From NCBI RefSeq assembly GCF_014132155.1, contig NZ_BLJQ01000004.1:62001-126000 (forward strand): a DNA stretch of 64,000 nt, given 5' to 3'. How positions within the stretch are numbered: the stretch's first letter is position 1; each line of letters starts with the position of its first letter. A program made the position numbers and the translations under genes. The notes under the pieces are model-generated. The model was not told the origin of the DNA, ran no database searches, and saw nothing but the letters and a program-made list of their open reading frames with translations. The DNA comes from Gluconobacter sp. Gdi (GTDB taxonomy: Bacteria; Pseudomonadota; Alphaproteobacteria; Acetobacterales; Acetobacteraceae). Shown here piece by piece: positions 1 to 64,000 of the stretch.

Positions 1-361
1 GTGAGGAAAGCGGCCATGTCGTTTCCCAGAAACCATCATCAAGGGCAGGACGACCATCTCCGCAGGCACTCATGGCCTCAACGCCCCAGAGATCATAGGC
101 TACGCGTTCCCCCCACTCCGCCGCAGGGAAACGTGAAGATGGCGCCAGATAGCGACGATCTTCCACCGCCGTACTGGCCATCAAAGGGCAATCGCCGTCC
201 AGCAACAGCACGTAAACACGCTGCTCATCCGCCCAGCAGGACAACAGTGACAAAGCTCTGCCGGGTGCAGTCAGCATCGCTTCCCATTGCTCGGGATCAA
301 GATGGTAATGCGCCAGTGCAACCCGCTCACCACTCCGAATGATGCGTTCCATGCTCATCAT
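1..361 (-). CDS. HyfG/NuoC-NuoD-like large-subunit homologue, N-terminal part (cut by window edge)
   Basis: Read on the minus strand from the ATG at 361, this frame stays open to the left edge, giving about 120 residues. The piece resembles the 30-kDa (NuoC-like) domain that precedes the large-subunit part of HycE/HyfG: it ends in a stretch reading AYDLWGVEAM, then GDGRP.LDDGFW, matching the family pattern of a conserved DLFG followed by HP.L.....W. Its ATG overlaps the stop of the HyfF-like gene (ATGA), so translation is probably coupled. The cysteines that would decide between a real NiFe hydrogenase and a metal-free Ehr-type subunit lie outside the window, so catalytic capacity cannot be judged. 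The membrane neighbours support the assignment. Confidence 0.65.
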   Translation of the reverse strand, partial: MMSMERIIRSGERVALAHYHLDPEQWEAMLTAPGRALSLLSCWADEQRVYVLLLDGDCPLMASTAVEDRRYLAPSSRFPAAEWGERVAYDLWGVEAMSACGDGRPALDDGFWETTWPLSS

Positions 362-1449
362 GGCCGCCACCCAGGCGCTGGATGCCATGCCAGAAGCAGC
401 GGCCCGCAAAGACCGACAAGCAGAAGAACAACCTCAACGGCTGGAACAATGCCACCCTTGAGACTAAGACCGGACGGCATCAGCCCGGCCAGACGAACCT
501 GCCTCAACCCGGGAAGTAGACAAACGATCATCAGCACGAGGAGCAGTGGCTCGAGAGAGCGACCAATCGCCAACAACGCGCAAAAGACCGGCCAAGGCGC
601 TACACCAGCAGCAACCATTTCGTATCGACGTCCGTCATTCTGACGTTCCAAAACAGCCAATCCGACAGACGCCACTAAAAGAAGGACAATTGCACTTCCT
701 TCACCAACTGCCGCGGCAATCGCCCCCAGCGAGGACAGAATGGGCAAAAAGACACCGCGCCCTCGGGACTGGCCTGCCATCCGCATGATCAGAGTCCCCA
801 ATCCAGCCACCAGTACCAGAATATGAACGAGCGGGTGTCCGTCCAGTCGCAACATCAGCAGAATGGCCGCAAACCTCAAGCCCGTATCAAGCAACACGGC
901 ATCAGGTTCCGGGACGGGAGACGGCCCTAAACCAGCCATCATGCACAACCCGACTGTCAGCAGAACTGGCCCCAGAGGAGACTGGTCCATCGACAGCAGG
1001 GACGCCCCCAGCACTCCCAGAATAACGCCACCGAGACGTGACCTCGCCATATCCCAGACAATGGCAGCCTTCTGCGCCCCCCGGCCCTCGCGCCAAGCCC
1101 AGAGAACCGTTCCTGCGCCACACAGCACCGTAACGGCGAAAGCTGAATGAACATTCAGGGCCATCAAAGCGCATCCAGTCACCAGAAAGGGCAAAATACG
1201 TCCTACCCGGTCTCCCGCAGGCGGCAACAGAAGCGGGATGACTGCAACCACGCAGGAGCACGCGGCGGCGAGCGCATCCGCACCCGGCATCAGCCAAACT
1301 GCAACGGGGGTCATGAGAGCACCAGCAATCGCAAACGTGCGACTGCTGACAGCCTGTCGGCCTGGCGGGGTCATGAGCAGCAGAAAAGCGGCCAGAAGCG
1401 GCCAGACTGTCACGGCAAACAGCGTTCCAACGGGAGCAAGTGGATGCAT
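358..1449 (-). CDS. HyfF-like membrane subunit (antiporter-like, short)
   Basis: Predicted 363-residue, almost entirely hydrophobic protein with about 11-12 membrane segments. It sits where HyfF (an NuoN/NuoM-type antiporter-like subunit) is expected, between HyfE-like and HyfG-like genes. The start at 1449 is chosen because that ATG overlaps the upstream stop as ATGA; the frame is open further upstream but that part lies inside the HyfE-like gene. HyfF proteins are usually near 520 residues, so this is clearly reduced. A segment with the pattern GRGVFLPILSS resembles the place where antiporter subunits carry a conserved DLKR.LAYSS helix, but the lysine is absent. Function in ion translocation is therefore doubtful; a structural membrane-arm subunit is the safer reading. 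Confidence 0.55.
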   Translation of the reverse strand: MHPLAPVGTLFAVTVWPLLAAFLLLMTPPGRQAVSSRTFAIAGALMTPVAVWLMPGADALAAACSCVVAVIPLLLPPAGDRVGRILPFLVTGCALMALNVHSAFAVTVLCGAGTVLWAWREGRGAQKAAIVWDMARSRLGGVILGVLGASLLSMDQSPLGPVLLTVGLCMMAGLGPSPVPEPDAVLLDTGLRFAAILLMLRLDGHPLVHILVLVAGLGTLIMRMAGQSRGRGVFLPILSSLGAIAAAVGEGSAIVLLLVASVGLAVLERQNDGRRYEMVAAGVAPWPVFCALLAIGRSLEPLLLVLMIVCLLPGLRQVRLAGLMPSGLSLKGGIVPAVEVVLLLVGLCGPLLLAWHPAPGWRP

Positions 1450-1970
1450 CAGTTTTCCTCCACCCGCCGCCAGGCAAGGCGTGGCAACAGCGTCATCCCC
1501 AGTGCGCCCAGAACACCCCATAGCGCTACAGCCGCAGCAAAGAACGGCCACGACTGAAGAACACACGCCATGACAATCAGTCCGTCAGCAGCCATCAGCA
1601 GCCCTGTAAACTGCACAAGGGCTGGGCCGAAAGCAGCGCCACAAAGGCCCACCAGAACTGCTCCCGCTCCCAACACAGGCGCCAACCCAAGACTCGCACC
1701 TGAGAGACCTAGTGCCAGCAGCAGAAGCAACGCCCCGACCACAGGCAGCACGGCACCGCGATCTGGCACATGACCAGCGAACCGCCTGAGCCATATCCAG
1801 GCACCAATATTCAGACCGATTAATGCGATCGAGGTGAGCAGCGCCAGAAGCCCTCCACAGACTGTCGCCCCTGCAAAAGCACATACCAGACCGTAAAGCG
1901 GCAGGCCTCGTCCATCTCGCCCCAGCCCGGCAAGCGCCAGCAGCAGGAGCACGCCAAATCCGACAATCAT
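1449..1970 (-). CDS. HyfE-like (NuoK-type) membrane subunit
   Basis: A 173-residue hydrophobic protein with about six predicted membrane helices. HyfE proteins are small NuoK-like subunits of roughly 200-220 residues, so size and position in the cluster fit. It overlaps its neighbours on both sides by four bases (ATGA junctions at 1967-1970 and 1449-1451). Sequence alone is too hydrophobic to assign without context; the call rests mainly on the HyfB-C-E-F-G order. Confidence 0.5.
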   Translation of the reverse strand: MIVGFGVLLLLALAGLGRDGRGLPLYGLVCAFAGATVCGGLLALLTSIALIGLNIGAWIWLRRFAGHVPDRGAVLPVVGALLLLLALGLSGASLGLAPVLGAGAVLVGLCGAAFGPALVQFTGLLMAADGLIVMACVLQSWPFFAAAVALWGVLGALGMTLLPRLAWRRVEEN

Positions 1971-2827
1971 GTCGCAAACCTCCCGGCGAGCGCGAGCAAA
2001 AGCGCCACTCCGGCAAATAGCGCCGTCAGTCGTTCACTGCGTTCCTGTGCGGTGAGCCTCAGCCCCATAAGCACGACCACCACAAGAGCAAGTCGACCCA
2101 ACAGACCACCCAATCCTACAAACCAGCCCGTCACATCGCTTCCACCCAGACCAACCGTAATCGGCAGAGCGAGATCAGCCAGCAGCAGAAGCCAGGCCAT
2201 ATTCAGAACTTCCACAACATTCCGCGACATCTCACGAACCTGACGGCTTTTTTCGCCATCCAGACGCTGGATCATATCGTCTTCACGCAGAGGCGGGCAG
2301 GAAATCGCCAACGCCAATGCGCATGCGCCCAGCGCGCCTTCCAGCCCTGGTGCTGGCTCAATGTGCAACATGGCACATAAGCCCCCCAGACCATCCGCAC
2401 CCGGTGCCGCAAGCGCAATCAAGGCTTCCGTCAGGCAGAGAACCAGAACGGCAGGAAGAACCCGCCGCCATTCTTCCCTTTGCTGTGGAACGCCTAACAT
2501 GAGGCGACCGGCCAGCAGCAAAAGGCCGATCAGCAGAGGATTGGCGAGAGAAACAAATGCCCCCCCCGTCGTCACCGCAGGCAGAACAACAAAGATCAAC
2601 AATGCAATGGCCAAGACAAGCGCCAGTCTCGGTGCAACAGGTTGCCTTAAGACAACGCCCCAAAAACGGATTGCCCTACGCATCCGACGCTGAGGCCCGC
2701 AAATGGCTTCGCCATTTATCCAGCGAGGCAACTCTGCCAGCGCCCACCCCATGACAGGCGCCAGAGCCAGAAGAATAAAAAGCTGAAACAACGTCTGGGC
2801 GACAGCCCATAAACCGGTCATCATCAT
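1967..2827 (-). CDS. HyfC/HycD-like (NuoH-type) membrane subunit
   Basis: A 286-residue membrane protein matching the NuoH/HycD family, the quinone-module membrane subunit that links peripheral and membrane arms. Supporting features are an early R.I...ICG.QR.MR segment, a central segment with LREDDMIQ followed by a basic EKSRQVREM stretch (where NuoH-like proteins carry a conserved acidic/basic loop), and about eight membrane helices. It is slightly shorter than the usual ~310-320 residues. The start is one of three consecutive ATG codons; the first overlaps the upstream stop. This is the best-conserved member of the cluster in the window. Confidence 0.6.
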   Translation of the reverse strand: MMMTGLWAVAQTLFQLFILLALAPVMGWALAELPRWINGEAICGPQRRMRRAIRFWGVVLRQPVAPRLALVLAIALLIFVVLPAVTTGGAFVSLANPLLIGLLLLAGRLMLGVPQQREEWRRVLPAVLVLCLTEALIALAAPGADGLGGLCAMLHIEPAPGLEGALGACALALAISCPPLREDDMIQRLDGEKSRQVREMSRNVVEVLNMAWLLLLADLALPITVGLGGSDVTGWFVGLGGLLGRLALVVVVLMGLRLTAQERSERLTALFAGVALLLALAGRFAT

Positions 2828-4071
2828 GCCGTCAGACCCAGCACCACCAGAACAAGCGCAAGCAGCACAAGCCAGAGCCCCACCGCCATCTGCCGCATAT
2901 CTGGCATTTGACCGCTCTTAAGCGCCGCCAGCGCCTGAAGACGGATCCGACCCCCGACAATCAAACGACGCATGATCCAGGGCAGAGCCGGAGGTTCTTC
3001 GAAGAGTCCTGTCTCTGATCGGCCTGTCTGCGTCCCCGGAAGCAGTAAGTTCGCGATCGCCTTTTCAAGACCGCGCTCCGTGCGCCACGATTTTACAAAG
3101 AACAGCCACAACACACTGAGAATTAACATCACAGCTGGCACCTTGAGGTGCGCGCCATCTCCGCCACCCAAAGACCAGAACGGCCAGACCCACTCTCCCT
3201 CGACGTGATGAAGCACGGGACTGAACACACCAAACACTGCCACCGGCAGCAGTAGCGCGCCCAAAATAACCCCGCAGGCAGCACCAGCGGGACCGATAGG
3301 CAAAACGCCCGTGTCGGGCCGACGCCCCACAGTCAAAACATCAAACAGTGAAATTAGGCCGATCAGAAGCGCCACAAGCACTCCAATCACGCTCCAGCCC
3401 TGCACACCGGCAGCCAGCCCCAGCGCAGCGTGAATTCCCAGCCACAACACGAGAAACCCTGGCAGGGGCGGAAACGGCAGACGCAACGTCACGAGGACCG
3501 GCATCAGTCTCAGCACCGGAACGGACAGCGTTATCAGGGTCAAATCCAGCAACAGGCTTTCAAGCGCAATCCGCGCGCCTGTTCCCATGCCCTCATCCTG
3601 CGCAGCAATCAGAAGCGTTGCCAGAATGGCAGGCCGGACCAGTCCCAGATCGCCCGGGGAAATTCCCCAGAACACGCTGCGCCCCAAAACGAGCAAAACA
3701 AGAGCCGCCAGTCCCGCTGTACAGCCGATAGGGACCACGGCCCCCGCATGCCAGACAAGCGCAACGGCAAGAACAGACGATAACGCCGGAAACAGCGCAC
3801 CCTCACGGGTGAAGAGCGCAGGCCAGAACAGCACCGGAAAGAGAGAAAGAAGCGCCAACGTACTGTCTGGCATCAACGCCGAGCATACGAGAGCTGGCAG
3901 CGCCCACCATACCGGGCACGCTTTGCGCTCCTGCGTCATCAGCACGCCAATCGCTACAGCAACAGCCGGGGCAGACGTTAACAATACAGCCGCAAGAGCT
4001 GCCGGGAGTGCAAAGCGCCCCCCGCCAACACGGCTTTCCCGGTCTGTCTTAAGAGCAGCAGGGAACGTCAA
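2824..4071 (-). CDS. HyfB-like (NuoL-type) membrane subunit, truncated or diverged
   Basis: A 415-residue protein of about 12 membrane helices, first gene of the overlapping Hyf/Ehr-like run. It keeps a FPPLPGFL segment recalling the PPLNGF motif of antiporter-like subunits, but is far shorter than typical HyfB (~670 residues). The only start codon in frame is TTG at 4071, with no convincing Shine-Dalgarno. The frame is open without any start codon from about 4167, and that untranslated part reads like the beginning of a NuoL-type protein (TLLTFSALFHTDPVSL). Either a rare start is used or the 5' end has been damaged. The C-terminal ~70 residues include a basic loop and one last helix. Confidence 0.5.
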   Translation of the reverse strand: MTFPAALKTDRESRVGGGRFALPAALAAVLLTSAPAVAVAIGVLMTQERKACPVWWALPALVCSALMPDSTLALLSLFPVLFWPALFTREGALFPALSSVLAVALVWHAGAVVPIGCTAGLAALVLLVLGRSVFWGISPGDLGLVRPAILATLLIAAQDEGMGTGARIALESLLLDLTLITLSVPVLRLMPVLVTLRLPFPPLPGFLVLWLGIHAALGLAAGVQGWSVIGVLVALLIGLISLFDVLTVGRRPDTGVLPIGPAGAACGVILGALLLPVAVFGVFSPVLHHVEGEWVWPFWSLGGGDGAHLKVPAVMLILSVLWLFFVKSWRTERGLEKAIANLLLPGTQTGRSETGLFEEPPALPWIMRRLIVGGRIRLQALAALKSGQMPDMRQMAVGLWLVLLALVLVVLGLTA

Positions 4072-4176
4072 TGCCGCAAGGCAAAGAGAGACCGGATCAG
4101 TATGAAACAGGGCAGAAAAAGTGAGCAGGGTACGGTCCGGTCCAGAGTGGGAACGGGCCGTATCAGATTATGCCCG

Positions 4177-5022
4177 TCAGATCATGGCGAGAGATACCTT
4201 GCGTTGCGGCGGAGGGAAAGCATGATCCAGAACTTTCAGGTCCTCTTCAGTGAGGCTGATTTCCAAACTGGCAACATTGGAGAGGAGATGCTTTGGAGAG
4301 CCGGCCTTGGGAATAGCCATGACATTTTCCCGACGCATCACCCAGGCCAGTGCAATCTGAGCAGGATCAGCCGGTCCAGCAGACGTCTCATGTCTCCCTG
4401 CGATCTCGGCAAGAGCGGGGTGCTGGAGAAGTTCGCCGCCCTGCCCCAGCGGAGAATAAGCCATCGTCACAGTTCCGGTCGAAAGATCATGATCCAGCAG
4501 ATCAAACTCCGTTCCGCGATGTTCCAGACTGTAAAGAACCTGATTGACCTGACAGGACCCTGAAAGCGCCTCGATTTCTTCCATGTCATCAACATCGAAG
4601 TTTGAAACACCCCATCCCCGGATCAGCCCGTCTGTCTGGAGGTCTTCAAACGCCCGAATGGTCTCTTCCAGCGGCGTACCACCACGCCAGTGCAGCAGAT
4701 ACATGTCCAGCCAGTCCGTATCCAGACGGTCCAGCGAGCGCCGGCAGGCCCGGCGCACGCCGTCATAAGACGCGTTGGACGGGAGAACCTTGCTGACGAG
4801 ATAAACATCATCCCGTACATCCGCGATGGCTTCACCAACCAGCTTTTCAGACCGGCCGTTTCCATACATTTCTGCTGTGTCGATAACCCGCAGACCGGCT
4901 TCCAGACCCGTGCGCAAACTCTCGATTTCCAGAGCGCGGCGATCTGCACTGTCTCCGACATTCCATGTCCCCATTCCCAGTGCAGGAACGGTGGTGCCGT
5001 TGCGGAGGGTAACGGTTTTCAT
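4177..5022 (-). CDS. Aldo/keto reductase
   Basis: A 281-residue NADPH-dependent oxidoreductase of the aldo/keto reductase family (TIM barrel, cytoplasm). The catalytic tetrad can be read: Asp and Tyr in DTAEMYGNG (~residues 44-52), Lys in YLVSKVLP (~77) and His in LLHWRG (~110). The C-terminal IPKAGSP segment is the usual phosphate-binding loop of the cofactor site. The start at 5022 (MKTVTLRNG) is preferred over the longer frame because it begins directly with the first conserved strand. It lies 66 bp downstream of holC on the same strand. The substrate is unknown; acetic acid bacteria use such enzymes on keto-gluconates and other sugars, which is an inference only. Confidence 0.85.
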   Translation of the reverse strand: MKTVTLRNGTTVPALGMGTWNVGDSADRRALEIESLRTGLEAGLRVIDTAEMYGNGRSEKLVGEAIADVRDDVYLVSKVLPSNASYDGVRRACRRSLDRLDTDWLDMYLLHWRGGTPLEETIRAFEDLQTDGLIRGWGVSNFDVDDMEEIEALSGSCQVNQVLYSLEHRGTEFDLLDHDLSTGTVTMAYSPLGQGGELLQHPALAEIAGRHETSAGPADPAQIALAWVMRRENVMAIPKAGSPKHLLSNVASLEISLTEEDLKVLDHAFPPPQRKVSLAMI

Positions 5023-5088
5023 AAGGCGTCTCCCGGGAAGAACTCTGTCACACAACGACATACCCCCCGAAGATGTTCCGCCTGAACC

Positions 5089-5532
5089 TCAGCCGGACTT
5101 CTTCCAACCCCGCTCCTGCTGCTGCCAGTACACAAGAGTATGGCCAGCCGCTTTCAGGGCTACCCATCTTTGACGGGCCCTTTGGACGCTCGCGGGGTCG
5201 CGCCCATCGAACAGGTCAAAAATTCTTGTGAACGGAGAAAAATCGTCTTCTCCAGCGCCGTCAATCCGGAACAGGAACTTTGCGCCATTCGGCACATCAG
5301 TCCCTTCTGTCAGCCAGATCGGCTGCCAGGACGCATGACCCATCTTTGCTGTGCCATGCGGAAGCCACACAGGATCGCGGGACGCCCAGAGCGCCGCATC
5401 CAGAGCCGTGACTGACGCTGCATCATGGCAACGGACCAAGGCCCGCTCCCCGACATCCAGCGTCTTACCCAAAAGCGCAGGCAACGCCTCTTCCAGAGGC
5501 GTCCGCGTCAGATGATAAAATCCGACATCCAC
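5089..5532 (-). CDS. holC: DNA polymerase III subunit chi
   Basis: A 147-residue HolC family protein, the chi subunit that connects the clamp-loader to single-strand binding protein. It starts with the family pattern FYHLTRTPLEEALP and has the middle block DPVWLPHGTAKMG and the later FLFRIDG and FDLFDGRD blocks. The start is GTG at 5532, two bases after the pepA stop, so the pair is translationally coupled. The pepA-holC order is common in Gram-negatives. Confidence 0.9.
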   Translation of the reverse strand: MDVGFYHLTRTPLEEALPALLGKTLDVGERALVRCHDAASVTALDAALWASRDPVWLPHGTAKMGHASWQPIWLTEGTDVPNGAKFLFRIDGAGEDDFSPFTRIFDLFDGRDPASVQRARQRWVALKAAGHTLVYWQQQERGWKKSG

Positions 5533-5534
5533 TC

Positions 5535-7016
5535 TCAGGCACGGGCCTCATGAGACAGTACGAACTGGTTCAGAAGACGAACCCCAAACCCAGTTGCACC
5601 CTTCGGAGCCGTCGGGGACGCCGTTGTCTTCCATGTCGTGCCGGCAATATCCAGATGCGCCCAGACAGTCTCACCAACGAAGCGCTTCAGGAACTCAGCC
5701 GCCAGAATGGCACTCCCCGGACGGCCGCCAATGTTCTTCATATCAGCAATGTCAGAGTCGATCTGGCGGTTGTAAGCCTCGCCCATCGGCATCCGCCACA
5801 GACCTTCGCCAACCTGCTTTCCAGCCTCGAAAAGACCGGAAGCCAGCGTGTCGTCATTGCTGAACAAACCTGCGTTTTCCGTTCCAAGGCTCACCACGAT
5901 CGCACCGGTCAATGTGGCCAGATCGACCATCAGCTTCGGCTTGAAACGATCCTTTGTGTAGGCAAGCACATCCGCCAGAACCAGACGACCTTCGGCATCC
6001 GTGTTCAGCACTTCAATGGTCTGGCCGCTATAACTCGTCACAATATCGCCCGGACGCTGTGCCCGGTCAGACACCATGTTTTCCACCAGCCCGACAACAC
6101 CAATCGCATTCACAGGAGCCTTGCGGCGCGCCAGTGCGCTCATGAGACCGATAACCGTGGCGGCCCCGCCCATGTCGGTCTTCATCTCGTCCATGCCGGC
6201 AGCAGGCTTGATCGAAATTCCGCCGCTATCAAACGTTACGCCTTTGCCGATGAAGGCCAGAGGCGCTTCATCACCACCGCCATTATGACGGACGATCACC
6301 GTGCGGGGCTTGTTCGCACTTCCCTGTGCCACCCCCAGAAGCGCACCAAAGCCCAATTCCTGCATGGCGGCTTCATCGAGAACTTCTACTTCAAGACCCG
6401 TCTCACGGAGCGCTTCGATCCGCGCTGTAAACGTCTCCGGAGAGAGAATGTTGGCGGGTTCGCTGATAAGGTCGCGGGTCAGGAAAACACCGCGAGATAC
6501 GGCATCCAGAGCAGTCCAGCGTGCTTCAGCGGCGGCAACATCCGAAGCCACGACCGTCAAAGCTTTCAGAACCGGCCTCTCGGAAGACTTCTTTGTGCGA
6601 TACAGAGCAAAGTCGTAACGAGCCAGACGCGCACCCAAAGCAGCTTCTGGTACAAATTCTGCAATATCTGCCGTCAGGGCGAGAACCGCATCAGCCACGC
6701 CATCGAGTGCTTTAGCCGCAGAACCACCGGCATTTTCAACGGCAACCGACCCGACAGCCGAGCCGTCCTTTGCTGCACATCCCACCAGAACAACCTGAGA
6801 CAGACCAGCAGACGGCGCCGTCAGAACAACCGTCTGCCCAACTTCGCCCTTGAAACCCTTAAAAGACGCAGCACGGCTCAATGCACCAGCCGTGGCGTCA
6901 TCGAGTGCCTTGAAGGTGCTGTCTTCAAAGGTCGCCTTCCCATACCCAATCAGGGCAACGGCCTGTGGCTGGGCGTTGTTCAGCGCTGGAAGCGAACCAA
7001 AAGAAATATCGAGCAT
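5535..7016 (-). CDS. pepA: Leucyl aminopeptidase (M17)
   Basis: A 493-residue cytosolic aminopeptidase A. The C-terminal catalytic domain carries the metal-binding GKGVTFDSGGISIKP block and the signature NTDAEGRLVLAD, with two metal ions expected. The N-terminal domain (~1-170) is the less conserved macro-like domain. The ATG at 7016 is chosen over an upstream codon at 7121 because an AAGGTG ribosome site sits just in front of it and the protein then has the normal length. In E. coli PepA also binds DNA and represses carAB; carAB lies in this window 26 kb away, but nothing here shows that PepA regulates it. Confidence 0.95.
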   Translation of the reverse strand: MLDISFGSLPALNNAQPQAVALIGYGKATFEDSTFKALDDATAGALSRAASFKGFKGEVGQTVVLTAPSAGLSQVVLVGCAAKDGSAVGSVAVENAGGSAAKALDGVADAVLALTADIAEFVPEAALGARLARYDFALYRTKKSSERPVLKALTVVASDVAAAEARWTALDAVSRGVFLTRDLISEPANILSPETFTARIEALRETGLEVEVLDEAAMQELGFGALLGVAQGSANKPRTVIVRHNGGGDEAPLAFIGKGVTFDSGGISIKPAAGMDEMKTDMGGAATVIGLMSALARRKAPVNAIGVVGLVENMVSDRAQRPGDIVTSYSGQTIEVLNTDAEGRLVLADVLAYTKDRFKPKLMVDLATLTGAIVVSLGTENAGLFSNDDTLASGLFEAGKQVGEGLWRMPMGEAYNRQIDSDIADMKNIGGRPGSAILAAEFLKRFVGETVWAHLDIAGTTWKTTASPTAPKGATGFGVRLLNQFVLSHEARA

Positions 7017-7257
7017 ATCGCACCTTTTGCATGGCAGAACCATTTCAGTGCTCCCGTTATCGGGAACAGCGTGCTTCCACACAAGAGGGGAGCAGTTCGA
7101 TGAGCACAACAGAGACGTCACACGCCACTGCGTTCCGGCTTCATTTCCGCTGCAATCGTCGCCTCATTCGCGTGCTCTGGTCGGTATGCAACAACTCAAG
7201 TCACCTCCCTCGCATCAGCACATGACGAAACGCCTTTCATGAAGTAGCCTTGCAGGC
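7017..7257. other. Divergent intergenic region pepA / cysQ
   Basis: This 241-bp gap separates the pepA-holC operon (minus) from the cysQ-tsaC run (plus), so it must hold both promoters. I cannot place -35/-10 boxes with confidence. A small stem TCCCG/CGGGA with a TTAT loop lies near 7055, within the pepA leader. No additional gene is supported. Confidence 0.4.
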
Positions 7258-8055
7258 ATGACCTCAGCCCCCCTTCATACGGTCTCCCCAGACGATGACC
7301 GCGCCCTGCTGTCCCTCGCATTCCGTCTGGCTTCGGAAGCAGCGGACATCATCAACGAGATCCGTGCCCGAGGCTTCCTCACGGAAGTCAAGAAAGACGC
7401 CTCTCCGGTTACGGAGGCAGATCGCGCCTCTGAAGACCACATCCTGCGTGGCCTGCGCACGGCATGCCCGTCGCTTGCCGCAATCGGGGAAGAGGAAATG
7501 TCCGCCGGGATTGAGGTTACAGCCGGGGACGCCTACTGGCTTGTTGACCCTCTGGACGGAACGCGGGGGTTCTCTTCAGGCGGCAAGGACTTCACCGTCA
7601 ATATCGGGCTAATCCGTGGAGACAGACCCGCTCTTGGCGTCGTGGCACTTCCCGGATACGGGCTAATCTACAGCGGAGGCGTGGGCCTCGGCGCGCATCG
7701 TTTCGATGGCACGACCAGTACCCCTATCCACACAGCGGCCCCTTCGACTGAGGGGCTGCGTGTTCTGGCGTCCAGCCATCATGGTAACACCGAGCTTCTT
7801 GAGCGGTGGCTCGCCGGACGCAAGGTCGCGTCCATCGACAAGCTGGCCTCTTCTGTGAAGTTCATGCGCGTCGCAGAAGGCGCTGCCGATTTTTATCCCC
7901 GTTTTGGCCCCACCATGGAGTGGGACACCGCCGCCCCACAGGCCATTCTCGAAGCCGCAGGTGGCAGCCTGCTGGATGAAAACGGCCAGCCCTTGCGTTA
8001 CGGCAAGCCTGGCCGCCTGAACTCTTCATTTTACTGCACGGGAGGCGCTTCGTGA
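7258..8055 (+). CDS. cysQ: 3'(2'),5'-bisphosphate nucleotidase / inositol monophosphatase family
   Basis: A 265-residue magnesium-dependent phosphatase of the IMPase superfamily, closest in pattern to CysQ, which removes the 3'-phosphate from PAP produced in sulfate assimilation. Metal-binding motifs are visible: IGEEE (~residues 79-83), DPLDGTRGF (~98-106) and EWDTAAPQAI near residue 221. The related HisN and SuhB families share the fold, so CysQ is a probable rather than certain assignment. Its stop overlaps the GTG start of tsaC (GTGA). Confidence 0.8.
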   Translation: MTSAPLHTVSPDDDRALLSLAFRLASEAADIINEIRARGFLTEVKKDASPVTEADRASEDHILRGLRTACPSLAAIGEEEMSAGIEVTAGDAYWLVDPLDGTRGFSSGGKDFTVNIGLIRGDRPALGVVALPGYGLIYSGGVGLGAHRFDGTTSTPIHTAAPSTEGLRVLASSHHGNTELLERWLAGRKVASIDKLASSVKFMRVAEGAADFYPRFGPTMEWDTAAPQAILEAAGGSLLDENGQPLRYGKPGRLNSSFYCTGGAS

Positions 8056-9065
8056 GCGAGTCTCTGAACACGGAACGCCTGACTGCTGATACCAACGGAA
8101 TCCGCCGCGCTGCAGAGCTTCTGAAGGCTGGTAAGCTTGTCGCCTTCGGAACTGAAACCGTCTATGGCCTCGGCGCCCTTGCTTCGTCCGACACGGCTGT
8201 CGCGCGTATTTTCGCCGCCAAGGGCCGTCCACGCTTCAATCCGCTTATCAGCCATCTTGCAGATGCAGAAAGTGCGTTCGCCCAGGCGGACCTGCATGGT
8301 CGTACCAAAGACATCGCCTATGAGCTTGCGGAAAAGTTCTGGCCTGGCCCCCTGACGATGGTGCTGCCCCGCGCGCCGAACTCCACCGTTTCGGACCTTG
8401 CAGCGGCTGGTTTGAATACACTTGCCCTTCGCGTCCCCAGAGGCAAAACAGCCCTTGCCTTGCTCCGCGAGGTCGGGGCTCCTATTGCAGCGCCCTCCGC
8501 AAACATTTCCGGAACTGTCAGCCCGTCGGATGCCTCGCACGTGCTGCGCTCGCTGGATGGACGTATCGACGCCATTCTGGATTCCGGCCCCTGTTCTGTC
8601 GGCGTAGAAAGCACCGTTCTGGATCTCACACGAGACACACCCGTTCTGCTCCGGCCGGGCGGCGTAACGCTGGAAGAACTGACGGCACTCTGTGGCCCAA
8701 TCCATCATCCGGATGATTTTGCAGAAGCGCTCCCGTCGTCCCCGGGCAGACTGGCATCTCATTATGCCCCTTCGCTCCCTGTCCGGCTGGACGCCTATGA
8801 CGTTCGCCCCAACGAGGCACTGCTCGCGTTCGGCCCGCCGCTCCCCAGCGCCGGCCTGACCTGGAACCTGAGTGAAACCGGAAATCTGGAAGAAGCCGCG
8901 GCCCGCCTGTTTTCAGGGCTGCGCTTCCTGGATGCAGAAGGAACCAAACGCGGACTGACATGCATTGCTGCCCAGCCCATCCCCCGCCAGGGATTGGGGC
9001 TGGCAATCCGGGACCGCCTAAAGCGTGCGGCTGAACCACGCCCACTTTCCCAGAATCCCGGCTGA
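8052..9065 (+). CDS. tsaC: L-threonylcarbamoyladenylate synthase (Sua5-type)
   Basis: A 337-residue enzyme making threonylcarbamoyl-AMP for the universal t6A modification of tRNAs decoding ANN codons. The N-terminal YrdC domain has the KLVAFGTETVYGLG block (~residues 30-43), KGRPRFNPL (substrate loop) and APSANISG. The SPGRLASHYAP segment is the linker to the C-terminal Sua5 domain, so it is the long Sua5 form rather than the short TsaC form. It begins with GTG overlapping the end of cysQ by four bases. Confidence 0.9.
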   Translation: MSESLNTERLTADTNGIRRAAELLKAGKLVAFGTETVYGLGALASSDTAVARIFAAKGRPRFNPLISHLADAESAFAQADLHGRTKDIAYELAEKFWPGPLTMVLPRAPNSTVSDLAAAGLNTLALRVPRGKTALALLREVGAPIAAPSANISGTVSPSDASHVLRSLDGRIDAILDSGPCSVGVESTVLDLTRDTPVLLRPGGVTLEELTALCGPIHHPDDFAEALPSSPGRLASHYAPSLPVRLDAYDVRPNEALLAFGPPLPSAGLTWNLSETGNLEEAAARLFSGLRFLDAEGTKRGLTCIAAQPIPRQGLGLAIRDRLKRAAEPRPLSQNPG

Positions 9066-9069
9066 TCAT

Positions 9070-9552
9070 ATGGCCGAAAACCGCTTCGCCCCGAAAGATA
9101 TCAAGATTCTCTCCGATATTCTTGCACTGGTTCTGGCGGAGCCTTCAGGCTCTGCCCAGAATGCGCTCGAAGCCCTTCGTATACGTGCCAAACGCAACAA
9201 CCTGACAGGCGGCGCGCTCAAAAATCTTTTCACGAGCCTGGCCACTGACACTTCACGCCAGGGCGCGGCAGACCGTGAAGAGCAACTTCGGAACAGGATC
9301 TTCCAGCTTGAACGTGAGCTTCGCCAAGCACAGGGCCATATCAGGTCCGCCCAAGGCGCCCTGAGCCATATGCAAATGGAAAGCCGGGCTCTCATGACGG
9401 AAATCGCGACACAACGCGCCCAACGTCCATGGCGTTACATTACAATTGCCTTTGGGATCAGCGCGGGGCTATTGCTTGGGATCGCGACAAGCCAGTTCTA
9501 CCATAGCCTGACAGACCGGCCTCCGATTGACCGATCAGTCTACTTTCGCTGA
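9070..9552 (+). CDS. Conserved-type membrane-anchored coiled-coil protein, function unknown
   Basis: A 160-residue protein I do not recognise. The ATG at 9070, four bases after the tsaC stop, is preferred over an upstream in-frame codon. Residues 1-70 look globular with ALRIRAKRNN and LKNLF patterns. Residues ~75-115 form a heptad-rich coiled coil (LRNRIFQLERELRQAQ), and one hydrophobic helix (~132-150) precedes a short polar tail. This suggests a cytoplasmic coiled coil held at the inner membrane. It is followed after 56 bp by lptF. Confidence 0.6.
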   Translation: MAENRFAPKDIKILSDILALVLAEPSGSAQNALEALRIRAKRNNLTGGALKNLFTSLATDTSRQGAADREEQLRNRIFQLERELRQAQGHIRSAQGALSHMQMESRALMTEIATQRAQRPWRYITIAFGISAGLLLGIATSQFYHSLTDRPPIDRSVYFR

Positions 9553-9608
9553 TACCGTATTGTTTTTTTGCCTTTCTCCCGTCACAGGCTAAGGATAGAT
9601 GAAGGGCC

Positions 9609-10757
9609 ATGGCCTCTTCCCCCGGCGCTGCAAAGCGACATCTGCTGCCCCTTCTTGACCGGTACGTCCTCCGTCAGCTTGTCATTGCCCTTCTGGCACT
9701 GACGGGGGGAGCAGTCGCGCTTATCTGGCTGACGCAATCGCTGCATTTCGTCTCGATGATTGTTCAGCACGGACTGTCTCTGCGCGTCTTTTTGCAGCTT
9801 ACTTCCCTGATGTTGCCGTCCTTTGTGGCAGTCATCTTGCCGATCACGACCTTCCTCGTGATTCTCTTCACCTATCAGCGGATGTCCGGCGACCGGGAAA
9901 TGACCGTCATGCGGGCCGCTGGACGCTCCCCGTTAGAGCTGGCACGCCCTGGCCTGATCTGCGCAGGAGCCTGCGTGGGCCTGTGTTACGTTTTGACGCT
10001 TTGGCTGGCTCCGGTGTCCTATCACGCCTTCCATCGATACGAATTCCAGATCCGCAATCAGATGGCTGCTTTCCTGCTACAGGATGGAGTCTTCACCAAA
10101 GTCTCCGGCGACATGACCGTGTATGTCCGATCCCGGGATTCCAACGGGCTGCTACACGGCGTTCTGGTGGAAGATGATCGTGACCCGGATGCTCATACGA
10201 CCGTTCTGGCCGAACGGGGCACCATCGTCACCGTCAACGACAAGCCTCGCGTCGTCCTCTATAATGGCTCTCGTGAAGAAATCGACCGGCATACAGGGCG
10301 CCTGAACGTCCTGACGTTTGGCCGCAACACGATTGATCTGACATCCTCCCGCCAGAACAACCACGAGGAGCGGGATGCGTCGGAAATGCCCTTACATGAC
10401 CTCTTCCATCCAGACCCCAATGAGGTTTCCGAGCGTGACAGAGGCAAATTTGCGGTCGAAGGGTGGCATCGCCTGACCTCTCCGCTGACGGTGCTGTCCT
10501 TCGCCATGATCGGGCTGGTCGCTGTTCTCCGGGGGACGTTCTCCCGGCATGGCAACATTACCCGCCCTCTGATCGCCATTCTGACAGTTGTCGGGCTTCT
10601 TGCGCTCTCGCTCATGCTCCAGAATTTTGCTGGCCGGAACCTTGCGCTCGTTCCCCTGCTCTGGGTTGCAGCCCTTCTTCCCAGCATCATCTGTGCAGCT
10701 CTTCTGTTCGCGGAACAGTGGACCGGAACTTCGCGCCAGACTGGACGCCCTTCATGA
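9609..10757 (+). CDS. lptF: LPS export system permease LptF
   Basis: A 382-residue YjgP/YjgQ family permease, one of the two membrane subunits of the LptB2FG transporter that extracts lipopolysaccharide from the inner membrane. It begins with LLDRYVLRQLV, the usual start of the first membrane helix. A periplasmic beta-jellyroll lies roughly between residues 130 and 270 (LVEDDRDPDAHTTVLAERG), and three helices follow. The stop overlaps the start of lptG (ATGA). The ATPase lptB and lptA/lptC are not in the window. Confidence 0.93.
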   Translation: MASSPGAAKRHLLPLLDRYVLRQLVIALLALTGGAVALIWLTQSLHFVSMIVQHGLSLRVFLQLTSLMLPSFVAVILPITTFLVILFTYQRMSGDREMTVMRAAGRSPLELARPGLICAGACVGLCYVLTLWLAPVSYHAFHRYEFQIRNQMAAFLLQDGVFTKVSGDMTVYVRSRDSNGLLHGVLVEDDRDPDAHTTVLAERGTIVTVNDKPRVVLYNGSREEIDRHTGRLNVLTFGRNTIDLTSSRQNNHEERDASEMPLHDLFHPDPNEVSERDRGKFAVEGWHRLTSPLTVLSFAMIGLVAVLRGTFSRHGNITRPLIAILTVVGLLALSLMLQNFAGRNLALVPLLWVAALLPSIICAALLFAEQWTGTSRQTGRPS

Positions 10758-11941
10758 AATCAACGACTGACGGGTATCGCAGCTGGTTTTCCACGCTCCT
10801 GCACACCCTGAGACCGCAGGAAACCGAAGTCGGGTTTTCCACGACATTAGCGATCTACATCGCACGCCATTTCACCCTGAACACGCTTTCGATGGTTCTG
10901 GCGCTGACAGGGCTTGTGTCCCTGTTCGACTTCATTGATCTGCTCAGACGCGCCGCCACCCGTCCCAATGTGCCAACGAGCCTTATTCTTGAAATCGCAG
11001 GCCTGCACATTCCGTATTACGTCATTTATGTGCTGCCTTTCGGTATTCTGCTCGGCGGGATTGTCTGTTTTTCGCGTCTGACACGCTCGTCCGAACTTAT
11101 CGTCGCCAGAGCTGCGGGCATCTCTGCCTGGCAGTTTCTTGCCAGCCCCTTGGCTTGCGCGCTCCTGATCGGTCTGTTCACAACCACCGGCATCTCGGCC
11201 CTCTCCTCCTCAATGTATCGGCAGGCAGAACTTCTGGATCAGTCTTACCTACGGACAGGCGGTGGAGTTCTGACGCTAAAGGGGGGCGAGCTCTGGCTCA
11301 GACAGGCCGATGAAGGGCTGACACCGCATGGCGTTGCCATTCTACACGCCCAGAACGTCAAGCTTGCGCAAGACACGCTCGATGTTTCAGGCGTGACCAT
11401 TTTCCGTCTGGATGACCGTGATCGGCTGATCGTACGCGTCGAAGCACCGACTGGAACGCTCGCCCACCAGCAGTGGAACCTGAATGATTCGTCCTTGCTT
11501 CATCCAGACCATCTGCCCGAGAAAGTCGGAACCCTGACCCTTCCTTCCGACCTTACGGTTGACCGCATTCAGGAAAGTTTCGCGTCCCCCGATACGCTCT
11601 CGGTCTTTGCTCTACCCGGCTTTATCTCCCTTCTGGAGCGTTCCGGTTTCCCTTCAATTCGGCACAGGTTACATTTCCAATCGCTTCTGGCTCTTCCCAT
11701 CCTTGCTGGTACAATGGCATTGGTGTCCGCAGGGTTTTCGATGCGTCCCGCACGACGCGGCGGAGTGGCCCGGATGCTGGGATCGGGAATTGCTGCAGGC
11801 TTTGCGCTCTTCACGATCTCGAAAGTGGCTGAACAGTTTGGTGAATCTGGCGCTTTGCCGCCGGTTCTTGCCGCATGGGCGCCCACGGGCGCAGGGCTTT
11901 GCCTTGCGGTCGCGCTTTTGCTGCACATGGAGGATGGTTGA
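10754..11941 (+). CDS. lptG: LPS export system permease LptG
   Basis: A 395-residue partner of LptF with the same fold: an N-terminal helix block (TLAIYIARHFTLNTLSMV), a periplasmic jellyroll domain near residues 140-270 and C-terminal helices. The start at 10754 (ATGAAATCA) overlaps the lptF stop. The same frame is open far upstream into lptF, but that part is a shadow. The stop overlaps the lptD start (TGATG), so lptF-lptG-lptD are coupled. Confidence 0.93.
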   Translation: MKSTTDGYRSWFSTLLHTLRPQETEVGFSTTLAIYIARHFTLNTLSMVLALTGLVSLFDFIDLLRRAATRPNVPTSLILEIAGLHIPYYVIYVLPFGILLGGIVCFSRLTRSSELIVARAAGISAWQFLASPLACALLIGLFTTTGISALSSSMYRQAELLDQSYLRTGGGVLTLKGGELWLRQADEGLTPHGVAILHAQNVKLAQDTLDVSGVTIFRLDDRDRLIVRVEAPTGTLAHQQWNLNDSSLLHPDHLPEKVGTLTLPSDLTVDRIQESFASPDTLSVFALPGFISLLERSGFPSIRHRLHFQSLLALPILAGTMALVSAGFSMRPARRGGVARMLGSGIAAGFALFTISKVAEQFGESGALPPVLAAWAPTGAGLCLAVALLLHMEDG

Positions 11942-14259
11942 TGTCGGTGCCCCGGTGGCTCCCAAAACGCGCCCGCAGATGCGTCTCTCTTGCAGGCGTC
12001 GCCCTGACGGGAACTGCGCTCGTGGCGCCGCAGGACATGTTTGCCAATACGATGCAGCGGGACAATTCGCATATCATCGTCATCGGTAAGCCGACGTCCG
12101 AGCATGACCCCCTCACCTATCTGGCTGACAGCGAAAGCTACGCAAAGAACGGTCTGGTCACATGGGAAGGCAATGTCCGCATCTGGCAGGGCGATCACGC
12201 CCTCCGTGCGGACAAGATCACCTATGACCGGAATACGGGCGTTCTGGCAGCGCGCGGCCATGTCGCCATCATGGAGCCGGATGGCAGCACAACCTATGCC
12301 GCCTATATGGAATTCAGCCATGGCATGCATGACGGCATCGGCACGTCCATCTACATGCAGATGCAGGACAATGCGAAGCTGGCTGGCAACGGCATGCGTC
12401 GAACCAATGGTCTGATCAATGATCTGTCACATGCCGTCTATACGGCCTGCAAGATCTGCGAAACGAACCCTGACGCTCCCCCGTTCTGGCAGTTTCAGGC
12501 ATACGGTGCGACGCAGGATGCCCAGCACAAGCGCATCGAGTTCAACCATGCCTGGTTGAAAATGCTCGGCCTTCCAGTGTTCTATTTCCCGTTTTTCTCG
12601 ATGTCTGATCCTTCGGTCAAACGGCAGAGCGGCTTCCTGATGGCCGGCATCAGCCCGCATGACCGCTATCTTGGAACGTATTTCACACTTCCATATTTCT
12701 GGGCCATTGACGACAGTCAGGACCTCACCGTTCGTGGGCTGGTCTCCACAAAGACAGGCCCGGAAATCACCAGCGAATATCGTCGCCGTTTCAACTTTGG
12801 TACGCTGGATATTACTGCCGGTGGCGCATACGACACCAACCGAGAGAGCCGTTACGTCAACACGTTCGGCAACAACGTTAATTCCTCAGGCGAATACGGC
12901 CTGCAGGGCTACGTGTTCGGTCAGGGCAATTTCGCGATCAACAAGCATTGGCAGGCAGGCATCAACGTCAATCTGGCGACGTCTGCCAACTACATGCGAG
13001 ATTACCGCGTTCCTGGTTATGGTCAGGAATCGCTCAACTCGAACGTCTATCTTGAAGGCTACGGCGTAGGCGCCTACGCCCGCCTCGACGCGCAGGCCTA
13101 TCAGGGTCTGAACCAGGGCGTCATTCAGAACTCTGAACTGCCATGGGCGCTCCCGCGCTTCACCTATGCCTATCAGGGCCAGCCTGATGCGCTCGGCGGC
13201 CGTTTCAGTATGAACACCACCGACTTTGACGTCTTCCGTTCCAAGGGTGTGTCTGATCAGCGTGGTCAGCTCCAGATGCAGTGGGACCGTCCATTCCACA
13301 ACAGTCTTGGCCAGCAGTGGCTTGTAACAGCCCGACTGGACTCAAACGTCTATCGCGCCACCAGTCTGGCACAGCAGCCAACCTATTACGCTGTTGGCGG
13401 TACAAAAGTCACCGGGCAGGTTCTGCCGACAATTGCCGTCAAGATGAACTGGCCGTTTCTCAGGTCTTTTGCCCGCGGACGGGGCACGCAGATCCTTGAG
13501 CCGATTGTCCAGCTGATTGCCGCCCCTAATACCGGCAACTCTTCCAACAGCAATATGCCGAATGAAGACAGCCTGACGTACGAGTTCACCGATACAACCA
13601 TGTTCTCCCTAAACCGCTATTCCGGAACAGATCGCCTTGACGGTGGTCTGCGCGGCAATATTGGCGTTCATCAGAGCTGGACGTGGAACGGCCATTCCAT
13701 TGACATGCTGGTGGGTGAAAGCATCCAGGAGCACATCACGAAGAACCGTATTCCGTATTCCGGGCTGGATCATCATCTTTCGGACCCGGTTGGCCGTGTG
13801 CGTTTCACACCCAATAAATACCTCGATGTGACGGCTCGCGGCCGTTACAATCCATGGACACACCAGCTGGACTACGGCGAAGGCCTGTTCAGCGCCGGCA
13901 TTCCAGCTTTGCGCTTCAGTGCAGGCTATCTCTATGCCCCAGTAACACCGTATTATTACTACGCTACCAATTATCGTGAGAGCGGCGTAAATTCGCCTTA
14001 TCTGGTCAAAACGAACGAAATCACAGGAAGCGTGGCCACTCACTGGCGTAATTATCATGCCTCCGGCTTCTTCCGGCGCAGCCTGTCCCGGAAACAGTTC
14101 GTCGCAAACGGGGGAGACATTGGGTATTCCAACGACTGCTTCGGGCTGGATATCATGTATATCAAACAGTACACACGGATCGGCGGCGAGCAGCGGAACA
14201 CCACTGTGATGTTCAACTTCACGTTCAAAACGATCGGCACTTTCGGAATTAACGGCTGA
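11941..14259 (+). CDS. lptD: LPS assembly outer-membrane protein LptD
   Basis: A 772-residue outer-membrane LPS translocon. An N-terminal signal segment (~1-35) is followed by an OstA/LptA-like domain (ITYDRNTGVLAARGHV, ~residues 95-115) and a long beta-barrel region with many aromatic-rich strands. A CKIC pair near residue 171 and a DCFGLD cysteine near residue 733 match positions used for LptD disulfides in other Gram-negatives. The ATG at 11941 overlaps the lptG stop. The neighbouring surA encodes its usual chaperone, so transporter, barrel and folding factor are made together. Confidence 0.93.
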   Translation: MSVPRWLPKRARRCVSLAGVALTGTALVAPQDMFANTMQRDNSHIIVIGKPTSEHDPLTYLADSESYAKNGLVTWEGNVRIWQGDHALRADKITYDRNTGVLAARGHVAIMEPDGSTTYAAYMEFSHGMHDGIGTSIYMQMQDNAKLAGNGMRRTNGLINDLSHAVYTACKICETNPDAPPFWQFQAYGATQDAQHKRIEFNHAWLKMLGLPVFYFPFFSMSDPSVKRQSGFLMAGISPHDRYLGTYFTLPYFWAIDDSQDLTVRGLVSTKTGPEITSEYRRRFNFGTLDITAGGAYDTNRESRYVNTFGNNVNSSGEYGLQGYVFGQGNFAINKHWQAGINVNLATSANYMRDYRVPGYGQESLNSNVYLEGYGVGAYARLDAQAYQGLNQGVIQNSELPWALPRFTYAYQGQPDALGGRFSMNTTDFDVFRSKGVSDQRGQLQMQWDRPFHNSLGQQWLVTARLDSNVYRATSLAQQPTYYAVGGTKVTGQVLPTIAVKMNWPFLRSFARGRGTQILEPIVQLIAAPNTGNSSNSNMPNEDSLTYEFTDTTMFSLNRYSGTDRLDGGLRGNIGVHQSWTWNGHSIDMLVGESIQEHITKNRIPYSGLDHHLSDPVGRVRFTPNKYLDVTARGRYNPWTHQLDYGEGLFSAGIPALRFSAGYLYAPVTPYYYYATNYRESGVNSPYLVKTNEITGSVATHWRNYHASGFFRRSLSRKQFVANGGDIGYSNDCFGLDIMYIKQYTRIGGEQRNTTVMFNFTFKTIGTFGING

Positions 14260-14261
14260 GC

Positions 14262-15620
14262 ATGTTCAAGACCCATCGCATCGCATCTACTGCCCTGGTT
14301 GCCCTGCTGGCCTTCTCTGCGGCGGTTCCAACCGCTGTGGCGCATGCTGCACCCGCCCACAAGACTGTTCCCAAAAAAGAGCAGGCACCTGTGGCCAAAC
14401 CACCCGAAGACCAGATCCTGGCTGTTATCAACGGCCAGGTCCTGACCCAGCGTGATGTGGATAACCGCGCCAAGCTGTTCGTACTTTCCACAGGCCTGCC
14501 CGTCAGCCCGGATGTTATGAACCGCATGCGCGGCCAGATCATTCACCAGCTGATCGAAGAGCGCCTGAAGACCCAGGAGATGCTCAAGCGACACATCAAT
14601 GTCGAGCCTGAGCAGATTGCTGGCGCCATCAGCAACATCGAACAGCGCAACGGCATGCCCAAAAATGCCCTGCGTGACCGCCTCGCGTCTGACGGCGTTT
14701 CCCTGACGACGCTGATCGATCAGATTCGTGTGCAGATTGGCTGGATGCAGGTCCTGCGTGAACAGTTGGGCGAAGGGGGGCGCATTACAGCCACCCAGAT
14801 CGCGCAGCGTGAGCAGGCCCTTCAGGCTGAGCAGGGTCGCGCGCAGTACATGATGAGCGAAATTTTCGTTCCTGTTGCTGACCCTCGCCACGATGAAAAC
14901 GAACTCACGTTCACACGCACCATCATCTCCCAGCTTCGCGAAGGGGCTCCCTTCCCGATTGTTGCCGCCCAGTTCTCGCAGGCACAGTCTGCTCTGGATG
15001 GTGGTTCCATGGGGTGGGTACAGGAAGACAGCCTCGATCCACAGGTCGTGAATGTCGTTCGGCAGATGCCGATTGGCGCTATTTCCAATCCGATCCAGGT
15101 TGCAGGCGGCTTTGTCATTGCAACGGTGCAGGCCAAGCGCGTCGTCGGCAAGCAGATGGGCACGCTCGTTGCCCTGCGTCAGGCATTCTTCCCGTTCGAT
15201 GCACCACTGAACCCGCAAAATCCGACCCCTCAGCAGCAGGCAGCTCTTCAGAAGGCGACACATGCTGTGGAAACGATCCATAGCTGCGACGCAATAGAGG
15301 CTCTCAACAAGTCTCTTGGGGAGAAGCGTCCCAGCAACCCCGGCACGCAGATCCTGGAACGCCTCGCCCCTCAGATGCGCTCCATCATCGAGCCTCTACC
15401 AGTCAACAAAGTCAGTCGCCCTCTGGTCTCCATGGATGGCATAGCCCTGTTAATGGTCTGTGATCGCCAGCAGAAAAATCTGGCACAGCAGACACCGGGT
15501 GAAATTGCCGATCAGCTCATGAACGAGCGCGTTGAACAGGCTTCCCGTCAGCTCCAGCGGGATCTGCAGCGTCGGTCCATCATCGATATACGCCCTGCCG
15601 CAAAACCGGCTCTTAACTGA
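14262..15620 (+). CDS. surA: Periplasmic chaperone / peptidyl-prolyl isomerase SurA
   Basis: A 452-residue periplasmic folding factor for outer-membrane proteins. It has a signal peptide (~1-29, ending AHA), a SurA N-terminal domain (ILAVINGQVLTQRDVD through LIEERLKTQEML) and one clear parvulin PPIase domain near residues 195-290 (SEIFVPV through SALDGGSMGWV). The C-terminal half is long and less conserved; a second parvulin domain is not obvious. It follows lptD after two bases and is followed one base later by rsmA. Confidence 0.9.
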   Translation: MFKTHRIASTALVALLAFSAAVPTAVAHAAPAHKTVPKKEQAPVAKPPEDQILAVINGQVLTQRDVDNRAKLFVLSTGLPVSPDVMNRMRGQIIHQLIEERLKTQEMLKRHINVEPEQIAGAISNIEQRNGMPKNALRDRLASDGVSLTTLIDQIRVQIGWMQVLREQLGEGGRITATQIAQREQALQAEQGRAQYMMSEIFVPVADPRHDENELTFTRTIISQLREGAPFPIVAAQFSQAQSALDGGSMGWVQEDSLDPQVVNVVRQMPIGAISNPIQVAGGFVIATVQAKRVVGKQMGTLVALRQAFFPFDAPLNPQNPTPQQQAALQKATHAVETIHSCDAIEALNKSLGEKRPSNPGTQILERLAPQMRSIIEPLPVNKVSRPLVSMDGIALLMVCDRQQKNLAQQTPGEIADQLMNERVEQASRQLQRDLQRRSIIDIRPAAKPALN

Positions 15621-15621
15621 C

Positions 15622-16440
15622 GTGAGCCTTCCTTCTCTGAAAGAGTCCATTCAGGCTTATGGCCTGGATGCAAAGAAGTCTCTTGGTCAGCACTTTCTTC
15701 TGGATCCCGGAATTTGTGCTCGGATCGTCGCCTTGGGCGGCGATCTGACAGGGCGAAGCGTTGTTGAAATCGGACCCGGCCCTGGTGGTCTGACACGAGC
15801 TTTGCTCGATAGTCCTGCAAGCCGCGTCGATGCTGTGGAAATTGACGAACGTGCCTGGCCACTGCTCGAAGAGCTCGCCGGGCACTATCCGGATCGTCTT
15901 CATATTATCCGGCAGGATGCCCTGAAACTGGATGCCGCAAGCCTTGCGCCTGCTCCCAGACAGATCATTGCGAACCTGCCTTACAATGTCGCCACTCCCC
16001 TTCTTGTGGGCTGGTTGAGGCAGGCCCATGCGTGGGAACGCCTGTCCCTGATGTTCCAGCTTGAAGTTGCTGAACGCATCTGTGCTGAACCAGATACCTC
16101 CGCTTACGGGCGGCTGGCTGTGCTGGCCCAATGGTGCGCGTCCTGCTCCGTGGCTCTGCGCATTCCACCGGGGGCATTTTCCCCGCCACCAAAGGTTCAT
16201 TCTGCCGTTGCAGTCCTGATCCCGCACGCAGAGCAGCCTGCACCAGAGCTTTTCCGAGCGATGGAGCGCGTCACAGCCGCCGCGTTCGGACAGCGCCGCA
16301 AGATGCTACGTTCATCTCTCAAATCGATTGGCGGGGAAGCACTTCTGGACGCTGCGGGCATTGAGCCGACACGCCGGGCTGAAACCCTGAGCGTTGCAGA
16401 ATTTGGCCGCCTTGCAGAGCTGCATCTTGCCCGCTCCTAA
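15622..16440 (+). CDS. rsmA: 16S rRNA dimethyladenosine transferase (KsgA)
   Basis: A 272-residue SAM-dependent methyltransferase that dimethylates two adjacent adenosines near the 3' end of 16S rRNA. Visible motifs are KKSLGQHFLLD, the SAM-binding VEIGPGPGGLT and the catalytic NLPYNVATPL. The GTG at 15622, one base after the surA stop, is the likely start (VSLPSLKES); a longer open frame upstream overlaps surA. In many proteobacteria pdxA lies between surA and rsmA; here it is absent. Confidence 0.93.
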   Translation: MSLPSLKESIQAYGLDAKKSLGQHFLLDPGICARIVALGGDLTGRSVVEIGPGPGGLTRALLDSPASRVDAVEIDERAWPLLEELAGHYPDRLHIIRQDALKLDAASLAPAPRQIIANLPYNVATPLLVGWLRQAHAWERLSLMFQLEVAERICAEPDTSAYGRLAVLAQWCASCSVALRIPPGAFSPPPKVHSAVAVLIPHAEQPAPELFRAMERVTAAAFGQRRKMLRSSLKSIGGEALLDAAGIEPTRRAETLSVAEFGRLAELHLARS

Positions 16441-16996
16441 GAACCTTCCCCGCTGTCGCTGGGCCGTAACAGACCCTCTTCTTCGCCAGTATCATGACGA
16501 AGAATGGGGCGTTCCGATCCGTGATAGCCGAGAGCTGTGGGAGACTCTCGTTCTGGAAAGCTTTCAAGCTGGCTTGTCCTGGGCGATTGTTTTGAAAAGA
16601 CGAGAAGGTTTTCGAAAGGCCTTCGCCAACTTCGATCCTGAAAAAGTAGCGCTCTTTACGGAACAGGATATCGACCGCCTCATGCAGGATCCCGGCATCA
16701 TCCGGGCCCGTGCCAAGATCAAAGCCACCATAGGCAATGCACAGGCCTATCTGGCCATGCAGGCACGAGGCGAAGACCTTGCAGGTTTCATTGCATCATT
16801 GGTTCCTGATGCTCCGGTTTACAATTCAACCGGAGCAGTATTGGCGCAGTCACCTCTTTCAGTAACTGTGTCCAAGGCTTTGAAAGCCCGGGGCTTTCGC
16901 TTCGTTGGCCCTGTCATCGTGTATGCCTGGATGCAGGCCGTGGGTCTGATCCACGATCATGACCCATCCTGCTTTCGCTACACACCCCAAGTATAA
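16427..16996 (+). CDS. tag: DNA-3-methyladenine glycosylase I
   Basis: A ~189-residue base-excision repair enzyme removing 3-methyladenine. It shows the family start RCRWAVTDPLLRQYHDEEWG in shortened form (Cys and His zinc ligands), the ESFQAGLSW block, and the C-terminal HDHDPSCF with the remaining His and Cys ligands. There is no ATG before the conserved part: TTG codons at 16394, 16403, 16412 and 16427 are possible. I chose 16427 because it gives the usual short N-terminus. It overlaps the end of rsmA and ends four bases from the convergent cfa gene. Confidence 0.88.
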   Translation: MPAPKNLPRCRWAVTDPLLRQYHDEEWGVPIRDSRELWETLVLESFQAGLSWAIVLKRREGFRKAFANFDPEKVALFTEQDIDRLMQDPGIIRARAKIKATIGNAQAYLAMQARGEDLAGFIASLVPDAPVYNSTGAVLAQSPLSVTVSKALKARGFRFVGPVIVYAWMQAVGLIHDHDPSCFRYTPQV

Positions 16997-17000
16997 AAAC

Positions 17001-18221
17001 TCAGACTGCGCTTTTTGCGCGCTCATTCTCAAACATGTAATCACGCGTCAAAGGCACGGCATCCACAGATCGTGTTAACTGAAGCTGAAAATTCATGTGC
17101 CCCTGCACACGGAACGCCAGTTCGCTCCCAACAAGATACAATTCAAACATCCGCACAAAGCGCTCGTCATACAGATCTATGATTTTCTGTCGGTTCGCAT
17201 CAAAGCGCTTACGCCATTCTGCAATTGTCTTGGCATAGTGCAGACGCAGAACTTCGCAGTCTGTCATCCAGAGACCGGTGCGCTCAATAGCAGCTAGCGT
17301 CTCGCTTAAAGACGGAGAATATCCTCCGGGGAAGATGTATTTCTGAAGCCACGCATTGGTGGTTCCCGGCCCATCCGTCCGACCGATCGAGTGGATTAAA
17401 GCCACCCCATCCGGCTTCAAACATTCCTTAATTCCGCGAAAATAGCGCTCAAATTGCGGTTGCCCAACGTGCTCGAACATTCCGACTGACACGACACGAT
17501 CGAACTCGTGATGAACATTCCGATAGTCCATGAGCTCGAAACGGACCTGCCTTTCAAGTCCCTCTGCCCGCACTCGAGCCCGCGCTTCCTCCAGTTGCTC
17601 TTTTGAAAGCGTAATACCGACAACCGTCGCGCCATAGTCTTTTGCCAGTGTCAGTGCCAGACCGCCCCAGCCGCACCCAATATCCAGAACTTCCAGTCCG
17701 GGACGGTTTAGATTGAGCTTAGCTGCAATATGTCGCTTCTTTGCGATCTGGGCTTCCTCTAGGGTCATATCCTCACGCTGGAAATACGCGCACGAATATT
17801 GGCGGTCCTTGTCGAGGAACAAGTCGTAAAGTCGACCATTCAGATCATAGTGATGCGCAACATTCCGGCAGGACCGCTTCAGGGAATTAAGTCCCTTCAA
17901 AGGTCGCAGAAGATAACGGAGTCGGTCCTCGATCTCCTCAAAAACATGGCCACCCTGCGTGATGTTCGCCATCAGAACGATCATCAGCGTCTCAAGAGTG
18001 CATCCTTCCGGCGCAAGTTCGCCAGCCATATATTCTTCGCCAAACGCCAGCCCGGAATTAATAACCAGAGAACGCTCAGCCTGTTTTGTTTTGAGATGTA
18101 AGCCTGCTTCAACGCCGGGCGTTGCCCCACGATAAGTATGTATCGTGCCGTCACTGAACGTGACTCGCAGCGTTCCAACCTGAATAAATTTCTTCAGAAC
18201 GAAATCGAGAATGGGTTTCAC
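17001..18221 (-). CDS. cfa: Cyclopropane-fatty-acyl-phospholipid synthase
   Basis: A 406-residue SAM-dependent enzyme adding a methylene bridge to unsaturated acyl chains of membrane lipids. It has the CFA signature VLDIGCGWGGLA (SAM site), YSCAYF (~residue 140) and MFEHVG. The start is taken as GTG at 18221, because a perfect AGGAGG lies nine bases upstream of it. The slightly longer frame beginning at 18242 contains that AGGAGG inside its coding part and is unlikely. It converges on tag with only four bases between the stops, leaving no room for a separate terminator. Confidence 0.92.
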   Translation of the reverse strand: MKPILDFVLKKFIQVGTLRVTFSDGTIHTYRGATPGVEAGLHLKTKQAERSLVINSGLAFGEEYMAGELAPEGCTLETLMIVLMANITQGGHVFEEIEDRLRYLLRPLKGLNSLKRSCRNVAHHYDLNGRLYDLFLDKDRQYSCAYFQREDMTLEEAQIAKKRHIAAKLNLNRPGLEVLDIGCGWGGLALTLAKDYGATVVGITLSKEQLEEARARVRAEGLERQVRFELMDYRNVHHEFDRVVSVGMFEHVGQPQFERYFRGIKECLKPDGVALIHSIGRTDGPGTTNAWLQKYIFPGGYSPSLSETLAAIERTGLWMTDCEVLRLHYAKTIAEWRKRFDANRQKIIDLYDERFVRMFELYLVGSELAFRVQGHMNFQLQLTRSVDAVPLTRDYMFENERAKSAV

Positions 18222-18298
18222 GCCTGTCTCCCTCCTGTTCACGCGTCATGACAAGACATGACACAGTCTTCAGTTTCCTGACCGGGAGAGCAGACATC

Positions 18299-18333
18299 AA
18301 AAAACCCGGCGCGGGAATACCCGGCCGGGTTTT
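18299..18333 (-). terminator. Rho-independent terminator of the rpsF-rpsR-rplI operon
   Basis: A 10-bp stem (AAAACCCGGC / GCCGGGTTTT) closes a 13-base loop with inner GC pairing. On the minus strand it is followed by a run of T. It lies about 20 bases after the rplI stop, and the cfa start is a further ~80 bases downstream. Confidence 0.85.
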
Positions 18334-18354
18334 CTGTTGGCTATGCCAGAGAAA

Positions 18355-18948
18355 TCAGCCTTCGGCTTCTTCCGTGACTGCAGATTCGGCAGCAGCTTCT
18401 TCAGCTGCGTTCTCTGCCTGCAGTTCGCCGAGGATGTTGTCATCCTCTTCTTCCACGCCAACGGCTTCGCCGCGGGCCTGGCGCTCAGCTTCTTCAGCAG
18501 AACGTGCAACGTTGACTGTCAGCGGAATGGAAACTTCCGGGTGCAGGACGATGCGGGCTTCCGTCAGGCCAAGAGACTTGATCGGGTGAGCCAGAACAAC
18601 CTGCTGACGAGCAACCGTAAGGCCAGCGTCCGTAGCAGCAACAGCGATATCACGCGTGCTGACGGAGCCGTACAGGTTGCCGCTGTCACTTGCCTGACGG
18701 ATGATGATGACAGACAGGCTGTCCATACGTTCGGCAAGACGCTCAGCTTCTTCGCGCTTCTTGATGTTCAGCGCTTCAAGCTGGGCGCGCTCCGTGTCAA
18801 AGCGCTTGCGGTTTGCGGCCGTAGCACGCATCGCCTTGCCTTGCGGAAGCAGGAAGTTACGGGCGTAACCCGGCTTCACGGAAACAAGATCGCCCATCTG
18901 GCCGAGATGCTCGACCCGCTGGAGCAGGATCAGTGCGGTCTGGGACAT
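18355..18948 (-). CDS. rplI: 50S ribosomal protein L9
   Basis: A 197-residue L9. The N-terminal domain has the classic [27 protein letters not shown] pattern (seen in parts), followed by the long connecting helix and a C-terminal RNA-binding domain. It is longer than the ~150 residues usual in enterobacteria because of an acidic, Ala/Glu-rich C-terminal tail after residue ~160, a feature often found in alphaproteobacterial L9. A GAGGAGAG ribosome site precedes the ATG. It is last in rpsF-rpsR-rplI. Confidence 0.97.
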
Positions 18949-18958
18949 GGTGCTCTCC

Positions 18959-19249
18959 TCAGCTTACGACGTAGGGGAGCAGGGCAAGGAAGCGGGCACG
19001 CTTGATAGCCTGCGCCAGCTCACGCTGCTTCTTGGCCGAAACAGCCGTGATACGGCTCGGCACGATCTTGCCACGCTCAGAGAGGAAGCGGCTCAGAAGA
19101 CGCACGTCCTTGTAGTCGATCTTCGGCGCATTCGGGCCGGAGAACGGGCAGGACTTACGACGACGATAGAAAGGACGGCGTGCGCCGACAGCCGTGCGAC
19201 GGGCTGCTGGGTTGACGTCGTTCACGTCGGTGGTGGTTGTATCGGACAT
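18959..19249 (-). CDS. rpsR: 30S ribosomal protein S18
   Basis: A 96-residue S18, the small-subunit protein that binds 16S rRNA with S6. Core blocks [22 protein letters not shown] and [23 protein letters not shown] (in parts) are all present. A Thr/Asn/Arg-rich N-terminal extension of about 30 residues precedes the core. Confidence 0.97.
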
Positions 19250-19254
19250 GTTTC

Positions 19255-19737
19255 TTACTCCGCTCCAGCCGCCTCACGAGCATCGTCCTGCTCGCCGCGT
19301 GCACGGTATTCTTCACGGTCTTCGCTGCCACGACGCGGGCCGCCACGGCCGCTCTCGAAGCGACCAGCCGGCTTGGAGCCGCCACGGAAGCTACCACGGT
19401 CGCCGCGGTCATCATTCTTGCGAGCAAGAACCGGGGACGGAGTTTCGTCGATTTCGTCAACGCGAAGCGTCAGAACGCGAAGCACGTCTTCGTTCAGGCC
19501 GAGCTGACGCTCAACTTCACGAAGCGTATCCGGCGTGCAGTCGATACCGAGCAGGACGTAATGGCCCTTACGGTTCTTCTTGATGCGGTATGCGAGCGAA
19601 CGGAGACCCCAGAATTCGCGCTTCTGGATGGAACCACCATTCTCGGTCAGCAGGGCTTCAATGGTCTCAACCAGGCTCTCGACCTGTGCCTGAGACACAT
19701 CGTTACGTGCGATGAGCACGCTTTCGTACAGTGGCAT
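19255..19737 (-). CDS. rpsF: 30S ribosomal protein S6
   Basis: A 160-residue S6, first gene of the operon. The core ([13 protein letters not shown] through [11 protein letters not shown]) is standard. The tail after residue ~105 is basic and Gly/Arg/Asp-rich ([15 protein letters not shown]), longer than in E. coli. A GAAGGGAG ribosome site lies upstream. In the leader a small hairpin CCTT-ATCCG-AAGG (19746-19758) overlaps that site and exposes CCG. S6:S18 leader motifs in other bacteria also expose CCG, so autoregulation is possible but unproven. Confidence 0.97.
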
Positions 19738-19853
19738 GAAAACTCCCTTCGGATAAGGTCAACCCAACTGGTCCAGCCCGTGCCGGAGACAGTGCAATCT
19801 TTATGGGAAAGCGCGGGTATAGCCGGCGCGACGCCACATCGCCCGGCAGGGAA

Positions 19854-19876
19854 AGGCTGCATTAATCATGCAGCCT
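19854..19876 (-). terminator. Hairpin terminator downstream of the GNAT gene
   Basis: A 9-bp stem (AGGCTGCAT / ATGCAGCCT) with a five-base loop, 20 bases after the GNAT stop on the minus strand and followed by TTT. It probably ends the dnaG-rpoD-GNAT transcription unit before the rpsF promoter. Confidence 0.6.
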
Positions 19877-19896
19877 AACGGAAATCAAGGATAAAC

Positions 19897-20469
19897 TCAG
19901 AGTCGACGCAGCTCTGCCGGGACATATTCGTCAGGAACGTTCCAGATTTCCTGAACAACATACTGAATTACAAACCCACATTTCTGATAATTGGTCAGAG
20001 CTCTGGGATGATCCAGTGTGCAGGTATTGACCCGCAATCGCCAGCACCCTGCCGCAAACGCCTGAGAAATCGCGGAATCTAGCAATGCCCGACCTAAGCC
20101 ATGACCAATTGCCGCTGGCAGCAGTCCGAAGTACGCCAGATTGGCGTCTCCACCCTCTCTCAGATCCAGTTCGTAGAACCCAAGAGGCGTACCATCTGCC
20201 TGCCAGAGCACCATGAAGTAAACGTCAGGATCATGGACGATTTCAGCCAGTTTTTCGTCCGGCATCGGACGACGCATCCACCAGCAATAGTCTTTACCGA
20301 CTTCCCGATAAAGCTTGCGGTATAGCGGCAAAGCCGGAGGGAGAACTCTCTCAAGAGAGATCCCCTCCGGCCAAACCGGAGCTGGGCGGCTCGCCCTCGT
20401 CTCCAGAAAAGTCACACCCACCTCAAAGCGGGTGGATGATCCCTGCGGATGAAGCCAGGCCGGCAGCAT
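19897..20469 (-). CDS. GNAT-family N-acetyltransferase
   Basis: A 190-residue acetyl-CoA-dependent acetyltransferase. The acetyl-CoA pyrophosphate loop is seen as LLPAAIGHGLGRALL (~residues 115-129), followed by WRLRVNTCTLDHPRAL and NYQKCGF, the usual beta-5/alpha-4 part of GNAT. The substrate cannot be deduced. It begins 11 bases after the rpoD stop on the same strand and is likely co-transcribed at the end of that unit. Confidence 0.8.
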   Translation of the reverse strand: MLPAWLHPQGSSTRFEVGVTFLETRASRPAPVWPEGISLERVLPPALPLYRKLYREVGKDYCWWMRRPMPDEKLAEIVHDPDVYFMVLWQADGTPLGFYELDLREGGDANLAYFGLLPAAIGHGLGRALLDSAISQAFAAGCWRLRVNTCTLDHPRALTNYQKCGFVIQYVVQEIWNVPDEYVPAELRRL

Positions 20470-20480
20470 GACCCAGACGA

Positions 20481-22436
<1,956 letters not shown>

Positions 22437-22570
22437 GCGTCTCTCCCTCAACTCCACCGAAAGCAAGCAATTCGGCAGCGTGCAGGTGGTCGATCCTGAG
22501 CCGTAAGTCAAGGTTTAGACGAAAAAGAAAGCAACTTCAGGGCAATAAAAAACGTTAGCCCCGGCCTTTT

Positions 22571-24409
22571 TCACCCTTCCTCTTCAACATCCTCACCGCG
22601 TCGCAGCGCTTCCAGAACCCTCATCCGCGCCAGCAGGCTTTCCGGAAAAGAAGAGTCTCCGCCCCCTCCACCAGAATAGACCTGCATGATGGTTGCCTGA
22701 ATGTCATTGGCCACTTCGCGCTCGAAATTGCGAAAATTTACAAGCCCGTAAAAGTGCCACCAGCTCTCCACGACATCGATCTTGAGAACTTCATCTCTGT
22801 CTTTTCCGAGCCCCACTTCCCGAGGCATGGGACTTTCTGTCACGGCCGCCACGATATCCGTCAGTCCATGAGCCTCGATCCAGCGATGGCAGTTCTCTTC
22901 CGTCAGATCCTCGTCCTGACAACTCCAGTCCAGAAGAGCGGAGCGAATCCGATCCAGATCCACTGGTAGAGCCAGACTGCTATAAGCCTGCTCTACCTCC
23001 GGAAGAATATCCGGATAGCGCAGCAGCATCGCAGTCAGAATGTTGAGACGCTCCACACTCCCCTGCTCGATATGCCGCATCTCGCCGGGGGCCTGCGTTG
23101 AAAGAGGAAGCGGTGCCCCTTTCTTCTGGAACGGCTTTTTGCTTCCACCCCCGCGCCTGAACCGGGCAAAAAACATATCCAGAAACGTACTGCGATACTC
23201 AGACGCGAGTGCCCGATCCGGGATCAGCTTTGACAGAGCAACAAGCTTCTCACGCAACGCCGCCCGCTGATCGGGACCGGGATCAACCATCCCCCCTGTC
23301 ATCAACCCGAACAATTCAGTCGCCAGAGACGTCGCCCCAGACAGGGCTTCCTTCATGGCCGCAACGCCGCGTGTACGGATCAGACTGTCCGGATCATCTT
23401 TAGGGTCGAGGCGGCAGAACCTGAGCGTTCGTTCGGGAGACAGCAGCGGAAGCGCGACTTCACAGACCCGCAAAGCGGCGCGGGCTCCTGCCGCATCACC
23501 ATCCAGACACAGGATCGGAGAGGGCGTCATGCGCCACAGCAGATCCAGCTGCTCTTCGCCCAGCGCAGTCCCCAACGGCGCCACAGCACCGCCGAAGCCT
23601 GCCTGGTCCAGAGCAATGACGTCCATATACCCTTCAACCACAACAAGCTCAGCCCCTTTGTGGACAGCCTCACGCGCCAGATCGAGGTTGTAGAGTGTAC
23701 GCCGCTTGGAGAAGAGCGCCGTTTCCGGACCATTGAGATATTTCGGTTGCCCGTCTCCCAGGGTGCGTGCGCCAAAAGAAATCAGCTTGCCGCGGCGATC
23801 CCGGATCGGAAACGTCACGCGATTGAAGAACAGTTCCCCTTTGGGCTGTCCCCGATCATCCACGCGCAAAATGCCCGCCTGAACCAGCATTTCAGGCGTC
23901 ACATCATGGGCGCGCAATTCTTCAGCCAGATGCCGCCCATCGCCAGACCACCCCAAACCAAACCGCTCGATGGTCGCGTCACTCAGTCCGCGCCCACGCA
24001 GATAAGCGAGCCCTTCCCGTCCTTCCGGAAGAAAGAGCCGACGCCGGTAACTGGCCTGAACAAGGGACAGAACATCGCCAAGAGATTTGACCTCCCGCGC
24101 ACGCGCCTCACTCCGTGGGTCCTGCTTCGGAACTTCAAGGCCTGCTTCAGCGGCTAGTTGCTCAACAGCCTCAGGGAAACTCCGGCCGTCGCTCTGCATG
24201 ACAAAGGAGATCGCATCGCCATGAGCGCCGCAGCCAAAGCAATGGAAATGGTCATCATAGACGTAAAAAGACGGCGTCTTTTCCCCATGGAAAGGACAGC
24301 ATGTCTTCCAGTTACGACCGGAGCGAACCAGCTTGTTGCGACGCCCGATCAGGGAGGCCAGCGGCGTTCGATTGCGGAGTTCGTCCAGAAAGGCGGCGTC
24401 AAATGCCAT
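22571..24409 (-). CDS. dnaG: DNA primase
   Basis: A 612-residue replicative primase that makes RNA primers on the lagging strand. The N-terminal zinc finger is complete (CCPFHGEKTPSF then HCFGCGAHGD). The TOPRIM catalytic domain has VVVEGYMDVIAL and LCLDGDAAG, and the RNA polymerase-like part contains FFNRVTFPIRD. The C-terminal helicase-interacting region (~430-610) is divergent. The ATG at 24409 is chosen over an upstream TTG because it begins directly with the family start MAFDAAFLDELR. No rpsU gene precedes it. Confidence 0.96.
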   Translation of the reverse strand: MAFDAAFLDELRNRTPLASLIGRRNKLVRSGRNWKTCCPFHGEKTPSFYVYDDHFHCFGCGAHGDAISFVMQSDGRSFPEAVEQLAAEAGLEVPKQDPRSEARAREVKSLGDVLSLVQASYRRRLFLPEGREGLAYLRGRGLSDATIERFGLGWSGDGRHLAEELRAHDVTPEMLVQAGILRVDDRGQPKGELFFNRVTFPIRDRRGKLISFGARTLGDGQPKYLNGPETALFSKRRTLYNLDLAREAVHKGAELVVVEGYMDVIALDQAGFGGAVAPLGTALGEEQLDLLWRMTPSPILCLDGDAAGARAALRVCEVALPLLSPERTLRFCRLDPKDDPDSLIRTRGVAAMKEALSGATSLATELFGLMTGGMVDPGPDQRAALREKLVALSKLIPDRALASEYRSTFLDMFFARFRRGGGSKKPFQKKGAPLPLSTQAPGEMRHIEQGSVERLNILTAMLLRYPDILPEVEQAYSSLALPVDLDRIRSALLDWSCQDEDLTEENCHRWIEAHGLTDIVAAVTESPMPREVGLGKDRDEVLKIDVVESWWHFYGLVNFRNFEREVANDIQATIMQVYSGGGGGDSSFPESLLARMRVLEALRRGEDVEEEG

Positions 24410-24742
24410 CGGGCAGCAGGAGCCTTTCAATCAGGTCTGTCAGGAGAGAAGGCTCTTACAATCCTGGGAAGGGAAAATCTACTCTTCCCCAAATTTCCCT
24501 GCGTTAAAGAAAACCTGAATAGTGAATGCCAGTTTCCGAAACAATCGTAGCCGTTTTCCTGATCTGGAAACGATTACAATATGAAAGACAGAAGAAATTT
24601 TTTTCTTTTGACACCCATCAAGGGAAAAGGCGCAAATATAGCGTCAATATGGCAGTCGAATGAGGCACAGGCCCCTGCATCCCTTTAGGGGGATGGATGA
24701 GTCGCGCCTTCACAAAAGATTAAAGACGCAGGATCTCAACCT
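24410..24742. other. Divergent intergenic region dnaG / pntAA
   Basis: This 333-bp AT-richer gap must carry promoters for dnaG-rpoD (minus) and the pnt operon (plus). A perfect TTGACA at 24608-24613 could be the -35 of pntAA, with AT-rich CAAATATA about 19 bases downstream as an imperfect -10. A small hairpin CATCCC/GGGATG (24678-24695) lies in the pntAA leader. On the dnaG side is a cluster of GGGAA and TTCCC half-sites (24466-24499). No gene is supported. Confidence 0.45.
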
Positions 24743-25963
24743 ATGACCGTAAAAATCACGGTACTAAAAGAACAGGACGAAGGCGGTGAACGCCGCGTCG
24801 CCCTGATCCCGCAGGTTGTCGAGCGCCTCAGCAGCCTCGGCGTCTCTTTCGCGATGGAAAACGGGGCCGGTGCCGCCTCTTCCTACCCGGATGAAACCTA
24901 TAAAAACGTAACCCTTTCAACAGACAGGAAGGCGCTCCTCGGCGATGCGGATATTGTCCTCGCCGTTCAGCCTCCCACCATTGAAACCGTTCAGGCCATG
25001 AAGCCCGGCGCCGTTCTGGTGTCTTTCATTTACGGCCGAAACCACCCTGATCTGGTCAAAGCCCTTCGGGACCAGAAAGTCACATGCTTCGCCATGGAGC
25101 TGGTTCCCCGCATTTCCCGCGCGCAGGCCATGGATGCCCTGTCCAGTCAGGCCACCCTCGCAGGCTATTACGCCGTTCTGCTCGGGTCCGTGCACATGAC
25201 CAAGATCCTTCCCATGATGACCACAGCTGTCGGTTCCCTGCGGGCCGCGCAGGTTCTGGTCATGGGCCTTGGCGTCGCTGGCCTACAGGCCCTCGCAACG
25301 GCCAAGCGTCTTGGTGCCGTCACGGAAGGCTATGACGTCCGCCCCGAAACACGCGAAGAAGCACAGTCTCTCGGTGCCAAATTCGTCGATACCGGCGTGG
25401 ATGCCACTGGCAAGGGCGGTTATGCCCGTGAACTGACGGACGAAGAAAAGCAGACGGTCCGCAAGGCTATCAGCGATCACATCGCCCGCGCCGACCTGAT
25501 CGTCACGACAGCCGCCGTCCCCGGCAAAAAGGCTCCGCGCCTGATTGATGCCGAGCAGATCAAGGCCATGAAACCCGGCTCCGTCATCATCGACCTCGGT
25601 GCAGAAGGTGGTGGCAACTGTGAAGGCACACAGGCTGGCCAGACCGTGCAGGTCGGCCCGACGACGATTGTCGGCCCCATCAATGTTCCGTCCATGCTCG
25701 CCCTTCAGGCCAGTGAACTTTATTCCAAGAACATCATGCATCTGCTCCAGCAGATCCTGACCAAGGAGGGTCAGATCCAGCTGGATTTCACGGATGAAGT
25801 CATTTCCGGCACAGCCCTGACTCATGATGGCTACATCACGAACGAAGGCATCCGCACGGCCGTCGATCCGAATTCCCCGGCACCGCCCGCACCGCAACCC
25901 CCTGCCCCGGCTGCCGCCCCCGCCGCACCGGCACAGGCTTCAGGACAGGAGGCCGCACGATGA
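24743..25963 (+). CDS. pntAA: NAD(P) transhydrogenase subunit alpha part 1 (PntAA)
   Basis: A 406-residue domain I (NAD(H)-binding) subunit of the proton-translocating transhydrogenase. It shows EGGERRVALIP, VMGLGVAGLQAL (NAD site), TTAAVPGKKAP (mobile loop region) and VIIDLGAEGGGN. The last ~40 residues are a flexible Pro/Ala-rich linker. The domain arrangement (PntAA, PntAB, PntB as three proteins) is the alphaproteobacterial form. A CAGGAT ribosome site lies before the ATG. The stop overlaps pntAB by four bases. Confidence 0.95.
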   Translation: MTVKITVLKEQDEGGERRVALIPQVVERLSSLGVSFAMENGAGAASSYPDETYKNVTLSTDRKALLGDADIVLAVQPPTIETVQAMKPGAVLVSFIYGRNHPDLVKALRDQKVTCFAMELVPRISRAQAMDALSSQATLAGYYAVLLGSVHMTKILPMMTTAVGSLRAAQVLVMGLGVAGLQALATAKRLGAVTEGYDVRPETREEAQSLGAKFVDTGVDATGKGGYARELTDEEKQTVRKAISDHIARADLIVTTAAVPGKKAPRLIDAEQIKAMKPGSVIIDLGAEGGGNCEGTQAGQTVQVGPTTIVGPINVPSMLALQASELYSKNIMHLLQQILTKEGQIQLDFTDEVISGTALTHDGYITNEGIRTAVDPNSPAPPAPQPPAPAAAPAAPAQASGQEAAR

Positions 25964-26280
25964 TCACCGCAATGACCTTCATCATCGCGCTTTACATCTT
26001 CATGCTCGCTGCTTTCACGGGCTACGAGGTCATCAGCCGCGTACCCTCCATTCTGCACACACCGCTGATGTCCGGCTCGAACTTCGTGCACGGCATCGTG
26101 GTCGTGGGGGCGCTGACAGCCCTGTTCAACGCCTCATCCATCCTCGAACAGGTTGTCGGTTTCCTCGGCGTCATGATGGGTGCTGGTAACGTTGTCGGCG
26201 GTTACGTCGTGACAGACCGTATGCTGGCCATGTTCAAGCCCAGTGACAAAGCGGCTCCGCAGAAGGGAGCGCAGAAATGA
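25960..26280 (+). CDS. pntAB: NAD(P) transhydrogenase subunit alpha part 2 (PntAB)
   Basis: A 106-residue membrane protein with about three to four helices, forming half of the proton channel (domain II). The family block YEVISRVPSILHTPLMSGSN (in parts), then VHGIVVVGAL and GAGNVVGGYVVTDRML, is plain. It overlaps both neighbours as ATGA, so the three subunits are translationally coupled. Confidence 0.95.
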   Translation: MITAMTFIIALYIFMLAAFTGYEVISRVPSILHTPLMSGSNFVHGIVVVGALTALFNASSILEQVVGFLGVMMGAGNVVGGYVVTDRMLAMFKPSDKAAPQKGAQK

Positions 26281-27698
26281 TTCTCCTCGAATATATCGTC
26301 GCTATCAGCGCCCTTATCGCCTCCGGCCTGCTGGTCTACGGCCTCAAGCGCATGTCCTCTCCCGTCACGGCCGTTTCCGGCATTGTGACGGCGGGCTGGG
26401 GTATGCTGTTCGTCACGGCTGCCAGCTTCCTCGGCATCTTCAGCGTTTCTGAAGCCGCAAAGCCGCATCTGGTCGTCAACGTCATTCTGGCCATCCTCGC
26501 CCTCGTCATCGGTGGCGGCTGGGCTGGCTGGAAAGGCCGCAGCGTTGCCATGACGGCCATGCCGCAGATGGTCGCTCTCTTCAACGGCATGGGTGGCGGT
26601 GCGGCCGCGGCTGTGTCCGTCATCGCCCTGACCGGCCCGAAAGAGACAGGCATCGTTCCGCTGCTCGTCACCGTCGCTGGTGGCTTGATCGGCAGCATGT
26701 CCCTGTCTGGTTCCATCATCGCCTGGGCCAAGCTCGATGGCCGCATGAACAAGCCGATCCGCTTCGGCGGGCAGCGTATCGTCAATGCAGCCGTCTTCAT
26801 GCTGACAGTCCTGCTCGGCATCATGGCAGCCTTCCTGTACCATCAGGATGGCGGCGGTATCGCCACGCTGCTGTTCTTCATCGGCGCCCTGCTGGCTGGC
26901 ATCTGCATGACGATCCCCATCGGCGGCGCCGACATGCCGGTCGTGATCTCGCTGTATAACGCCTTCACGGGTCTGGCTGTGGGTCTCGAAGGCTATGTCA
27001 TGGCCGATCCGGCTCTGATGATCGCCGGTATGGTCGTGGGTTCCGCCGGTACACTGCTGACGGTCATGATGGCCAAGGGCATGAATCGTTCGATTGCCAA
27101 CGTGCTGTTCAGCAACTTCGGTGAAGCTTCTGCCTCCACGGCCACAGGCCCCGAAAAAGAAGCCAAGTCCGTTGCTCCAAGCGATGCTGCTACGACGATG
27201 CGCTATGCTTCGTCTGTCATCATCGTGCCGGGTTACGGTCTGGCCGTCGCTCAGGCTCAGGGCAAGCTGTACGACTTCGTCAAGCAGCTTCAAGCCGCAG
27301 GCGTGGACGTCAAGTTCGCCATCCATCCGGTCGCCGGTCGTATGCCGGGCCACATGAACGTGCTGCTCGCCGAAGCCGGCGTTCCGTACGACATGATCTA
27401 TGACATGGAAGACATCAACGACAGCTTCGCTGACACGGATGTCGCCCTCATCATCGGCGCCAACGACGTGGTGAACCCATCCGCCCGGACGGACAAATCC
27501 TCCCCGATCTACGGCATGCCGATCCTGAATGCCGATCAGGCCCGTCAGGTCTTCGTCATCAAGCGTGGCATGGGCATGGGTTACTCCGCCGTTCAGAACC
27601 CGCTCTTCTTCCAGGACAACTGCGCCATGGTCTTCGGCGATGCGCAGGCCGTCCTCAGCAAGATGGTCGAAGCCGTCAAGGCTCTCGGCGCATCGTAA
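26277..27698 (+). CDS. pntB: NAD(P) transhydrogenase subunit beta (PntB)
   Basis: A 473-residue subunit with an N-terminal block of about eight to nine membrane helices (domain II) and a C-terminal NADP(H)-binding domain III starting near residue 300. Domain III has VPGYGLAVAQAQ, HPVAGRMPGHMNVLL and IGANDVVNPSAR, all expected for NADP binding. The enzyme uses the proton gradient to move hydride between NADH and NADP. In a bacterium with strong periplasmic oxidation it would balance the two cofactor pools. Confidence 0.95.
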   Translation: MILLEYIVAISALIASGLLVYGLKRMSSPVTAVSGIVTAGWGMLFVTAASFLGIFSVSEAAKPHLVVNVILAILALVIGGGWAGWKGRSVAMTAMPQMVALFNGMGGGAAAAVSVIALTGPKETGIVPLLVTVAGGLIGSMSLSGSIIAWAKLDGRMNKPIRFGGQRIVNAAVFMLTVLLGIMAAFLYHQDGGGIATLLFFIGALLAGICMTIPIGGADMPVVISLYNAFTGLAVGLEGYVMADPALMIAGMVVGSAGTLLTVMMAKGMNRSIANVLFSNFGEASASTATGPEKEAKSVAPSDAATTMRYASSVIIVPGYGLAVAQAQGKLYDFVKQLQAAGVDVKFAIHPVAGRMPGHMNVLLAEAGVPYDMIYDMEDINDSFADTDVALIIGANDVVNPSARTDKSSPIYGMPILNADQARQVFVIKRGMGMGYSAVQNPLFFQDNCAMVFGDAQAVLSKMVEAVKALGAS

Positions 27699-27722
27699 AC
27701 CAGTTCTCAAGGAGACACTCTC

Positions 27723-28751
27723 ATGGCTGATACAATGCTAGCCGCCGTCGTCCGCGAGTTCGGGAAGCCTCTCTCGGTAGAGAGGCTTCCCATCCCCGAG
27801 ATCCGGCCAAACCAGATCCTCGTGAAAGTCGATACCTGCGGCGTCTGCCACACCGACCTGCATGCCGCAGAAGGTGACTGGCCTGCAAAGCCGAACCCAC
27901 CGTTCATTCCCGGCCATGAAGGCATCGGTCACATCGTGGCCGTTGGCAGTCAGGTCAGCCACGCCAAGATCGGCGACGTGGTCGGTGTGCCGTGGCTCTA
28001 CTCGGCCTGCGGGCACTGCGAACACTGCCTCGGCGGCTGGGAAACGCTGTGCAAGGATCAGGACGACACCGGCTACACGGTCAATGGCTGCTTCGCCGAA
28101 TATGTCGTCGCAGATCCGAACTATGTCGCACATCTGCCCAGCAACATCGATGCACTACAGGCCGCACCCGTGCTTTGCGCAGGCCTGACAGTCTACAAGG
28201 GCCTGAAAATGACCGAGGCACGCCCCGGTCAGTGGATGGCTATTTCGGGCGTCGGCGGCCTTGGTCAGATGGCCGTTCAATATGCGGTCGCCATGGGCAT
28301 GAATGTCGTAGCCGTCGATATTGACGACGACAAGCTCGCCACCGCCACAAAGCTTGGCGCGGCTCTGACCGTCAATGCCAAGGACAAGGACCCAGCAGCC
28401 TTCATCCAGCAGGAAGTTGGCGGCGCGCACGGTGCCCTTGTTACAGCGGTGGGTCGCACCGCGTTCTCGCAGGCCATGGGTTATGCCCGCCGCGGCGGCA
28501 CAATCGTTCTGAACGGCCTGCCACCCGGAGACTTCCCGGTGTCGATCTTCGATATGGTCATGAACGGCACGACCATTCGTGGCTCCATCGTGGGCACACG
28601 GCTGGACATGATCGAAGCCATGGATTTCTTCGCCCGTGGCAAAGTGAAATCCGTCGTCACCGCAGACAAGATTGAGAACATCAACACGATCTTCGACAAC
28701 CTCAAAAACGGACGCCTTCAGGGCCGCACGGTTCTGGACTTCCGGTCCTGA
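27723..28751 (+). CDS. Zinc-dependent alcohol dehydrogenase (AdhP-like)
   Basis: A 342-residue cytosolic medium-chain dehydrogenase. Catalytic zinc ligands are in CGVCHTDLH and GHEGIGH, and structural zinc cysteines in CGHCEHC with a fourth Cys in ETLCKD. The Rossmann fold reads ISGVGGLGQMAVQ followed by VVAVDIDDDK; an acidic residue at the end of the second strand favours NAD over NADP (inference). A strong AAGGAG site precedes the ATG. It starts 24 bases after pntB and probably belongs to the same transcript. Confidence 0.92.
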   Translation: MADTMLAAVVREFGKPLSVERLPIPEIRPNQILVKVDTCGVCHTDLHAAEGDWPAKPNPPFIPGHEGIGHIVAVGSQVSHAKIGDVVGVPWLYSACGHCEHCLGGWETLCKDQDDTGYTVNGCFAEYVVADPNYVAHLPSNIDALQAAPVLCAGLTVYKGLKMTEARPGQWMAISGVGGLGQMAVQYAVAMGMNVVAVDIDDDKLATATKLGAALTVNAKDKDPAAFIQQEVGGAHGALVTAVGRTAFSQAMGYARRGGTIVLNGLPPGDFPVSIFDMVMNGTTIRGSIVGTRLDMIEAMDFFARGKVKSVVTADKIENINTIFDNLKNGRLQGRTVLDFRS

Positions 28752-28785
28752 GACAGAACACCTGAGACTTTAGAAAGCACACGCC

Positions 28786-29769
28786 ATGTTTGCCATGCAG
28801 CTCCGCCAACACCACCAGCCTCTGGAATGGGTGGAGCTGCCAGACCCCGAACCCGGCCCGGACGAAATCCGCATCCGCATCGGGGCCTGTGGCGTCTGCC
28901 GCACAGACCTGCATGTCGTAGACGGCGAGCTCGCCAACCCCACCCTTCCCATCATTCCCGGGCATGAAATTGTTGGCCGGATCGACAAGCTCGGAAGCAA
29001 AGTTAAAAGCCTTAGCGTCGGGGAACGGGTCGGCATTCCCTGGCTCGGCCATACCTGTGGGCATTGCTATTACTGCACGCACGGGATGGAAAATCTCTGC
29101 GACCATCCTCTTTTCACAGGCTTCACCCGCAATGGCGGCTACGCGACTATGACAGTCGCTGATGCAAAATATGCCTTTCCCATGGGTGACAAAGGGAAAG
29201 ACAAGGACCTCGCCCCACTGCTCTGCGCTGGACTGATCGGCTGGCGCTGCCTCAGCAAAGCTGGCGACGGCAAAAAGATCGGCCTGTATGGCTTCGGAGC
29301 CGCCGCTCACATCATCATTCAGGTGCTGCGCTGGCAGGGACGCGAGGTTTATGCCTTCACCTCCCCCGGAGACACAGAGAAGCAGGCATTTGCCCGCTCC
29401 CTTGGCGCGGTTTGGGCAGGCGGTTCAGACGAACTCCCGCCCGAACCGCTTGACGCCGTCATCCTGTTTGCGCCTGTCGGCGCGCTGGTTCCGGCCGGGC
29501 TAAAAGCCGTCCGCAAGGGTGGAAAGGTCGTGTGTGGCGGCATCCACATGAGCCCGATCCCGTCCTTTTCCTACGATACACTTTGGGAAGAACGCGAAAT
29601 CGTTTCCGTTGCCAACCTGACCCGGCAGGACGGACTGGATTTTCTGAAACTGGCTCCTGAGATCGGCATCAAGGTCACGAATACGCCTTATGCCCTCAAA
29701 GATGCCAATCAGGCTCTGGATGACCTGCGCCACGGTCGTTTTGAGGGAGCAGCTGTTCTCATTCCATAA
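28786..29769 (+). CDS. Zinc-dependent alcohol dehydrogenase family protein
   Basis: A 327-residue medium-chain dehydrogenase, clearly distinct from its neighbour. Zinc ligands are seen in CGVCRTDLH, GHEIVGR and CGHCYYC...C. The cofactor site is GFGAAAH followed by YAFTSPGDTEKQ, with no acidic residue at the end of strand two, so NADP is plausible where the upstream enzyme suggests NAD. It follows that gene by 34 bp. The substrate is unknown. Confidence 0.9.
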   Translation: MFAMQLRQHHQPLEWVELPDPEPGPDEIRIRIGACGVCRTDLHVVDGELANPTLPIIPGHEIVGRIDKLGSKVKSLSVGERVGIPWLGHTCGHCYYCTHGMENLCDHPLFTGFTRNGGYATMTVADAKYAFPMGDKGKDKDLAPLLCAGLIGWRCLSKAGDGKKIGLYGFGAAAHIIIQVLRWQGREVYAFTSPGDTEKQAFARSLGAVWAGGSDELPPEPLDAVILFAPVGALVPAGLKAVRKGGKVVCGGIHMSPIPSFSYDTLWEEREIVSVANLTRQDGLDFLKLAPEIGIKVTNTPYALKDANQALDDLRHGRFEGAAVLIP

Positions 29770-29855
29770 GCGGACATCACTACTCTGCCCTCGCTCTTAA
29801 CAGCCCCATCGCCTAGGAAAGACATACTGTGTCACAATAAGGCGACAGGCACTTC

Positions 29856-30884
29856 ATGCGTAAGACAGCTCTTCTCCTGATCGCCTTTCAATTCTGCGGG
29901 CATGCTCAAGCTACACCCTGGCAGACTTGCCTTCATGGCGCGGTCTCCGTTCCACTGGAGCACTATAATGCGCCCCCCTCCATGCTGGGCAGTATAGACG
30001 GATTACCTGCCCGCTTTTTCCTTGCCCCGCAGGCAAGCGATACTTTTGTTTTTGCCAATCACAATGTCACGTTTTTGGGCTCAGCTCCTGAAGATGCGGC
30101 ATCAGAGACAGGCGAAGCGACAGTATTTGTAAAGATGCTCTCAACCGTAAATATTGGTGCACTCACACTCAAAAATTATACTGCTTATGTAGCGGATTAT
30201 TCAGCACCCAATAATATCACTCCAGCACTCCAAGTCGAACTGGGAGACCATTTTCTCTCCCATATTTCCACCCTGATTGACCGCTCCTCTCGCAGCGTCA
30301 CGTTCTTTCGATACGACGATGAAAAATGTCCATCGATCGGAGATTTGCTCCCCTCGCCGAAAACAAAACTGCACCTCTATCAAGACAGTTATCCACTCTC
30401 GAACACGGTTCTCGTTGAGCTCAACGGCCACCCAGTTCGAATGAAAATCAACCTAAGCTCCAACCGAACCCTGATCCAGAAAGATACAGCCAGAGCAATA
30501 GGCATTGCTTCCGAGCCAGATAAAGATGATCCGGTCCGCATCAATGCCGGCAATACAGTTGGTGGCTATCTTCATACGTTCGATACACTGAAAATCGGTT
30601 CGTTTCTGCTGCCTCACCCGAAGATCGTTATCGCTTCCACCATTGCCTATGACGAGTTAGGCACTGATGCTCTGAACCATTTCCATATCCTTCTGGACCC
30701 ACTTCACGCGACCATCTGGCTCTCTCCCGCGTCAGACCCTTCTCTAACCAAAGAACCGCCATTGCCATGGACGCCACTCCATATCCGCAAGTATCAGGCA
30801 GCCGTTCATGACAAGGTCACCGCACCGAAAGATCCCGTTCATTCCGGGAATGATATGTTGAAGACAGCCGGGCCAGATCGATAA
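29856..30884 (+). CDS. Secreted tandem retropepsin-like protein lacking catalytic aspartates
   Basis: A 342-residue protein with a signal peptide (~1-20, ending QAT). It is built as two copies of a retropepsin-like domain. The first copy has IDGLPARFFLAPQA where an active enzyme would have a DTG triad; the second has LNGHPVRMKINLSSN in the same place. Each copy ends with a typical downstream strand (DHFLSHISTLIDRSSRSVTFF and FHILLDPLHATIWLS, seen in parts). Thus Asp is replaced by Ala57 in copy one and Asn199 in copy two, and I expect no protease activity. GC appears lower than in the neighbours. Its role may be binding rather than cleavage. Confidence 0.6.
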   Translation: MRKTALLLIAFQFCGHAQATPWQTCLHGAVSVPLEHYNAPPSMLGSIDGLPARFFLAPQASDTFVFANHNVTFLGSAPEDAASETGEATVFVKMLSTVNIGALTLKNYTAYVADYSAPNNITPALQVELGDHFLSHISTLIDRSSRSVTFFRYDDEKCPSIGDLLPSPKTKLHLYQDSYPLSNTVLVELNGHPVRMKINLSSNRTLIQKDTARAIGIASEPDKDDPVRINAGNTVGGYLHTFDTLKIGSFLLPHPKIVIASTIAYDELGTDALNHFHILLDPLHATIWLSPASDPSLTKEPPLPWTPLHIRKYQAAVHDKVTAPKDPVHSGNDMLKTAGPDR

Positions 30885-30934
30885 TACTATTCCGAATTAG
30901 AAACATATCATCTGACCATAAAGGCTCGGCCGCC

Positions 30935-31825
30935 ATGAGACGACTGTCCAAAACGCTTCGAACCGCCGTGCTCGCATCCACGCTCGGCGCAGCATGCATC
31001 CCCAGTCACGGCCAGGCACAAACTCTCCCGCCCCTGCAAAGTGTCTCCGTTTACGGTCAGCAGATCCGTTTCCTGGAAGCTGGTACGGGTCCGGACCTTG
31101 TGCTGGTCCATGGCCTCGGAAGCAGCGCCACAATGGACTGGGGCAAAGTCATCCCTGAACTGTCCCGGCACTATCATGTGATAGCCATGGATCAGCTCGG
31201 CTTTGGTGCTTCGGAAAAACCACTGATCGCCTACGGAATTCAGACATGGGTAGACATGTTGGATGGCTTCCTCAAAGTACGCCACATCACGCATTTCATG
31301 CTCGCTGGAGAATCCCTCGGCGGCTGGATTGCAGGACTTTACACAATCGAGGCGGCACAGAATTCCTCCATGGCCATGCCCCTACGGCTTGTCCTGAGCG
31401 ATGCCGCTGGCCACAAGTCCCTCGTCGAGCACGGCCTTCCCCTGTTCGGGCCAGTCTCATTTTCTGGCATTCGAACGGGGCTGAGAGGGCTGTTTTACAA
31501 CAAAGCCCTCATTACGGAGGAACTGGTTCAGGCAACATTCCGAACCCGACTGGCCGAAGGTGCACAATATACGCAGGAGAGCTTCGCCAGAAACGCCAAT
31601 GCGCCGGACACCTTTCTCGATGACAGCATGAAGGCCATTCATATTCCCACGCTCGTGATCTGGGGACAGAATGACCAAGTCATTCCACTGGCCGACGGCC
31701 ACGATTTTGCTGCAAAAATTCCCGGAGCACATCTGACGGTCATTCCGCAATCAGGGCATGCTCCCAGCATTGAGCGACCCGAGGCTTTTCTTAAAGCCGT
31801 CGAGCCGTTCCTAGCGGCGAAGTAG
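30935..31825 (+). CDS. Secreted alpha/beta hydrolase
   Basis: A 296-residue alpha/beta-fold hydrolase with an N-terminal signal sequence (~1-29, ending GQAQT). The oxyanion segment is VHGLGSS, the nucleophile elbow GESLGG (~residues 127-132), the acid is in IWGQNDQVIP and the histidine in SGHAP. All parts of the triad are present, so it should be active, probably in the periplasm. The ester or amide substrate is unknown. It lies 50 bp after the retropepsin-like gene and converges with the CDF gene nine bases further on. Confidence 0.85.
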   Translation: MRRLSKTLRTAVLASTLGAACIPSHGQAQTLPPLQSVSVYGQQIRFLEAGTGPDLVLVHGLGSSATMDWGKVIPELSRHYHVIAMDQLGFGASEKPLIAYGIQTWVDMLDGFLKVRHITHFMLAGESLGGWIAGLYTIEAAQNSSMAMPLRLVLSDAAGHKSLVEHGLPLFGPVSFSGIRTGLRGLFYNKALITEELVQATFRTRLAEGAQYTQESFARNANAPDTFLDDSMKAIHIPTLVIWGQNDQVIPLADGHDFAAKIPGAHLTVIPQSGHAPSIERPEAFLKAVEPFLAAK

Positions 31826-31834
31826 TATTCGCCA

Positions 31835-32791
31835 TCAGGCCAGAGGGGCTGGAATCCCGTCCCTCTTGTCCTGCGCCTCAACATACATCCGCAATACAGC
31901 GGGGTATCGCGTGCGGGTTGTTTTCTCCAGCATCGAAACCCCTCGCTCCACGTCTCCCGAGGAGATCGCGTCATCCCAGTCCAGAGACAGCAGAACGATA
32001 ATACTCTCGGGACCTCGGGTCTCCGTCACAACCTCATTGATCCCGATAACGCCAGGCAATTTCCGCGCTTCCGCACGCACAAAAGCATCAATTTCCGGAT
32101 TGCTCTCCCCCACAAGAAGAGAGCGTGTCTCATTGGTCAGCAATGCGGCCACCACAACCAGCACGACACCAATCAGCAGCGATGCAATTCCATCCAGAAC
32201 GTGCAGACCTGTCACAACGGAAAGCACTGTAAACACCAGCGCAATCACCAGACTGACCAGCGCAGCCCCATCCTCAAACAGTACGACAAACAGACCGGGA
32301 TCGGCACTCCGACGAATCATTCTCCACAATGAAACCCCTTCGCTGCGTGGCACGGATTTCACAGCCGCAATAAAGCCATACCCTTCCATGCTGCCGGAAA
32401 TCGCGAGAATGGCTACGTTCATCCACCACCCCGGAAAGACATGCCCCAAAAGGTGCACCGGCTGCATTTCCGCCGGATGCATGACCTTCTCCCAGCCTTC
32501 ATAGAGAGACGCGACGCCACCCCCCACAAACAGTGCGCCAGCTACAACCATCGTCCAGAAATACAGCTCACGATGGTAGCCCAGCGGATGCTCCTTCGTT
32601 GCCGGAGCCGCTGACCGCTTCATGCCCACCAACAACAGGATCTGGTTTCCGCAATCCACAAAGGAATGAACCGTCTCAGCCAACATCGCAGCAGAGCCGG
32701 TTAGAAGGGCCGCCATCCCTTTCACGCAGGCGATGCCGAAATTGACACCCAGCGCGATGAAAACGACTTTTGTTGAACCACCAGCAGACAT
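31835..32791 (-). CDS. Cation diffusion facilitator family metal exporter
   Basis: A 318-residue inner-membrane divalent-cation/proton antiporter. The second helix carries the metal site HSFVDCGNQ, and the fifth helix carries LFEDGAAL where many CDF proteins have a D..A or ED..A motif. About six helices are followed by a cytoplasmic C-terminal domain near residues 205-300 (GVIGINEVVTETRG). The variant fifth-helix motif is typical of a CDF subgroup whose metal is not obvious from sequence. Confidence 0.88.
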   Translation of the reverse strand: MSAGGSTKVVFIALGVNFGIACVKGMAALLTGSAAMLAETVHSFVDCGNQILLLVGMKRSAAPATKEHPLGYHRELYFWTMVVAGALFVGGGVASLYEGWEKVMHPAEMQPVHLLGHVFPGWWMNVAILAISGSMEGYGFIAAVKSVPRSEGVSLWRMIRRSADPGLFVVLFEDGAALVSLVIALVFTVLSVVTGLHVLDGIASLLIGVVLVVVAALLTNETRSLLVGESNPEIDAFVRAEARKLPGVIGINEVVTETRGPESIIVLLSLDWDDAISSGDVERGVSMLEKTTRTRYPAVLRMYVEAQDKRDGIPAPLA

Positions 32792-32885
32792 GAAGCCCTC
32801 ATTTCCGTAAGCAAAGGCCAGATTGGGGACCTCAGATAACCTAAGTCAAACTTCGCGAGCTTTCAGGGGTTCACTAACCCAACAT

Positions 32886-32917
32886 AAAAAAGGCCGCCCA
32901 CAAGGGACGGCCTTCTT
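32886..32917 (-). terminator. Rho-independent terminator downstream of yqeY
   Basis: The stem AAGGCCG / CGGCCTT has additional CCC/GGG pairing inside, followed on the minus strand by six Ts. It lies 24 bases after the yqeY stop and before the CDF gene. Confidence 0.85.
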
Positions 32918-32940
32918 CAAGCGACGATGCCTAGCCCGCT

Positions 32941-33396
32941 TCAGGCAGACAGACGTGCCTTCACAAGCGCACTGGCCTTGGCCGGATCCAGATCGGCACC
33001 AAAACGCTCTTTCAGCGCCGCCATCACCTTGCCCATGTCTTTCATGCTTTCCGCACCTACAGCAGTGGCGGCTTCATCAATGGCAGACTTCAGAGTTGCC
33101 TCATCGAGTTCTGGCGGCAGGTAGGCCTTGATCGTCGCGATCTCACCCTCTTCCTTTTCCGCCAGTTCCGGACGGCCACCTTCACGATACATCGTTGCGG
33201 ATTCAGTACGGGACTTGATCATGGAGCGCAGAGCAGAAATAATCTCTGCTTCCGTCACTTCCCCTGTCTTGGCGCGAGCAGCAACTTCAAGATCCTTCAG
33301 CTTCGCCGTGATGCCACGGATCTGCGCCACCTTCTCAGACTGACCAGCCTTCATTGCTGTTTTGAGGTCATCCATGATCTGCGTGCGAAGCGACAT
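32941..33396 (-). CDS. yqeY: GatB/YqeY domain-containing protein
   Basis: A 151-residue protein homologous to the tail domain of GatB (tRNA-dependent amidotransferase). Motifs include LRTQIMDDLKTAMKAG at the start, the middle ALRSMIKSR and the later YLPPELDE and DMGKVMAALKERF. The molecular role of free-standing YqeY is not established. The ATG at 33396 has a CAGGAGA ribosome site. In many alphaproteobacteria yqeY sits beside dnaG-rpoD and divergent to carA; here carA is still its divergent neighbour, but dnaG is 8.5 kb away. Confidence 0.9.
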   Translation of the reverse strand: MSLRTQIMDDLKTAMKAGQSEKVAQIRGITAKLKDLEVAARAKTGEVTEAEIISALRSMIKSRTESATMYREGGRPELAEKEEGEIATIKAYLPPELDEATLKSAIDEAATAVGAESMKDMGKVMAALKERFGADLDPAKASALVKARLSA

Positions 33397-33519
33397 GCGT
33401 CTTCTCCTGTTTGCGCGGGGCCTGAAAAGCCCCTGTTCAGTCAATGGCGGCAAAATCGCATAAAAGCCTCCCCCCAACAATGGAAAGCACAGCTCTTTCC
33501 AGCATCGTCACAAGGTGTA

Positions 33520-33578
33520 GGGAAGTTTTTTCCCATACCACCCCGCAGACACAAAAACTCATTGGGAAAAAACTTCCC
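33520..33578. promoter_or_regulatory. Twin inverted 16-bp motif upstream of carA (putative operator)
   Basis: Two copies of GGGAAGTTTTTTCCCA, one on each strand, lie at 33520-33535 and 33563-33578, and they match perfectly. Each copy is itself a near-palindrome (GGGAA-N5-TTCCC). Their centres are 43 bp apart, about four helical turns, so two bound dimers would face the same side of the DNA. The right copy may overlap a -35 box (TTCCCA at 33574 with TATCAG 17 bases later at 33597). The position between divergent yqeY and carA fits an operator. A long RNA hairpin is the alternative. Confidence 0.65.
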
Positions 33579-33638
33579 ATTCCCGGTTCGATCGCCTATC
33601 AGACGGGAAAGTGAACGCGGAGCCAGGAACGGGCGACC

Positions 33639-35000
33639 ATGGACATCGACAGAATCATTGAAAAAGCTGGTGGCGCGGAAGAAATCGCCGCGCTGGCTGG
33701 TGTCGGCCTTGAAGCCGTACGAAAGTGGCGTCAGTCGCGAACCGTGCCGACCAAGCACTGGCCCGCCCTACTGCGCGTTCCCGGAATCGAACTCCAGGAC
33801 CTAACTTCCGCTGAAACCCCGCAAGAAAGAGAGACGGACGTGTCCAATTCCTGCCCTGCCGGCGCCAATGCCGCCCTTGTCCTTGCAGATGGCACGGTCC
33901 TGTGGGGCCGAGGCTTCGGTGCCCACACCGATGGCGCCGTCGGTGAGCTCTGCTTCTCCACTGGCATGACCGGCTATCAGGAAACCCTGACAGACCCGTC
34001 TTTTGCTGGACAGATCGTCACCTTCACCTTCCCGCATATCGGCAATGTCGGTACGAACACGGACGACAATGAAGCGCCGAAAATGGCCGCTCTTGGCGCC
34101 GTCGTGAAGGAAGATGTCACCGCTCCGGCAAGCTGGCGCTCCATGGAATCCCTCGACAGCTGGCTGAAGCAGCACGGCCGTGCGGGTATCAGCGGCGTCG
34201 ACACCCGAGCAGTCACCCGTTCCCTGCGCGACAATGGTCCGCAAACTGCCATTCTTGCCTTCCCGGCAAACGGTCGGATCGACACGGACAGCCTGCTGAA
34301 CCGCGCCCGCCAGTGGCCTGGCCTCGAAGGCATGGACCTTGCAAAAGAGGTCACGCAGCCGAAGCGCGTCTGGACGGAAGGCGTATGGGAAAGCACCCGC
34401 CCGGCTCGTACCGAGAACCGCCGCCGCGTGGTCGCCATGGACTACGGCGCCAAGGACAACATCCTGCGCTGCCTCGTGACCGCTGGGTGTGACGTCACGG
34501 TTCTGCCCGCGACCGCTACGGCCGAAGAAATTTTGGAACTGAAACCCGAAGGCGTGTTCCTCTCCAACGGCCCGGGCGATCCGGCAGCGACCGGCACCTA
34601 TGCCGTCCCGGCCATCAAGGGCGTTCTGGATGCCAACGTTCCAGTCTTTGGCATCTGCCTTGGCCACCAGCTTCTCGCACAGGCTCTCGGCGGCAAGACC
34701 TACAAGCTGGATCGTGGCCATCGCGGCGCCAATCAGCCGGTCAAGGACATCGAAAGTGGCCGCGTGGAAATCACCAGCCAGAACCATGGCTTCGCCGTGG
34801 ATGAGAAGTCGCTGCCCGCTGATGTGAAGGTAACGCATGTGAGCCTGTTTGACGGCTCCAACGAAGGCATCGCCTCCACCACGAAGGACGCCTTCTCCGT
34901 CCAGTACCACCCCGAGGCCAGCCCTGGCCCGTCTGACAGTTTCTATCTTTTCGAGCGTTTCGTCGCGGTCATGGACCGTCGCGCTAAAGCAGGAGCCTGA
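33639..35000 (+). CDS. carA: Carbamoyl-phosphate synthase small subunit with N-terminal helix-turn-helix domain
   Basis: The reading frame encodes 453 residues. Residues ~68-453 are a normal CarA, the glutaminase that feeds ammonia to CarB for pyrimidine and arginine synthesis: an N-terminal CPSase domain (ELCFSTGMTGYQET), then a class I amidotransferase with nucleophile Cys in GICLGHQL and His/Glu in HPEASPGP. Residues 1-55 form an extra small domain (GGAEEIAALAGVGLEAVRKW, then VPTKHWPALL) resembling Cro/YdaS-type helix-turn-helix proteins. The ATG at 33639 has CCAGGA nine bases upstream. An internal GTG at 33841 could also start a standard-length CarA. There is no stop between the two parts, so use of 33639 must yield a fusion. 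Confidence 0.85.
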   Translation: MDIDRIIEKAGGAEEIAALAGVGLEAVRKWRQSRTVPTKHWPALLRVPGIELQDLTSAETPQERETDVSNSCPAGANAALVLADGTVLWGRGFGAHTDGAVGELCFSTGMTGYQETLTDPSFAGQIVTFTFPHIGNVGTNTDDNEAPKMAALGAVVKEDVTAPASWRSMESLDSWLKQHGRAGISGVDTRAVTRSLRDNGPQTAILAFPANGRIDTDSLLNRARQWPGLEGMDLAKEVTQPKRVWTEGVWESTRPARTENRRRVVAMDYGAKDNILRCLVTAGCDVTVLPATATAEEILELKPEGVFLSNGPGDPAATGTYAVPAIKGVLDANVPVFGICLGHQLLAQALGGKTYKLDRGHRGANQPVKDIESGRVEITSQNHGFAVDEKSLPADVKVTHVSLFDGSNEGIASTTKDAFSVQYHPEASPGPSDSFYLFERFVAVMDRRAKAGA

Positions 35001-35003
35001 GCC

Positions 35004-38000
35004 ATGCCAAAACGGACAGACATCAAGTCCATCCTGATCATCGGCGCAGGCCCGATCGTTATCGGACAGGCCTGCGAGTTCGATTACTCCGGCGCACAGG
35101 CCTGTAAAGCCCTGCGTGAGGAAGGCTATCGCGTCATCCTCATCAACTCCAACCCGGCCACGATCATGACTGATCCGGGCCTGGCGGACGCGACCTATAT
35201 CGAGCCGATCACGCCGGAATTCGTCGAGCGCATCATCCTTAAGGAAAAGCCCGACGCCGTCCTGCCGACCATGGGTGGCCAGACAGCCCTGAACGCCGCC
35301 ATGGCGCTCGACAAGTCCGGCTTCCTCAAGACGCACAACGTGGAACTGATCGGCGCGGACGCAGAGGTCATCGACCGCGCGGAAGATCGCCAGAAGTTCC
35401 GCGAGGCCATGGACGAGATCGGGATCGAAAGCCCGCGCAGCACCATCGCCCATACGCTGGAAGAAGCTCGTGCTGCTCTGGGTGACGTCGGCCTGCCGGC
35501 CATCATTCGTCCGTCCTTCACTATGGGCGGCGCTGGCGGTGGCATCGCATACAACCGCGAAGAGTTCGACCAGATCGTCACAGGCGGCCTCGATGCCTCA
35601 CCGACAACCGAAGTCCTGATCGAAGAATCCGTCCTCGGCTGGAAAGAATACGAGATGGAAGTGGTCCGCGACACCGCGGATAACTGCATCATCATCTGCT
35701 CCATCGAAAACATCGACCCGATGGGCGTGCACACCGGTGACTCCATCACCGTCGCCCCAGCCCTGACGCTGACCGATAAGGAATATCAGCGCATGCGGGA
35801 CGCCTCGATCGCGTGCCTGCGCAAGATCGGCGTCGAGACCGGTGGCTCCAACGTGCAGTTCGGCGTTAATCCTGCCGATGGTCGTCTGGTCGTCATCGAG
35901 ATGAACCCGCGCGTTTCCCGCTCGTCTGCCCTCGCCTCCAAGGCTACCGGCTTCCCGATCGCCAAGATCGCTGCCAAACTGGCCGTTGGTTACACGCTGG
36001 ACGAACTCAAGAACGACATCACCAAGACGACCCCGGCCTCCTTCGAGCCGACGATCGACTACGTTGTCGCCAAGATCCCCCGCTTCACGTTCGAGAAGTT
36101 CCCGGGCTCCCCGGCCCTGCTTTCCACGTCCATGAAGTCGGTCGGCGAGGCCATGTCCGTGGGCCGCTCCTTTGCCGAAGCCATCCAGAAGGGCTTCCGC
36201 TCCATGGAAACGGGCCTGATGGGTCTGGATCCGGTTGAAGCGCCCGGCGATGGCTCGAAAGACGCCTATCTGGCTGCTCTTGCAGAACCACGCCCGGAGC
36301 GCATTCTAATGGCCACGCAGGCCTTGCGCGCGGGCCTGACGGTCGAAGAGATCCAGCAGGCCTGCAAGTTCGAGCCTTGGTTCCTGCGCCAACTGGAAGA
36401 CATCGTGTCTTCTGAGCGGGACGTGGAAAAGAATGGCCTGCCAAAAGACGCCTACGGCATGCGCCGCCTGAAGGCCCAGGGCTTCTCTGACGCCCAGCTT
36501 GCACGCCTGTCAGGCCAGAGCATTCCGGACGTCGCAGCACAGCGCGAAGCTCTTGAAGTCGTGCCCGTCTATCGCCGCATCGATACCTGCGCCGCAGAGT
36601 TCGCTTCTGACACTCCGTATCTCTATTCCACCTACGAAGGCGGATACGGCACGCCGGAATGCGAAAGCCGCCCGACCAACCGCGACAAGATCATCATTCT
36701 GGGTGGCGGACCGAACCGGATTGGTCAGGGCATCGAGTTCGATTACTGCTGTGTTCATGCCGCTTACGCCCTGCGTGAAGCTGGTTTCGAAACGGTCATG
36801 GTCAACTGCAACCCGGAAACCGTTTCCACCGATTACGACACGTCCGACCGTCTGTACTTCGAACCTCTGACTGCGGAAGACGTCATTGCTCTGATCCGCA
36901 CGGAAGCGAAGGGCGGCAAGGTTCTGGGCTGCATCGTTCAGTACGGTGGCCAGACCCCTCTCAAGCTGTCCCGTGCTCTTGAAGAGGCAGGCATTCCGCT
37001 GCTCGGCACCCCGGCTGACGCTATTGATCGCGCGGAAGACCGTGAACGCTTCCAGACCATGCTGCGCAAGCTGGGCCTTCGCCAGCCACGTAACGGCATT
37101 GCCCGCAATCCGGCAGAAGCCGAGAAAGTGGCCGAAGAGGTCGGATACCCGGTCGTTGCTCGTCCGTCCTACGTTCTGGGCGGCCGTGCGATGGAAATTG
37201 TCTATGATAACGCAGGTCTGAAGCATTACCTGAATACGGTTCTGCGCGCTGCCGGCCCCGAAGTTTCCACCGGTCCGGTCCTGCTCGATCACTACCTGAA
37301 CGATGCCATCGAAGCCGATGTGGACTGCATTTCGGACGGCGAAAACGTCTATGTCGCCGGTGTCATGGAACACATTGAGGAAGCTGGTATCCATTCCGGT
37401 GACTCTGCCTGCTCACTGCCACCCTACACGCTCTCCCCGGCACTGGTGACGGAACTCCGCTCCCAGACGGAAGCCATGGCTCGTGAGCTTGGCATCCGCG
37501 GCCTGATGAATGTGCAGTACGCCATCAAGGACCAGGAAGTCTTCGTTCTGGAAGTGAACCCACGCGCCTCCCGGACCGTGCCGTTTGTTGCCAAGGCAAC
37601 AGGCGTTCCGGTTGCCAAGATCGGCGCTCGCGTCATGGCTGGCGCACGTCTGTCCGAGTTCCGTCTGGATGGCGGAGCGGTCTCCCCGCATGTTGCGGTC
37701 AAGGAAGCCGTCTTCCCGTTCCACCGCTTTGCGAACGCAGACACGATCCTCGGTCCGGAAATGCGCTCCACGGGTGAAGTCATGGGGCTGGATTCCAGCT
37801 TCGAGCGTGCCTTTGCGAAGTCTCAGCTTGCTGCTGGCGTAAAACTGCCACTGGCTGGAACGGTCTTCCTGTCCGTCCGTGACAGCGACAAGGGACATGT
37901 TCAGCCGCTAGCCCGCAAACTGGTTGAAATGGGGTTCACCGTTCTCGCAACCAGCGGCACGGCTTCACGCCTCGAAGCGGCTAACATTCCGGTAAAGCGC

Positions 38001-38258
38001 GTGAACAAGGTCATGCAGGGCCGTCCGAACTGCGTGGATGCCATCCGCTCGGGTGACGTTCAAATGGTCATCAACACCTCGCAGGGTGGCCAGGCCGCAC
38101 GTGACAGCTACGATATCCGTCGCGGCGCTCTGACCATGGGCATCCCGCACTACACCACGATTGCCGGTGCCCGCGCGGCAACCTACGCCATCGCGGTTCT
38201 CAAGGAAGGCGACCTCGACGTCGCTCCGCTTCAGTCCTACTTCAAGGGTGAGTTCTGA
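35004..38258 (+). CDS. carB: Carbamoyl-phosphate synthase large subunit
   Basis: A 1084-residue, two-step ATP-grasp enzyme making carbamoyl phosphate from ammonia, bicarbonate and two ATP. The two homologous halves are seen in [17 protein letters not shown] near residue 14 and [16 protein letters not shown] near residue 568, each with its ATP-grasp core ([14 protein letters not shown] and [13 protein letters not shown]). The C-terminal ~140 residues are the MGS-like regulatory domain ([11 protein letters not shown]). It starts three bases after carA and ends at a strong terminator, so carAB is a two-gene unit. Confidence 0.97.
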
Positions 38259-38272
38259 ACTCTCCCCGATCC

Positions 38273-38315
38273 CGAAAACCCCCGCCGGAGTACTCCGGCG
38301 GGGGTTTTCGTTTTT
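38273..38315 (+). terminator. Strong Rho-independent terminator of carAB
   Basis: A perfect 38-base palindrome (arm CGAAAACCCCCGCCGGAGT) is followed by five Ts, 15 bases after the carB stop. The T-run overlaps the stop codon of the convergent XRE gene. Confidence 0.95.
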
Positions 38316-38520
38316 AGCCGCCTGAATATCGCAGAAGATCGCCCGGCTGACACTCGAGAACCCGACATAAGGCCTCAAGCGTCGAAAACCGGATCGCCTT
38401 TGCCTTTCCTGTCTTGAGAATTGAGAGATTGGCCAGCGTCAGCCCCACTTTCTCCGACAGTTCTGTCAGAGACATTCCCCGTTCTCTGAGAAGCTCATCC
38501 AGCTTGACCAGCACAGGCAT
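38314..38520 (-). CDS. XRE/YozG-type HTH transcriptional regulator
   Basis: A 68-residue DNA-binding protein made almost entirely of one helix-turn-helix: MSLTELSEKVGLTLANLSIL is the HTH (given in shortened form), followed by LEALCRVLECQPGDLL. Short regulators of this kind are usually paired with a DUF2975 membrane protein, as here: its ATG overlaps the stop of the upstream DUF2975 gene. Autoregulation through the TTATCG palindrome upstream is likely by analogy. Confidence 0.9.
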   Translation of the reverse strand: MPVLVKLDELLRERGMSLTELSEKVGLTLANLSILKTGKAKAIRFSTLEALCRVLECQPGDLLRYSGG

Positions 38521-39041
38521 CAGATAACCTCATCGATTTCGGGTTGAAGCTGAACACCCACCCCGAAAAGCCAGGCAATAAGATAAACCAATCCCAGACA
38601 GAGCGCAGAATCAGCAAGATCTGAAAGACAGCCCAGCCATGAGAACGGACCGTATCTTGCAGGATCAAAAAGGCTCGAAAATATCCCTGCAAAAAAAGTA
38701 ATCCCAGAAAAATAAAGGGTTTTTCTAAAAATATCCCATATAATTTCTGAATTATTTTGAGAGAAAAAATTTCCCGAGATAGCGCTATCAAATATAAATA
38801 TAGAATTTCTAAAAATAATCTTTAAAATATAAAAAATAATAACTGCCATGATGAGACCAAATATCTCAACAACACTCTGCGACAGAGAATAACAGAAGTT
38901 TCCTCCGAAAAAATAGAGTACCGGTGTCAGAACAAGAGTGCATGCCAAGAGCACTAGTTCGCCCCAAAAAAGCACCGATGAGATCCCAAAGAGAAAACGC
39001 AGGATCTGACGAACACGGCGCAAGGTATCAACTTTTTTCAT
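38520..39041 (-). CDS. DUF2975-type membrane protein
   Basis: A 173-residue protein with four predicted membrane helices. The DUF2975 hallmark is seen between helices two and three as FDSAISGNFFSQNNSEIIW, where family members have a G.PF...N motif. Base composition is much more AT-rich than the neighbours, most strongly around 38690-38880, which suggests foreign origin. An AAGGAG ribosome site overlaps the upstream palindrome. Its function is unknown; pairing with a small XRE regulator is typical and may form a membrane-signalled switch. Confidence 0.75.
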   Translation of the reverse strand: MKKVDTLRRVRQILRFLFGISSVLFWGELVLLACTLVLTPVLYFFGGNFCYSLSQSVVEIFGLIMAVIIFYILKIIFRNSIFIFDSAISGNFFSQNNSEIIWDIFRKTLYFSGITFFAGIFSSLFDPARYGPFSWLGCLSDLADSALCLGLVYLIAWLFGVGVQLQPEIDEVI

Positions 39042-39052
39042 AATGGCTTCTC

Positions 39053-39116
39053 CTTATCGAAAAACGATAAGCACCGACAGGTGTTGCCTGCCAAGAGTTT
39101 TATTGCTTTTCGATAA
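39053..39116 (-). promoter_or_regulatory. TTATCG palindrome and repeat, putative XRE operator
   Basis: CTTATCG-AAAAA-CGATAAG (39053-39071) is a perfect 7-bp palindrome with a 5-base centre. A further TTATCGAAAA copy in inverse orientation occupies 39107-39116. The proximal palindrome directly abuts the AAGGAG ribosome site of the DUF2975 gene, so a bound repressor, or an RNA hairpin, could block expression. Confidence 0.6.
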
Positions 39117-39209
39117 ACAAAAACGCGCCACCTTGCATAAACCCCCCTAAAATCCTATGTTGTCAGGCTGTTCATTCAATTTCAGTCACGCTTTTCCGAG
39201 GATTTCAGA

Positions 39210-39683
39210 GTGCAGAAGATCCCCATGACCGCAAAGGGACTGCAGCGTCTTGAAGACGAACTGCGTACCCTCAAGAGCGTTGACCGCCCTGCAGTCATTC
39301 GTGCCATCGCAGAAGCCCGCGAACACGGCGACCTTTCCGAAAACGCCGAATATCACGCCGCCCGAGACCGTCAGTCTTTCATCGAAGGTCGCGTGCTTGA
39401 GCTGGAAAGCATTGTTTCCTCGGCAGAAGTTATTGATCCTTCGACCCTGACCGGCACGAAAGTACGTTTCGGCGCGCATATCGAAGTCGTTGACGAAGAG
39501 ACGGACAAGGAAAACGCCTATCAGATCGTTGGCGTTCATGAAGCCGACATCAAGCAGGGCCTGATTTCAATCTCGTCTCCTCTGGCGAAGGCGCTAATTG
39601 GTAAAGATGTAGGCGACACCATCTCCGTTCCTGCTCCCGGCGGTGACCGCAGCTACGAGATCCTGAAAGTCACATACCGCTAA
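39210..39683 (+). CDS. greA: Transcript cleavage factor GreA
   Basis: A 157-residue elongation factor that rescues backtracked RNA polymerase. The N-terminal coiled coil (TAKGLQRLEDELRTLK, tip residues in EHGDLSENAEYHAA) and the C-terminal FKBP-like domain (ISSPLAKALIGKDVGD) are both complete. The start is GTG at 39210 with GAGGA upstream. Its stop overlaps the ilvA start (TAATG). Confidence 0.96.
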   Translation: MQKIPMTAKGLQRLEDELRTLKSVDRPAVIRAIAEAREHGDLSENAEYHAARDRQSFIEGRVLELESIVSSAEVIDPSTLTGTKVRFGAHIEVVDEETDKENAYQIVGVHEADIKQGLISISSPLAKALIGKDVGDTISVPAPGGDRSYEILKVTYR

Positions 39684-40909
39684 TGTCTGACGTCCTGACG
39701 TCCGTCGCCCCTGTTGTGACTCTCCTGGACATTGAAAATGCTCAGAAGCGTATTGCGTCCACGGTAGTTCGCACGCCGACGATTGCCTGCCCAGCCCTTT
39801 CCCGCCTGACAGGTGCTGAAATTACGCTCAAGCTTGAAAATCTTCAGGCTATCGGCTCGTTCAAGGAGCGGGGAGCAGCCAACAAAATGGCGCTCCTGAC
39901 GCCCGAGGAACGCGCCCGCGGCGTTATTACAGTCTCGGCAGGCAATCACGCACAGGGTGTGGCGCGTCAGGCCAGCCTCCTTGGTATTGATGCCACGATC
40001 GTCATGCCCCGCTTTACGCCAGCAACCAAAGTTGCAGCGACGCAGGCATGGGGAGCAAATGTTGTCCTCGCAGGCGACGATTTTGCTTCTGCATGCGTAA
40101 CGGCGGAAGAAATTCAGAATAAAGAAGGCCGGGTCCTCGTCCATCCGTTCAATGACCCTGCCGTCATTGCGGGTCAGGGGACTGCTGCACTCGAGCTTCT
40201 CGAAGATGCACCCGATATTGATATGGTCGTCGTCCCTGTCGGCGGCGGCGGCCTGATCGGTGGTTTTGCAACCGTCATGGCTGCACTTCGCCCCGATGTG
40301 GAAATCATTGGCGTGCAGGTCGAGGCTTATGCCTCTTTAGCCGCATTTCCGACGGAAGGTGGCGCCACTCTCGGTGGATCGACAATTGCTGAAGGCATTG
40401 CCGTAACGCAGTTGGGCGACCATTGCCTCAGGGCATTTCGTCACCGGATTTCCAAAATTCTCGTCGTTAACGAACTTCAGGTCGAAAGCGCTATCACGAC
40501 GTTGGCGGAAAAAGCCAAGCAGGTCTGCGAAGGCGCTGGTGCGACGGGTCTGGCTGCTGTTCTGGCCAACCCTGAGATGTTCAAAGGCCGCAAGGTTGCC
40601 CTTCCCTTGTCGGGTGGCAACATCAATGCCCGTATTCTGGCCAATACGATCCTTCGCTCCCTTCTCCGGGACGGAAGAATTCTTCGCCTGATCTTCCAAA
40701 TTCCCGACCGCCCCGGAATGCTGGCTGACATCTCCGCGCGTATTGGCAACTACGGTGGAAACATCATCGAGGTGTCCCATCATCGCCTTTTTGCCTCGCC
40801 GTCAGTTCAGACAGCCGAGCTGGTTGTGATGATCGAAGCCCGTGACACTCAGCACGCCACGCAGATCGAAACCGATCTTGCCCGTCATTACATCGTTCGA
40901 CGGGACTAA
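39683..40909 (+). CDS. ilvA: Threonine ammonia-lyase
   Basis: A 408-residue PLP enzyme deaminating threonine to 2-oxobutanoate, the first step toward isoleucine. The PLP lysine is in GSFKERGAAN (~residue 57), the phosphate-binding glycine loop in VGGGGLIGG and the cofactor asparagine in SAGNHAQG. A single C-terminal ACT domain lies near residues 335-408 (RLIFQIPDRPGMLADI). This short, one-ACT form resembles the TdcB-like/YkvA-like class rather than the two-domain enterobacterial IlvA, so feedback behaviour is uncertain. It is translationally coupled to greA. Confidence 0.92.
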   Translation: MSDVLTSVAPVVTLLDIENAQKRIASTVVRTPTIACPALSRLTGAEITLKLENLQAIGSFKERGAANKMALLTPEERARGVITVSAGNHAQGVARQASLLGIDATIVMPRFTPATKVAATQAWGANVVLAGDDFASACVTAEEIQNKEGRVLVHPFNDPAVIAGQGTAALELLEDAPDIDMVVVPVGGGGLIGGFATVMAALRPDVEIIGVQVEAYASLAAFPTEGGATLGGSTIAEGIAVTQLGDHCLRAFRHRISKILVVNELQVESAITTLAEKAKQVCEGAGATGLAAVLANPEMFKGRKVALPLSGGNINARILANTILRSLLRDGRILRLIFQIPDRPGMLADISARIGNYGGNIIEVSHHRLFASPSVQTAELVVMIEARDTQHATQIETDLARHYIVRRD

Positions 40910-40917
40910 AACTGCAC

Positions 40918-40958
40918 GCATTGTGTTCGAACTATTCTCCCAGCGCCGAACACAATGC
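40918..40958. terminator. 12-bp inverted repeat between ilvA and DUF1330
   Basis: GCATTGTGTTCG and its exact reverse complement flank a 17-base loop, lying between two convergent genes. There is no T-run on either side, so it may be a weak bidirectional terminator or a transcript-stabilising hairpin. Confidence 0.5.
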
Positions 40959-40981
40959 TGCGGTAACTTAATTTCCGAAGT

Positions 40982-41269
40982 TCAGACGCCTTCTACAATC
41001 ACCACGTTGTAAGAAGCAGCTTTCCAGCGATGCTTGGCGACCGTTTGATAGGCTGGGCTGTCATACCAGGCCCGGGCAGCAGCAATATCCGGAAATTCAA
41101 TGACAACGACGCCATCTGGCTCGATACCTTCAAGCTTTTCCTGCTTTCCATAGGCAGCAAGAATTTTGGCGGGATGTCCTTTGAAGGTTTCGCCGACACC
41201 ATTTGAATAGGCCTCAAACTCGGCTGGGTCAGTCAATTTGTCACGAATGAAAATAGCGTAAGCGGTCAT
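40982..41269 (-). CDS. DUF1330 domain-containing protein
   Basis: A 95-residue small alpha/beta-barrel (dimeric ferredoxin-like) protein. DUF1330 features are the start AYAIFIRDKLTDP, the DGVVVIEFPD strand and the AARAWYDSPAYQ helix. The family is widespread and has no established role. It is preceded by a hairpin separating it from upp. Confidence 0.9.
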   Translation of the reverse strand: MTAYAIFIRDKLTDPAEFEAYSNGVGETFKGHPAKILAAYGKQEKLEGIEPDGVVVIEFPDIAAARAWYDSPAYQTVAKHRWKAASYNVVIVEGV

Positions 41270-41321
41270 GGTACGTCATCTCCTGAACGGGGGGATGCAT
41301 AACCGGCCACAAAACGGCGGG

Positions 41322-41353
41322 ATGTTCAGCACACAAGCGCGTGTGCTGAACAT
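41322..41353 (-). terminator. 13-bp perfect hairpin after upp
   Basis: ATGTTCAGCACAC pairs with its exact complement around a six-base AAGCGC loop, 12 bases after the upp stop. It lacks a T-run on the minus strand, so it may act as a 3'-end-stabilising hairpin or a terminator of reduced strength. Confidence 0.6.
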
Positions 41354-41364
41354 TTGAACCCTTT

Positions 41365-42003
41365 TTAGCGCGTCCCGAAAAGACGATCGCCCGCATCACC
41401 CAGACCGGGGACGATGTATCCGTGTTCATCAAGCTTCTGATCCACGCAACACGTTACGATCTGCACATCAGGGTGCAGCTTCGTCATGTAATCAATGCCT
41501 TCCGGTGCCGCGAGCAGGCAGGCGAAAACAGGTGAAATCGCACCCGCTTCCTTGACGCGCGCTACAGCCGCCGCAGCGGAATGCCCGGTGGCGAGCATCG
41601 GGTCCAGAACAATACATGTCCGCCCCGGAACGTCGCTTGGCATATTGAAATAATATTCGCTGACTTCCAGCGTTTCATGGTCGCGGCGCAGACCAATATG
41701 TCCCACACGCGCAGACGGAACCAGATCCAGCATTCCGTCCAGAAGGCCGTTTCCTGCGCGCAGAATGGAGACGAAGCAGAGCTTCTTGCCGTCCAGTTCC
41801 TCACCTTCCATTGGCCCGCTCGGGGCTTCAATATGGCGAGACGCCAGAGAAAGCCCGCGCGTCGCTTCATAGGCCAGAAGCAGACTGAGCTCACGGGTCA
41901 GCCGACGAAAGCCTGCTGTAGATGTATTCTTATCACGCAGACGGGTCAGCTTGTGGCGCACCAGCGGGTGGTCGAGAACGATAGGCGGCAGCGCCTGACT
42001 CAT
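41365..42003 (-). CDS. upp: Uracil phosphoribosyltransferase
   Basis: A 212-residue salvage enzyme converting uracil and PRPP to UMP. It has the start [13 protein letters not shown], the flexible loop and substrate part ([15 protein letters not shown]), the PRPP motif [12 protein letters not shown] and the uracil-binding [12 protein letters not shown]. The ATG at 42003 overlaps the stop of msrB; the longer open frame upstream is within msrB. Salvage here complements de novo pyrimidine synthesis started by carAB. Confidence 0.96.
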
Positions 42004-42419
42004 GCTTTTTCTCCTTCGGCCGGGCGAAAATCGAGTGCCAGACCGTTCATGCAATACCGTAACCCTGTGGGCGGTGGCCCATCAGGAAAAACATGCCCCA
42101 GATGCCCATGACAACCCGCACAGTGCACTTCCGTCCGAACCATTCCGTGGCTGACGTCCTGCGTCGTCCCGACACCGTTTTCCAAAGGCGCGAAAAAAGA
42201 CGGCCAGCCACTTCCGCTCTCGTATTTCGTGGCGGATGAAAAAAGTTCACGCCCACATCCTGCGCAGGCATAAATTCCTGCCCGCTTTTCATCATTCAGC
42301 GGGCTGGAACCGGGATATTCGGTGCCATGCTCGAGCAGGATACGGCGCTGTTCCGGCGTGAGGCCGACGCCACACCCCCCGCCATTGGTTCCCGAAACGG
42401 GACCGCAGCTTTGGGTCAT
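42000..42419 (-). CDS. msrB: Peptide-methionine (R)-S-oxide reductase
   Basis: A 139-residue repair enzyme reducing methionine R-sulfoxide. Two CxxC pairs bind zinc (CAGCG and CAGCHGH). The active-site region reads SGWPSFFAP and RYCMNGLAL, with Cys in RYCMN as catalytic residue. The ATG at 42419 has GGAG upstream and is preferred over TTG at 42425. The short Gly/Cys-containing N-terminus (GGGCGVG) is unusual but not conserved. Confidence 0.93.
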
Positions 42420-42566
42420 GGTCAATCTCCAGAAAATCTGAGGTTTTCAGTCTTGGATATATGGAAGCCGCACGCCGCTTTGTCACGCATATCTGAGTGC
42501 AAGACATGAAACTTCCTGCCTCACCAGCCGTTTATGTTCGGCAACCCTGTTTCAGGAGGTAATGTC

Positions 42567-42758
42567 ATGAGCTCCATTGAAGACAAGATCAAAGGCGCCA
42601 CCAACAAGGTCGTCGGCAAGATCAAGGAAGAAGTTGGTCGTGTCACCGACGATGAAAAGCTTGAAGGTGAAGGCGTTGTCCAAAATCTAAAGGGACAGGC
42701 CCAGACCGCCAAGGGTGACGTCAAGGACGCCGTCAAGGGCGGCATCGACAAGATCTGA
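42567..42758 (+). CDS. CsbD-family stress protein
   Basis: A 63-residue, highly charged protein of the CsbD family: IKGATNKVVGKIKEEVGRVT then EGEGVVQNLKGQAQTAKGDVK (quoted in parts). Such proteins are often induced in stationary phase or general stress, with unknown mechanism. An excellent CAGGAGGT site sits before the ATG at 42567. The frame also opens upstream but is not needed. Confidence 0.9.
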   Translation: MSSIEDKIKGATNKVVGKIKEEVGRVTDDEKLEGEGVVQNLKGQAQTAKGDVKDAVKGGIDKI

Positions 42759-42785
42759 CGCTCACGCGACTGTCATGTCACCTGC

Positions 42786-42809
42786 AACGCCCGCCATATG
42801 GCGGGCGTT
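42786..42809 (+). terminator. Hairpin terminator after csbD
   Basis: The perfect 24-base palindrome AACGCCCGCC-ATAT-GGCGGGCGTT is followed by CGCATTTT, 27 bases after the csbD stop. Confidence 0.75.
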
Positions 42810-42881
42810 CGCATTTTGGAGGAGAGGTGGCATAATGCCCGACAGTCTTTTCCTCCTTAATGCGAGACAGGAAGTCCAATC

Positions 42882-44420
42882 ATGTCCCATACCGCTTCTT
42901 CTGCACGCCGCCCCGTCATGCTTGTCATTCTGGACGGGTTCGGCTGGCGTGAAGAAAACTCCGATAACGCGGTAAGACTGGCAAACACTCCAACGTTTGA
43001 CGGACTTTGGGCGAATAACCCGCATGCTTTTCTTAAAACATGCGGAGAAGACGTCGGACTTCCTGAAGGTCAGATGGGAAATTCCGAGGTCGGCCACCTG
43101 AATATTGGTGCAGGCCGGGTCGTGATGCAGGAACTGCCTCGCATTTCCCGCAGTGCCCGTGATGGCTCACTCGCCGAAAATACAGCCCTCAAAGAATATA
43201 TTCATGCGCTGAAGGTGTCAGGCGGAACCTGCCATCTGATGGGTCTCGTTTCTCCCGGCGGCGTTCATGCACACCAGGACCATATTCTGGCTCTCGCGAA
43301 AATCGTCAGCGCAGCGGGAGTGCCTGTCGCTCTACACATTTTCAGCGACGGCCGTGATACTCCCCCCCGCTCCGGTGAAGAATTCATCTCAGCGCTCCTT
43401 CGAGACCTGCCGGAGACCGTACAGATTGCCACGATCAGTGGTCGCTACTACGCCATGGACCGCGATCGCCGTTGGGAGCGCGTCAAGCTGGCCGTGGATG
43501 CGATCCGTGATGGCCAAGGCCCTCATGCAGATGACGCCCTCTCTGTACTCGAAGCCAGTTACGCGGAGGACAAGGGAGACGAGTTCGTCCTTCCAACCGT
43601 ACTCGGACAGTATGGTGGCATGAAAGACGGCGACGGCATTCTCTCCTGTAATTTCCGTGCCGATCGTATCCGTCAGTTGCTGGACGTTCTCGTGGCTCCG
43701 GACTTTGATGGATACGCCAGCGGAGGCCGCATCAAGTTTGCCGCCATTACCGGCATGACGCGCTACTCGGATCACCTGTCGCCTTACATGACAGTCCTGT
43801 TCCCAAAAATTCCTTTGGAAGATCTTCTGGGTGAGGTCGTGGCCAAGGCTAACAAGACTCAGCTTCGTATGGCAGAAACTGAGAAATTCCCTCACGTCAC
43901 ATACTTCCTGAATGGTGGTCGTGAAGTTCAGCTTCCGGGCGAAGAACGCATTCTCGTGCCATCTCCCAAGGTCGCTACCTACGACCTGCAACCAGAAATG
44001 TCCGCTCCTGAGCTGACAGATCGTGCCGTAGAAGCCATTGATTCCGGCCGCTTCGACATGATCATTCTGAACTTCGCAAACCCGGATATGGTTGGCCACA
44101 CAGGCTCCCTGCCCGCTGCCATCAAGGCCTGCGAAACCGTTGATCAAGGGCTGGGCCGCATCAATGACGCACTTGTCCGCGCAGGTGGCACACTGATCGT
44201 CACCGCCGATCACGGAAACTGCGAAACCATGCGCGACCCTGAGACGGGCGGCGTTCATACGGCCCACACCCTCAACGTCGTTCCGGTCATTCTGGCCCAT
44301 GCTGACGGCAAAACGCTTCACGACGGACGCCTGGCAGACCTGGCCCCGACGCTTCTGGCACTTCTGGGTCTTGCTCAGCCCCCAGCGATGACGGGCGTCT
44401 CCCTACTTGAAAACGCCTGA
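42882..44420 (+). CDS. gpmI: 2,3-bisphosphoglycerate-independent phosphoglycerate mutase
   Basis: A 512-residue, manganese-dependent glycolytic/gluconeogenic enzyme interconverting 3- and 2-phosphoglycerate. It has the metal-binding start LVILDGFGWR, the catalytic-serine segment GNSEVGHLNIGAGR (~residues 66-79), FSDGRDTPP, and the C-terminal metal sites NFANPDMVGHTG and VTADHGNCE. It is followed by a cell-division/peptidoglycan run. Confidence 0.97.
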   Translation: MSHTASSARRPVMLVILDGFGWREENSDNAVRLANTPTFDGLWANNPHAFLKTCGEDVGLPEGQMGNSEVGHLNIGAGRVVMQELPRISRSARDGSLAENTALKEYIHALKVSGGTCHLMGLVSPGGVHAHQDHILALAKIVSAAGVPVALHIFSDGRDTPPRSGEEFISALLRDLPETVQIATISGRYYAMDRDRRWERVKLAVDAIRDGQGPHADDALSVLEASYAEDKGDEFVLPTVLGQYGGMKDGDGILSCNFRADRIRQLLDVLVAPDFDGYASGGRIKFAAITGMTRYSDHLSPYMTVLFPKIPLEDLLGEVVAKANKTQLRMAETEKFPHVTYFLNGGREVQLPGEERILVPSPKVATYDLQPEMSAPELTDRAVEAIDSGRFDMIILNFANPDMVGHTGSLPAAIKACETVDQGLGRINDALVRAGGTLIVTADHGNCETMRDPETGGVHTAHTLNVVPVILAHADGKTLHDGRLADLAPTLLALLGLAQPPAMTGVSLLENA

Positions 44421-45696
44421 CTCAGCCGTCGTTCTGCCACTGGTTTTGGCGTTCTCGCCATTGCTGGTGGCCGCGACTGCGTCCACGCCTCATGGGCATC
44501 ATACCACTACCCACGCCCACCCGACGCATGCCCTAAGTGCGGGACAACAAGCGCTCGCCCGTGCTCAAGCGGCTCGGAAAGCGCTTGAGACACAGCAGGC
44601 TCAGGAAGCCGCCACACTCCGTGCCAGACAGGCTGCTGCCGTTGCCGCACAGCAAAAGGTCCTGCAGGACAGCGCGCGAAAAGATGCACTGGCCGCTCAG
44701 ACCCACACGGCCCAGACCGTTGTACAGACGACACGTTCCCGTATCGCGGCTTTGAATGTCGAAATCGCAGATCTCACCAGTCGGCAAGCAAACGTGCGGC
44801 AGGATATCGCCCACGAAAACCAAGCGCTCCAACCGCTCCTGCCCGTTGCAGCGAGACTCTCGATAGCGCCCGATGCTGCTCTGCTAGCCTCCCCGACGAC
44901 TGCAACTGAGAGCATTACCGCACTTTCCATTTTAGGAGGTTTCTCCCGCCTGACCCAGCAGCGGGCTGCAAACCTGCAAACGAAGGAAGATGAGCTTCAG
45001 GAGATCGGTGCCACTCTGGAGGCCCGCCAGAAAGAGCTCGATGGCCTCCTTCAGTCACAAACTCATCAACGCGATATCGCAGCCGCCAGAACCCGCATTG
45101 CGGCCAAACAGGAAAATGTTTCGGACCAGGCCGCACGCCGTGCGAAATCCGCAGTTGCCGAAGCGATGAAGGCGTCTGCGGACCTTTCTGCAGAAATTGA
45201 CGCAATCGCCCGACAGGAAGCTCAGGCCAAAGCAACACTGGAAGCCGAGGCCCGTGCGCTCGCAAAGAGCCATCAGATGGAACAGGCCCGCAAAGCCCGT
45301 GCTCAGGTCAAGGCTCTTTCCGCCGGAAACGGTGTTTCTTCCGGGAGCGGCCACGCACCTGTCACCGGGCGTATTGCGGTTCGCTGGGGACAGGATACGG
45401 AAGCCGGTCCGTCAACAGGCATCACCTATGCCGCTGTACCTTCTGCATCCGTTCAAGCTCCGTGCAGTGGCCGAATCGTCTTTTCCGGTCCGTTCCGCTC
45501 TTTTGGACAGATGTTGATTCTGGATTGCGGACAGAATTACCGTTTTGTTCTTTCCGGCCTGGGGTCATTGGGTGTTTCCAGCGGGCAAAGTGTCAGGAAA
45601 GCTGCCGCACTCGGGCAAATGCCGTCTGCTGAGGGGTTACTCTTTGTCCAGCTGCGCCACGGCGCCCAGATCGTCAGCCCTGCTCCGTTTCTGTGA
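44407..45696 (+). CDS. envC: EnvC-like murein hydrolase activator (degenerate LytM domain)
   Basis: A 429-residue periplasmic protein. The N-terminal hydrophobic segment (~7-26) is a signal sequence. Residues ~45-300 form a long Ala/Gln/Glu-rich coiled coil, and the last ~115 residues are an M23/LytM domain. As in EnvC the zinc ligands are missing: where active enzymes have H.G.D there is STGITYAA, and where they have HLHFE there is LLFVQLRH. It should therefore activate amidases rather than cut peptidoglycan. The start is TTG at 44407, overlapping gpmI by 14 bases; no ATG precedes the signal segment. Positioning beside gpmI and ctpA is typical. Confidence 0.8.
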   Translation: MKTPDSAVVLPLVLAFSPLLVAATASTPHGHHTTTHAHPTHALSAGQQALARAQAARKALETQQAQEAATLRARQAAAVAAQQKVLQDSARKDALAAQTHTAQTVVQTTRSRIAALNVEIADLTSRQANVRQDIAHENQALQPLLPVAARLSIAPDAALLASPTTATESITALSILGGFSRLTQQRAANLQTKEDELQEIGATLEARQKELDGLLQSQTHQRDIAAARTRIAAKQENVSDQAARRAKSAVAEAMKASADLSAEIDAIARQEAQAKATLEAEARALAKSHQMEQARKARAQVKALSAGNGVSSGSGHAPVTGRIAVRWGQDTEAGPSTGITYAAVPSASVQAPCSGRIVFSGPFRSFGQMLILDCGQNYRFVLSGLGSLGVSSGQSVRKAAALGQMPSAEGLLFVQLRHGAQIVSPAPFL

Positions 45697-45821
45697 CCCT
45701 GTTTTCTGACAGGGCAGGACACTGTAAGATCACGTCTTAACATTTCGGCAACCCGTTTCGCGCTAGTTCACACACTGCAAGAGACGCCGGAAGCACGCCC
45801 GTTCCCGAGGATGGAGATCAC

Positions 45822-47288
45822 ATGAAGTTCCGTACTGGCCTGTTGCTGGGCACCGCCTTTCTGGCCGGACTGGCTGTCGGACCGGGCGCACTGCGTCTCG
45901 TCGGGTCCGCTGGCAGTTTCCCCACCGCCGCCATCGCTCGCGACGTCTCTCACGACAACAGCGCTGAAACCGTTCGCCTCCTAACCCTGCTCGGCACGGT
46001 CATGGATGTCGTGAAAGCCGAATACGTCCATCCCGTGACGGACAAAGACCTCATCAACAATGCCCTGGACGGCATGGTTGGTGAACTCGATCCCCATTCG
46101 TCTTATATGACCGCCGCCCAGTTCAAGGACATGCAGACCGAGATTTCCGGCAAGTTCGGCGGTCTGGGCCTTCAGGTTCAGGCTGAATCCGGCCATGTGC
46201 GCGTTGTGTCTCCAATTGATGGCACGCCTGCCGCACGGGCTGGTATCCAGACTGGTGATTTCATCACCATGGTGGATCACAAGAGCATTGATGGCCTGAC
46301 GCTTGATCAAGCTGTTCGCAAGATGCGCGGCGATCCGGGAACATCTATCAGCCTGACCGTGGTTCGCCCGAAAACGGGCAAGACACTCACGTTCGACATG
46401 AAGCGCGAAATCGTTCACGTCCAGATCGTACGGTCCGCTCTGTACGGCAGCACTGCGTATATTCGCCTGACAGAGTTCGACGATGATCTCGAAGGCGCAA
46501 TGCATGCCGCCTTTGACAAGCTGAAGGCTGAAGCTGCCAAGAGTCCAGCCCACAAGCTGACAGGTATCATCCTTGATCTGCGGTCCAATCCGGGCGGCAA
46601 GCTCGATCAGGCTATTGCCGTCTCTGATGACTTCATCAAGGAAGGAGAAATCGTCTCCATCCGTGGGCGGCATGCTGAAAATAACCAGCGCTGGGATGCG
46701 CGCGGCACGGACATCACAAATGGCCTCCCGATTGTGGTTCTGACCAATGGCGGCTCTGCGTCTGCCAGTGAAATCGTGGCCGGAGCGCTGAAAGACCATC
46801 GTCGGGCTGTCATTCTGGGTGAAAAGACGTTCGGCAAGGGGTCTGTCCAAACGCTGATTCCTATTGGAGATCAGGGTGCCGTTCGCCTGACAACGGCGCG
46901 TTATTACACGCCATCTGGCCGTTCCATCCAGGGACTGGGCATCACGCCTGACATCCCCGTTGCGGAAACCAAGGACGATGACGCCTATGGTTATCGGGAA
47001 GCAGACCTGTCCCACATTCTGACCAATGTCGGTGGAAACCGAACAGCAGAAACGCCTCGGACCGATCTACCCCCGATCTCAAAGTCTATTCCGAAAGCTC
47101 CGCCGGCAGACTGGCCGAAATTTGATCTGACCAAACCTGCGACGGACTTCCAGCTGCAGCAGGCCATCAAGGTCGTCAACGCCATGGCTGGAATTTCCAA
47201 TCCTGCACCGGCTGTAGAGCAGGCTACGGAAGTCAAAGCGCCTCCAGCAGACAAAAAGGCCGCTCCTGCACCGGCGCCGACGCACTAA
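45822..47288 (+). CDS. ctpA: Carboxy-terminal processing protease (S41)
   Basis: A 488-residue periplasmic serine protease. It has an N-terminal signal/anchor (~1-25), a PDZ domain near residues 105-190 (FGGLGLQVQAESGHV through GDFITMVDHKSIDG, quoted in parts) and the S41 catalytic core with Ser in GGSASASEIVAGAL and Lys in LGEKTFGKGSVQ. The C-terminal tail is Pro/Ala/Lys-rich (~455-488). CtpA trims envelope proteins and peptidoglycan hydrolases; co-location with envC fits. Confidence 0.95.
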   Translation: MKFRTGLLLGTAFLAGLAVGPGALRLVGSAGSFPTAAIARDVSHDNSAETVRLLTLLGTVMDVVKAEYVHPVTDKDLINNALDGMVGELDPHSSYMTAAQFKDMQTEISGKFGGLGLQVQAESGHVRVVSPIDGTPAARAGIQTGDFITMVDHKSIDGLTLDQAVRKMRGDPGTSISLTVVRPKTGKTLTFDMKREIVHVQIVRSALYGSTAYIRLTEFDDDLEGAMHAAFDKLKAEAAKSPAHKLTGIILDLRSNPGGKLDQAIAVSDDFIKEGEIVSIRGRHAENNQRWDARGTDITNGLPIVVLTNGGSASASEIVAGALKDHRRAVILGEKTFGKGSVQTLIPIGDQGAVRLTTARYYTPSGRSIQGLGITPDIPVAETKDDDAYGYREADLSHILTNVGGNRTAETPRTDLPPISKSIPKAPPADWPKFDLTKPATDFQLQQAIKVVNAMAGISNPAPAVEQATEVKAPPADKKAAPAPAPTH

Positions 47289-47318
47289 CCCGTAGAACGA
47301 CACAGGACAGCCCAGACC

Positions 47319-48422
47319 GTGCAGAACCGTCCCGCTTCATCCCGCTCTGGGCTCTGGAGCCGCCTTCCCGTTATCGGGCGTCTTCTGATCGTGTTCTGGG
47401 GTGTCGTCCTGGTTGGTGGCACGTCAGCAGCCTTGATGCTTCGGCATCAAACACCTGCTGACGTGCCACCACAAAAAACCGAAACTGCTTTGGCGATACC
47501 GTCACACCCGCCAGAAAACACTGCTTCCGGTGAGAGGACATCCCCCCCGGCGACGCCGCTAAATCAGAATTCCAAAGGCGCTCTCAACGCAAATTCATCG
47601 GTCTCACCAGTGCAACCTGCGTCAGCTATAAAAACGCCGGAAATGCCGCCCCCGATTGCGCAGACAGCCCATACTGATCTGACAACAATTACAGCTTCAG
47701 GCAAAAGCGTTGTGGCCATCGTGCTCGAAGGTTTCGGGTATTCAGACGCCATGACATATGATGTCCTTTCCCGCATCCCTGAGCCTGTTGCGGTCGGTGT
47801 GTCACCCTATCTTGGCAATCTGACGGATGTCCTGTCCCGAGCACACGCGGCCCATCGCGAAACTTACGTCACACTCCCCATGCAAAGCGCTCATCCGGAG
47901 CAGGTTGACGAAGGCCCTCATGCGTTAGGCTATGGCAATTCGGAAGCGGAAGACCGACAGGAACTGGACTGGTGCCTCTCGCAGGCTAAAGGGGCCACAG
48001 GTCTAACCGATGCCTCCGAAGCCGGAGACAGCCAACCGGCAGATGGCTACGCAACTACGCCTGCATTTCAATCTCTGGCAGATACGATTTCCAGCCGTGG
48101 CTTTCTGTATATCAGCAGATCTTCGCAGGAAGACCGTCGTATCCGGGGTATGACAGCGTCCACGTGGATCAATGGTGACACAGATGCCAAAACGCTTGAC
48201 GCAGAATTTTCCGCCCTAGTCCCGGAGGGGGCCAAGCCCACCCATGTTCTGTTGATGATGGGGCCGCTGACACCCGTTGCAATCGACCGCCTTGAAGCAT
48301 GGTTGAAAAGCCCGGCGGCAGAGCGTTTCATTCTGGTCCCGCCCTCCGCACTTGCCGACAACGGCACGACGGATCATCAGGCATCCATCCAGTCAACAAA
48401 CATCCAGGCGGCACCCCTATGA
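47319..48422 (+). CDS. Divergent polysaccharide deacetylase family protein (YibQ-like)
   Basis: A 367-residue envelope protein. One membrane helix (~18-42) is followed by a Pro/Ser/Thr-rich linker (~50-125) and the divergent deacetylase domain (~127-340). Domain features are VAIVLEGFGYS, VAVGVSPY, RETYVTLPMQSA and GFLYISRSS. The start is GTG at 47319 with ACAGGA upstream. The usual domain has a conserved aspartate in its first strand (I.DDxG); here it reads LEGFG, so deacetylase activity is doubtful. It overlaps rppH by four bases. Confidence 0.82.
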   Translation: MQNRPASSRSGLWSRLPVIGRLLIVFWGVVLVGGTSAALMLRHQTPADVPPQKTETALAIPSHPPENTASGERTSPPATPLNQNSKGALNANSSVSPVQPASAIKTPEMPPPIAQTAHTDLTTITASGKSVVAIVLEGFGYSDAMTYDVLSRIPEPVAVGVSPYLGNLTDVLSRAHAAHRETYVTLPMQSAHPEQVDEGPHALGYGNSEAEDRQELDWCLSQAKGATGLTDASEAGDSQPADGYATTPAFQSLADTISSRGFLYISRSSQEDRRIRGMTASTWINGDTDAKTLDAEFSALVPEGAKPTHVLLMMGPLTPVAIDRLEAWLKSPAAERFILVPPSALADNGTTDHQASIQSTNIQAAPL

Positions 48423-48931
48423 CCGATTTTTCAGACCTGCCCTACCGCCCAAATGTTGGCGTGGCGTTGTTCAATCGTCATGGAGAGCTCTTCGTCGCCC
48501 GTCGCGCCGATCTTCCTGGAGACATCTGGCAATGCCCCCAGGGCGGTATTGATGACGGAGAAGACCCGCGAACTGCGGCCTTCCGTGAACTTGAAGAAGA
48601 AACTGGCTGTACGAAGGCGACACTGCTCGCGGAACGGTCAGACTGGCTGTCCTACGATCTTCCTGCTCCCCTGATTGGTCGTGCGCTAGGCGGAAAATTT
48701 AGAGGCCAGACACAGAAATGGTTCGTTCTCGGATTTGATGGGGAGGACGGGGATATCCGTCTGGATCTTCATCTCCCGCCCGAGTTCGATACATGGGAAT
48801 GGATTGCCCCTGAGGATCTTCTTCAGCGCAATCTGGGGTTCAAGCGAGAGCTTTATGAAAAGCTCCTGCCTGAACTCAAAAACCTCTATCAGGCCGCTTC
48901 AAGAGACTGGCTTCGGACCAATCGGGCGTAG
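48419..48931 (+). CDS. rppH: RNA pyrophosphohydrolase (Nudix)
   Basis: A 170-residue Nudix hydrolase that removes pyrophosphate from mRNA 5' ends and starts decay. The Nudix box is seen as GGIDDGEDPRTAAFRELEEE followed by TG (G5xE7xREUxEExGU). Other RppH markers are YRPNVGVALFN, WQCPQGG and FRGQTQKWF. The start ATG overlaps the upstream stop. Its 3' end overlaps the convergent ABC transporter gene by 43 bases. Confidence 0.95.
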   Translation: MTDFSDLPYRPNVGVALFNRHGELFVARRADLPGDIWQCPQGGIDDGEDPRTAAFRELEEETGCTKATLLAERSDWLSYDLPAPLIGRALGGKFRGQTQKWFVLGFDGEDGDIRLDLHLPPEFDTWEWIAPEDLLQRNLGFKRELYEKLLPELKNLYQAASRDWLRTNRA

Positions 48932-50643
48932 AGGCCGTTCTTCTTGAGCAGCTCAGCATGAGACCCAGATTCAACCGCTTTGCCTCCATCCATCACAACG
49001 ATGACGTCGGCAGCCTGCACGGTTGAAAGTCGGTGCGCCACAATAACAGTGGTGCGACCTGTGCGAAGCGTACCGAGAGCTTCCTGCACACGAGATTCAC
49101 TTTCGGAATCCAGCGCACTTGTTGCTTCGTCCAGCAACAGTACGCGCGGGTTACGCAGAAGAGCCCGCGCGAGAGCAACACGCTGTCGCTGTCCCCCTGA
49201 AAGGCGCCGTCCCCCCGGTCCAACACGCGTTTCCAATCCATGTGGAAGATTACCGAGAAAATCAACGGCCGCCATCCGACAGGCGTTTTCGACCTCTTCC
49301 CTGCTCGCATCCGGGCGGCCAATCCAGATATTTTCCATGAGAGACATATCGAAAAGTGTCGTGTCCTGACTAACATACGCGATCGCATCACGCAGGGACG
49401 ATACGCGCACATCCCGAATATCTACACCCTCCAACAGAATACGTCCTGCCGTCACGTCATGCAGACGAGGAATGAGGGAAAGTGCAGTTGATTTTCCCGC
49501 ACCACTAGGGCCCACCAGCGCCACTGTCTGCCCCGGTTGAACATCTAAGGTCAGACCGGCCAGTCCGACACGCCCATCCTCGTATTCGTAGGATGCCTGC
49601 TCAAAAACCAGATGCCCGGTTCCAGACGGGACAGCCTGAGCGTCCATACGCTCGACGACCGCTGGCGGCTCATCAATGACAGCAAAGACACGAGACAGCC
49701 CGGCCAATCCTTCCTGCATCGCCGTATTGAGAGAGCCCAGAGCCCGAATTGGGCGCGCCGCCGTCAACAGAGCCGTAATGAAAGCCGTGAAATCGCCAAG
49801 GGTGGCTCCCCCCATTGCAGCACGCCATCCAGCGAAGCCAAGTACGACAGCGACAGCAGTTCCGCCGAGAACTTCCAACACGGGATCAACACGCGCACGC
49901 CCCTTCGCAATCCGCAGAAACGCTATGTGCAACAGATCCAGGGAATGATCGACGCGCTTACTCTCCCGGCTTTCCATCCGGTAGATGCGCACCTGACGTG
50001 CCAAGGCGAAGCTTTCGTTGAGAAGCGCAGAAGTCTCGCCAATCTGCTCCTGCATCCCCCCCGACGCCCGACGAACCTTTTTACCAAGCTTCTGGATCGG
50101 CACAGCAGCAACCGGATAAAGCACTAGAGCAATCAGGCTAAGTTCCCAGTCAGCCCAGATCATGGCTGCTACAAGCCCGACCACAGTAACAGCGTCGCCC
50201 AGCGCATTCACGACCCGGACCATGGCTTCACGGATCGAAACAGCGTCTGTCGTGAAACGTGCGGCCCACTGAGCAGGTGCTTCGCGCTCAATGCGCGAAA
50301 TGTCTGTTTGCAGGGCATGTGCGAACATCCGCGACTGAAGCCCACGGATAACAGTCAGTACCAGCCCCTGAACGGCAATTGTCTGCCCGTACTGGGAGGC
50401 AGCCTTGAGGGTCGTCACAATCACAACGAGTGCCGGCACCTGGTAGAGAATGCGCGGGTCCTGAGCCGCAAACATGTCTACAGCGCGTTTGATCACCACT
50501 GGATAGAGCGCCGTCAGCCCTGCCATCAGAACCGTCAGCACAACCACGCTCACAATCTGGCGCACGTGATGACGCATTTCATCACGCCAGATCCGTCGAA
50601 TCAGAATCTGGCTGTCTGTATCAAGGGCTGTCTTTCTGCTCAT
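48889..50643 (-). CDS. MsbA-like ABC exporter (fused permease and ATPase)
   Basis: A 584-residue half-transporter: six membrane helices (~25-305) then an ATPase domain. Walker A is GPSGAGKST, the signature LSGGQRQRV, Walker B VLLLDEATSALD, and the switch histidine is in VAHRLS. The family includes lipid A flippase MsbA and related exporters; the presence of lptFGD in the same region makes a lipid A role attractive but unproven. The ATG at 50643 (MSRKTALDT) is chosen over an upstream TTG/GTG-type start. Its end runs antisense into rppH. Confidence 0.88.
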   Translation of the reverse strand: MSRKTALDTDSQILIRRIWRDEMRHHVRQIVSVVVLTVLMAGLTALYPVVIKRAVDMFAAQDPRILYQVPALVVIVTTLKAASQYGQTIAVQGLVLTVIRGLQSRMFAHALQTDISRIEREAPAQWAARFTTDAVSIREAMVRVVNALGDAVTVVGLVAAMIWADWELSLIALVLYPVAAVPIQKLGKKVRRASGGMQEQIGETSALLNESFALARQVRIYRMESRESKRVDHSLDLLHIAFLRIAKGRARVDPVLEVLGGTAVAVVLGFAGWRAAMGGATLGDFTAFITALLTAARPIRALGSLNTAMQEGLAGLSRVFAVIDEPPAVVERMDAQAVPSGTGHLVFEQASYEYEDGRVGLAGLTLDVQPGQTVALVGPSGAGKSTALSLIPRLHDVTAGRILLEGVDIRDVRVSSLRDAIAYVSQDTTLFDMSLMENIWIGRPDASREEVENACRMAAVDFLGNLPHGLETRVGPGGRRLSGGQRQRVALARALLRNPRVLLLDEATSALDSESESRVQEALGTLRTGRTTVIVAHRLSTVQAADVIVVMDGGKAVESGSHAELLKKNGLYARLVRSQSLEAA

Positions 50644-50699
50644 TCGAGGGGGTTTAGCAGGCCTCTGCAAAAGCACGAAACCGCGACGACACCATGTGC

Positions 50700-51905
50700 C
50701 TACTCTGACGCGTCGCCCATCTCATCCAGAAGATACGCCATGCATGCGTCTCGGCCCGGAAGGCACCCCTGGTTCATCCACCATAAACGCCCCTTAGCCA
50801 ACCACTGCCCCATGCCTGGGCCTGGCATAATCCCGACGTCTCTGGCCTCTTTGCCTCCAAGCGGGAACACAGGTTGTGGTTCCTGCGTCAGACGATCTCG
50901 CAGCCTGTTCCATTCAATACTCGGGGCACCAATCAGCGCAGCCTGCAACAACCAGCTTCTTTCCAGCAAAACGGGAAGGTTTTGTTCTACACGTGCTCGC
51001 CGGACATCGTCAGCAGACATTGCGGGTGCCAGATTTGGCTGACCAGAATCAAACAAACGCAGCCGGTCACGATCCGCATTGGAGAGCCTTAGACGCTCTG
51101 CCAACAATTCACCTTGCCCATGACCGAGAGCCGATAGCCGCAACACTGGATCTTCTGGCGCTTCACACATCAGAAGCCGCTGTAACAAGACCAGATTGGG
51201 TACAGGGATAATCCGAGCCAAAAGGCCGACGTCCTGCATAGCCTGCAACGTTTCCTGCAACCTTGGTCCCGTCAGGATCCGCAGCAGCTCTGAGGCAATC
51301 CGCTCGGCGGACAAGCCCTCAATCAGATCAAGCCGTTCCGCAATCGCCGTGCAGGCCTCATGATCGGGTGTTCCCCTGCCATAGCGCGCATCGAAGCGAA
51401 AAAATCTGAGCGCCCGCAGAGCATCTTCCTCAATGCGGCGCCCGGCATTTCCAACAAATCGAACGTGATGGGCTTCAAGGTCCCGGCTGCCCTGGAAATA
51501 GTCATGTAGACGATCATGCCGATCCAGAGACATCGCGTTGATGGTAAAATCGCGACGTGCGGCGTCTTCTTCCCAGCTTTCTGTCCAGGCAACCACAGCA
51601 TGGCGACCATCTGTCTGCTCGTCACGCCGTAGGGTTGTAATTTCGTACGGCACACCACGAATCACAGCCGTCACCGTGCCATGAGATAATCCGGTCGGAA
51701 TAACCCGGACTCCGTTAGCCTTCAGAATGTCCTGTACGATTTCGGGAGGCTCAGGCGTTGCCATATCCAGATCGTGCACGGAGACGCCGCGCAGCAGATC
51801 TCTGACGGACCCGCCAACCAGGCGTGCCTCTGGCAGGAGCCTCCACAAAACATCCAGACCACTCCGGTCGTCCAGACGGGCCAGAAGTCCGGATGTCTCC
51901 GTCAT
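50700..51905 (-). CDS. cca: CCA tRNA nucleotidyltransferase / poly(A) polymerase family
   Basis: A 401-residue class II nucleotidyltransferase that adds or repairs the tRNA 3' CCA. The head has RLVGGSVRDLLRG and the catalytic DLDMATPE, followed by the RRDEQTDGRH loop and RRDFTINAMS. The RNA-binding part includes RIEEDALRALRFFRF. The ATG at 51905 overlaps the stop of the DUF1285 gene; an upstream ATG-less extension is not needed. The DUF1285-cca pair is common in alphaproteobacteria. Confidence 0.93.
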   Translation of the reverse strand: MTETSGLLARLDDRSGLDVLWRLLPEARLVGGSVRDLLRGVSVHDLDMATPEPPEIVQDILKANGVRVIPTGLSHGTVTAVIRGVPYEITTLRRDEQTDGRHAVVAWTESWEEDAARRDFTINAMSLDRHDRLHDYFQGSRDLEAHHVRFVGNAGRRIEEDALRALRFFRFDARYGRGTPDHEACTAIAERLDLIEGLSAERIASELLRILTGPRLQETLQAMQDVGLLARIIPVPNLVLLQRLLMCEAPEDPVLRLSALGHGQGELLAERLRLSNADRDRLRLFDSGQPNLAPAMSADDVRRARVEQNLPVLLERSWLLQAALIGAPSIEWNRLRDRLTQEPQPVFPLGGKEARDVGIMPGPGMGQWLAKGRLWWMNQGCLPGRDACMAYLLDEMGDASE

Positions 51906-52489
51906 GGTTGACGTGATAACGGGAAGAAACAGTCTTGGCTCCAGACGCCCAGACACGGCTTCCCCTCTACATGTCCCTGCACAGCAAGGGCCGCGAGCTC
52001 AAAATGGACGGACCGGCTGATTCGCGCCTGTATCGGGAAATCACCTTCCCCGTTTCTCAAATGAACGTAAGGAATGGCTCCACACTCATCGAGCGGACGG
52101 TCCCAGTCACAGAGGATGGGGTGTTCCGGCCCCACGCAAACGAGTTCGTCCATATTGGTGCGAAAACAGAGCGTCTGGTGGCGCCCACAGCTTCCCCGAA
52201 AGTCCATTTCAACGGCGATGTAGGGAACATCCTCCACCTGAATAACCCCGCTTTCCATGGGTGTTTTCAGCCAGTACGTGCCTTCGCTATCTCGTGTCAG
52301 CATGGACGAAAACATGCAAAGCATCGCCTTGCGCGTCACGGGAGACCCCCGATACAGCCAGGTGCCATCCCGGCGAATCAGAAATGGAATTTTCCGGACA
52401 CCGGCAGAGGGTGCTGCGGCAGCTTCAGCAGGTCCCGTCGCGGGGAAAACGTCAGATGGGGAGACATCCCGACAATCATGAGCGCTCAA
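51902..52489 (-). CDS. DUF1285 domain-containing protein
   Basis: A 195-residue protein of a family found mainly in proteobacteria, of unknown function. Family blocks are FLIRRDGTWLYRGSPVTRKAM (quoted in parts), YWLKTPMESGVI and FRTNMDE. The only start before the conserved part is TTG at 52489, supported by a CGGAGGG Shine-Dalgarno five bases upstream. It is divergent to moxR and overlaps cca. Confidence 0.88.
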   Translation of the reverse strand: MSAHDCRDVSPSDVFPATGPAEAAAAPSAGVRKIPFLIRRDGTWLYRGSPVTRKAMLCMFSSMLTRDSEGTYWLKTPMESGVIQVEDVPYIAVEMDFRGSCGRHQTLCFRTNMDELVCVGPEHPILCDWDRPLDECGAIPYVHLRNGEGDFPIQARISRSVHFELAALAVQGHVEGKPCLGVWSQDCFFPLSRQP

Positions 52490-52583
52490 TTTTCCCTCCG
52501 GTTAAAATGAAAACTTCTCTTCTCACACCAAGTTGGGTGCAATCGAGCCTTGATGAAACCCCCACACCTGTCAGACTGGTGAT

Positions 52584-53612
52584 ATGAGCGAGCAGCATTA
52601 TTCTACCGGCGCCTCCGCCGGAACCCTCCGGGGCGAAGCAGATGTGGCCGAGGCCGATCGTCTGGCCCCTGTTCTCCGCGATGTCCACACAGCTATCGGC
52701 AGTATCGTGCTGGGACAAGACCGGGTGATCGAGCAGGTTCTCGTCACGATCCTGTCTGGCGGTCACGCACTTCTGATGGGTGCGCCGGGCCTCGGGAAAA
52801 CCCTTCTCGTCAACACGGCCTCCCGCGTACTGGGACTGGATGCCACGCGTATCCAGTTTACGCCTGATCTGATGCCGTCAGACATCACGGGTGCTGAAAT
52901 CCTGGATCAGGACGTCAACGGACAGCGGGCCTTCCGATTCCTTCCTGGCCCGATCTTCGGACAGCTTGTACTGGCGGATGAAATCAACCGCGCAAGCCCC
53001 CGCACGCAGTCCGCCCTGTTGCAGGCCATGGCAGAGCACCGCGTGACGCAGGGTGGCAAGGATTACATTCTTCCAAGCCCCTTCCACGTTCTCGCAACAC
53101 AGAACCCTATCGAGCAGGAGGGCACCTATCCGCTGCCAGAAGCCCAGCTCGATCGTTTCATGCTTCGCATTCCGCTGGATTTCCCCAACCGGGACGCAGA
53201 GCGCCAGATGCTCCTGCAAACAACGGGGGCTACAACGGCACAGGCTCCGACGCTTCTAAACGCCGAATCCCTTCTGGCAGCGCAGGCCCTCGTTCGTCGG
53301 CTGCCTATTGGTGATAAAATCGTTGACGCAATCCTGAGCCTGACGCGCGCCCTTCGTCCAGAAGACCCGTCTGCTTCTTCCGAAGTCCGGGACGCCGTTT
53401 CTTTCGGCCCAGGTCCTCGCGCCGCGCAGGCCCTGATGATTGCGACCCGTGCCCGCGCCCTGCTGAACGGCCGTCTTGCCCCCAGCCTGGACGATGTCAT
53501 CGCGTTGGCCGAACCCGTCCTCTCACACCGTATCGGTCTTGGCTTCGGTGCGCGGGCCTCCGGCGTAACAGTCGAAGCCCTGATCCGCGCGCAGGCTCAA
53601 ACGATTCTCTGA
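52584..53612 (+). CDS. moxR: MoxR-family AAA+ ATPase
   Basis: A 342-residue AAA+ chaperone-type ATPase. Walker A is GAPGLGKT (~residues 66-73), Walker B LVLADEINRA, sensor ATQNPIEQEGTY. MoxR ATPases assist assembly or metal loading of partner proteins with VWA domains. The next four genes provide a DUF58 protein, a DUF4159 protein and a VWA-like membrane protein, the usual partners. Confidence 0.95.
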   Translation: MSEQHYSTGASAGTLRGEADVAEADRLAPVLRDVHTAIGSIVLGQDRVIEQVLVTILSGGHALLMGAPGLGKTLLVNTASRVLGLDATRIQFTPDLMPSDITGAEILDQDVNGQRAFRFLPGPIFGQLVLADEINRASPRTQSALLQAMAEHRVTQGGKDYILPSPFHVLATQNPIEQEGTYPLPEAQLDRFMLRIPLDFPNRDAERQMLLQTTGATTAQAPTLLNAESLLAAQALVRRLPIGDKIVDAILSLTRALRPEDPSASSEVRDAVSFGPGPRAAQALMIATRARALLNGRLAPSLDDVIALAEPVLSHRIGLGFGARASGVTVEALIRAQAQTIL

Positions 53613-53617
53613 CCCCT

Positions 53618-54544
53618 GTGAAAAGTCCGATTGAAACGCTCCGGGGCCTGTTCTCCTCCCAGAACAGGCACTCTCCCGCCTCTCTCACGGCACCAGCCGA
53701 GCGGCTCGCTCTGCCGGCTCTGCTGCTTCAGGCCGAAAAGATTGCAGCCAGCCTTCAGGCTGGCACACATGGCCGCCGACGCTCCGGAGGCGGGGAAGAC
53801 TTCTGGCAATTCCGCCCTTATCACTCTGGGGAACCGGCAACGGCCATTGATTGGCGGCAGTCCGCACGCTCTCCCATCGAAAATACCTTCTGGGTGCGGG
53901 AACGGGAGCGGGAAAACGCGCAGTCTCTGCTCGTGTGGTGCGACCCATCTGCATCCATGGACTGGCGGTCTTCAGTGCAGCTCCCCACAAAACGGGAGCG
54001 TGCTCAGCTCTGTACACTGGCACTGGCCGGTGCGGCTCTCCGCGGCGGTGAACGGGCTGGCCTTCTGACAGGCCCAGAAGCCGGACGCGTTTTTGGTGGA
54101 GCTCAGGTGCTCAGCCGGCTTGGCGAGGCTCTCCTTCACTCTTCGACGGATGAACCAGAACTTCCTCCCCTGAATGCGCTGTCACCTCAGACAGACCTGG
54201 TTCTCATCAGTGACTTTCTTTGGGAAGAAGACCGGATCGAAGCCGTTCTCAAGCATTGCGCCAGTCGGCCAGTCCGCATCCATCTGCTCTGCATTCTGGA
54301 TCCCGGCGAGCGTTCCCTTAACCAGACAGGACGAATCCGCTTTTCCGGCCTGGAGGGCGGTGTTTTGACCCTTCCCGCCGTGGAAAGTCTCAATTCAGCT
54401 TATGAACACGCGGTCTCAGCGCATCTGGGTGCGTTGAAAGCAAGTGCAGCAAACCTGCATGCCGACTGCATTGTGCATGAAACATCGCAGGACCCGCTCC
54501 CTGCGTTGCTGGCACTCCACCTCGCCATGGGAAGCGGACGATGA
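53618..54544 (+). CDS. DUF58 domain-containing protein
   Basis: A 308-residue protein of the DUF58 family, which has a VWA-like fold. Markers are RRRSGGGEDFWQFRPY, IDWRQSARS and WVRERERENA. The start is GTG at 53618, five bases after moxR. Its stop overlaps the next gene by four bases, showing tight coupling. Confidence 0.9.
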   Translation: MKSPIETLRGLFSSQNRHSPASLTAPAERLALPALLLQAEKIAASLQAGTHGRRRSGGGEDFWQFRPYHSGEPATAIDWRQSARSPIENTFWVRERERENAQSLLVWCDPSASMDWRSSVQLPTKRERAQLCTLALAGAALRGGERAGLLTGPEAGRVFGGAQVLSRLGEALLHSSTDEPELPPLNALSPQTDLVLISDFLWEEDRIEAVLKHCASRPVRIHLLCILDPGERSLNQTGRIRFSGLEGGVLTLPAVESLNSAYEHAVSAHLGALKASAANLHADCIVHETSQDPLPALLALHLAMGSGR

Positions 54545-57291
54545 TTTTTCTCTCGCCTCTTCTTCTACTTGGTCTGCTGGCACTTCCAGCGCTGTGGTGG
54601 CTTGTCCGCGCGACACCTCCTGCCCCGCAGGAAAAGTCCTTTCCATCGCTGCTACTGCTCCGGCGCCTGACGGCGCAGCGGGAGGATGCTGCACGTTCGC
54701 CTCTGTGGCTTCTGATTCTGCGGATTGCCGCAGTTGCACTGGTTATTTTCGGCCTTTCCCGTCCCGTCCTCATTCCACACAGCTCTGGGAAGACTAACGG
54801 TCCTGTCCTCATTGTTATGGATGACGGATGGGCCGCAATCCCGCACTGGAATGAACGCGTTGCAGCGGCTCTTTCCCTTGGACAGTCAGCCCTCCGCAGC
54901 GGAAACCCGGTAACACTTGTTCGTGCAGCCCGCTCCCCCGATGGCGCGATGCCGGAGCCTTTCGTCACGAGAGACAGCCACGCTCTTTCGGAACGTCTTG
55001 AGCACATACGCCCTCAGCCCTGGCCGGTTGATCGCGCAGGGCTGGCTGACGAGCTTGGCCATATGGATCTGTCGAACCAACATATTACCCTGCTGTCTGA
55101 CGGGGTCGCTGCCCCTCATGACGAAGCTCTGCAAAAAGCCTTAAGCAAAGCAGACGCGGTGCAGGATATGCGCTGGAATCCCTGCGATGTTCTACGCCTG
55201 AGCGCCAATCAGGAGGCCAACGGCACTCTTCATGCAAAGGTCGAAGGATTTTCCTGCCCCAGCCGAACAGTCACGGTTCGTGCCGTTGTAGGGAATGGCG
55301 GGACCTTGGCGGCGTATCCGGTTCAGGTTGGCGAAGACAAAATACTTCCGCTACCTGCGCTGCTTCGCAATCAGCTGGATCATTTCGCTGTAGAAGGCCT
55401 AGTAGGCCCAGCGACAACAGTGCTGAGAGGAGACGCCGGGCATCGCCGCCCTGTCGGCCTCCTTCAGACGCCCGGCGACAACACACCGCTCATTGGTTCA
55501 GCATTCTTCCTCAATCATGCGCTCGATACACTCTCGGAACGCCGAACCGGTGACGCGAGCGCTCTACTCGGTTCGTCACTTTCCGTCTTGGTGGCCACCG
55601 ATGGATCCCTGTCTGGCGAGCAGACCCGCAACCGCGTTCTCGAGTGGGTCCGGCATGGTGGAATGCTTATCCGCTTTGCTGGGCCGGGCCTTGCAGCCGC
55701 TCAGTCTTCGCAACAGGATAACGCGACCGACGACGCACCGGATGCCCTGCTGCCCGTTCCCCTGATGAGAGGTATGCGCCAGCTCGGAGGGCCGATGTCC
55801 TGGGGCAAGCCTCAGGCTCTGGAAACTTTCCCCGCCACGTCGCCTTTTGCTGACCTCGCCATTCCGCCAGACGTGACAGTCTCACGACAGGTTCTTGCGA
55901 AGCCGGAAACGGGTTTGCAAGATCACGTCTGGGCCGCCTTGGCAGACGGGACGCCGCTGGTCACGGCACGGTCGGAAGGCAATGGAGAAATTGTCCTGTT
56001 CCACATCACAGCCTCTCCTGACTGGTCCAATCTTCCCATTTCCGGCCTGTTTCCACAGATGCTGGAGCGTCTGATCGAGCGCTCCGCAGGCGTGACTGGC
56101 ACGAGCCCCAACGATCTTTCCCCTTGGCGCACGCTGGACAGCACCGGCGGCCTCACGATGCCGCCCGCAGCAGCCAGATCCGTCAAAGCTAATGCTCTTG
56201 CCACCACCGAAGTTAGCGTCACACACCCAGCAGGGCTCTATGGTCCCGCCCGCGGAACACGCCCACTGAACCTGTCCGACCACGCGCCCCCTCTTCGGGA
56301 AGAGGCGCTTATGGGAACGCAGCTTACGCCCGAAGGCGCGTCACCAGACCGGCCGCTTGGCCCATGGCTTCTGGCCACCGGGCTGCTGGTCCTGCTTGTG
56401 GATTTTGCATTGTCCCTGCGACGGCGTGGCCTGCTTGGCCCTCTGTGTGGTGCACTTGTGGTACTTTCGTTCCAACAGGCCCAAGCTCAGCAACCAGTCC
56501 CCTCAGTACTCCCGACAACGGTGCCGCAGGCCGCATTGGAAACCCGGCTGGCCTACGTCATCACTGGCAATGACGATGTGGATACAGCCTCCCGCGAAGG
56601 ACTTCAGGGGCTGTCTGACTATACAAGTGCCCGAAGCTCCGCTCTGCTGGGGCACCCTGACGGTGTTGTTCCCGGGAAAGATGATCTGGCGTTTTATCCG
56701 CTCATCTACTGGCCCATTACAGCAGACGCACAACCGGATGCCGCTCGCACCAAAGCCCTCAACGCCTTCATGGATCATGGCGGCATTCTGCTGATTGATC
56801 AGCAGGGCGCCGGCACGGATATGGATGCAGGATCAGGAGGTGCCGTGAGAGCGGCTCTGAAGCGCGTCACAGACGGACTAACTATTCCTCCTCTTGCCAA
56901 ACTAACGGACAAACACGTTCTGGGACACACGTTCTATCTCCTCCACAGCGGCTTCCCGGGGCGCGTCAATAGCCAGCCCGTTTATGTGGCTCGCAACGGA
57001 GATGAAGCAAACGATGATGTCAGCCCCGTCATCATCGGCAACGGAGACTGGGCCCACGCATGGGCGGTCGATGCGTCCGGCAATCACCCTTACGCCGTTC
57101 TTCCCGGCGGTGATGATCAACGCACACAAGCCTATCGCTTTGGCGTCAACATGGTGCTCTACGCCCTGACCGGAAACTACAAGAGCGATCAGGCCCATTA
57201 CCCGGAAATGCTCCATCGTCTGGGGCAGGACAATCCTGACACGCAAAGCCCCTCCGTTGGCACAGACGAAGACGAGGAGGACGCACCATGA
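54541..57291 (+). CDS. Large membrane protein with BatA-like N-terminus and DUF4159 domain
   Basis: A 916-residue protein. Residues 1-80 are BatA-like: two helices around FPSLLLLRRLT. A long extracytoplasmic region (~90-600) follows, with VWA-like order (IVMDDGWAAIPHWNE). Helices near 605-645 precede the C-terminal DUF4159 domain (~670-890) with LAYVITGNDDVD, FYPLIYWPI, ALNAFMDHGGILLIDQQG and HSGFPGR. DUF4159 is thought to be a glutamine-amidotransferase-like fold. The protein probably acts with MoxR in envelope maintenance; its substrate is unknown. Confidence 0.88.
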   Translation: MIFLSPLLLLGLLALPALWWLVRATPPAPQEKSFPSLLLLRRLTAQREDAARSPLWLLILRIAAVALVIFGLSRPVLIPHSSGKTNGPVLIVMDDGWAAIPHWNERVAAALSLGQSALRSGNPVTLVRAARSPDGAMPEPFVTRDSHALSERLEHIRPQPWPVDRAGLADELGHMDLSNQHITLLSDGVAAPHDEALQKALSKADAVQDMRWNPCDVLRLSANQEANGTLHAKVEGFSCPSRTVTVRAVVGNGGTLAAYPVQVGEDKILPLPALLRNQLDHFAVEGLVGPATTVLRGDAGHRRPVGLLQTPGDNTPLIGSAFFLNHALDTLSERRTGDASALLGSSLSVLVATDGSLSGEQTRNRVLEWVRHGGMLIRFAGPGLAAAQSSQQDNATDDAPDALLPVPLMRGMRQLGGPMSWGKPQALETFPATSPFADLAIPPDVTVSRQVLAKPETGLQDHVWAALADGTPLVTARSEGNGEIVLFHITASPDWSNLPISGLFPQMLERLIERSAGVTGTSPNDLSPWRTLDSTGGLTMPPAAARSVKANALATTEVSVTHPAGLYGPARGTRPLNLSDHAPPLREEALMGTQLTPEGASPDRPLGPWLLATGLLVLLVDFALSLRRRGLLGPLCGALVVLSFQQAQAQQPVPSVLPTTVPQAALETRLAYVITGNDDVDTASREGLQGLSDYTSARSSALLGHPDGVVPGKDDLAFYPLIYWPITADAQPDAARTKALNAFMDHGGILLIDQQGAGTDMDAGSGGAVRAALKRVTDGLTIPPLAKLTDKHVLGHTFYLLHSGFPGRVNSQPVYVARNGDEANDDVSPVIIGNGDWAHAWAVDASGNHPYAVLPGGDDQRTQAYRFGVNMVLYALTGNYKSDQAHYPEMLHRLGQDNPDTQSPSVGTDEDEEDAP

Positions 57292-59336
57292 CGTTCGACC
57301 TTGCCCCCATGCTTCCTCTCTGGCTACTGGCCGCTGTAGCCGCAGTCGTTATTCTTGGCGCCCTTTACGGTCTGGTGCGTGGTGCACGCGGGATGGTCTG
57401 GCGTGCATTGGCCGTTCTGATGCTTCTGGGCTGGATGGCTGGACCGCGCTCCCTGCACCCGGTTCTTCGACCTGTTCCACAGGATGCCCTCCTGATCGTG
57501 GATCATTCTCCGTCCATGCAGGTTGGGCAGCGTGCGTCTCTCGCAGATCAGACAGCCAATCAGATCACGCAGGATGCAACGCACCTGCCGGGCCTGACAC
57601 TTCACCGCATTGATGTGCCGGGAGGCGCCGGCCACGGAACGCGCCTGTTTGACGCGATGGATCACGCGGATCTGCCACAAGGTCGTTTTGCCGGAGCCAT
57701 CGTTGTCACGGATGGCATGGATCATGACGTCCCATCACGGCTTCCAACTCGCTTTCAGGGCCCGAACGGACAGAAACTACCGCTTCATCTGGTTCTGGCG
57801 GCGAAGGGAGAAGAAACGGATCGTCGTCTGCGAATTTTGAGCACTCCGCCGTATGCCATTGTCGGCCAGAACGCGACCATTCGCCTTCAGGTGGACGATC
57901 TGGGAACGCCTGCCCCGGCGACAGCAACCCTGACTGTGCGTGCGGGAGACGCTCCCGCAACGACCCGAACAATCCAAACAGGCCAGCCGCAGGATATAAC
58001 CGTTCCTGTCCAGCACCCCGGTGAAACACTGGTTGGCCTCTCCGTCTCAGCCCTCCCGGGCGAGGCCTCTACGCTGAACAACAATGACGTTATTCGCATT
58101 CGCGGCGTTCGGGACCGGCTGCGCGTTCTGCTGGTTTCTGGCGTCCCAAACCAGAGTGAGCGCGTTTGGCGCCGCCTGCTGAAAGCGGACCCGTCAGTCG
58201 ATCTGGTCCACTTCACCATTCTCCGCTCTCCAAGCACAGATGATGGCACACCGCTTTCGGATCTGGCGCTAATACCTTTCCCGATCCGGGAACTGTTTCA
58301 GGAAAAAATCCGCAGCTTTGATCTCATCATTCTGGATGGATTTCGTAACAGCAACATCCTGCCGGAAGAGTATCTGACAAACATCGCGGATTATGTTCGC
58401 CGTGGTGGTGGCCTGCTTGTCACGGCGGGGCCGGAATTCGTGCAGGATGGCTCCTTGCAGGACACGACACTGGCACAGGTTTTCCCTGCGCATGTGCCAA
58501 CCGATGGCCTGGTGTCCCAAGCCTTCCGCCCCGTTCTGACAGATCTCGGCAAAGCTCATCCGGTCACTGCGGGACTGGGCAACAGCAATGACTGGGGTCC
58601 CTGGTACCGTTCAGCAAAGGTGGACCAGTCACACGGCCAGAATTTGATGAACGGCCCCAATGGCTCACCCCTCCTTCTGCTTGACCGAGTGGATCAGGGA
58701 CGCGTTGCGATGCTTCTGTCTGATCAGCTTTGGCTCTGGTCACGCAATGAAGGCGGCGGAGGGCCACAAGCTGAACTCCTGCGGCGCCTCTCGCACTGGC
58801 TCATGAAAGAACCGGATCTCGAAGAGAACCGGCTAAGTGCCCGCATCGAAAATGGCCAGCTTCTGGTGGACCGTCATGCGCTGGGTCAGACCGCCATAAC
58901 TCCACAAGCCATGGTGACTCTTCCCGACGGTCACACCCAGCCTATTGCCATGACAGGCGGGAAAGGCCTCTGGCATGGCAGCATGCCGGTAACGGGCGGC
59001 GGTATCTGGACAATCCGGCAAGATGGCCTTGTCGCCTTCGCCAGTCCTGCCGCACAGGATATTCTTGAACGGCAGGACCTCCGCGCAACCGCAACAGTCA
59101 TGGGCGCAACGGCCCAGGCATCGGGCGGAAGCCAGAACTGGGCAGGAATCGGTATTCCTCATCTGCGACAAATCACCACAGGGCAGGATCTATCCGGTTC
59201 GGGATGGATCGGCCTGCCAGTCAGTCAAGCGGCCGTGGCCGGGGAAACGCGAACGCAGGACCTCGTTCCAGCATGGCTTGCGCTCGTTCTCGCCCTACTA
59301 TTCCTTGGCTTTGGCTGGTGGCGGGAAGGACGTTGA
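57288..59336 (+). CDS. VWA/GATase-like membrane protein of the moxR cluster
   Basis: A 682-residue protein with two N-terminal helices (~8-55), a VWA-like segment carrying a MIDAS-type DHSPSM motif near residue 72, and a later glutamine-amidotransferase-like domain near residues 335-460 (FDLIILDGF, YVRRGGGLLVTAGPE). One C-terminal helix (~660-677) ends the protein. It overlaps the DUF4159 gene by four bases. The set moxR-DUF58-DUF4159-this protein is conserved in alphaproteobacteria, but its function remains undefined. Confidence 0.85.
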   Translation: MTFDLAPMLPLWLLAAVAAVVILGALYGLVRGARGMVWRALAVLMLLGWMAGPRSLHPVLRPVPQDALLIVDHSPSMQVGQRASLADQTANQITQDATHLPGLTLHRIDVPGGAGHGTRLFDAMDHADLPQGRFAGAIVVTDGMDHDVPSRLPTRFQGPNGQKLPLHLVLAAKGEETDRRLRILSTPPYAIVGQNATIRLQVDDLGTPAPATATLTVRAGDAPATTRTIQTGQPQDITVPVQHPGETLVGLSVSALPGEASTLNNNDVIRIRGVRDRLRVLLVSGVPNQSERVWRRLLKADPSVDLVHFTILRSPSTDDGTPLSDLALIPFPIRELFQEKIRSFDLIILDGFRNSNILPEEYLTNIADYVRRGGGLLVTAGPEFVQDGSLQDTTLAQVFPAHVPTDGLVSQAFRPVLTDLGKAHPVTAGLGNSNDWGPWYRSAKVDQSHGQNLMNGPNGSPLLLLDRVDQGRVAMLLSDQLWLWSRNEGGGGPQAELLRRLSHWLMKEPDLEENRLSARIENGQLLVDRHALGQTAITPQAMVTLPDGHTQPIAMTGGKGLWHGSMPVTGGGIWTIRQDGLVAFASPAAQDILERQDLRATATVMGATAQASGGSQNWAGIGIPHLRQITTGQDLSGSGWIGLPVSQAAVAGETRTQDLVPAWLALVLALLFLGFGWWREGR

Positions 59337-59413
59337 TATTGCAGCATGTGACAAGTTGCGGACGACGATTCTGGAGACTCGCACAGGACTTCAGATCGCA
59401 GTATATTGACCCT

Positions 59414-60025
59414 ATGCGACTGCCCCTCACCCTGCCCCGCCTTCTGCTGATTGCCGCTTTGGCAGCCACACCGACAATCTTCGTGCCCTGGCACTCTGCC
59501 CATGCGCAGGATGCCGATGACGCAGAAGCTGAACAGGAAGCGGAAGAATCTGCCAAAAAGGCAGAAGCCCGCAAGGCCGCGAAACGCGCCGCCCCGCCTT
59601 CAGCTCTGCCAGGCGCAGAAGCGGCAGATGACGATGCGGGCCATGCACGTGTGGACACGAACCCGACGACGGCTCTCTTTGATGCTATCAATCGCGGTTC
59701 GCTGAATGCGTCCAAAGAAGCCTTGAATCGTGGTGCTGACATGAATGGCCACAACATTCTCGATCAGACCCCGCTGGACATGGCGATTGACCTGAATCGC
59801 AAAGACATCATGTTCCTGCTGCTTTCCATGCGGACCTACAATCCGGATGGACGCCTGGAAACGAGCGTCAAGGATAGCGGCGTGCAGATGAAAGGTGGCA
59901 GCGGTCACCTGACGATTGGCGGCAAAGCCTCGACGGCAATGCGCGCAGCTCCTTCACCCCATTTCGATGAAAAAGGTGGCACCGCGGACCCGGCATCCGG
60001 CTTCCTCGGATTTGCGGGGCGCTGA
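59414..60025 (+). CDS. Secreted ankyrin-repeat-like protein
   Basis: A 203-residue protein with a signal sequence (~1-31, ending AHA), a charged Ala/Glu/Lys helix (~33-60) and ankyrin-like repeats (~78-125: ALFDAINRGSLNASKEALNRGAD and TPLDMAIDLNRKDIMFLLL, quoted in parts). The last 60 residues are Gly/Pro-rich. The start at 59414 is selected because the signal sequence begins there. It is 77 bp after the VWA-like gene and likely in the same transcript, suggesting a periplasmic accessory role. Confidence 0.75.
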   Translation: MRLPLTLPRLLLIAALAATPTIFVPWHSAHAQDADDAEAEQEAEESAKKAEARKAAKRAAPPSALPGAEAADDDAGHARVDTNPTTALFDAINRGSLNASKEALNRGADMNGHNILDQTPLDMAIDLNRKDIMFLLLSMRTYNPDGRLETSVKDSGVQMKGGSGHLTIGGKASTAMRAAPSPHFDEKGGTADPASGFLGFAGR

Positions 60026-60045
60026 CGTCCTAAACCTTCAGAAAC

Positions 60046-60085
60046 AAAAAAGGCCGGAAGGAGAACTCTCCTTCCGGCCTTTTTT
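60046..60085. terminator. Bidirectional Rho-independent terminator
   Basis: A 19-bp stem (AAAAAAGGCCGGAAGGAGA with its complement) is nearly a perfect palindrome, with T-runs on both strands. It separates the convergent ankyrin and ccrM genes. Confidence 0.95.
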
Positions 60086-60114
60086 ATGTCTTGGCTTTCA
60101 GAACACGAGAGCGC

Positions 60115-61200
60115 TTAGCCAACGTTGCGCAAGGCAACGCTCTCCTGACGCAGAATATCAATCGGCACCATTTCTCCGTCCCGCTCGAAGAACCAGAACG
60201 TCCACCCATTACAAGAAGGCGCATTGGTCAGCATTGCGCCCAACTTGTGAATGGAACCCCGCTGATTACCCGATACCAGCGTGCCATCTGGTGTGACCGT
60301 TGCCTTCAGACGCTTCTGGCGATCGTAAAGCGCCGTTCCGGCAGGCAAGACACCCGTTTCCACAAAGCTCCCGAACGGGATCCGTGGAATATCGCGTTTG
60401 GCGGGCGTGACGGCAACATGCTCGGACGTCAGACGTTCCTCGCGGGCTACGCGCTCACGCGCAGCCTTCACATAATCGGGGTGACGCTCAATTCCGACGT
60501 AGTGACGCCCCAGTCGCTTGGCCACCGCAGGTGTCGTGCCACTGCCACAGAATGGGTCAAGCACGACATCTTCAACATTCGTGGACGCCACAAGCACACG
60601 ATGCAGAAGGCTTTCCGGCTTCTGCGTCGGATGCAGCTTCAAACCGTGCTCGTTTTTGAGGCGCTCGTTCCCCGTGCACAACGGCAAGTACCAGTCTGAT
60701 CGCATCTGAAGGTCATCGTTCAGCGCTTTCATGGCCTGATAATTGAAGCGATAACGGCTCTGCGGGCTCTTGGCCGCCCAGATCATCGTTTCATGAGCAT
60801 TCGTAAACCGGCGCCCACGGAAATTCGGCATCGGGTTGGATTTGCGCCAGATGATATCGTTCAGGATCCAGAACCCAAGATCCTGAAGAATGGCACCGAG
60901 ACGAAACACGTTATGATAGGAGCCGATCACCCAGATCGTGCCGTCCTTGTCCAGAATACGATGTGCTTCTGACAGCCACTCACGCGTGAATTTGTCGTAC
61001 GCCGAGTAATCGTCGAACTTGTCCCAGGCATCATCAACGCCATCAACGACAGTTTCGTCCGGGCGCCGCAGTTCGCCACGAAGCTGAAGATTATATGGCG
61101 GATCGGCAAAGATGCAGTCCACGCTGCCATCCGGCAGGGTCTTCATCGTCTCCACGCATTCACCACGCAGGATCTGGTCCACTGGGAGTTCGCCGGTCAT
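60115..61200 (-). CDS. ccrM: CcrM-type adenine DNA methyltransferase (GANTC)
   Basis: A 361-residue beta-class N6-adenine methyltransferase. The catalytic DPPYNLQL motif (~residues 33-40) precedes the SAM motif DPFCGSGTT (~227-235), and the C-terminal ~85 residues ([14 protein letters not shown] through SCNGWTFW) form the extra DNA-recognition domain of CcrM. In alphaproteobacteria CcrM methylates GANTC sites once per cell cycle. Its start overlaps the rnhB stop (ATGA). Three GANTC sites lie in the leader of this operon. Confidence 0.95.
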
Positions 61201-61820
61201 GCTGCGTGTGCCTCTGCTTCAATCATGTTTCGAATAGGCGCAAATCCGCGCCTGTGATGGGGCGTCACACCCTGTGTTTTCAGGCCGCTCATATGAACAG
61301 CGGTGCCATATCCCGCATTGCGCTCCCATCCATAGGCATCATGCCGAACGGCAAGACGGGCCATCAGGCGGTCTCGTGTAATTTTTGCGATAATAGAGGC
61401 TGCCGCGATGGAGAGGCTGATGCCATCTCCACCAATCACCATCTGAATGGGACAGGGCAGCTTGGGCGCGTGCTTGCCATCAACCAGCGCAAGATCCGGC
61501 ATGCGATCCAACCGGTCCAACGCCCGTCTCATGGCCAGGTGGCAAGCCTGCGCAATGTTGATCTGTTCAATTTCCGTGACGGATGCTGCGCCGACCCCGA
61601 TCAGGATATTCGAAGCCTGCATCAGTAGATCGTAGGCGACCATTCGCCGTTTCGCTGTCAGTTTCTTGGAATCATCCAGAAGGTGCGACAGCATTTCATC
61701 GGGGGGAGAGGTGAACGCGACAGCTGCTGCCACGACAGGTCCAGCCAGAGGACCACGCCCGACTTCGTCGATCCCGACGACCAGCCCTCCGTGGGCCGCT
61801 TCAAGGGCGTAATCTGGCAT
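61197..61820 (-). CDS. rnhB: Ribonuclease HII
   Basis: A 207-residue enzyme removing ribonucleotides from DNA. Catalytic acids are in [14 protein letters not shown] (~residues 16-29), DDSKKL and LALVDG. A GGGGAG site lies before the ATG at 61820. The rnhB-ccrM order is conserved in many alphaproteobacteria. Confidence 0.95.
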
Positions 61821-61864
61821 TCCTGAACTTCTCCCCGACCAATCCGGTCAATCAACTGACTACC

Positions 61865-61890
61865 GAATCGGTTTTGAATCATGGCGACTC
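61865..61890 (-). promoter_or_regulatory. Three clustered GANTC sites in the rnhB-ccrM leader
   Basis: GAATC at 61865-61869, GAATC at 61876-61880 and GACTC at 61886-61890 occupy 26 bp, spaced 11 and 10 bases, i.e. one helical turn. They lie between a TTGACA box and the rnhB start. Methylation by CcrM at these positions could feed back on the operon. Confidence 0.7.
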
Positions 61891-61907
61891 GAAAGGGAAG
61901 CCCAAAA

Positions 61908-61936
61908 ATGGCTTATTTTTCAGAATAAGTTGTCAA
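61908..61936 (-). promoter_or_regulatory. Candidate promoter of rnhB-ccrM
   Basis: On the minus strand a perfect TTGACA (61931-61936) is followed by an AT-rich 15-18-base spacer. No good TATAAT is visible; TAAGCC or GCCATT could serve as a divergent -10. A start near 61905 would leave the GANTC cluster in the transcribed leader. Confidence 0.4.
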
Positions 61937-61967
61937 GTGTGCCTCGAAAGACTCTTTCACGTGCCTT

Positions 61968-62591
61968 TCAGAGGTTTTCCTGCTCACCCTCGCCCTCTGC
62001 CGGGCCCTGAGGTGCGCTGGAGGCATGATGCGTGTGGTTCACCTGCTGCTGTATTTCGGGCCACCGGCTGATCGTGTCACCGATGTTGAACACGAGCAGC
62101 ACGATGCTGACGGCAAGAAGAGATCGCCCTCGTCCGGTGATCTGGCGACGACGCCAGAAATATCCAGGCAGGAACAGCCACCACCAGAAACCTGGAGGTG
62201 TAGCGCCCGTTTCCCGGATCGAATTCCGATCCATAAAAAACGCAGTAAAAAAAAGACCCAGCACCAGAAGACTGACGATAGACATCGTGCTCATGCGATC
62301 GGCTTCCGCAACATGCCGCCAGTCCATGATGTAAAGCGTCAGGCGCCCCATGATCCACGGACCAACCAGAAGCGCCCAGGCCCAATGCTCTGAAATTTCG
62401 GCGGAAGGGCGTATCAGTCCCGTCAATGGTGAAACCAGCCCGGCGGACGATGCCGGACGCCAGGAATCCCCAAAGGTCGGTGTCCAGACCAGCGTCTCCG
62501 GACGAATCCGCTGCTGCATGATCAGACGCAGAATTTCTTCACGGGATACGGGCCCAGTCTGCTGCCCGTTATTCTCGTAAAACCATTCCAT
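61968..62591 (-). CDS. GYF_2-domain membrane protein
   Basis: A 207-residue protein. Residues 1-50 are a GYF_2 (DUF4339) domain: WFYENNGQQTGPVSREEI followed by W.P.FGDSW. Four membrane helices follow (~75-185), then a polar Glu/Gln-rich tail. GYF_2 domains bind proline-rich peptides in other proteins; here the role is unknown. The start at 62591 is right after the terminator of the upstream csbD-like gene, and its probable Shine-Dalgarno lies in that terminator. Confidence 0.8.
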   Translation of the reverse strand: MEWFYENNGQQTGPVSREEILRLIMQQRIRPETLVWTPTFGDSWRPASSAGLVSPLTGLIRPSAEISEHWAWALLVGPWIMGRLTLYIMDWRHVAEADRMSTMSIVSLLVLGLFFTAFFMDRNSIRETGATPPGFWWWLFLPGYFWRRRQITGRGRSLLAVSIVLLVFNIGDTISRWPEIQQQVNHTHHASSAPQGPAEGEGEQENL

Positions 62592-62598
62592 AGAAAAA

Positions 62599-62626
62599 AA
62601 GCCTCCCGGATTACTCCGGGAGGCTT
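62599..62626 (-). terminator. Rho-independent terminator after the CsbD-like gene
   Basis: A 12-bp stem AAGCCTCCCGGA / TCCGGGAGGCTT with a TTAC loop, followed by seven Ts on the minus strand. The 3' arm contains GGGAGG ten bases before the next gene's ATG. Confidence 0.9.
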
Positions 62627-62655
62627 CTAGCACACGATGTAATGCGTGTGTGAAA

Positions 62656-62946
62656 TCAGCTGCTCTTACGACCGAACAGCAGACCACCGACAATCATGCC
62701 AACAACTGTTGCAATGACGATCGAGATAAGCGGACGATCCTGCACAAAAGCCGTCGCAGCTTCGAGCTTCGTCTCGCCTTCGTCATAGAGGTCAGCGAAT
62801 TCCTGCTGAGCCATGCCAGACAGCTGATCGAACTTGCCTTCAGCCTGCGTGGCGGTGTCGCCCGTCAGACCGCCAACGCCGTCCTTGACCTTGCCCTTGA
62901 CTTCATCAAGTAGGCCCTCAGCCTTTGTACCTGTCGTATCAGCCAT
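62656..62946 (-). CDS. CsbD/YqjD-like small membrane-anchored protein
   Basis: A 96-residue protein with a CsbD-like N-terminal half (GLLDEVKGKVKDGVGGLTGD), an amphipathic helix (~45-65) and one C-terminal membrane helix ending in RKSS (~73-92). The architecture is that of ElaB/YqjD-type proteins, which in E. coli tether ribosomes to the membrane in stationary phase; this role is only a suggestion. An AAGGAG site precedes the ATG. Confidence 0.8.
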   Translation of the reverse strand: MADTTGTKAEGLLDEVKGKVKDGVGGLTGDTATQAEGKFDQLSGMAQQEFADLYDEGETKLEAATAFVQDRPLISIVIATVVGMIVGGLLFGRKSS

Positions 62947-63236
62947 GTCTGTATCTCCTTATCCGGATGTGATCCGTTCCTGCCTTAAACGGCCCACGGA
63001 CCATCGGGTTTCCATAAGGATATGGTGCGAGCATGAAATGAAGCAAGAGACAGATTGCCTTGAAAAGCAATCTCTTAGCCTTCCATGTTGCGTATTCGTT
63101 GCCAAACCTGAACAGGATTTAAGGTCCCGTCATGGCAGCATTGCGTTCACTGCACTATAAGGAAAGAACTGACGGAAGGATGCCGTTTCTCAGGTGCATC
63201 CATACCAAAAAGCTGTACGGGAAAGACAGGACTACT
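62947..63236. other. Divergent intergenic region before the RND adaptor
   Basis: A 290-bp gap between the divergent csbD-like and adaptor genes. It contains a 7-bp hairpin AGATTGC/GCAATCT (63052-63073) and a TATAAG near 63155 that could be a -10 of the adaptor. I see no coding content I would support. Confidence 0.4.
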
Positions 63237-64000
63237 ATGGACGAGCAGACGGCCGGACCCAGCGACCGCCACCAGAGCATAAACGCCCAGTCCCCCTCGC
63301 CAGCCCGACGCCCCCGCCGTCGTTGGCTGCTATGGGGCACGATTGTTCTGGTGATTCTGCTGATCCTTTTTGCAGTCCTGCGGACGCATGGATCCCATTC
63401 AGGAAAATCGCACAAAAATGGCGCAGCGGGCGACACTCAGCCTGTTGCCGTTGCCACGGTTCATACAGGCGACATGCCTGTCATCCTGCAACTGATCGGC
63501 ACAGTCATTCCCGTGACAAACGTGACGATTACACCGCGCGTCAACGGACATATTCTTGATGTGTATTATCAGGAAGGTCAGCACGTTAAAAAAGGCGATG
63601 AACTGGAGCTGATTGATCCACGTCCTTACGAGGCAGTTCTTGCACAATATAAGGGTACGCTCGCCGCAGACCGTGCCCAGCTTGAAAAAGCCCGCGTTGA
63701 TAATGCCCGCTACCAGAAGCTGATCCGTCAGAACTCGACTTCCGCCATGACGGCCCGGGATCAGGAATTCACGGTTCAGCAGCTTGAAGGCACTGTGAAA
63801 TTCGACGAAGCGAACGTTCGTAACGCCGAGCTGGACGTCATGTACTGCCACATTATTGCGCCGGTTGATGGCCGCGTTGGTATCCGCGTGCTCGACAAAG
63901 GCAACTATGTCTCAGCAGGACAATCCGGCGGCCTGACAATCCTGACCCAGATGGAGCCCATCTCGGTCATCTTCACGGTTCCGCAGAACCAGATTGGCCC
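63237..64000 (+). CDS. MdtA-like RND efflux periplasmic adaptor, cut by window edge
   Basis: The ATG at 63237 (AGGA eight bases upstream) opens a frame running to the right edge, 254 codons. A basic N-terminus and one membrane helix (~32-48) are followed by the membrane-fusion-protein core: VATVHTGDMPVILQ, the lipoyl half GHILDVYYQEGQHVKKGDEL, a coiled-coil hairpin (~140-190) and VDGRVGIRVLDKGNYV. The pattern is that of MdtA/AcrA adaptors; an RND pump gene should follow outside the window. Confidence 0.88.
   Translation, partial: MDEQTAGPSDRHQSINAQSPSPARRPRRRWLLWGTIVLVILLILFAVLRTHGSHSGKSHKNGAAGDTQPVAVATVHTGDMPVILQLIGTVIPVTNVTITPRVNGHILDVYYQEGQHVKKGDELELIDPRPYEAVLAQYKGTLAADRAQLEKARVDNARYQKLIRQNSTSAMTARDQEFTVQQLEGTVKFDEANVRNAELDVMYCHIIAPVDGRVGIRVLDKGNYVSAGQSGGLTILTQMEPISVIFTVPQNQIG

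Follow-up and report, generated by a model that had tools for sequence, protein, structure and literature searches.

A Cro-type domain on CarA and twin dyads at its gene: a predicted autoregulatory link in the Acetobacteraceae

One way that a metabolic enzyme can regulate expression is by binding DNA itself, and enzymes that also repress genes are known, including PutA, BirA, and NadR (PMC8249747, in the part of its text available). PutA, for example, is described in the same part as repressing the divergent putA and putP units from the spacer between them, the only DNA that it binds. CarA would resemble these three in pairing metabolic activity with gene control by DNA binding, a second role that for CarA is predicted only; unlike them, it is the glutaminase subunit of carbamoyl-phosphate synthase and carries a Cro-type HTH. 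PutA, BirA, and NadR use other DNA-binding folds. In E. coli, carAB is controlled by ArgR, PepA, PurR, RutR, and IHF, which answer to arginine, pyrimidines, and purines and include one trigger enzyme, PepA (PMC6245113, in part). Those regulators are separate proteins, whereas in Gluconobacter the DNA-binding domain lies within CarA. Cro repressors of the P22, N15, and Xfaso 1 kind are likewise free phage proteins, whereas the CarA domain is fused to a housekeeping enzyme.

In this work, we propose, with a probability of roughly 0.78, that CarA acts as a trigger enzyme, repressing the operon that encodes it by binding the twin operators there, and its sequence predicts it to be a further member alongside the known trigger enzymes. 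No report of this kind of autoregulation for CarA was found in the open-access literature searched, nor did the term carph-isopro, the name of its domain family, give a match there.

The carA locus and the N-terminal domain of CarA

The window, meaning the whole 64 kb stretch of DNA that was analysed, comes from a Gluconobacter genome and encodes a CarA with 98% identity to that of G. cerinus NBRC 3267 (features in Table 1). The preliminary description of this DNA had reported a 16-bp motif as an exact inverted pair with centres 43 bp apart, each copy a GGGAA-N5-TTCCC dyad, between divergent yqeY and carA, and these particulars hold. The motif, GGGAAGTTTTTTCCCA, occurs at 33520-33535 on the plus strand and at 33563-33578 on the minus strand; these are its sole matches in the window with up to two mismatches, while 100 shuffles of the window gave a mean of 0.07 matches and no shuffle with two. 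Coordinates and strands agree with the divergent arrangement. The 16-mers lie 43 bp apart by their centres, and the true dyads (15-mers) 44 bp. Since both copies are perfect dyads, the two orientations are told apart solely by the central five bases and the outer A. A terminator-like stem occurs on the minus strand at 33470-33487, between the operators and yqeY.

Table 1. Coordinates of features at the carA locus (window numbering)
Feature	Position	Strand	Remarks
yqeY	32941..33396	-	neighbour divergent from carA; start at 33396
Distal operator (putative)	33519..33535	.	perfect dyad 33520-33534, centre 33527; kept in family
Proximal operator (putative)	33563..33579	.	perfect dyad 33564-33578, centre 33571
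Presumed -35 (TTCCCA)	33574..33579	+	inside proximal operator; placed by position, 17 bp before TAT
Presumed -10 (TATCAG)	33597..33602	+	TA invariant and third letter conserved to 90% or more across 17 own-genus upstreams
carA	33639..35000	+	carbamoyl-phosphate synthase small (glutaminase) subunit with N-terminal HTH
carA codons 1-54	33639..33800	+	N-terminal Cro-like HTH domain (carph-isopro)
carB-like ORF, 1084 aa	35004..38258	+	3 bases 3' of carA; named by sequence reading and position

The HTH that had been noted at the start of CarA is borne out by a match of residues 3-56 to NCBIfam NF046037 (carph-isopro) at 60.6 bits, above the curated cut-off of 38. The 67-residue N-terminus falls below the gathering cut-offs of two Pfam families, P22_Cro (PF14549; 15.6 bits, cut-off 30.2) and YdaS (PF15943; 27.7 bits, cut-off 30). 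The CarA HTH matches phage repressor families weakly, with a best E of 5.6e-5. An AlphaFold2 model of the domain (mean pLDDT 89) places helices at 3-10, 13-20, 24-33, 38-44, and 52-55, a predicted all-helical fold of the Cro/repressor type. By sequence and predicted fold, the CarA HTH is Cro-like. The same polypeptide also matches TIGR01368 (small subunit) and the GATase domain and contains the stretches GICLGHQ and QYHPEASPGP, which we take to be catalytic. As a trigger enzyme would, CarA thus combines a DNA-binding-type domain and an apparently intact enzyme in one chain.

Conservation, dependence on the HTH, and covariation

Conservation was followed in a family sample of 150 genomes, all with a CarA match, although in some merely to a fragment or paralogue. 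Upstream DNA was analysed for 125 of them, and in 121 the HTH is in frame; the other four comprise two true losses (G116 and G029), a contig break (G035, whose HTH was found on another contig), and a case with the HTH in another frame (G088). At least one dyad (up to two mismatches, within 200 bp) precedes 120 of the 121 HTH-bearing carA genes, and the single miss, G034, has variant dyads; absence of the motif from relatives that keep the HTH had been named beforehand as the outcome that would speak against an autoregulatory link. Perfect dyads within 200 bp of the start occur in 102 of the 121 (mean of 0.1 in dinucleotide shuffles). Pairs of dyads within the same distance occur in 91 with up to one mismatch each (shuffle mean 0) and in 107 with up to two each (shuffle mean 0.28 of 121). 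A scan of spacers from 0 to 13 found spacer 5 in 115 genomes and spacer 4 in 101, with all others in 13 or fewer, and the centres are 38-40 bp apart in 77 of the 107 pairs with up to two mismatches each, compared with 44 in the window genome. When upstreams of the own genus were aligned, the proximal site (33565-33579) was invariant in 17 of 17, most flanking DNA was variable, and the distal operator varied more than the proximal one.

The operators also depend on the HTH. Among 31 carA genes without the domain, 28 belonging to other Alphaproteobacteria families and three to the Acetobacteraceae (G116, G029, and G155), none has a dyad with up to one mismatch in the 350 bp upstream, and G155 has one with two mismatches. 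G116 and G029 belong to the same genus, and G155 to another in which the other members sampled all match the carph-isopro domain; operators are therefore absent in two apparent HTH losses within the family. The corresponding loci (L323, L324, and L327), lacking both CarA HTH and operators, come from small-genome family members. Conversely, at 28 loci of other families with carph-isopro on other proteins, none giving an alignment with the CarA core (contig ends truncate two of them), no dyad with up to one mismatch was found in the 350 bp upstream, and two of the 28 have one with two mismatches. Among the matches listed, with one in 121 of 142 class genomes, no CarA with the HTH turned up outside the family: alignment from residue 1 is seen for G000 and G040 alone, which are both Acetobacteraceae, and every other match listed starts at residue 24 or later.

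A further line of evidence comes from the letters of the half-site, which vary together with residues of the HTH. After targeted genomes and named loci were added, 220 distinct upstreams fell into GGGAA (170), CGGAA (35), and mixed (15) classes, and the best separators among the 54 HTH columns were column 32 (Q to S, A, T, or H) and column 23 (G to S or T). One added genome set had been ranked for variant HTH, so the fairer counts are those of the first draw and those by genera. In the first draw, column 32 is changed in 5 of 6 C rows and 2 of 107 G rows (p = 9e-7), and column 23 in 5 of 6 and 12 of 107 (p = 2e-4). By genera, with named loci lacking a genus code left out, the counts are 5/8 versus 2/79 for column 32 (p = 3e-5) and 6/8 versus 9/79 for column 23 (p = 2e-4). 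Mixed-class rows (15 of the 220, and 8 of the 89 in the tree) are left out of these two-way tests.

The signal was also set against descent on a poorly resolved CarA-core tree that holds 89 of 117 candidate rows, the 28 without a full core read, C-class rows among them, being dropped. With the operator trait simulated on this tree (81 rows), column 32 gave p = 0.002, or 0.02 corrected over columns, and column 23 gave 0.06 after correction; columns 8 and 34 had small single p values that fail correction, and an independent-pairs test on the same tree yielded one supported pair. In the model, helix 3 spans 24-33, which would place column 23 directly before the helix and column 32 near its end, one at each end of the recognition helix. 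Exceptions are g65, g80, and g74, together with several S23 lineages with GGGAA sites. Taken as sequence evidence, the covariation is good but not conclusive support for the dyads being read by CarA's own HTH.

These results bear on the possibility that some other transcription factor has the dyads as its operators and that the CarA HTH is structural or otherwise employed, which may also hold for Cro-like domains in certain other enzymes. Support for the link between HTH and site is indirect throughout, further carph-isopro ORFs are present in the own genome, and Cro-like HTH parts also occur in phosphonate enzymes (among the best 393 Foldseek chains). A separate factor nevertheless appears unlikely to us, given that the sites are gone where the HTH was lost and at the 28 carA genes of other families without it, that the operator letter tracks columns 32 and 23, and that, among the matches listed, perfect sites occur almost exclusively at carA. 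The autoregulatory link first suggested for the CarA HTH and its operators thus gains support from their joint loss and their covariation.

The presumed promoter and the proposed repression

Promoters of Gluconobacter oxydans 621H are lax (-35 ttGnnn, -10 nAtnnn), and 62 of its mRNAs were called leaderless (PMC5756330, in part); the words carA and carbamoyl are absent from the available part of that text. A scan of 33390-33660 for the sigma-70 consensus found no promoter. Among the 121 genes, 115 have a site with up to one mismatch, and in 76 of these the closest one is no more than 46 bp from the HTH start. In the 76 close-set cases, TTG precedes the site in 68, xA follows it in 69, and both occur in 63, where the proximal site presumably fills the 17-bp spacer between -35 (TTG) and -10 (xA). 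In this arrangement, the presumed -10 would stop no more than about ten bases short of the start codon, suggesting a leaderless mRNA. In the other 39 cases, including the own genome, the site is further up; TA follows it by 16-19 bases in 35 of 39 (TAT by 17 or 18 in 17 of 39), so that the site would overlap the -35 element. The conserved operator of carA, in other words, lies at the gene's own presumed promoter, as would be expected of a trigger enzyme's target.

Promoter position also weighs on two other explanations. The preliminary description had raised an RNA stem with a 27-base loop as a competing explanation, and a hairpin (the 16-bp stem, or a small hairpin or terminator formed by each dyad) might control carA or end a transcript, the window copies being exact reverse complements of each other and a terminator-like match lying on the minus strand at 33579-33563. 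The pairing, however, is not conserved: perfect complementarity of the central five bases is seen for 6 of 107 pairs versus 3.4 expected by permutation. There is no Rfam match up to E 1, and in most close-set cases the proximal dyad, lying between the presumed -35 and -10, would fall outside the carA transcript, making a role as RNA most improbable. It is also conceivable that CarA does bind these operators, yet as an activator, or that its main role there is to arrange the divergent promoters of yqeY and carA. The distal site is upstream of the presumed carA promoter, and yqeY adjoins carA in 174 of 200 loci (the remaining 26 include short contig ends). The proximal site, however, occupies presumed core promoter elements, and carA keeps its operators at loci in which yqeY was not found, L033, L087, L104, and L346 among them, so that we give activation or arrangement only a slim chance.

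Repression by CarA could proceed as follows. With the Cro-type HTH fused to the N-terminus of the glutaminase subunit, enzyme assembly would bring two HTH domains together, and the pair would bind each dyad through GGGAA half-sites 10 bp apart, or about one helical turn. Operators roughly 39-44 bp apart might then be held by two dimers or by one higher oligomer. Since the proximal operator would overlap the presumed -35, or fill the -35/-10 spacer in most genera sampled, bound CarA is proposed to exclude RNA polymerase and lower carAB transcription, and the free or metabolite-bound state of CarAB would set the strength of repression. We infer direct dimeric binding by the HTH, repression rather than activation, the effector role of the CarAB state, and the connection with pyrimidine and arginine supply.

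In the presence of UMP, the E. coli synthase exists as a heterodimer; with ornithine, ATP, and potassium present, it exists as a tetramer, and oligomerisation in itself is described as being without effect on the control of its activity (PMC6245113, in part). As its oligomeric state shifts with effectors, the allosteric state could set HTH pairing in CarA, in either direction. More tentatively, and at somewhat less than even odds, CarA may be a metabolite-gated autorepressor throughout the Acetobacteraceae, in which the allosteric and oligomeric state (UMP versus ornithine plus ATP) decides HTH pairing on the twin operators and a phage-type, Cro-derived domain couples enzyme allostery to transcription of the enzyme's own operon. 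A simpler version could be plain feedback on the amount of CarA. If CarA does repress its operon, the named but unexplained carph-isopro domain would have a function on CarA, the gateway enzyme of arginine and pyrimidine synthesis would join the short list of self-regulating enzymes, and carAB control would be explained across the Acetobacteraceae, including industrial acetic acid bacteria. The natural series of HTH and operator variants is also material on how Cro-type domains read DNA.

The domain and the dyad beyond carA

CarA scores above the curated cut-off of NF046037, whereas at the loci sampled from other families the domain sits on proteins other than CarA. It is N-terminal on mitofilin (Mic60-like) proteins at L185, L202, and L206, the three loci of other Alphaproteobacteria families that were scanned, and some of the mitofilin-HTH genes apparently come directly after hemD, as judged by eye. 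The own genome encodes a stand-alone 85-aa carph-isopro ORF (L133:1444-1701, contig C22) that matches no PHROG family and is divergent from a CI-type-repressor-like ORF; the pair is perhaps a prophage switch.

GGGAA-N5-TTCCC occurs at 8 places in the whole own genome, as does a reversed control pattern, and the extended form TGGGAA-N5-TTCCCA occurs once, at carA. A single dyad is common enough; two dyads close together at one promoter are unusual, as is the conservation of the pair. Apart from carA, there are six places with GGGAA-N5-TTCCC. Five of them fall within ORFs of 90 codons or more, and one of the five (L143:1501-1515, contig C3) is about 105 bases before a PurC-like ORF (named by eye), which may be chance or a second target. 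A wider regulon was considered and rejected, as 67 of 75 perfect 17-base dyads among the matches listed sit at carA (hand count). Finally, G072 has eleven nearly identical TGGGAAGGTGTTTCCCA-type dyads scattered in its genome (L150, L153, and nine more), none at carA, and these are probably one mobile repeat.
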